Source: a virus
IMG/VR virus record: IMGVR_UViG_3300021373_000913
Location: 1-21,585 of that record
Reading direction: 5' to 3' (one strand)
Length of the DNA stretch: 21,585 bases
Shown here in pieces: positions 1 through 21,585 of the stretch; positions within the stretch are counted from its first letter, which is position 1; every line of letters starts with the position of its first letter. Position numbers and translations under genes: made by a program. The notes beneath the pieces are model-generated. The model saw only the letters and a program-made list of their open reading frames with translations, did not search any database and was not told the DNA's origin.

Positions 1-8
1 ACAACTGA

Positions 9-170
9 CTACTTGCCAGCCACCTCATTACCTAGTGGCTCGCCCAGATAGAAATCCATAGCGCGTAAACGCTGTTCTGTGTACTCGCTGTCAAAGTGGT
101 TCAGCGCGTCATTGATTTCATTGGATACGATGCTACTTAGCTGGTAGTCGTCCATTTTGTCGTCGGCCAT
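9..170 (-). CDS. Portal protein N-terminal segment, cut by in-frame TAG
   Basis: Fifty-three codons run from ATG (170) to a TAG at 11-9. The product is acidic and helical and ends in a segment with the pattern YLGEPLGNEVAGK. This matches, from memory, the start of P22/T7-type portal proteins, where a motif like YLGEP.GNEVEGRS.VV is conserved. The portal forms the dodecameric ring through which DNA enters the head. The codons after the TAG read S-V-V/., which continues the portal motif in the same frame, so the TAG stands where serine is usual. This looks like the broken beginning of the portal gene and not a separate small gene. The start has an AGGGG ribosome-binding site 8 bases upstream. 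Position after the terminases fits a portal. The rest lies outside the window. Confidence 0.7.
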   Translation of the reverse strand: MADDKMDDYQLSSIVSNEINDALNHFDSEYTEQRLRAMDFYLGEPLGNEVAGK

Positions 171-182
171 AAAATGCCCCTA

Positions 183-356
183 TTAGTTTGTGGCGTATTT
201 GCCCAAGGTAGTGTTGTGGCTCATCTTAGGTTTGCGCTTCGGCGTTGCCATTGGCGCGGGACGCATGATGCCAGCCGAACCCATAGACTCATTCATAGTA
301 CCCATAGATGGCTTAGACTTTGGTAGGGGCATACCCTTTTTCTTGCCGTAGTTCAT
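183..356 (-). CDS. Small basic Met/Lys/Pro-rich phage protein, unknown function
   Basis: Fifty-seven residues, rich in Met, Lys, Pro and Ser, beginning MNYGKKKGMPLPKSK and ending TTLGKYATN. It has no predicted membrane segment or recognisable domain and is probably disordered. The ATG overlaps the TGA of the preceding gene (ATGA), so translation is probably coupled. It is one of four consecutive small basic proteins between the 506-residue virion protein and the portal. Such low-complexity basic proteins near head genes may be minor virion or DNA-contacting proteins, but that is a guess from position. Function is not recognised. Confidence 0.75.
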   Translation of the reverse strand: MNYGKKKGMPLPKSKPSMGTMNESMGSAGIMRPAPMATPKRKPKMSHNTTLGKYATN

Positions 357-559
357 TTTTTTACAACCTTCTTTAGCTTGGATTTCATTTTAGGCTTAGT
401 CTCCAAGCCTGTCATGCGGTCACCCTGAGACGTGTTAACGTGCTGGGGCTTCGGCTTGACATCTAGGCTGGGATTCGGGGATGGCGTAACCTTGCCCTGC
501 AAGCAACGCTCCATATTAGAACAGCGCACAGGGTGCGCGCAAATATCACATAGGTTCAT
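353..559 (-). CDS. Small Cys-containing basic phage protein
   Basis: Sixty-eight residues. The N-terminus holds four cysteines (C4, C7, C13, C19; pattern C-x2-C-x5-C-x5-C), which could bind one metal ion. The rest is a basic, proline-rich, probably disordered tail ending in a run of lysines and valines. Its ATG overlaps the stop of the 52-residue gene before it and its own TGA overlaps the next ATG, so it belongs to a tightly coupled series. A nucleic-acid-binding role is possible from the metal-site-plus-basic-tail design. The family is not recognised. Confidence 0.75.
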   Translation of the reverse strand: MNLCDICAHPVRCSNMERCLQGKVTPSPNPSLDVKPKPQHVNTSQGDRMTGLETKPKMKSKLKKVVKK

Positions 560-714
560 TTTTTCTTTGCCTTCTTCTTTGCTGTTTTTGCGGCCTTCTT
601 AAACGCTGATGCTGTCGGCGCACCCTTTTCCCCGACCTTCCGCATCTTCTCGCCTGATCCAGCCGCTATGCGTTTACGTTTTGCTTGAATGTTAGCGTAC
701 AACCCCTTTGGCAT
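556..714 (-). CDS. Conserved small basic phage protein (MPKGLYANI family)
   Basis: Fifty-two residues starting MPKGLYANIQAKRKRIAAG and ending in a lysine-rich tail. The opening MPKGLYANI.AKRKRIA.GSGEKMRKPG is one I recall from many marine and other phages, usually near head-assembly genes, with no known function. About a third of residues are Lys or Arg. Two ATGs are possible (720 and 714). The one at 714 has an AAGGAG site at proper distance and begins with the conserved MPKG, while for 720 the site is too close. The start overlaps the TGA of the 96-residue gene (TGATG). Confidence 0.88.
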   Translation of the reverse strand: MPKGLYANIQAKRKRIAAGSGEKMRKVGEKGAPTASAFKKAAKTAKKKAKKK

Positions 715-1004
715 CACCATTTCTCCTTGTTAGACCAAAAAGCCGCAGACATCTTGCCCTTGGCTATGTTCTTTGCGTGGCGAGCCTTGAATGACTCCCG
801 CCTTGCCTTCTCAGATGCCGTCCTTGGTGAACTACCCGCGCCGCTAACGCCCTGCTGGCCGAAGCGGATGGTTTTCACCTTGTCACCTTCCTTCGCCACA
901 ACAACGTGCGACTTGGTGGGATGCGATGGCGTCCTCTTGGGTTTATTATAACCGCTAACTCCCGCTTTAGCTAGTCGGGGGTCTTTTGTCTTGCGTGGGG
1001 GCAT
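714..1004 (-). CDS. Conserved phage protein, DUF5872-like
   Basis: Ninety-six residues, strongly basic. Its core contains DPRLAKAGVSGYNKPKRTP, then HPTKSH.VVAKEGDKVKTIRFGQQG, then ARRESFKARHAKNI, and it ends in AAFWSNKEKW. I recall this pattern as a widespread phage family of unknown function (DUF5872 from memory; the number should be checked). The middle part looks like a small beta domain, flanked by basic disordered ends. The ribosome-binding site AAGGA lies 6 bases before the ATG. It heads the group of four small basic genes that leads into the portal, so a head-related role is likely but unproven. Confidence 0.88.
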   Translation of the reverse strand: MPPRKTKDPRLAKAGVSGYNKPKRTPSHPTKSHVVVAKEGDKVKTIRFGQQGVSGAGSSPRTASEKARRESFKARHAKNIAKGKMSAAFWSNKEKW

Positions 1005-1013
1005 TCTTTTTCC

Positions 1014-1042
1014 TTTTATATCGCTCTAATATATCCTATAAT
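1014..1042 (+). promoter_or_regulatory. Possible promoter of the 60-residue plus-strand gene
   Basis: A perfect TATAAT stands at 1037-1042, 26 bases before the ATG at 1068. The -35 region 17 bases upstream (TTTTAT, 1014-1019) matches poorly, so this is a -10-driven guess. The following AACAAGGGAG ribosome-binding site (1051-1060) resembles the one at 13999-14008. Confidence 0.4.
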
Positions 1043-1067
1043 GCGCTTTTAACAAGGGAGCCTTGAT

Positions 1068-1250
1068 ATGTTTGAACTAACGCCAGAAATGCACCGTGAA
1101 CGCATAATGCGCCGCGTAAAACAGCTTACAGAGCATTTAAGCATCGAAGAAGCAGAAGACCTTGACGAAATAATATGCGAGGCTGTTGGCATTGATACTA
1201 ACGAAAGCCCTCCTTTCTATCTGTTGTTAGAGAAGGTGAGTTTTGCATGA
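1068..1250 (+). CDS. Small acidic helical protein in reverse orientation
   Basis: Sixty residues beginning MFELTPEMHRERIMRRVKQ, mostly charged and predicted helical, with no membrane segment or known motif. It is the only plus-strand gene in the first 10 kb. Evidence that it is real: a clear AAGGGAG ribosome-binding site 8 bases before the ATG, a TATAAT box upstream, and codon choice like its neighbours. Its last 53 bases overlap the 3' end of the opposite-strand 506-residue gene. A self-promoted small gene inside a packaging operon fits the idea of a moron gene. Function unknown. Confidence 0.65.
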   Translation: MFELTPEMHRERIMRRVKQLTEHLSIEEAEDLDEIICEAVGIDTNESPPFYLLLEKVSFA

Positions 1251-2718
1251 GGGTGTCTAGCATCTGCTGGTCAACCATCTGCATCGGCGTCTTGAAGTCT
1301 TGAGTATATTTTATGTTTTGAGGTGTTAACAGGTTTCCCTTTTTATCTAACTGAGTCGAAAGCGCACCGAAAGACTCTGGGAAGAAAGTACCCTGCGGCG
1401 CAAGGTCACCCAACAGGCCGCCAATATACCCGCCTGTCTGGTCAGGCGCATACCCTCTTATCTGCCCAGAGTAAGTTGTGTGCGGGAATTGTGGGTTTTC
1501 AATTATAGGATTGTTTATATCCATTTGACCGAATGACACACCTTCCGAAAAAGTGGGAGTGTCATAAAGTTCTGGATCAGTGACAGCGCGTCTTACTGCG
1601 CCGATGTTTGGGAAACCAGCCTTTCTGGCGGTGGACTTATCCATCAAGCGGATAAACTGTTTCCTGATATCGCCAGAGGAATTATCAAGATAATTTTCTA
1701 AATCTTTTGAGTCTATGCCAACAAAATCTTCGTCTATTTTTTTCATAGCGTCATCAAACGCTTTTTTGTCCTCTTTTTTAATTTCCATATTTGGCAACAT
1801 TCTGGAAACTATTTTTGTCGGCATAGTCGAGTGATCTATGGCATCCACGCCCATAACAGCATTAACGCCCACAACATCCGCGCCGCCAGCCTCATCAGAG
1901 GCTTTTTGTGCCGCATTAACAAACCTACTTACAATGTTCAGCTTACTAGCCCACAAGGCATCGTCACCCTGCGCGGCCTCACCACGCATAAATCCTGTGC
2001 CACCTTCCAAGTCAACTGGCTCTGTCAGCTTAATGTTATCAACTGACTCAACCTTGCCGCCGATTGCGCTACGGTCACTAAAAAATGGCATGAGCAACTT
2101 ACCTTGAAGCGACTCAAGGTCAATTTGCCTTTTTGGCATCAGAAGCCCTGACGTGTCCTGTATTTCCATTGGGGTGTCTTCAATGCGGTACGGCATTTCA
2201 ATGCCGGAGTATTTCATAGGGTCTTTTTCAGCTTTGGTCAGCTTACCACCCATAGCACCAAGCGTGGCACCGCCAGCCTGTCTAGCCGCTATACCTGCGG
2301 GGGCTAGTGGCGCGGCAACGGCGAGGGGGTCGTAGCCGAACTCATTTCCCTCATCGTCAACAAGCAAACCAGTGCCGCCAGTCGCCATATCAACGCCGGA
2401 CATCACCTGCTGGTTGGCCATCTGGCGCATAGCCTCTGGCGCGGCCTTCGCGGCGTCAACTATCTGATCCGCCTCAAGGCCAAGCAAGCCGGACACCGCC
2501 TGATAGGCTGGCATATACTGCAAGCCAAACTCAGGGTCGCCGTAAACGCCCTCGGTAGTAACGGGCATCTGCGTTCCCATTGGGGCGTCAATAACATCAA
2601 CATATTCGGTTGTGGGGGCTTCTAGCACCTCGCGGCGCATAGGCGAGAAAATATTGCCAAGCAACCCAAGATACGTTTCATCTTCCGGCAGGAACCCATA
2701 CTCGTATTGCTGTGCCAT
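1198..2718 (-). CDS. Large presumed virion-associated protein, unknown function
   Basis: Five hundred and six residues. The N-terminal third is Gly/Ala/Met-rich with hydrophobic stretches (about residues 130-160). The middle (about 255-375) is a mixed alpha/beta region containing SKLNIVSRF and later KAGFPNIGAVRRAVTDPELYD. The C-terminal part has an NPQFPHTTYSGQIRGY followed by GGYIGGLLGDL. I recall similar elements (a pro-Thr-Tyr motif followed by GGL) in the large polyvalent proteins of phages, some of which are packed in the virion and injected; this is a weak resemblance. It starts directly after the terL stop (TAG then ATG) and lies before the portal, so a structural or injected protein is the best guess. 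No enzyme motif is visible. Confidence 0.85.
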   Translation of the reverse strand: MAQQYEYGFLPEDETYLGLLGNIFSPMRREVLEAPTTEYVDVIDAPMGTQMPVTTEGVYGDPEFGLQYMPAYQAVSGLLGLEADQIVDAAKAAPEAMRQMANQQVMSGVDMATGGTGLLVDDEGNEFGYDPLAVAAPLAPAGIAARQAGGATLGAMGGKLTKAEKDPMKYSGIEMPYRIEDTPMEIQDTSGLLMPKRQIDLESLQGKLLMPFFSDRSAIGGKVESVDNIKLTEPVDLEGGTGFMRGEAAQGDDALWASKLNIVSRFVNAAQKASDEAGGADVVGVNAVMGVDAIDHSTMPTKIVSRMLPNMEIKKEDKKAFDDAMKKIDEDFVGIDSKDLENYLDNSSGDIRKQFIRLMDKSTARKAGFPNIGAVRRAVTDPELYDTPTFSEGVSFGQMDINNPIIENPQFPHTTYSGQIRGYAPDQTGGYIGGLLGDLAPQGTFFPESFGALSTQLDKKGNLLTPQNIKYTQDFKTPMQMVDQQMLDTLMQNSPSLTTDRKEGFR

Positions 2719-4119
2719 CTAAACTACCCAATTAGTGTTCGGTTTCAAACTGCGATTGGAATTATAACCCTTTGAGTAGCCACCCGCAACCGCACCCTGC
2801 CCCGCAAAGGTCAGCACAAACGCATCCGCCACGTCAGGCGACCTCTGGCCGCGACGCTTCATCTCGTCCTTCGACTCAACCTTCAACTTGCCGGATGACA
2901 GGTATTTATACCGTATCCCCGTAATCTCAGCTATCAGCGTGTCGTCCTGTGGCACCTTGCAGTCACGCGCCTCAAACCATTCCCGCGCATTCCAGAACAA
3001 CTCATCGCGCAACCGATTAAAGCGATCCTTCAAACTTGCCGACTCCGACACAGAAATGCCGACTGCTGGTAAGCCCAACTCGCGCAACCTGTCAGCAAGC
3101 CCCGCACCCAGACCAATAGCGTCAATGTATATCGCCTGTGGACGCATCCGGTACGGCACCGCGTCATGCTCGGCAAGTATAATACCCGCCAACTCCATCA
3201 AGTCTTTGCCCTGCCACGTCTTGATAGGCTCGACCATCACCTGACCCTGCCGCTTGCACAGCGCAGACCTGTCACCTCCAAAACGTGCCACGTCCAGCCC
3301 CCACTCAACCGGAGTCGTCTCAGCCATCTCAATGTCGCGCTTTACCGCATCCTCAACCAAGTGCAACGGCACAAGCACGTCATCGGACTGCGTGGGAAAC
3401 TCACCCAAGACGCGCACGGCAAAGACATTGCTTTCCTCGCCGTATTTGTTCGCCATATCGGCGATAAACTTGGGGTCAACATACTCACCCTCGCGGCAAG
3501 ACACGGTTATGCAGTGCCAGTTCTCGCGGTCAGAATGAAATGCGTCATAGAAGTAGCCATCAGAACGGGTCGGGTTTCCACACATTATAATTTTACTGTG
3601 GGGGGTCGATAGCGCACCCGATGCCGTCTCAAAAATGATATTAGGCACACCGGACGCCTCCTCGACCACAAACAGCATATGCGGCGAGTGGAAACCAGCT
3701 AACGCCTCTGGGTTTTCCCTGCGGCTGGTACGCGCCACGGCGAATGAATCTGACGCCCCTTTCAGGGCAATCTTGTCAGACTTGAACTCAAGCAAGTTTT
3801 TGAAGGCGGGGGGCATATCCCTAGCCCAGCGATCTATCTCAGTCCACAGCACGTCAGATAGCTGGTGTGCGCTGTTCGCCGTCACGGCAACCTTGCAGGG
3901 GTAGTGCGTCATCAGCCACCAGAGCGTCACCCACGCCTCAAACGCGGTCTTCCCGACACCGTGGCCGGATTTGATCGCAACCTTATCATGAGCCGCAATG
4001 GCCTCCAATGCCTTGCGTTGCCACTTCTGCGGCTTGGCACCCAGTATCTGCTCCACGAACAGCACAGGGTTTTCGCGTATGGCGGCTAATAATTCAACTT
4101 CGGTTTTGGTAGGGGGCAT
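2719..4119 (-). CDS. terL: Terminase large subunit (packaging ATPase and nuclease)
   Basis: Four hundred and sixty-six residues with the full two-domain terminase plan. ATPase domain: Walker A SGHGVGKT at 51-58; Walker B segment MLFVVEEASG at 148-157, where the usual Asp-Glu is Glu-Glu; coupling segment IIMCGNPTR at 177-185. RNase H-like nuclease: D276 in GLDVARFGGDRS, D333 in YIDAIGLGAG, and the late acidic pair in RSPDVADAF at 427-434. It powers DNA translocation into the prohead and cuts concatemers, working with the small subunit and portal. The ATG has GGAG about 9 bases upstream. The TAG stop abuts the next ATG. Nothing appears truncated. Confidence 0.97.
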   Translation of the reverse strand: MPPTKTEVELLAAIRENPVLFVEQILGAKPQKWQRKALEAIAAHDKVAIKSGHGVGKTAFEAWVTLWWLMTHYPCKVAVTANSAHQLSDVLWTEIDRWARDMPPAFKNLLEFKSDKIALKGASDSFAVARTSRRENPEALAGFHSPHMLFVVEEASGVPNIIFETASGALSTPHSKIIMCGNPTRSDGYFYDAFHSDRENWHCITVSCREGEYVDPKFIADMANKYGEESNVFAVRVLGEFPTQSDDVLVPLHLVEDAVKRDIEMAETTPVEWGLDVARFGGDRSALCKRQGQVMVEPIKTWQGKDLMELAGIILAEHDAVPYRMRPQAIYIDAIGLGAGLADRLRELGLPAVGISVSESASLKDRFNRLRDELFWNAREWFEARDCKVPQDDTLIAEITGIRYKYLSSGKLKVESKDEMKRRGQRSPDVADAFVLTFAGQGAVAGGYSKGYNSNRSLKPNTNWVV

Positions 4120-4148
4120 TGGTGTTTTCTCCGATGTGGGGCGACCCT

Positions 4149-4179
4149 TATGTTAAAAATAATGCGTTTCGTTAACATA
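4149..4179. repeat. 8-bp inverted repeat upstream of terL
   Basis: TATGTTAA at 4149-4156 and TTAACATA at 4172-4179 are perfect inverted copies, 15 bases apart. They lie in the leader of terL, between it and the small gene before it. On RNA this would form an AT-rich hairpin. Role unknown; operator, pausing site or terminase site are possible. Confidence 0.5.
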
Positions 4180-4192
4180 TAAACGCCGTTTT

Positions 4193-4216
4193 TGCAGATT
4201 ATCTGCATTATCTGCG
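4193..4216. repeat. 15-bp palindrome plus a third half-site upstream of terL
   Basis: TGCAGAT-T-ATCTGCA at 4193-4207 is a perfect palindrome around one base. A further ATCTGCG at 4210-4216 repeats the right half. It overlaps the stop codon of the 52-residue gene. The arrangement resembles a protein-binding site. Which protein binds is not visible. Confidence 0.5.
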
Positions 4217-4366
4217 TATATTGTGCATCCTGTCCAGCCAGCGCCTCTCAGCGCGTCTGTATGCTCGCTTAATACGCCTTAGTGCGCCGCGCCTCCAGTA
4301 ATAGTGTTTTCGCGCACTGGTTAATGCGTCATATTCATCGCCATTTCGCATCGGCATCCGCTTCAT
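4208..4366 (-). CDS. Small very basic phage protein before terL
   Basis: Fifty-two residues, starting MKRMPMRNGDEYDALTSAR and ending with many Arg and Lys (pattern RRIKRAYRRAERRW). I recall the DEYDALT...R...IKR...NRR pattern as a small conserved phage protein often found just before the terminase or in head operons; function unknown. Start at 4366 is supported by GAGG 8 bases upstream. The stop of the previous gene (TAA, 4370-4372) is three bases before. The start region is duplicated at 4701-4723. Confidence 0.85.
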   Translation of the reverse strand: MKRMPMRNGDEYDALTSARKHYYWRRGALRRIKRAYRRAERRWLDRMHNIRR

Positions 4367-4380
4367 ATGTTAGCCCTCAA
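4358..4380. repeat. Direct repeat copy A: duplicated start region
   Basis: The 23 bases at 4358-4380 recur at 4701-4723 with two mismatches. The repeated unit, read on the minus strand, contains GAGGGC, the ATG and the codons AAG CGG of the 52-residue gene. The two copies bracket exactly one gene (4370-4693). Confidence 0.85.
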
Positions 4381-4693
4381 TCAACATCTGTATTGCATCT
4401 TCTGGAACATGCAAACCTTTCTCTCGCATTTCAACAAGGTACTCAGCCATCTCTTTCGCTGTATCAAAACTTTTGTTTTGGCTTTCTTCATCGACACGGT
4501 TAGACCAGTGACACATAAACCCGATATCAGCTTCATAGACATAGGCATCAGACATAATTACCTTGTTGTCTTTAAGGTACTTTGCCCAGAGTTCGTAGCC
4601 GCCAGCCAGCCAGAGTTCCATCTCCTTGTCAAAGGACACATCCACATCGGGTGTCAGTTCAGGAATTGGTGTACTCCATCTACAATAACTCAT
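4370..4693 (-). CDS. Conserved small phage protein (MSYCRWS family)
   Basis: One hundred and seven residues starting MSYCRWSTP, with a C-terminal helical region. The opening MSYCRWS followed by a YVYE segment (here SDAYVYEADIGFMCHWSNR at about 48-66) is a pattern I recall from many phages of diverse hosts; the function is unknown. Compared with the versions I recall, this copy has an insertion of about 40 residues between MSYCRWS and the YVYE segment, containing ELWLAGGYELWAKYL. No strong ribosome-binding site precedes the ATG, which instead overlaps the stop of a six-codon leader ORF (ATGA). Confidence 0.82.
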   Translation of the reverse strand: MSYCRWSTPIPELTPDVDVSFDKEMELWLAGGYELWAKYLKDNKVIMSDAYVYEADIGFMCHWSNRVDEESQNKSFDTAKEMAEYLVEMREKGLHVPEDAIQMLIEG

Positions 4694-4700
4694 TTTTTTC

Positions 4701-4723
4701 CCGCTTCATACGTAAGCCCTCAA
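4701..4723. repeat. Direct repeat copy B: relic start region with 6-codon ORF
   Basis: Second copy of the 23-base unit at 4358-4380. Here the ATG AAG CGG is followed by GAA AAA AAA TGA, a six-codon frame (M-K-R-E-K-K) ending in an ATGA overlap with the start of the MSYCRWS gene. It is either a relic of the 52-residue gene or a coupling leader. Confidence 0.75.
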
Positions 4724-4730
4724 AATTGAT

Positions 4731-4807
4731 GGGGGGGGTGGTAGGGGTATATATATTTTTACCCGCCCCCCGCGTGTGATCTGACGGGGGGGGTGCCAGA
4801 TCTGGGG
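4731..4807. other. G/C-tract region with potential secondary structure
   Basis: This non-coding segment has G8 at 4731-4738, GGGG at 4744-4747, C6 at 4766-4771, G8 at 4786-4793, the 10-base palindrome CCAGATCTGG at 4796-4805, and GGGG at 4804-4807. The first G8 and the C6 can pair across an AT-rich loop (about 4733-4771), with one bulge and one wobble. The gene-free stretch 4694-4925 holds this, the inverted repeat at 4834 and the DnaA box, and no convincing gene. Candidate packaging or replication site. Confidence 0.45.
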
Positions 4808-4833
4808 TTTTTCGCCATAATTCTTAACTTTGT

Positions 4834-4853
4834 CGCATAACCTCCATTATGCG
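4834..4853. repeat. 7-bp inverted repeat, non-coding region before terS end
   Basis: CGCATAA at 4834-4840 and TTATGCG at 4847-4853 are perfect inverted copies with a six-base loop (CCTCCA). It lies in the stretch without genes between terS and the MSYCRWS gene, about 40 bases from the DnaA-box-like sequence. Confidence 0.5.
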
Positions 4854-4890
4854 TATTGGCTTTTGTTTGTTTACAATCACTTAGCTACCC

Positions 4891-4899
4891 TGTGGATAA
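4891..4899 (-). promoter_or_regulatory. DnaA-box-like sequence
   Basis: TGTGGATAA at 4891-4899 is the exact complement of TTATCCACA, the strict consensus DnaA box. It stands alone in the gene-free region next to terS. One nine-base match in a window this size is unlikely but possible by chance, so a role as part of an origin is only suggested. Confidence 0.4.
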
Positions 4900-4925
4900 C
4901 TTTATGCCCGATATGCCCTATTTGC

Positions 4926-5429
4926 CTATTTCTTAGGCATCTCATCGTCAACCGAAATCTGGTTAACTTCCTCACCCGCGCGTACTGATTCCGCTTGTGT
5001 GTTTTCTACGGTGACAACCTCGGCGTGTTTCACCCGCGCCGCATCGTTAACCTGTTGCAATACCTTGAGGAATGAGTCACCCGCCTCAACCTTCGACTCG
5101 ATGCCCATCCTGTCGCCATACACCTTCGGGATCAGCCTTGACGCTTGCCATTTCTTGTTATCCGACACCAGCCTTGCGGCCTGTGGATCAAGCATACCTG
5201 ACAAAACACTGTTGTTTATCTCGTCTAGCTGGTCAGCGTAAACCATACCGCGTGACGCCATAGCGGTCATATAACGCCGTTCAAAGTCAGGATCGTCACA
5301 TATCTTCCGCCAGACTGTTGTCCAGCTCGGCATATCCTTGTCTTTCGACACGTTACTGCCAGCGCGTCCTGTTGCGACACGTTCTAAGAATACTGTAAAC
5401 TTTGCTTCTGGCGTTTTACGCGCTGGCAT
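4926..5429 (-). CDS. terS: Terminase small subunit
   Basis: A protein of 167 residues starting MPARKTPEAKF. It carries SWTTVWRKICDDPDFERRY at about 35-53, the pattern W..V.....DP.F...Y typical of small terminases (a helix-turn-helix DNA recognition part), then a helical region, then an acidic C-terminus ending in PKK. The small subunit recognises the viral DNA and hands it to TerL. The frame is open further up to 5486, but the ATG at 5429 has GAGG 9 bases upstream and only a 14-base overlap with the previous gene, so I choose it. Two small genes and a non-coding segment separate it from terL. Confidence 0.85.
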   Translation of the reverse strand: MPARKTPEAKFTVFLERVATGRAGSNVSKDKDMPSWTTVWRKICDDPDFERRYMTAMASRGMVYADQLDEINNSVLSGMLDPQAARLVSDNKKWQASRLIPKVYGDRMGIESKVEAGDSFLKVLQQVNDAARVKHAEVVTVENTQAESVRAGEEVNQISVDDEMPKK

Positions 5430-5646
5430 CTGGGTCATCCTCATCCAATTCAAAACTGATACCGAATGCCGTTTCTTCATCGTCAACGATGAACAACGGC
5501 TGTTTGCACTTGCTACATATCACCGCTTGTGTCTGCTCGTAACAACGACCCCTTGTTTCCTTGTCACACCAATGGCAAACCACGTAATCCTCAAAGAAGC
5601 GCACAAAATCACGCTTCTTCAAGTCAAACTTTAGCAGGTTACTCAT
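5416..5646 (-). CDS. Small zinc-ribbon protein
   Basis: Seventy-six residues. Two CxxC knuckles, C24-H-W-C27 and C44-S-K-C47, with one extra Cys at 35, form a likely zinc ribbon in the centre. The N-terminus is basic and the C-terminus strongly acidic (FELDEDDPDAS). It overlaps the DUF6378-type gene by 8 bases and the terS start by 14. An AGAGGTG site precedes the ATG. Function is unknown; such ribbons usually bind nucleic acid or protein. Confidence 0.82.
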   Translation of the reverse strand: MSNLLKFDLKKRDFVRFFEDYVVCHWCDKETRGRCYEQTQAVICSKCKQPLFIVDDEETAFGISFELDEDDPDASA

Positions 5647-5953
5647 TAGACACCTCTTTAACGGCGCATTCTGCCCCTGTGGCGGCGTATCCGGCTAAAT
5701 CTACCCAGCTATCCCACCCGACAGGCTTACCCGCTTCATCAAGCGGCATATCGCCCTGATTGATAGCCTCAATCTGTCTGGCTATCTTTAGACAAGCCAT
5801 AGCCAGTGCAACCTGAGTAGGCTTGACCTTCATCCCAAACACCAATGACCACATCTTAGCCACGCGCTTGTGGTTGTCATACACCGACCCATAAGCCTCA
5901 CCACGGTCTCTTACTGTTGCCTTTGCTTCATCCAGCATTTCAAATCTATTCAT
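5639..5953 (-). CDS. DUF6378-type phage protein
   Basis: One hundred and four residues, all helical in appearance. It shows RGEAYGSVYDNHKRVAKMW (17-35), PTQVALAMACLKIARQ (45-60) and WDSWVDLAGYAATGAE (80-95). This series matches, from memory, DUF6378, common in phages of many bacteria. The fold is often compared with MazG-like all-alpha nucleotide hydrolases, but I see no conserved EExxD metal motif, so I do not claim enzyme activity. The ATG overlaps the TAG of the preceding gene. Confidence 0.88.
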   Translation of the reverse strand: MNRFEMLDEAKATVRDRGEAYGSVYDNHKRVAKMWSLVFGMKVKPTQVALAMACLKIARQIEAINQGDMPLDEAGKPVGWDSWVDLAGYAATGAECAVKEVSNE

Positions 5954-6092
5954 CTTTTTTTCTTTCTTTAATTTCTAATTTACAAACAACGCACACAGCA
6001 ACCTCGTCATCCTGTTTTAACTGTGCGCGACAGACGGGACAAGCACCATCTTGTAACCGCCTAGCCATTGATCCGTCACCCTTCTCAATCAT
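5946..6092 (-). CDS. Small zinc-ribbon protein
   Basis: Forty-eight residues with two knuckles, C18-P-V-C21 and C34-V-V-C37, separated by twelve residues: a typical short zinc ribbon. The C-terminus is a charged tail (KERKKDE). The open frame extends to 6158, but the ATG at 6092 stands one base after the stop of the previous gene and has AAGGGG about 8 bases upstream, so I take it as the start. Role unknown; it sits in a run of small early genes between the primase-helicase and the terminase. Confidence 0.75.
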   Translation of the reverse strand: MIEKGDGSMARRLQDGACPVCRAQLKQDDEVAVCVVCKLEIKERKKDE

Positions 6093-6093
6093 G

Positions 6094-6381
6094 TCATCGC
6101 CCCTTCTTAAATCTAATCCTCGGCGTTTCATCATCCGGCACCTGATCCCAATCGGCAAACGCCACAGATAGAGGCTCAGTTACACCGTCATGCTCTAGCG
6201 GCCAAATCTCAACCGCCACACCCGCCTTTGTTTTTTTAATGCACACGGTCATGTTACGAACATCAATCCAGCCTTCCTTAGAGTACATGACATACTCACG
6301 GCCTTCATAAAGCATTTCTCGTGTCTCGCTTTCGCGTCCCTGCGGTGCAGGTAGCGGCTCATTAGAATGGTAATTCGTCAT
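6094..6381 (-). CDS. Unknown phage protein
   Basis: Ninety-five residues beginning MTNYHSNEPLPAPQGRES. It has a mixed beta-rich central region (EYVMYSKEGWIDVRNMTVCIKK) and an acidic C-terminal part with DWDQVPDDETPR. No known domain, signal or membrane segment. The ATG at 6381 is preferred over the TTG just before it; GAGG lies 9 bases upstream. It overlaps the 202-residue gene by 20 bases, so translation is probably coupled. Confidence 0.78.
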   Translation of the reverse strand: MTNYHSNEPLPAPQGRESETREMLYEGREYVMYSKEGWIDVRNMTVCIKKTKAGVAVEIWPLEHDGVTEPLSVAFADWDQVPDDETPRIRFKKGR

Positions 6382-6970
6382 CAAGATGCACCTCTGCCAA
6401 TGTTTTCTGTTTCGTTACGCTCTCAACCACCGCACCATCAAACATCCCCTTGATAGCGTCCAGCGTCTTTGCTTCCTCATTTTCTCGCCACGCACCGATG
6501 ATGCGCCCGATCTCCGCCACAGAGTAAACGATCATGTCACGGTTATCCTTCTGCACCCGTGACACCTCAACATCTGTTTTGGCAATCGCCAGCACCTTGC
6601 CGTCCTTCATCGGTGCCTCCCAATGCTCACCAGTAAGTTCCTTCGCCCCAGCAAGCACTGCCGCCTTCTCCAGAGCCTTAATGCCTCTAATGGTCGTCTG
6701 CACTTCTTCTTCCACCGCTATCGGGTCAACCTTGTCAATCGCCGCATTCATCTTATCCATCTGCTCGTGAAAGCGATCACGCAATTCAGCCGACACAAGG
6801 TAGGGCAGTCTATCGACACCCCATCGCAGTTCCGCCTCACTCATAACCAGATCATATTGGATCAACCACTCCTGCACCTTCTTGTACGCCCTGTCCGTTG
6901 GCGCAAAGTGTTTCTTAACCAGACTCGTGTCAGGCTTCCTAGTCCTCTTTGTCTTTCTTTGATAACTCAT
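6362..6970 (-). CDS. Phage protein with SSB-like C-terminal tail DDELPF
   Basis: Two hundred and two residues, starting with a basic tail (SYQRKTKRTRK), then a mostly helical region with a central hydrophilic segment. The last six residues are DDELPF (197-202). Bacterial SSB ends in DDDIPF, which docks replication partners, so this tail could recruit the same proteins or mimic SSB. I see no OB-fold pattern and do not call it an SSB. It is read directly after the primase-helicase and the TGTGAT repeats, with an AAGGGA site before the ATG. Role in replication or recombination is inferred. Confidence 0.8.
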   Translation of the reverse strand: MSYQRKTKRTRKPDTSLVKKHFAPTDRAYKKVQEWLIQYDLVMSEAELRWGVDRLPYLVSAELRDRFHEQMDKMNAAIDKVDPIAVEEEVQTTIRGIKALEKAAVLAGAKELTGEHWEAPMKDGKVLAIAKTDVEVSRVQKDNRDMIVYSVAEIGRIIGAWRENEEAKTLDAIKGMFDGAVVESVTKQKTLAEVHLDDELPF

Positions 6971-6996
6971 TTCTTTTTCCCTTTCTGACTCGCTGA

Positions 6997-7099
6997 TGTG
7001 ATATGTGATGTGATTGTGACCCCTAAAGGGGGATCACATCACACACACACCACCACACGATGTGATTTCACATGTGATTTGGTGTGATTTGCAATCACA
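6997..7099. repeat. TGTGAT repeat array (candidate iterons or operators)
   Basis: Within 103 bases there are eight exact TGTGAT or ATCACA hexamers: TGTGAT at 6997, 7004, 7009, 7061, 7073 and 7083, plus inverted ATCACA at 7033, 7038 and 7094 (nine starts, some sharing an end base), and a near copy TGTGAC at 7015. Two inverted repeats stand out. TGTGATGTGAT at 7004-7014 pairs perfectly with ATCACATCACA at 7033-7043, around an inner CCCC-TAAA-GGGG (7020-7031). TGTGATT-TGC-AATCACA is at 7083-7099. The array fills the gap after the primase-helicase and overlaps its last codons. Replication origin or regulator binding are the likely roles. Confidence 0.75.
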
Positions 7100-8969
7100 T
7101 CTCAGCCCCTTTGTCCTTGATAATCCACACTTTTTTATCTTCTATGGCAATCACACGCTTGGACTGCAAAGCACTCCGTGCGTCTCTACGCTTTCCAGCG
7201 TTCACATCGGGGCATTTATTGGCGTGTGCCGCATGCCAAGCGTCCACATGAATGCTTATTTGCCCCGCATCTATGATAGCATTTTGCAGTGACTCAAGGG
7301 CGAATTGCTGATCCGTTGTTAGCGATGTTGCCCCCTTATTATTGCGCTTCTTTTCCTTGATTTCATCGGCACCGACCTCAACCATCACGACGCTCTGATC
7401 GTCGATTGTGGCGACTGGCACCATCTCAAAGTTCATATCGCCGATTGGTTCTGCATCTTTCTGCTTTTCTACCTTGAGCGTCACTATGCCATCGAAGTTA
7501 GTGACAGACATAGCCGCATCAACGCCGCCCAAGAGGCTAGACGACCCCCTCATGCCCTTCGCCGTGTCCTTACCCGCATGATGTACTGCGAGCAACGCAG
7601 AGCCTGTGTGCGCCTTTATTTGGTCACAAGCGGCAACGAACAAGCCCATATCTGTTGCGCTGTTCTCCTCACCCCCAAGCAAAGCCCTTGCCACGGTATC
7701 CACGACAACCATCGTGAACTGCTCGCCGATGCTGTCAATCGTCATCTTTAGCCGCGCAATGTCCGCCTCATCGCGGAAATTAACCGCCGTTGGCAGGATG
7801 TACAGGTTCGCCGTGTCGTGCTTGCCGTGCCACGCCTCCCACGCCTTCACGCGCTTACCCATACCGCCGACACCCTCGCCAGCTATGTACAGCACAGAGC
7901 CGCGTTTAACCGCCCTATTTTGCCACGCTAGGCCGTTTGCGATGGACAGAGCCATATCGATAGCCAGAAACGACTTACCGCTTGCTGGTGCGCCGTACAT
8001 CACCGTGAAGCCGTGCAACGTGACCAGACCGTCCACCGCCCACGTCACAGGTGGCATCGCCTTTAGCTGGTTGGTCGTCATTATCTCAAACGGCACGATT
8101 TGAAAGCCGTCAGCGTCCGCAACAATCTCCTCTACCAGTTCAGGGTCTGGATTGTGGATGTCCGCCTCTGTAACCTCGCTGGCCTTGGCAACCGCCTCAC
8201 CCAGAGTTTCGGCATCGTTACCCTGCGCCAGCCAGTCCACAACATCGCCCTTTGGTGGCAGATCCGACAGCCCGATCACCTTAATCTTTGATGCCCTGCC
8301 CCAGAGTGTGCGCTGAACCTTGTCAGCGTGTTGCCACCCCGCATTATCATTATCGGGCAGTATGACCACATTCCGGCCAACAAAATAATCAGCCAGTTCA
8401 GGCTTGAAATTACCTGCGCCGCCTGAGTTTGTGGTTGCAACAAACCCGATCTTGATAAGTGCGTCAGCCGCCTTCTCACCTTCCACGATGAAGATAGGCG
8501 CGTCTGGGTTCTGCATTATGCCCATTAAATTGTACGGCAGTGGCTCGACATCCTTGACTGAGTTTAGCCAGCCGCCCTTGCCGTCCGGTCTGCGCTGTCT
8601 AAACGTCTTCGGCTCATAGCGCAGAATTTGGTAACCCAGTTCGCCGTCAGCATTATAATATTCGTATATTTTGCTGATGTACTGCTTTGGTACTAAAGAC
8701 TTCTGAGCCTGTCGCTGGATGCCGAACTCTTTTTCTAATGTCTCGGCAACCGACCCTGAAATAGTGACCTTGCCGTAATTCCGAACGATGTCAACTACAC
8801 CGCCGCCCTCACACAATTCAAAGTCATAGTAAGTGGATTTTTGTAAGTCTAATTCTTTTGAGCCGTGCGTACCCCAGCGCAGTGTACGGCCTTTGACCGA
8901 CAGCTTAGCATTCGGCTCGCCCCAGTAGTGCTTGGCGACTCGCTCGGCGTGTGCAGATATATTTGTCAT
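7095..8969 (-). CDS. Primase-helicase: TOPRIM plus RecA-like (RepA-type) ATPase
   Basis: Six hundred and twenty-four residues. N-terminal part (about 25-65) has the shape of a CHC2-like primase domain (RWGTHGS...FELCEGGGVVDIV) but lacks the zinc cysteines. TOPRIM: E163-G-E-K166 and D206-N-D208-N-A-G, with KGDVVDWL at 240-247. RecA-like domain: Walker A GAPASGKS at 326-333, Walker B TMVVVD ending at D424, and HHAGKD at 463-468, a hexameric-helicase pattern as in RepA/Gp4-like proteins. The C-terminus (about 550-620) looks like a winged helix. It would unwind DNA and probably make primers at the fork. The SSB-like gene precedes it and TGTGAT repeats follow. Confidence 0.93.
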   Translation of the reverse strand: MTNISAHAERVAKHYWGEPNAKLSVKGRTLRWGTHGSKELDLQKSTYYDFELCEGGGVVDIVRNYGKVTISGSVAETLEKEFGIQRQAQKSLVPKQYISKIYEYYNADGELGYQILRYEPKTFRQRRPDGKGGWLNSVKDVEPLPYNLMGIMQNPDAPIFIVEGEKAADALIKIGFVATTNSGGAGNFKPELADYFVGRNVVILPDNDNAGWQHADKVQRTLWGRASKIKVIGLSDLPPKGDVVDWLAQGNDAETLGEAVAKASEVTEADIHNPDPELVEEIVADADGFQIVPFEIMTTNQLKAMPPVTWAVDGLVTLHGFTVMYGAPASGKSFLAIDMALSIANGLAWQNRAVKRGSVLYIAGEGVGGMGKRVKAWEAWHGKHDTANLYILPTAVNFRDEADIARLKMTIDSIGEQFTMVVVDTVARALLGGEENSATDMGLFVAACDQIKAHTGSALLAVHHAGKDTAKGMRGSSSLLGGVDAAMSVTNFDGIVTLKVEKQKDAEPIGDMNFEMVPVATIDDQSVVMVEVGADEIKEKKRNNKGATSLTTDQQFALESLQNAIIDAGQISIHVDAWHAAHANKCPDVNAGKRRDARSALQSKRVIAIEDKKVWIIKDKGAEM

Positions 8970-9003
8970 TGCTAGTCCCTCTTTTCCCTTTCCCTTGTAA
9001 GCA

Positions 9004-9036
9004 GTGCGGCGGGAGCAAGGGAAACCCCCGCCGCAC
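9004..9036 (-). other. Strong GC hairpin between SSB-like and helicase genes
   Basis: GTGCGGCGGG (9004-9013) and CCCGCCGCAC (9027-9036) pair perfectly over ten bases with a 13-base loop. It lies directly after the SSB-like stop, on the strand being read leftward. No U-run follows, so it is not a standard terminator. It may attenuate transcription or protect the end of the upstream mRNA, lowering helicase relative to SSB-like expression. Confidence 0.6.
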
Positions 9037-9043
9037 CCCTACA

Positions 9044-9688
9044 CTAGAATAGTGGGTTAGCCGCCGCCTGTGCGGGTGGTGGTGATCCCGCAGGTGCGCT
9101 AAAACCCGCCTCTGGTGCAGGTTGGGTTGACGGCTGGGATGGAGCGACCCCGCCGTCAAACATTGCCGGACGATCAACCCACTGATTGATTGACCACTCC
9201 GGAACCTTAAATCTCAACTCGCCCTGCGGCGTGTCGATCTTCACTGTCTCTGTGCCGCCGATGGTAACCACCGGAGTCTTGCCAGCGTTTGCCGCCTGAC
9301 CAGCTACAAACTGATCGTGCAACTTATCCATCGACCGCATCACTGTCTTGGCACTGTGCGAAAACTCGCGCAGTCCCAAGTCACCGCTTGCGATCTTAAC
9401 GCGGAAGCACTGCTTGTGGTCATCCGATGGCTTTGGCGGCATACGCTCGCCCAAGTCAACCATCTGGAAGTCCGGTGCGCCACTGGCAAAAGACAGCCAG
9501 CCGATCTGCATGTTGTCGAAGTCCATCGCAAAGCTGATTGGAAGGGTCATTTCCGTTTCGTTCTTGACCCAGCCGGAGCCATCGTTTTCACGATCCACCT
9601 TAATTAGATCACCAGCCTTGGCATCCCATTTCACGATTGGTGTGATGTCACCACCACCAGAAGATTCAGTCTGTAATCCTAACGCCAT
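9044..9688 (-). CDS. SSB-like phage protein (probable ssDNA-binding)
   Basis: Two hundred and fourteen residues. The ordered part (to about 175) contains TPIVKWDAKAGDLIKVDRE, IGWLSFASGAPDFQMVDLGE, and DHKQCFRVKI followed by LREFSHSAKTVM. It then runs into a Pro/Ala/Ser-rich tail ending PLF. I recall this family in phages of alphaproteobacteria, always next to replication genes; it looks like a large single-domain protein with an SSB-type disordered tail. Specific ssDNA binding is inferred from context and tail, not from a known motif. AAGGA precedes the ATG. Confidence 0.82.
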   Translation of the reverse strand: MALGLQTESSGGGDITPIVKWDAKAGDLIKVDRENDGSGWVKNETEMTLPISFAMDFDNMQIGWLSFASGAPDFQMVDLGERMPPKPSDDHKQCFRVKIASGDLGLREFSHSAKTVMRSMDKLHDQFVAGQAANAGKTPVVTIGGTETVKIDTPQGELRFKVPEWSINQWVDRPAMFDGGVAPSQPSTQPAPEAGFSAPAGSPPPAQAAANPLF

Positions 9689-9709
9689 AACATTTCCTTT
9701 TCTGTAACG

Positions 9710-10132
9710 TCATTGATTTTGGCTCACGATTGTGAACCCGCTAATCGGATAGAAAGCGCAGATATCCACGTCCTGTGGGTCATTGCGATCTGTCCGTCCA
9801 CCCATCCTTAAGTCAAGTGGATGGGCAAAGTCAAGCCTTGCGACACAATCTGTGTATTTGCAGATCAGGTAGCAGGGCAATCCGGTCTTGCGTGTCAGCG
9901 CGTCTGCGGCCAACACCTTCGACAGTGAGATCATCACGGTCGGGTATTTGTTCATATGGAAACTGCGCGTCTTGACCTCGGCAAATCCAAGGCACTCGGC
10001 TTCTTTGAATATCGCAAAATCGAGGCGATACTGCATCGGTAGCTTTCGCAAACTGTAGCCCAAGTCTGCCACAATGTCGGCGACCTGCTGTTCGTTTTGC
10101 AAGTCTTTTGTTGTCTCGTACTTAGGACGCAT
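9710..10132 (-). CDS. PD-(D/E)XK nuclease-like protein
   Basis: One hundred and forty residues. The core reads YRLDFAIF at 35-42 and GFAEVKTR at 49-56, giving D38, E52 and K54: the D...ExK set of PD-(D/E)XK nucleases, preceded by a helix with E14. The short length and this spacing fit small phage endonucleases. Substrate unknown; replication or recombination intermediates are likely, since it lies between the SSB-like gene and a second nuclease. It overlaps that gene by 11 bases, and only a weak ribosome-binding site is seen. Confidence 0.82.
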   Translation of the reverse strand: MRPKYETTKDLQNEQQVADIVADLGYSLRKLPMQYRLDFAIFKEAECLGFAEVKTRSFHMNKYPTVMISLSKVLAADALTRKTGLPCYLICKYTDCVARLDFAHPLDLRMGGRTDRNDPQDVDICAFYPISGFTIVSQNQ

Positions 10133-10574
10133 CGGCCAACAACTCGCGGCACACCATCATGAATGTGTCCCAGTCCATTTCGACAGCGTAACGCCAGTCA
10201 TACTTGTCTTCGCCCTTCTGGACTCCGAACTGACCCAGATCAGCCACTGCCTGTAGCGGCACACGGCAACGGATTTGCTGGCGATCATACTTATAGATCA
10301 GTGCAGGGTAGCTGTCGTGTTCGTTGTCGGCAGACCTAGCCGCCGCGCATATCTGATCCCACCACGCAGGTTGACTATTTGTTCCCTGACCATACCGTTT
10401 TAACTCCAGCATGAACGGGAACGCCTTGCCGTCCTCCCGCGTCAGATCATCCAGCCCAGCCTTCTGATACTGCCGAAGGTTCCTGTGAAACTTTATGCCC
10501 AGTGCCTCGTCAAGAGCCTTGGCAATATCGCGCTCGAACTGTGCGCCTTTCTGTCTTCCACCTCCCGCCTTCAT
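10122..10574 (-). CDS. PD-(D/E)XK nuclease, Holliday-junction-resolvase-like
   Basis: One hundred and fifty residues with the pattern of Hjc/VRR-type nucleases: KGAQFERDIAKAL (9-21, with E14), a YQKAGLDDLTREDG stretch giving D42 or D43, then PFMLELKRYGQG (53-64) with E57 and K59, then PAWWDQICAAA. The helix-E, D, ExK and following Q or W-rich helix match small resolvases that cut branched DNA. It would resolve replication junctions before packaging. The TAG of the RHH gene abuts its ATG, with GGGAGG about 8 bases upstream. The exact substrate is inferred. Confidence 0.88.
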   Translation of the reverse strand: MKAGGGRQKGAQFERDIAKALDEALGIKFHRNLRQYQKAGLDDLTREDGKAFPFMLELKRYGQGTNSQPAWWDQICAAARSADNEHDSYPALIYKYDRQQIRCRVPLQAVADLGQFGVQKGEDKYDWRYAVEMDWDTFMMVCRELLADAS

Positions 10575-10763
10575 CTAACAGACCTCCCCAGCCGCCTTGG
10601 CGACTTCCTTGAGCCGTTCATGACGCAATTCATGCAAGCCCTTTTCGATCAATTCATCGGCCAGACTGGCCATCGATCTGTGGGCTGAATACTCTAATTC
10701 GTCCTTTAATCCAGCCGTTGTGCTTGTTCTGAGCCGGAGCAAGGTTGCTTTAATTTCAGACAC
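10575..10763 (-). CDS. Ribbon-helix-helix (Arc-like) DNA-binding protein
   Basis: Sixty-two residues with an RHH pattern: a short beta strand (ATLLRLR, 6-12), helix one (AGLKDELEYSAH, about 17-28), a Ser-containing turn (RSMA), and helix two (SLADELIEKGLHELR). Two such chains would pair as in Arc or MetJ. It is the first gene of the leftward early operon, just after the divergent promoter region, so it probably regulates that region or itself. The start is GTG, with AGGAG 7 bases upstream. It is short but complete. Confidence 0.78.
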   Translation of the reverse strand: MSEIKATLLRLRTSTTAGLKDELEYSAHRSMASLADELIEKGLHELRHERLKEVAKAAGEVC

Positions 10764-10794
10764 TTAACGTCTCCTGTAAAAATAATATGATATT

Positions 10795-10823
10795 TAATTA
10801 CGATTATACTTGTATCACGTCAA
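10795..10823 (-). promoter_or_regulatory. Possible leftward promoter
   Basis: TTGACG (minus strand, 10823-10818) stands 17 bases before TAATTA (10800-10795), upstream of the GTG at 10763. The -35 match is good and the -10 match poor. It overlaps the rightward promoter candidate, which would make the two arms compete. Confidence 0.25.
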
Positions 10824-10838
10824 TATATATCTTATCTA
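10810..10838 (+). promoter_or_regulatory. Possible rightward promoter
   Basis: TTGTAT (10810-10815) and TATCTA (10833-10838) are spaced by 17 bases, upstream of the first rightward gene at 10884. The intergenic segment 10764-10883 is AT-rich and is the only divergent gap between the two main arms, so a sigma70-type promoter is expected here. Confidence 0.45.
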
Positions 10839-10847
10839 TAGTACATC

Positions 10848-10863
10848 GCTGGTACAGACCAGC
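10848..10863. repeat. 6-bp inverted repeat in the rightward leader
   Basis: GCTGGT-ACAG-ACCAGC is a perfect inverted repeat with four central bases. It lies a few bases after the expected transcription start and before the gene at 10884, so it could be an operator or a leader hairpin. Confidence 0.4.
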
Positions 10864-10883
10864 ATCATTTTTGGGAGGTGGCT

Positions 10884-11099
10884 ATGTCTGGTGTTCTTAA
10901 GTTTTCCACATTAGGTGGCGGTTTGTTTTTGGAAGTTCGCGCTAATGATGGCGATGAGTGGTCGGCAGACACACGTTGCTTCCGTTTTGACGCCAACGGC
11001 AATGCAGAATATGCGCACTATGCGGATGTTGTGGCTGATGGCGGTAATGCCAGATTTTATGGTCATGTTTCTAAGTATAGTGACTGGGCAATAGCCTAG
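10884..11099 (+). CDS. Small unknown phage protein
   Basis: Seventy-one residues starting MSGVLKFSTLGGGLFLEV. It looks beta-rich with alternating hydrophobic residues and is acidic overall. No Cys pair, membrane segment or known motif. It is the first gene of the rightward operon. The ATG at 10884 follows GGGAGG by 5 bases, better than the GTG at 10878 that overlaps that site. As the operon's lead gene it may be an early host-acting protein, but this is a guess. Confidence 0.78.
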   Translation: MSGVLKFSTLGGGLFLEVRANDGDEWSADTRCFRFDANGNAEYAHYADVVADGGNARFYGHVSKYSDWAIA

Positions 11100-11128
11100 T
11101 CACTCAATCAACCAAAGGAGAATATAGA

Positions 11129-11365
11129 ATGACTAAACAAAACACAAAAAATCATCACGCAATGTTTAGCATGATTGCTGAATACAACACGTTCAGAGAT
11201 TATGTTAATCGCCCTCAAACCCAGACAAATGCGGACATTGCCGCATTCAGTGCGGTTCGCGCTTGCGGGTATTGCCTCGAAGTTGGGTTTGACCCGCAGA
11301 GCGTTATCACTGACGCACATGAGTTTGTGGATGAGTGCAAGCGTAAACTTATGGCGGAGGCTTAA
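11129..11365 (+). CDS. Small unknown phage protein
   Basis: Seventy-eight residues, helical. It begins with a polar stretch (MTKQNTKNHHAMFSMI) and ends DECKRKLMAEA. It includes two Cys at positions 46 and 49 (CGYC), which are not followed by a second pair. AAAGGAG lies about 9 bases before the ATG, a strong site. Its 3' end merges into a leader element that recurs before the gene at 14323. No function recognised. Confidence 0.8.
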   Translation: MTKQNTKNHHAMFSMIAEYNTFRDYVNRPQTQTNADIAAFSAVRACGYCLEVGFDPQSVITDAHEFVDECKRKLMAEA

Positions 11366-11386
11366 CAGCCCCGCCCGAAAGGGGAA
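11353..11386. repeat. Leader repeat copy 1 (stop codon, hairpin, RBS)
   Basis: The segment from GGCGGAGG through TTAACAGCC to GCCCGAAAGGGGAA recurs at 14286-14317 with one substitution and a two-base insertion. It spans the end of one gene, its TAA, a CCC-GAAA-GGG mini-hairpin and the ribosome-binding site of the next gene. Confidence 0.85.
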
Positions 11387-11391
11387 AATAA

Positions 11392-11667
11392 ATGACTCAC
11401 TTTGAAATTCAATATTTTTGTAAAAGGGGTAAGTGCTTCCGCGTTGACGTATTTACCAAGCACGATAACGCCAAACACTGCTTTGAAAAGGCTTTAGATG
11501 AAGCGGTTCGCTTTCAAAAGAAATACTCTGATGATCCGCATATGAGCAATTTTATTGCCTTTGAGATTCAATTTTTAGAGTTTGACGATGAGATAGATTT
11601 TATGGCCGAAGTCAACAGGTGGTCGGCGGATAAATTGTTTCCTGAGATCGCCAGAAAGGGAGAATAA
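11392..11667 (+). CDS. Small unknown phage protein
   Basis: Ninety-one residues starting MTHFEIQYFCKRGKCFRVD. A beta-like N-terminal part is followed by helices (HCFEKALDEAVRFQKKY) and an acidic middle (EFDDEIDFMAEVNRW). Two Cys near the start (C10 and C15) have no partner pair. No known family. The AAGGGG site sits in the shared leader hairpin. Genes 11129 to 12737 form one co-directional series with short gaps or overlaps. Confidence 0.78.
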   Translation: MTHFEIQYFCKRGKCFRVDVFTKHDNAKHCFEKALDEAVRFQKKYSDDPHMSNFIAFEIQFLEFDDEIDFMAEVNRWSADKLFPEIARKGE

Positions 11668-11669
11668 AT

Positions 11670-11828
11670 ATGGACGTGGTAAACATAAATGAATTGCTGG
11701 ACGACTCAGACAAAGAAGTTCTTATGAACTTTGTGTCTGACGTGCTTCATGAGAAGGAGTATAAAACTCTGCGGCACTTCACGGTCAGCCTTCTGGCCGC
11801 GGTATATGGGGGTGAGGAAAATGCCTGA
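11670..11828 (+). CDS. Small acidic unknown protein
   Basis: Fifty-two residues starting MDVVNINELLDDSDKEVL and ending AAVYGGEENA. It is helical and acidic with a leucine-rich spacing but no heptad long enough for a coiled coil. The ribosome-binding site is AAAGGGAG (11655-11662) with 7 bases to the ATG. Its end overlaps the next gene by 8 bases. No function recognised. Confidence 0.7.
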   Translation: MDVVNINELLDDSDKEVLMNFVSDVLHEKEYKTLRHFTVSLLAAVYGGEENA

Positions 11829-12108
11829 ACAGAAACCATATTGGTTCGTGGTCGAGAATGCCTTCACGCCGCGTGGCGCAAAAGTCAGCCGACCATACGT
11901 TGACAAGGCTGATGCGCTTGAGGCGGCATATGCAATTCACGACAGGTTGTGGATGCCAAAAACGCGCATTCATGATGGTGAGGTATGGGTGGGCAAAGTT
12001 GTGGTTATGTCTGAGTCCCGCCTCAAACTGAACGGCTGGTACACCAAGCCTGAGAAAAAATCTAACTACGCAAATGGGAGGAAGAAACATGACATCAATC
12101 GCAGGTAA
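11821..12108 (+). CDS. Unknown phage protein
   Basis: Ninety-five residues starting MPEQKPYWFVVENAFTPRG. It has a beta-alpha arrangement with a conserved-looking centre (KADALEAAYAIHDRLWMP, then EVWVGKVVVM) and a basic disordered C-terminus. The open frame reaches further upstream, but the ATG at 11821 has GAGG just before it and only an 8-base overlap with the preceding gene. Known family not recognised. Confidence 0.8.
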   Translation: MPEQKPYWFVVENAFTPRGAKVSRPYVDKADALEAAYAIHDRLWMPKTRIHDGEVWVGKVVVMSESRLKLNGWYTKPEKKSNYANGRKKHDINRR

Positions 12109-12235
12109 CATAATAGGTTGGTTCATCATAACAGTGTTTATGATGGGCTGGTTTGACTGGGCTTGGATCTTCGGCATTGAGTCGTCACGCAGTTATACGT
12201 GGTGGTATCTCATGTCAATCTGGGGGGCAAGCTAA
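12089..12235 (+). CDS. Small membrane protein
   Basis: Forty-eight residues rich in Trp, Ile, Phe and Met. One membrane segment covers about residues 8-30 (NIIGWFIITVFMMGW...), and a second hydrophobic stretch with WWYLMSIW ends the chain. GGGAGG lies before the ATG, and it overlaps the previous gene by 20 bases and the next one at TAATG. An inner-membrane phage protein acting on the host envelope is possible. The function is not recognised, and there is no lysis context here. Confidence 0.75.
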   Translation: MTSIAGNIIGWFIITVFMMGWFDWAWIFGIESSRSYTWWYLMSIWGAS

Positions 12236-12408
12236 TGTCAGATAAAGTCACAATCAAGCTCACCAAGGGTCAGGCTCACGCCACAATCGATGCGCTGATG
12301 GATTACATTTACGAACACCCAGACAGCGAACTTGAGTCTGAAAAGGTTAAGGCACTGGTTAGTGCTTACACGGAAATTCTAAATCAAACTGTGAAGGGGA
12401 CAAAATAA
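12235..12408 (+). CDS. Small helical phage protein
   Basis: Fifty-seven residues starting MSDKVTIKLTKGQAHATID. One beta strand is followed by two helices (QAHATIDALMDYIYEH and KVKALVSAYTEILNQ). The chain ends in KGTK, shared with the next gene through the repeat described below. The start is the TAATG overlap with the membrane protein gene. No known domain. Confidence 0.78.
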   Translation: MSDKVTIKLTKGQAHATIDALMDYIYEHPDSELESEKVKALVSAYTEILNQTVKGTK

Positions 12409-12411
12409 TGG
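12392..12411. repeat. 20-bp exact repeat, copy 1 (end of gene plus next RBS and start)
   Basis: tgaaggggacaaaataatgg occurs here and again exactly at 12721-12740. It holds the final GTK codons and TAA of one gene and the ribosome-binding site and ATG of the next, so it flanks the 109-residue gene on both sides. Confidence 0.95.
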
Positions 12412-12737
12412 ACTACAAAAAATATGAAGATATTTTGCATGAGTTTGATCGTGCTATTGTCTATAACACAAAGAATAGGATGATGCGTTTCTCTATCTCT
12501 TGCTCTTTGATGCGGGTCATGCTGGCTGAGGCCAAAGAAGCTATTGAATATCATAGGGCGAGAACATCTGAGGCAATAGATGGGATTGCTCGCGCCAGAC
12601 AAGATGCCCACGCTTACCGCGAACAAGTGGTGCATGAACGGCAGACAATACTTGCCCTGCGAGAACAGCTAAAGAGTGCTGAACGTAAGGCAAGCATCTG
12701 GAAAACTAAATGTGAAAACTTGAAGGGGACAAAATAA
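12408..12737 (+). CDS. Coiled-coil unknown protein
   Basis: One hundred and nine residues, almost fully helical with a heptad-like run from about residue 45 (AEAKEAIEYHRARTSEA..., then REQLKSAERKASIW). A coiled coil is likely. There is no known motif. It starts by TAATG overlap after the 20-bp repeat and ends in the same repeat, so both gene borders are the same sequence. It precedes the YqaJ-type exonuclease and may be a late insertion between it and the gene before. Confidence 0.8.
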   Translation: MDYKKYEDILHEFDRAIVYNTKNRMMRFSISCSLMRVMLAEAKEAIEYHRARTSEAIDGIARARQDAHAYREQVVHERQTILALREQLKSAERKASIWKTKCENLKGTK

Positions 12738-12740
12738 TGG
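12721..12740. repeat. 20-bp exact repeat, copy 2
   Basis: Second copy of the unit at 12392-12411, 329 bases away, carrying the KGTK end of the 109-residue gene and the start of the exonuclease gene. Confidence 0.95.
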
Positions 12741-13702
12741 TCGGTAAACTCACACCGGATACAATCATATCCGCATCACGAATACCTGTATTGATGGGCG
12801 TCAGCCCATACGAAACACCAAACGAACTGATGCGTTCCATCTTAGATGCTCGTCAGGGAAAGCCGCGTCAATGGCTGGAGCAGAACGAACCTATGTTTTG
12901 GGGCGACACGCTGGAGCCAGTCATATTGGGTGAGGCCGCAAAGCGTCTGAACCTGACAGATGTGGTTCTTGACTTCGATGCGGCGGTACACCACCCATCG
13001 CTACCGCTTGCCGCCTCGCTGGATGGCAAGGGTACTGGCACCCAGATGGTCGCGCATGATCCAGCCAACGGCATCTATTGCCCACAGGGTCAACCTGTCG
13101 ATATAAGCGGCGTGGGCGTCCTTGAGGCAAAGAACACCAGCGTAATAGCCGAAGACACCCCAGCACCGCACAGGGGCGTATTACAGCTACAGGCGCAGAT
13201 GATGTGCGCTGGATATGAGTGGGGTTGCGTTGCCGTGTTGTATCGAGGCGGTGAGTTGCGCCTGTTCATGTATCAGGCCGATCTTGTGGTGCAGGGCAAG
13301 ATTGCCAACGCAATCCGCGAGTTTGAGCGTAACATAGAGATGGGTGACTGGTATCCCGCCACCACGTCAGCAGACGCCAACGCCGCGTGGAACAATGTTG
13401 ACGATGGCGCACCGCCGCTTGATCTGGATGATGTGCCGGACGCAGATTATTGGGCTGGCATCCTGATTGACGCCAAGGCGCAGAAGAAAGCCTTGGATCA
13501 GGAGATCGACATTGCTGAGACGAACCTGAAAGAGATGCTGGGCAATCATGAGGAAGGCGTTGTGACTAATGACGGCTCGCGTTATTACATCAAGTGGCCT
13601 ATGCGTAAAACTCGCGCACAGCCAGCCAAGACTGTCGCCGCAAAGCCTGAGTCGGTTGTCCGGCAGAAAACCCTGACGGTGAAGGAGATGCCCAATGGCT
13701 AA
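12737..13702 (+). CDS. YqaJ-type exonuclease/recombinase (PD-(D/E)XK)
   Basis: Three hundred and twenty-one residues of the YqaJ viral recombinase family. SASRIPVLMGVSPYETPNEL (12-31) is the family start, GDTLEPVI (57-64) gives E60, LAASLDG (91-97) gives D96, VLEAKN (128-133) gives E130 and K132, and QLQAQMMCAGYEWGCVAVLY (150-169) follows with the conserved Gln. All core residues are present. It should resect DNA ends for annealing recombination or degrade host DNA. The last 70 residues are a basic tail outside the domain. The start is the TAATG overlap after the 20-bp repeat. Confidence 0.95.
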   Translation: MVGKLTPDTIISASRIPVLMGVSPYETPNELMRSILDARQGKPRQWLEQNEPMFWGDTLEPVILGEAAKRLNLTDVVLDFDAAVHHPSLPLAASLDGKGTGTQMVAHDPANGIYCPQGQPVDISGVGVLEAKNTSVIAEDTPAPHRGVLQLQAQMMCAGYEWGCVAVLYRGGELRLFMYQADLVVQGKIANAIREFERNIEMGDWYPATTSADANAAWNNVDDGAPPLDLDDVPDADYWAGILIDAKAQKKALDQEIDIAETNLKEMLGNHEEGVVTNDGSRYYIKWPMRKTRAQPAKTVAAKPESVVRQKTLTVKEMPNG

Positions 13703-13901
13703 TCTTACAAAGGCACAGAGCGAAGTCTTGCGCTGGATTGAACGACACCAACGCAGGTACGGCTTCACGCCGTCAGTGCGCGAGATTGCGGCTGGAATGG
13801 GCAAGGGCGTCACAACCATTCAGTACCATATTCACAATCTGGTTGATCGCGGCGCAATCAAGAAGCCAGCCGGAGTGCATCGGTCTATTGAGATACAGTA
13901 A
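13695..13901 (+). CDS. Stand-alone LexA-like winged-helix DNA-binding domain
   Basis: Sixty-eight residues that match the N-terminal DNA-binding domain of LexA: LTKAQSEVLRWIERHQRRY, then TPSVREIAAGMGKGVTTIQYH (25-45, the helix-turn-helix), then LVDRGAIKKPAGVHRSIEI. No self-cleaving peptidase part follows; the gene ends normally at TAA. It could compete with the host LexA or regulate the phage operon. It overlaps the exonuclease gene by 8 bases, uses a GGAG site, and is the last gene before the terminator. Confidence 0.88.
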   Translation: MANLTKAQSEVLRWIERHQRRYGFTPSVREIAAGMGKGVTTIQYHIHNLVDRGAIKKPAGVHRSIEIQ

Positions 13902-13905
13902 AAAA

Positions 13906-13935
13906 GGGGCGGGAAACCGCCCCATTATTTTATTT
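13906..13935 (+). terminator. Rho-independent terminator
   Basis: GGGGCGG-GAAA-CCGCCCC is a perfect seven-pair stem with a GAAA tetraloop, followed by the U-rich ATTATTTTATTT. It lies a few bases after the LexA-like stop and closes the rightward operon. Confidence 0.88.
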
Positions 13936-13956
13936 AATAAATAGTACATTTAGGTA

Positions 13957-13987
13957 TTGATATCGGTGTGATATATGATTATATAAT
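13957..13987 (+). promoter_or_regulatory. Possible promoter for the second rightward unit
   Basis: TTGATA (13957-13962) stands upstream of TATAAT (13982-13987, 19-base spacing) or TATATA (13980-13985, 17-base spacing). It sits between the terminator and the gene at 14017, and both are followed by AACAAGGGAG. Confidence 0.5.
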
Positions 13988-14016
13988 ATGTATAACAAAA
14001 CAAGGGAGACTTAAAA

Positions 14017-14298
14017 ATGGTTAAATTTACTAAAGATCAAATGGAAATGCTTGTTGATTTTGCGGCGCATCAGCACCGCGCAGAGCAGTACAACAAATGG
14101 GCTTACGAGCAAGCTGACTCTGATAATATTGACTGGGACGTGTTTAACACACAAATTAATTTGAGTTTTAGCCACGCCAGTAAGGCTGTCGAGATTGCTC
14201 GTAAAATTGGCATGACTGACGATCAAATTACTCAGTGCCACGATGCTCTGGTGCGCTGGGCTGAATATCACAATGAAATGCAAAAGGCGGCGGCTTAA
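14017..14298 (+). CDS. Small helical unknown phage protein
   Basis: Ninety-three residues, starting MVKFTKDQMEMLVDFAAHQ, helical with many His, Asp, Glu and Ala, ending in QKAAA. Probably a small helical bundle. No family recognised. AAGGGAG lies about 8 bases before the ATG, and it has its own promoter behind a terminator, so it is expressed separately from the exonuclease operon. Its end merges with the second copy of the leader repeat. Confidence 0.82.
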   Translation: MVKFTKDQMEMLVDFAAHQHRAEQYNKWAYEQADSDNIDWDVFNTQINLSFSHASKAVEIARKIGMTDDQITQCHDALVRWAEYHNEMQKAAA

Positions 14299-14317
14299 CA
14301 GCCGCCCGAAAGGGGAA
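14286..14317. repeat. Leader repeat copy 2
   Basis: Second copy of the unit at 11353-11386. Here it links the 93-residue gene with the DnaJ-knuckle gene. Confidence 0.85.
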
Positions 14318-14322
14318 TTGAT

Positions 14323-14484
14323 ATGCAGTACAAAGATTGCCCAGAGTGCCAAGGTGACGGCGAAGTAGAGACAGAGGTTGCCATTGCTGATTACCAGTGC
14401 GGCGGATACCTTCGCGGCGTCACAATAGAGTGCTATGTTTGTAGCGGGTCAGGCGAAGTTGAGGACGACATATTTGAAGATTAA
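14323..14484 (+). CDS. Small DnaJ-type zinc-knuckle protein
   Basis: Fifty-three residues with two CxxCxGxG repeats, CPECQGDG (6-13) and CYVCSGSG (37-44), each followed by E-V-E. This is the cysteine-rich zinc pattern of DnaJ, reduced to two knuckles, enough for one zinc ion. An extra Cys lies at 26. There is no J domain. Such short proteins occur in phages, with unknown targets. AGGGG precedes the ATG, in the shared leader repeat. It ends in an acidic tail (EDDIFED). Confidence 0.85.
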   Translation: MQYKDCPECQGDGEVETEVAIADYQCGGYLRGVTIECYVCSGSGEVEDDIFED

Positions 14485-14507
14485 AGGGTGGATGTCTGCC
14501 TTTTATA

Positions 14508-14540
14508 AGTGGGGTGGTCTGAGGGGTCTGCCACTCCACT
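14508..14540 (+). other. Leader hairpin before the exported protein
   Basis: AGTGGGGTGG (14508-14517) and CCACTCCACT (14531-14540) can form a ten-pair stem with one G-U pair and a 13-base loop. Only a mixed AU-rich stretch follows. It may weaken transcription into, or control translation of, the gene at 14571. Confidence 0.4.
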
Positions 14541-14570
14541 AACTATTTAACTTTTGAAAAGGAAAACCAA

Positions 14571-14804
14571 ATGAAAAAGCTACTATTAATCGGATCACTG
14601 TTAGCGTTTACACTACCAGCAAATGCTGGCGTAAATTGTAGGACTGATGCGTGGGGCAATACTACCTGCTATGGAACAGGTGACGACTCAGGTTACAGTT
14701 CAACATCAAGAACAGATGCTTGGGGCAACACTTCAACGACAGACAACAGAGGCAACACAGTAAAATGTCGCACTGATGCTTGGGGCAATACTACCTGCTA
14801 TTAA
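14571..14804 (+). CDS. Exported small repeat protein (RTDAWGNT repeats)
   Basis: Seventy-seven residues. Residues 1-19 are a typical signal peptide (MKKLLLIGSLLAFTLPANA, cut after ANA). The mature part holds three repeats: CRTDAWGNTTCY at 23-34, RTDAWGNTS at 47-55, and CRTDAWGNTTCY again at 66-77. The outer repeats carry paired cysteines that could form disulfides in the periplasm. I recall similar (T/C)RTD.WGNTT repeats in secreted proteins of marine bacteria. It is the last gene of the plus arm, before a strong terminator. A periplasmic or surface role is inferred; function unknown. Good AAAAGGA site. Confidence 0.87.
   Translation: MKKLLLIGSLLAFTLPANAGVNCRTDAWGNTTCYGTGDDSGYSSTSRTDAWGNTSTTDNRGNTVKCRTDAWGNTTCY
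14652..14672. repeat. Coding repeat, copy 1
   Basis: This 21-base segment encodes WGNTTCY and recurs without mismatch at 14781-14801, so the repeats are recent or held by gene conversion. Confidence 0.9.
14781..14801. repeat. Coding repeat, copy 2
   Basis: Exact second copy of 14652-14672 at the end of the exported repeat gene. Confidence 0.9.
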
Positions 14805-14853
14805 TCGAGACAGCGCGTCGGTGCCGCTTCATGCCCGACTCTCCCTCGACTTG

Positions 14854-14888
14854 CCCCCACTGCCCGAAAGCGGTGGGGGTCTTTTTTT
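14854..14888 (+). terminator. Strong rho-independent terminator
   Basis: CCCCCACTGC (14854-14863) pairs with GCGGTGGGGG (14870-14879), with one wobble and loop CCGAAA, followed by T-C-T7 (14880-14888). It ends the plus arm where it meets the leftward late operon and overlaps the stop of the 261-residue gene. Confidence 0.92.
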
Positions 14889-15672
14889 ATATATCTATGT
14901 CGTTTTTAATTAGAACACCCTGCCAGTTTGCCGACACTGGGTTGTTATTACTTGTCGAAATCGCCCTGATTTCTATGTCTGTTTTTTCGTTTATTCGTAA
15001 CGGATATTCAAATTTTTCGATAAAATTACCTGATTGTAAGATTATTCTGATTTGATCTCTGAACACATTTGAGCCAAATTCTCTTGTGACAAAACGCGCT
15101 GTTAGATAGTTATTCGCTAAAGATATTCCAGCATTCATACTCGTGTCATCAAGATATAGAGTGTGACCCGCTGGCACTGTGTACACGGTCATCAGCGTCT
15201 GGTTTGAGGTTTGTGTAATCTTCGCATATACCGCGTTATCCGGCACACCCAGCGTTGCGCCACTAGCGGCAACGTATATGTCACCTGCGGCAGAACCGCC
15301 CGTGCCAGCCTCTGTGACAAATGCTCTGAATATTCTCAGGTAAGAATTAACCGTTATTTTCTGCGTCTGACCAGTGAGCGTGATGTCTTCGCTAATTTCG
15401 TTGTAATTAGCATCGAGTCCAAATATGCGTATTTCTCGCGCCCCAGTTCCTGCCGCAGTGTCTGCCGCATTGCTGGAACTGACATACCACTGAGCCGCCG
15501 ATGTTGGATGCTCGTAAATGCCGCCGCCATCCCATATCGTTTCTTCAACGGAATTAACGTCTGAATTATGGCCAAACTTGTAAATAGCCGTGTGGCCTTT
15601 GACAAACCCCCGCGACACATCCAAGTTGAAAAAACTACCTGTGCTTTCTGATAAGAATCTTTCTATGGTCAT
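14887..15672 (-). CDS. Putative virion structural protein
   Basis: Two hundred and sixty-one residues, beta-rich. Segments such as KFGHNSDVNSVEETIWDGGG (32-51), SSSNAADTAAGTGAREIRIFG and TLMTVYTVPAGHTLYLDD match, from memory, a family of phage particle proteins common in marine phages, of unknown exact location (tail or head decoration). No catalytic motif, signal or membrane part. AGGAG lies 6 bases before the ATG. It follows the holin as the last gene of the late leftward block, and its stop touches the terminator. Confidence 0.82.
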   Translation of the reverse strand: MTIERFLSESTGSFFNLDVSRGFVKGHTAIYKFGHNSDVNSVEETIWDGGGIYEHPTSAAQWYVSSSNAADTAAGTGAREIRIFGLDANYNEISEDITLTGQTQKITVNSYLRIFRAFVTEAGTGGSAAGDIYVAASGATLGVPDNAVYAKITQTSNQTLMTVYTVPAGHTLYLDDTSMNAGISLANNYLTARFVTREFGSNVFRDQIRIILQSGNFIEKFEYPLRINEKTDIEIRAISTSNNNPVSANWQGVLIKNDIDI

Positions 15673-15697
15673 GATTTTCTCCTGTTCCTTTTTGGGT

Positions 15698-16075
15698 TTA
15701 CTTTCTCAAACCCTTTAATCCTCTTAAACCAAAGGATGCGCCGATTGAGGCAAACACCGCGTATTGAAACCAATCAGGCGTGGCTGACAACGCTTCAAAT
15801 CCACGTTCAACATATATCTGGGTAAACGGAATGAAGCACATAGCAATTATGACTATGAATAAAATAGTCCACGCCTCATCTTTCCAGCTATTGTCGCTGG
15901 AGTTTGCCATTATCTTTTCCCAGCCAGCCTCATGCGTTGCGGCGACCTTCATCACCTCTGCTTCCGCTTTAGCCTTGGCGACCTTCGCCTCGCTGGTCGC
16001 CTTCTTCTCGTCTGCCTTGCCCTTGAGCCAAGAGCCAGCCAGATCGCCCACAATCGGGATCAGTGCCTGTATCAT
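15698..16075 (-). CDS. Holin, GTA-type 3TM family
   Basis: One hundred and twenty-five residues. An N-terminal short hydrophobic helix (1-18) is followed by an Ala/Lys/Glu helical region (19-60) and two clear membrane segments at about 69-87 and 102-118, with a basic end (GLRGLKGLRK). The DEAWTI.F...FIPF..IYVERGFEAL...PDWFQYAVF.SIGASFG pattern matches the holin family named for gene-transfer-agent release (PF11351, from memory). It would form lesions in the inner membrane so that the nearby lysozyme reaches the wall. GAGG lies 9 bases before the ATG. Confidence 0.9.
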   Translation of the reverse strand: MIQALIPIVGDLAGSWLKGKADEKKATSEAKVAKAKAEAEVMKVAATHEAGWEKIMANSSDNSWKDEAWTILFIVIIAMCFIPFTQIYVERGFEALSATPDWFQYAVFASIGASFGLRGLKGLRK

Positions 16076-16148
16076 TCTTCAAAGCCTCTCTGTTTCGCCT
16101 TGCCTGTTCTTCGGTTGTCCTGTCGTTCATGTCCCACATTTGGTACAT
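15969..16148 (-). CDS. Possible short ORF overlapping the holin
   Basis: Fifty-nine codons starting by a TAATG overlap with the previous gene. The first part MYQMWDMNDRTTEEQARRN looks like a protein and fills the only 72-base gap in the lysis cassette. The second half overlaps the holin in another frame and is Gly/Arg-rich, as expected from a shadow reading. It may be a real small gene ending in the holin, like overlapping spanin genes, but no signal peptide or lipobox is seen. Low confidence. Confidence 0.3.
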   Translation of the reverse strand: MYQMWDMNDRTTEEQARRNREALKNDTGTDPDCGRSGWLLAQGQGRREEGDQRGEGRQG

Positions 16149-16357
16149 TATTTTTCATGCCCCAGCCAGACCGCAAACGCGCCTGTCATAGCACCAGTCA
16201 CGGTGGCCGTCAGGGCTGTCGCCTGTGATGTCATAGACTCAGGCGGCAAATCCATAAACCAGTGCAGTGTGTCGATGTACATATACGTCATGACGAACAT
16301 CATGAGTCGCGGCAGTATCTTCCATTTCAGGAATCGTTCCATTGTCAACTCAGCCAT
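16148..16357 (-). CDS. Small membrane protein of the lysis cassette
   Basis: Sixty-nine residues with two membrane segments, about 12-34 (KILPRLMMFVMTYMYIDTLHWF) and 46-65, and a short end GHEK. I recall similar proteins (M...FL.WK.LPRLMM...MTW.....HWFM.LP) in phages of marine alphaproteobacteria next to lysozyme genes. Holin partner or antiholin are possible roles. GAGGGGG stands 7 bases before the ATG, and the start overlaps the lysozyme stop by 8 bases. Confidence 0.85.
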   Translation of the reverse strand: MAELTMERFLKWKILPRLMMFVMTYMYIDTLHWFMDLPPESMTSQATALTATVTGAMTGAFAVWLGHEK

Positions 16358-16799
16358 CAGCCAGCCCCCTCATACGCTCCACCAGCCGCCCTGCGCGGTT
16401 TGGTGTCTGTTTATACCACTTTGAGTCAACCATCTCGTCTGCGGCCTTGTGCCAGTCCCTAGCGTCCACGCCAGCCTTCATGCCGACAAACTTTGATAGA
16501 CGTGGCCGTCCAAGCTGGAAGCACATATTTGCAATGACGTGCTGACACGTCTCTGGCAGATCATAAAAGTCGGGATACAAGACCTTGCAATCGTCCATTG
16601 TGACAGCGATGTCCAGCTCAAATAGCAAACGGACTCGCTCCGCAGTGACCTCTGTGCCGACTGGCCGACCGTGTTCTGGGTCGCCCTCGACAATCAGGTG
16701 GCCTATTCCGGTTGTTGGCAGTCCAAGGTGATCCAAATATATCTCATACTTGCACCCCTCATCTTCGGCAATCTCCTGCCTCAGTTTATCCAAGTTCAT
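16350..16799 (-). CDS. Endolysin: T4-like lysozyme (GH24)
   Basis: One hundred and forty-nine residues from the ATG at 16799. E14 (EDEG), D23 (YLDHLG) and T29 (PTTGIGH) have exactly the spacing of E11, D20 and T26 in T4 lysozyme, followed by the GIGH signature. It hydrolyses the glycan strands of peptidoglycan. There is no signal peptide or SAR anchor, so it needs a holin, which lies two genes later. The frame is open to 16841, but GAGAGG just before 16799 and an ATGA overlap with the upstream gene decide the start. The C-terminal half (TCQHVIANMCFQLG..., then RLVERM) also fits the family. Confidence 0.95.
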   Translation of the reverse strand: MNLDKLRQEIAEDEGCKYEIYLDHLGLPTTGIGHLIVEGDPEHGRPVGTEVTAERVRLLFELDIAVTMDDCKVLYPDFYDLPETCQHVIANMCFQLGRPRLSKFVGMKAGVDARDWHKAADEMVDSKWYKQTPNRAGRLVERMRGLADG

Positions 16800-17221
16800 C
16801 TGTTTTTCCTCTCGCGGACGATTTGCACCGCCCTGTCCCAAGTATCCGCCTCAATATCCGGCGTCTCAAAATAGTTGGCCTTGACTCGCTTGCTCTGCTG
16901 GTTGACTTGCTCCGTGGCGAGTGCAATGCACCTCCTAGAATTAATTGCACATAATAGTAAGATATCATAATCCTGCACCGTGGGTAATGTTTTGGCCTTT
17001 GACGCGCCGTTTCCTGCCGCAAGCTGAAAATGATACCCAGATGTGCGGTTGTGCCTAACTTTTGTAAGGCTGGATGATTTCACTTGCACTCGCAAGAACT
17101 CATCATCATACCACGCGACAAGATCAACTTTGTCCTGCTGTGCCATAGAAACGCGCCAGCCTCTTTCCAGAATTGACGCCGCCGCGATATACTCACCAAT
17201 CAGCCCGATTGTAGTTGACAA
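16796..17221 (-). CDS. PD-(D/E)XK nuclease, PDDEXK_5-like
   Basis: One hundred and forty-one residues. GLIGEYIAAASILERGW (6-22, with E10), then KVDLVAWYDDEFLRVQVKSS (31-50) with D33, Q46 and K48. This matches the PDDEXK_5 family (PF11645, from memory), related to group I intron endonucleases, with the QxK version of the catalytic ExK. It sits between the lysozyme and a membrane protein, which is an odd place for a nuclease; a free-standing homing or self-protecting nuclease is possible. The only available start is TTG at 17221; GGCGGG or AAGGG lies upstream. It overlaps the lysozyme start by 4 bases. Confidence 0.82.
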   Translation of the reverse strand: MSTTIGLIGEYIAAASILERGWRVSMAQQDKVDLVAWYDDEFLRVQVKSSSLTKVRHNRTSGYHFQLAAGNGASKAKTLPTVQDYDILLLCAINSRRCIALATEQVNQQSKRVKANYFETPDIEADTWDRAVQIVRERKNR

Positions 17222-17225
17222 GATG

Positions 17226-17684
17226 TTACCCGCCCTTCAAATACATGACCCACAAGGTTAGACCGCCTATAGCTAAAATAGCTATTATGGCTACTGCCGC
17301 AACCGTAGCTATCTGATCCCTACGCTTTGCCTGTTCTTCAAGTGCCTTCTTTTGCTCTGCGCGTTGTCTGGCTATTTCCGCCTGTAATCGCTCCCACGCA
17401 CCAGCTTTGCCATAAAGTAAAAATATACTTCTCATCTCATCGCGCAGTGTGTCAAGTTCTTCTTTGCGGAAGAACTCGTCGATCCCAGCCTGTTCGGCAC
17501 CAGTGATTTTTGAGAATATGCCGTTTTTCTTACGGCTCGCGCCAAAGCTAAGTTCAGCCTCGGCCTTGGCGTATTTGGACACCTGACCCGACAGCGATGA
17601 CAAGTCTTTGCCAGCCTTGATTGCAGACGATATTGCGGAACTGGCGGCACTGACTGCCGCGAATGCTGACAATGGGTCAATCAT
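17226..17684 (-). CDS. Conserved phage membrane protein, lysis region
   Basis: One hundred and fifty-two residues. N-terminus MIDPLSAFAAVSAA..SSAI..G.DLSSLSG..SK is amphipathic and is a start I recall in many marine and cyano-/pelagiphage proteins. Helical middle (FFRKEELDTLRDEMRSIFLLYG, then a long charged helix), then a C-terminal membrane segment at about 125-148. The charged helix plus terminal anchor suggests a spanin or virion-membrane role, but no lipoprotein partner is visible. Function unknown. The ATG follows a 24-codon ORF by one base. Confidence 0.85.
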   Translation of the reverse strand: MIDPLSAFAAVSAASSAISSAIKAGKDLSSLSGQVSKYAKAEAELSFGASRKKNGIFSKITGAEQAGIDEFFRKEELDTLRDEMRSIFLLYGKAGAWERLQAEIARQRAEQKKALEEQAKRRDQIATVAAVAIIAILAIGGLTLWVMYLKGG

Positions 17685-17685
17685 T

Positions 17686-17760
17686 TTATTTGCGAAGCAT
17701 AACGATAATGACGACCAACAAGGTAATCATTACCGCGTCAGTTACTGGCAAGCCTATCAT
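17686..17760 (-). CDS. Tiny single-span membrane peptide
   Basis: Twenty-four codons encoding MIGLPVTDAVMITLL, then VVIIVML and RK: one hydrophobic span with a positive end. The start overlaps the previous stop as TGATG, and AAAGGTG lies 5 bases before it. The stop is one base from the next ATG, so it fills the whole gap. Peptides of this size act as holin modulators in other phages, but a chance ORF cannot be excluded. Confidence 0.5.
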   Translation of the reverse strand: MIGLPVTDAVMITLLVVIIVMLRK

Positions 17761-17987
17761 CAGTACACCTTTACGGTTCCGGTTTCAATATGCCTCGGCA
17801 CACAATACGCCGTGGCTCTGTCCTTTGCGTCGATGTAATCAGTGTACGAATAATTGCCGTACCGCTTAGTTATTTGTGACGCAAAGTAATTACATTCAGT
17901 CAGGCTCCTAAAAAACAAATCCGCGCTTTCAAGTCTCCTGTCGTCCCCAGTCCCTAGCCAGACCAACAATAAAAATACGTGTTCCAC
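17760..17987 (-). CDS. Small conserved phage protein
   Basis: Seventy-five residues starting (GTG)EHVFLLLVWLGTG, with a hydrophobic N-terminus, then a Cys-containing region (ECNYFASQITKRYGNYSYTDY) and RATAYCVPRHI. I recall very similar proteins in marine phages, with the C.......KRYGNY...Y and TAYC.P patterns. The N-terminus could be a weak signal or a beta strand. GTG is the only in-frame start at the correct place, one base after the previous stop. Function unknown. Confidence 0.82.
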   Translation of the reverse strand: MEHVFLLLVWLGTGDDRRLESADLFFRSLTECNYFASQITKRYGNYSYTDYIDAKDRATAYCVPRHIETGTVKVY

Positions 17988-17988
17988 G

Positions 17989-18150
17989 TCATTCGCTTTT
18001 GGCTTTTACATTCTTCCAAATGCGGATACCAAGCAGGATCAAACCACCGACTCCAAGAACCAGCGTGATCCATTCGTTCAACGCTGGTAACCAGATCGGG
18101 CTTGATATGCCAGCACCCGAAAGCGCGTAATCTACGTCTGATTCGTTCAT
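17989..18150 (-). CDS. Small membrane protein, holin-like
   Basis: Fifty-three residues from the second of two adjacent ATGs (18150), which has GAGG 7 bases upstream; the first ATG would be only 4 bases away from it. One membrane segment covers about 23-44 (LPALNEWITLVLGVGGLILLGI), followed by a basic tail (RIWKNVKAKSE). The start overlaps the TGA of the tail-fibre gene. It is the first gene after the fibres in the lysis region. A small holin or pinholin-type role is possible but not shown. Confidence 0.75.
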   Translation of the reverse strand: MNESDVDYALSGAGISSPIWLPALNEWITLVLGVGGLILLGIRIWKNVKAKSE

Positions 18151-19187
18151 CATTCAGCCTCTAACGCTGTGATCCGCGCTTCTAGCGCATTGATTGTTTC
18201 GCGCTGTTCTTTGATAGCCGCAGTCAGTAGCGGGATGACATCAGTGTAAGACATACCCAACACACCAGTTTCAATGTCTTGGACACTGACCGCCTCTGGC
18301 AATACTGCCTGAACGTCCTGTGCAATCAAGAATGGTCTGCGTGTTTCATTCTCATCGTTGTTATAATAACCCATAACAGTTCTGAGTGTGCTGACCTTCT
18401 CTGATGCGTTTTCAATATTCTCGACAATGGTTTTCTGTGTTTCATCTGAAATGCTGTTCCAGCTATTGCCTAGATTTGTCAGGTAAACACCATTTGTGCC
18501 AATATTTGTTGAACCTGTTCCAATATAAAAGTTACTGTCAGTGCTGGCCTTGAAACCCATAGTGACTTCAACTTGGGTTGTTTTGAACATATACAGCACT
18601 GTTGCAGTATTGGCAGGATTTGTAAGTTCTAACTTTGAGCCAGTGGCTCTTGCGCTAGTGCTTCCGATTAAAGCTGTGCCACCTGTATTTATACGCATCC
18701 GTTCCGTTGCACTTGTTCTGAAAATCATTGGCGCAGATTCTTCATTAGAAATATACATATCTGAGTTATTCAGAAATATTCCAGAGCCATCACCAGAGCC
18801 AGTTCCAGTGTTATCCGATGTTAATCTAAAACGTGGATTTGTAGTTGCGTTTACGGTCAACGCAATACCATTTGCTCCTGCTGGTGTCGTAGTACCAATG
18901 CCCACGTTGCCTGACGCAATAATAGTGTCGCCAGTGCCATCAGGATCAATGGTGATGTCGCCGTTTGTGTCGGTGCTTGAAATCGTGTTGCCGTCTAGCT
19001 TTAGATTATCCACCGCCAAAGCATCAATCGCGTCAGTGCCGTCAGCAAAGTTCTTTAGATGTGTCATCTGCTCCCGAAGCGCGTTATTGACTGCGCTTGG
19101 CAACATACCCTCTGCCACAGAAATGTCACCGATTACATCATTCGATGCGTTTGTTGCCGAATATTCGGTGAGTTTATCTTTAGCCAT
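18150..19187 (-). CDS. Tail fibre/spike with S74 chaperone domain, copy 2
   Basis: Three hundred and forty-five residues. The N-terminus (MAKDKLTEYSATNA, then an AVNNALREQMTHLKNF segment) resembles the other fibre and should be the virion-attachment part. A repeated SSTDTNGDITIDPDGTGDTI segment follows, then a beta-rich shaft. The C-terminus is a Peptidase_S74 domain: S247-D-E-T-Q-K252 holds the Ser-Lys cleavage pair, and the last residues form a coiled coil (ETINALEARITALEAE). S74 domains help trimer folding and cut themselves off. GGAGG lies 8 bases before the ATG. Confidence 0.93.
   Translation of the reverse strand: MAKDKLTEYSATNASNDVIGDISVAEGMLPSAVNNALREQMTHLKNFADGTDAIDALAVDNLKLDGNTISSTDTNGDITIDPDGTGDTIIASGNVGIGTTTPAGANGIALTVNATTNPRFRLTSDNTGTGSGDGSGIFLNNSDMYISNEESAPMIFRTSATERMRINTGGTALIGSTSARATGSKLELTNPANTATVLYMFKTTQVEVTMGFKASTDSNFYIGTGSTNIGTNGVYLTNLGNSWNSISDETQKTIVENIENASEKVSTLRTVMGYYNNDENETRRPFLIAQDVQAVLPEAVSVQDIETGVLGMSYTDVIPLLTAAIKEQRETINALEARITALEAE
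18961..18999. repeat. Shared segment in fibre gene 2
   Basis: These 39 bases match 20248-20286 with one mismatch, far more than needed to keep the protein repeat, so the two fibre genes share recent ancestry or exchange segments. Confidence 0.9.
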
Positions 19188-20489
19188 CTATTCAGCCTCC
19201 AACGCTGTTATACGCGCCTCTAATTCTTGGATTGTCTTAACCAACAACGGCACAAGTTTGGCTTGGTCAATTCCCTGATACACAGGATTGCCATCGTCAT
19301 CTATGTCATTGTGTGTGCCTGTTACACTTTCTGGCACGACCGCCTGTGCTTCGTGGGCTAGGAAACCATCAACAACTGTGTCGGGGTCAATGATAAAGTT
19401 AAAACGCGCTGGCTTGAGTTGCTTGAGTCGTGTGGTTGCATCCCAATCGTAGGTTACGTTTTCTTTTAGGCGGTAGTCTGACGATGTAATGTAAGCTGTT
19501 GCGGTTGTCGATGTTCTAATTTCACCCACAAAGTTACCGCCGTTTTTGTAGCCAACCATAGACTGTGCGCCGCCAGAGGCTCTTGCGTGGGTAAGAAAAC
19601 CGTTTGCTTCAAGGGTGTAACCATCACCACCCGCCGTTGTGGTTGCAACTAATAAAGCCCCACTGCTGGTGATACGCATACGTTCTGTGGCATCAGTGTT
19701 ACATAAAAACTTTATATTTCCACTTGCTTTATTAGAAACATAAAGGTCTGTGCCACTATATCCAATACCACCGACTCCATTTACAGAATCACTATCTCGC
19801 GCATAAAAAAACGAACCACTTGCACTTGATATATCAACCGCTTTACCAAAACCGAATGAATCTACAGGAGTAGTGCCAACGCCCACGTTTCCACTGCTGT
19901 CGATGCGCATCTTCTCATCAGCAACATCAACCACATTGCTAATGTCGGTATTGTCTTTGATGTTGAAGGTGATGTTCCCAGAGCCGCCACTAGCACCACC
20001 GCCAACATAGGCAATAGCCCCACCTATGCCTGTGCCGTTTACGTCTGCACGGTTGTGGAAGCCAAGCGCACAAATGCTGTCATTGGAGGCAAATGAATTA
20101 TTGATTTGTACTCCAAAATCAAAAGCTGATGTGCTGGTCGATGTCGTTTGTGTTGTCAGATGGCTGTTAGGCGAACTCGTCCCAACGCCCACGTTGCCTG
20201 ACGAAATAACAGTGTTACCAGTTCCGTCAGGGTCAATCGTTACGTTGCCGTTTGTGTCGGTGCTTGAAATCGTGTTGCCATCTAGCCGCAAATTATCAAC
20301 ATTTAGCTGATCCGCAGATGGCGTCTCAAGCGCAACCGCGCCTGTGCTGACATTCTTTAGGTCAACCATAACCTCACGGATGGCGTTGTTAATCCCAGCA
20401 GGGCTACAGCCTTCCGATATGTCAATAGACTGGATGTCTGTGTTGTCAGCATTGGTCGCGCTGTAATCGCGCACACTGTTCTTTGCCAT
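19188..20489 (-). CDS. Tail fibre/spike with S74 chaperone domain, copy 1
   Basis: Four hundred and thirty-three residues. The N-terminal region (to about 105) is homologous to the other fibre: ATNADNTDI..IDISEG, GINNAIREVMVDLKNV, and SSTDTNGNVTIDPDGTGNT. A repeated GNVGVGT.P pattern (99-106 and 200-207) marks a beta shaft. The C-terminus is a Peptidase_S74 domain with S337-D-Y-R-L-K342 as the Ser-Lys pair, then GFLAHEAQAVVPE (375-387) and a coiled-coil end LEARITALEAE. It should bind the host surface. The start overlaps the TAA of the gene before as TAATG, with AGAGGA upstream. Confidence 0.95.
   Translation of the reverse strand: MAKNSVRDYSATNADNTDIQSIDISEGCSPAGINNAIREVMVDLKNVSTGAVALETPSADQLNVDNLRLDGNTISSTDTNGNVTIDPDGTGNTVISSGNVGVGTSSPNSHLTTQTTSTSTSAFDFGVQINNSFASNDSICALGFHNRADVNGTGIGGAIAYVGGGASGGSGNITFNIKDNTDISNVVDVADEKMRIDSSGNVGVGTTPVDSFGFGKAVDISSASGSFFYARDSDSVNGVGGIGYSGTDLYVSNKASGNIKFLCNTDATERMRITSSGALLVATTTAGGDGYTLEANGFLTHARASGGAQSMVGYKNGGNFVGEIRTSTTATAYITSSDYRLKENVTYDWDATTRLKQLKPARFNFIIDPDTVVDGFLAHEAQAVVPESVTGTHNDIDDDGNPVYQGIDQAKLVPLLVKTIQELEARITALEAE
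20248..20286. repeat. Shared segment in fibre gene 1
   Basis: Partner of 18961-18999 (one mismatch in 39 bases; the first 32 identical). It encodes the SSTDTNG repeat part of the N-terminal region. Confidence 0.9.
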
Positions 20490-21585
20490 TAGCGTTGTCC
20501 TCTTAGCATGTCGTTTATATCATATTGAGGGGCAAGCAATCCAGACACGGCTGGCGCAGAATATTTAAGCGTAGCGGCTGGCGTTCTCATAAGCCCCCTT
20601 AATGTTCCCCGACCTGCTCCTGTGCCGTAAAGGGAACCCATAAGCAATGAGGCAGGAACTCCAAGGCCTGTCTTTAGTGGGTCTCTGACAAACTCTGACG
20701 CAAGAAATCTACCCGCAGAGCCGGAGTCAGGAACCGTTGCGCCTATGACATCTCTGGCCTCTCTGGCCAAAACTTTTTCCGGCGCAGTGGGCGGCAAGGC
20801 TTTTATTTCTTTGCGGCGCAAAAGCTGAGTAGGGGTGAACTCTCCAGCCTTGGCAACAGAAGCCTCGCTTGCCGCCTTTATGGGCTTTAAGTTTTTGAAA
20901 GCCTGATTTACTTTTTGAAGGTCTGCAACGCCCTTGTTTTGCTCTGCAATCTCGTCTCGCATTGCGGACTGCACCTGCCTCAAAGTTCGTGCCATACGCC
21001 TGTCATTTGCGCTACCCTTTGTCAGTTTGAAAATCTCTGACGACAGTTCGCTCTCTGTATCCTTTAGAAGCTGTTTAGATAACTTTCCGTCAGTTATGTT
21101 TCTGCGATAAATATCATTAAGAACATTGAGCGTGTCGCTTGCGTCCTTTGGCGGGATAAATCCCTTTTGTACGTTTTCGGAGACGATGGAATTAATCTTT
21201 GTATCAAGCGGCTCAACATCTATTGACAGCTTTGGCACTATCTCCTGATAAGCCTCGCTAACAATATCCTCTGCCGCTTCAACTGCTTGCTCACCAAAAA
21301 GGTTTTTGTCTATTTTTTTGCCCAGTGGCTTGATGGCGTTCTCAACCGCTTCCTGACTAAACCTTTGCATAGGTTTGCGCCGCGCCTCTTGTATCATTTC
21401 CTGTGCAAATGGAAGCGATATTTTTTCTTCCATAGACTTAACACGGCCACCAAATGCCTGTCCGGCAGTCAGAGGGTATCCCCTACCCATCATAGATTTT
21501 GCACCCTGAGTGATCTTAGGCATAATAGCCTGACCTACCCCGCCCATAGTGCCGCCTATCGCCAAACCAGTGCCAGCTCCCGTCA
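20489..21585 (-). CDS. Presumed internal/ejection virion protein, 5' end outside window
   Basis: The frame is open to the window edge (at least 365 codons), so the start is missing; a TTG at 21565 is not the true start. It begins here with a Gly-rich hydrophobic stretch (TGAGTGLAIGGTMGGVGQAI), as in membrane-interacting virion proteins. It goes on with GYPLTAGQAFGGRVKSMEEK and then long helices with charged repeats. I recall the LT.GQ.......EEK.S.P......I..AR pattern from podovirus internal or DNA-ejection proteins, so an ejection role is inferred. No lytic domain is visible in this part. Its TAA overlaps the fibre ATG. Confidence 0.75.
   Translation of the reverse strand, partial: TGAGTGLAIGGTMGGVGQAIMPKITQGAKSMMGRGYPLTAGQAFGGRVKSMEEKISLPFAQEMIQEARRKPMQRFSQEAVENAIKPLGKKIDKNLFGEQAVEAAEDIVSEAYQEIVPKLSIDVEPLDTKINSIVSENVQKGFIPPKDASDTLNVLNDIYRRNITDGKLSKQLLKDTESELSSEIFKLTKGSANDRRMARTLRQVQSAMRDEIAEQNKGVADLQKVNQAFKNLKPIKAASEASVAKAGEFTPTQLLRRKEIKALPPTAPEKVLAREARDVIGATVPDSGSAGRFLASEFVRDPLKTGLGVPASLLMGSLYGTGAGRGTLRGLMRTPAATLKYSAPAVSGLLAPQYDINDMLRGQR

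Follow-up and report, generated by a model that had tools for sequence, protein, structure and literature searches.

A probable iteron-hairpin replication origin behind a RepA-type primase-helicase gene in phages, with a repeat word that changes together with the winged helix

Described initiator-origin pairs and the locus in the window

In the published accounts of SaPI and PICI elements available to us, the origin lies directly downstream of the initiator gene, contains two sets of short iterons recognized through the C-terminal domain of the initiator, and has an iteron sequence that varies between elements (PMC6092414; PMC7581432 citing Ubeda et al. 2007). A PICI fragment of primase gene and origin sustains a plasmid, and its authors termed the layout unique among bacterial replicons (PMC6092414). 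Both SaPI Rep and the SCCmec helicase Cch2 bind repeats just 3′ of their own genes via C-terminal domains, these being direct repeats in the case of Cch2 (PMC7581432). The alpha protein of P4, as summarized in PMC4234260 and references there, joins a TOPRIM primase, a helicase, and a winged helix that binds origin repeats. In pRN1, a stem-loop of ∼100 bp just 3′ of the ORF904 gene is essential, with its structure conserved and its sequence not, and the oriV of RSF1010 combines iterons with priming hairpins (PMC4234260).

The window, by which we mean the whole stretch of 21,585 nucleotides analysed here, carries a terminase large subunit gene of its own and a gene resembling those of lysozymes/endolysins. 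It also carries a gene for a predicted secreted protein of 77 aa (14571 to 14804) that contains the repeat RTDAWGNT three times and starts like a signal peptide, and two adjacent genes (18150 to 19187 and 19188 to 20489) whose products are alike at their starts and ends and which look like duplicated tail-fibre genes.

TGTGAT or its complement ATCACA occurs nine times in 103 bases (starts at 6997, 7004, 7009, 7033, 7038, 7061, 7073, 7083, and 7094), with a tenth copy at 7150 and only seven more elsewhere in the 21.6 kb. The whole-window total of 17 is not unusual (13.7 expected), but the clustering is: when the whole window was dinucleotide-shuffled 100 times, the most that any hexamer reached was 7 copies per 103 nt. 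A perfect 11-bp inverted repeat (7004 to 7014 with 7033 to 7043) encloses a palindrome made of CCCC (7020 to 7023), TAAA, and GGGGG (7028 to 7032), and a second inverted repeat follows at 7083 to 7099. The nine clustered hexamers, both inverted repeats, and the palindrome had been named in the first-pass annotation, and all are present, far beyond chance. The gap folds far better than shuffled sequence on both strands (z about −5), and the simple stem score of the window itself was equalled by 3 of 100 shuffles.

The array occupies the gap from 6971 to 7094, between the primase-helicase stop codon and a gene for a 202-aa protein, both on the minus strand, and its last TGTGAT word reaches into the primase-helicase gene, over the stop and the final codons. 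A ribosome-binding site directly follows the array, ahead of the 202-aa gene, whose product matches nothing in Pfam or PHROG. Consensus scans of the gap found neither a sigma-70-like promoter nor a terminator (a hairpin with a T-tract). Readings of the array as a transcription terminator or as a known RNA family were rejected, the T-tract hairpin and an Rfam match, respectively, being absent. The features are as follows.

6362 to 6970, minus strand: gene for the 202-aa protein; the nearest relatives also have it behind the array
6995 to 7099, no strand: iteron array of nine TGTGAT words, including the distal pair beside the primase-helicase stop codon; on the primase coding strand, TGTGA is forward before the centre and reverse after it
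7004 to 7043, no strand: central stem-loop, 11-bp arms around TGTGA-CCCC-TAAA-GGGGG
7061 to 7072, no strand: quasi-palindromic word pair TGTGATTTCACA
7083 to 7099, no strand: distal inverted pair TGTGATT-TGC-AATCACA, overlapping the primase-helicase end and stop
7095 to 8969, minus strand: primase-helicase of 624 aa, with TOPRIM-like primase, RSF1010 RepA-like helicase (AAA_25), and predicted C-terminal winged helix
7122 to 7328, minus strand: codons of the winged helix (about residues 548 to 616), the proposed iteron binder
7161 to 7199, minus strand: codons of the recognition helix (residues 591 to 603), AGKRRDARSALQS

Sequence and fold both place the primase-helicase among the RepA helicases. 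It matches Pfam AAA_25 (5e-38), the profile of its family matches RSF1010 RepA (PDB 1g8y) with an E value of 3.7e-9, and the fold comparison with RSF1010 RepA gave a TM-score of 0.73. The Pfam matches of the primase part to TOPRIM are weak but recurrent, the PHROG assignment is DNA primase/helicase, and the fold of the whole protein is nearest to T7 gp4/Twinkle. AlphaFold predicts a C-terminal domain composed of a helix (552 to 568), a strand, two further helices (575 to 585 and 591 to 603), and two strands, which is the plan of a winged helix. The prediction was reproduced on the isolated domain, with 591 to 603 as the third helix. Sequence searches of this domain against solved structures gave no match; its nearest solved folds are the origin-binding winged helices of ORC1/Cdc6 (E value of 0.01, weak), a likeness that lends weak support to the predicted winged-helix fold only. 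We propose that the protein is an origin-binding initiator acting via this winged helix.

Like SaPI and PICI elements, the window has two iteron sets flanking a centre immediately 3′ of the proposed initiator gene, and these phage arrays are much like the PICI layout. The centre is AT-rich in SaPI and PICI, whereas here it is a G/C-clamped palindrome, and those elements are satellites with Pri-Rep, whereas this is a phage with an RSF1010 RepA/AAA_25 helicase. RepA-type helicases of the RSF1010 kind form a different class from SaPI/PICI Rep. SCCmec Cch2 is alike in being a helicase with repeats downstream of its own gene but differs in its helicase family, its three 5-nt repeats, its sequence-conserved site, and its separate primase. 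The P4 alpha helicase is of another type, and no match to a P4-type helicase domain was found in the primase-helicase, which gave AAA_25/RepA matches only. The P4 origin has a two-part ori/crr layout that was not seen in the window; a winged helix is predicted in the primase-helicase and may bind iterons as in P4. With pRN1 the locus shares a primase-helicase ending in a (here predicted) winged helix and a 3′ stem-loop whose structure is kept as its sequence changes, but ORF904 is archaeal, combines an archaeo-eukaryotic primase with an SF3 helicase, and has no iterons, which are present in the window. The helicase domain is of the same family as RSF1010 RepA; RepA, RepB′, and RepC are separate in RSF1010, whereas here there is one fused protein, in which a predicted winged helix replaces RepC.

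A constant layout with changing letters

Among relatives from viral contigs and one genome collection, about 60 loci include the end of the primase-helicase gene and the gap. In nearly all of them, the gap after the stop codon holds a palindrome surrounded by an array of short words, some forward and some reverse. The architecture is constant and the letters are not, with the repeat word differing by lineage as listed here.

TGTGA: the window, L002 to L005; also L039, L041, L062; also L054, L056 to L060
TGCGA: L006, L008, L009; also L086 to L105
CCGTAY: L010 to L014, L046, L047
GTCG: L064 to L067
GTCCG: L068 to L072, L077
CTCCC: L075, L076
TCCGA: L117, L119
CGAACA: L106, L107
GTGACA: L108
GCGTCCGAA: L126 to L147
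TGTTACA: L125

Forward words precede the stem-loop centre and reverse words come after it, often with an extra pair near the stop codon. This orientation rule was read with L005, L006, L054, L078, L014, and L046 set aside, where the automatic centre fell on a distal palindrome. The lineages sharing it span ∼50% protein identity, and ∼30% when annotated phages are considered. No clear array was present in the 12.3 kb of L121 that were covered, and none was found in the 27.5-kb record of G019, which is possibly incomplete. The first-pass annotation had held that hexamers not conserved between relatives would refute an origin. Applied to the letters, which are not kept, this would have been misleading: the architecture is kept, and the word co-varies with the winged helix.

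The palindrome stays at the centre in relatives despite altered stem letters. Across 14 representative centres, a mean of 5.8 of the 6 loop-proximal base pairs is kept, compared with 1.9 for arms swapped between lineages, and each of the six pair positions takes three or four Watson-Crick types. The stem pairing is partly a by-product of the facing words, and the innermost pairs usually lie outside the word. The centre is C/G-clamped in most lineages, and the loops, of 6 to 10 nt, have a TA step in common, often as CTA/TAG. That CTA/TAG is the start trinucleotide of the primase is a guess, since small C/G-clamped palindromes yield these letters easily.

The number of such sites per genome was judged from 17 records, of which some may be near-complete circular assemblies, as short repeats or overlaps at their ends suggest. 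Each record has a single cluster of the word (least clear in G009), and a word-blind repeat scan returned the array as the top window in 15 of the 17 records and as the second in 2. The relative G020 has the winged helix with no array directly after the gene; its top repeat window consists of intergenic GGCAACAT words about 2.5 kb downstream. Among the assemblies, ∼230 bases at each end of G003 (33,951 bases) match the same stretch of the window, 4423 to 4652, which suggests an overlapping, nearly complete circular assembly. Contig C14 (L054/G016; 34,477 bases) is phage-like, has a 77-bp exact end repeat, and sits inside a MAG labelled Opitutae; this is probably an entire circular phage that was placed in the bin either along with its host or by chance.

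The layout extends to annotated phages. We sampled 17 annotated genomes that encode a RepA-type protein (about 25 to 40% identity), chosen for diversity and not at random; the array directly follows the RepA-type primase-helicase gene in 9 of them and lies 1.5 kb downstream in a tenth. These array-bearing genomes include Rhizobium, Burkholderia, Escherichia, Roseobacter, and Streptococcus phages, and freshwater contigs also carry an array after such a gene. The words are given below, with the array right after the gene except in the last line.

RHph_Y3_1: GTTCCCA
RHph_N65: GCGGAGAT
CGphi29: GGGGACA
CRP-406: GGCTGGAAA
BcepGomr: AAAATAA
rolling: GCGGGACA
1N2-2: CGGTACA
Susuwatari: CTCTCC
Javan249: ATGTCC
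ctyzp037: GGGACA around CTCTATATAGAG, 1.5 kb downstream of the gene

No array follows the RepA-type protein in the other seven (Mae-JY30, Thonko, Optimus, phi673, NBR1, Ligma, and Vibrio 1244), which are mostly actinobacteriophages. Tandem units lie inside the RepA-type gene of two annotated phages, GTACCATCTGTGGAACAC in Corynebacterium phage phi673 (3236 to 3370 of L191) and GAACGTGCG in ctyzp037 (2841 to 2990 of L188), and could be either coding repeats or an in-gene origin.

Pairing of the word with the recognition helix and rival explanations

Comparison of close relatives places the change of word together with a change in the winged helix. The window and G004/L008, which carries TGCGAT, share ∼90% nucleotide identity over the primase-helicase and neighbouring genes, and this identity falls to 52 to 54% across the winged-helix codons and the gap. 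Against G001 and G003, which have the word of the window, there is no such drop (minimum there, 71 to 75%). In a tree of the protein core, from which the winged helix was excluded, TGTGA falls into two separate clades, and TGCGA does likewise; GKRRDAR accompanies TGTGA in both clades, and PARRDAR or SRRRDAR accompanies TGCGA. None of 569 alignment columns of the core separates TGTGA from TGCGA lineages, while 13 columns of the linker and winged helix do. Only G592 and K593 among these 13 are invariant in TGTGA lineages, residues 592 and 593 being PA or SR in the TGCGA lineages.

The same association was found over 13 lineages in partial correlations with core identity removed, which leave phylogenetic dependence beyond core identity out of account. 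Word similarity follows the similarity of the recognition helix (partial r = 0.80, 0 of 2,000 permutations) and of the whole winged helix (partial r = 0.56, 0 of 2,000 permutations). The values are about 0 for the N-terminal and middle windows of the core, weak toward its C-terminus (up to 0.34), and −0.26 for the downstream 202-aa protein, which does not track the word. The comparative evidence that word and winged helix belong together is strong, and because adjacency permits joint transfer by recombination, we count it as comparative evidence and not as a binding result. One recombination tract could carry the winged helix and the array without functional coupling.

One rival reading is an autoregulatory operator. 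The winged helix would then bind the array to control the operon starting with the 202-aa gene, and replication would start elsewhere. The array does lie between two same-direction genes, right before a ribosome-binding site, the co-variation of protein and word would look identical, and the conserved intergenic element at 4729 to 4925, with its AT-rich core and DnaA box, could be the origin instead. Against this, the consensus scans of the gap gave neither a terminator nor a sigma-70-like promoter, the two-sided words around a palindrome are closer to SaPI/PICI and pRN1 origins than to operators, and the array persists at 2.5 kb (G020) or 1.5 kb (ctyzp037) from the gene. The perfect DnaA box of the element at 4729 to 4925 is missing in G007, G008, G011, G013, and G016. 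We regard the operator as unlikely.

An operator read by another protein, either the RHH protein (10575 to 10763), the LexA-like protein (13695 to 13901), or a host regulator of the CRP/FNR type, is strongly disfavoured and very improbable. RHH proteins commonly recognize short half-sites in tandem, and TGTGA resembles a CRP half-site, as the first-pass annotation had pointed out. However, comparison of the window with the TGCGAT relative gives identities of 87% for the RHH protein and 97% for the LexA-like protein, the same as with the TGTGAT relative G003, so that both proteins stay unchanged when the word changes. The window holds no TGTGA-N6-TCACA site with up to one mismatch, the words of most lineages are unlike CRP sites, and each genome has one word cluster only.

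A packaging (cos/pac) or partition/recombination site would also be a single palindromic site per genome, but the array adjoins replication genes, its word follows the DNA-binding domain of a replication protein, and the sequence-conserved element beside the terminase gene is a better candidate for packaging, so that we give this reading hardly any weight. Equally hard to credit is that the array consists of functionless, fast-evolving repeats co-carried with the C-terminal domain by recombination: adjacency eases co-transfer and simple repeats expand readily, but position, orientation rule, palindrome, and single copy are kept at ∼50% and ∼30% protein identity, and arrays are retained even when moved from the gene (G020 and ctyzp037).

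The intergenic element at 4729 to 4925 lies beside the terminase large subunit gene and contains G/C tracts, the AT-rich core GGGGTATATATATTTTTACCC, and a perfect DnaA box at 4891 to 4899. It is near-identical in G001 and G004 and recognizable in G003 and G009, the last of which has a different iteron word. We consider it a candidate packaging site or second origin.

The array as a probable origin and its implications

The array is very probably the replication origin of the phage, of an iteron-plus-hairpin type that the primase-helicase recognizes through its C-terminal winged helix, as judged from sequence comparison and from analogy with the systems above. As at iteron origins, a repeat cluster lies beside the gene of the proposed initiator, once per genome, and by comparison its word is specific to the proposed DNA-binding domain. 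The origin suggested by the first-pass annotation is thus well supported by the relatives, in which the layout is kept and the word follows that domain. No perfect DnaA box was present within 1.3 kb of the array in 12 genomes checked, and one conserved box lies about 2 kb from the array in some lineages only. GC skew, which had been put forward as a means of placing the origin, was computed at third positions and four-fold sites. At four-fold sites it has a local peak of 0.30 in the 0 to 1.5 kb downstream of the array, compared with 0.16 on the other side. The skew neither proves nor refutes an origin, because it reflects the direction of the genes and keeps its sign across the array.

In the mechanism that we envisage, the winged helix would bind TGTGA words via the N-terminal end of its third helix. 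Since words on either side point toward the centre, the primase-helicase molecules would be positioned in two symmetric groups about the CCC-TAAA-GGG palindrome. The palindrome may then be extruded or melted as a hairpin, offering single-stranded DNA to the RepA-type ring helicase, and the primase domain would lay the first primers at the opened palindrome, from which the forks would depart.

The earlier view that the array has no described counterpart was too strong, as SaPI/PICI origins, SCCmec Cch2, P4 alpha, and pRN1 are close parallels. The kind is known from these precedents, and the combination is one that we did not find described for RepA-type phages in the papers searched, a set with most subscription papers outside it. 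It comprises a RepA-type helicase fused to a TOPRIM primase and a predicted winged helix, iterons facing a G/C-clamped hairpin, a setting in ordinary phages, and a word that changes in step with the recognition helix. We think it likely that phages of Proteobacteria, Firmicutes, and marine and freshwater hosts share a widespread, so far undescribed class of origin, in which TOPRIM/RepA-helicase/winged-helix initiators use an iteron-hairpin origin located just 3′ of their own gene. In such a class, the winged helix and the word would act as a specificity module that can be swapped; this would yield many mutually distinct pairs of initiator and origin, and the N-terminus of helix 3 would hold a readable recognition code.

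The origins of most metagenomic phages are unknown, and looking immediately 3′ of a RepA-type primase-helicase gene for a small palindrome with repeats that face it from either side has located candidate origins in dozens of lineages. The natural pairs of initiator and site would form a set for testing the DNA-recognition code. The PICI-like layout in ordinary phages also bears on where the replication modules of satellites came from and on the means by which phages infecting the same cell keep their origins distinct.
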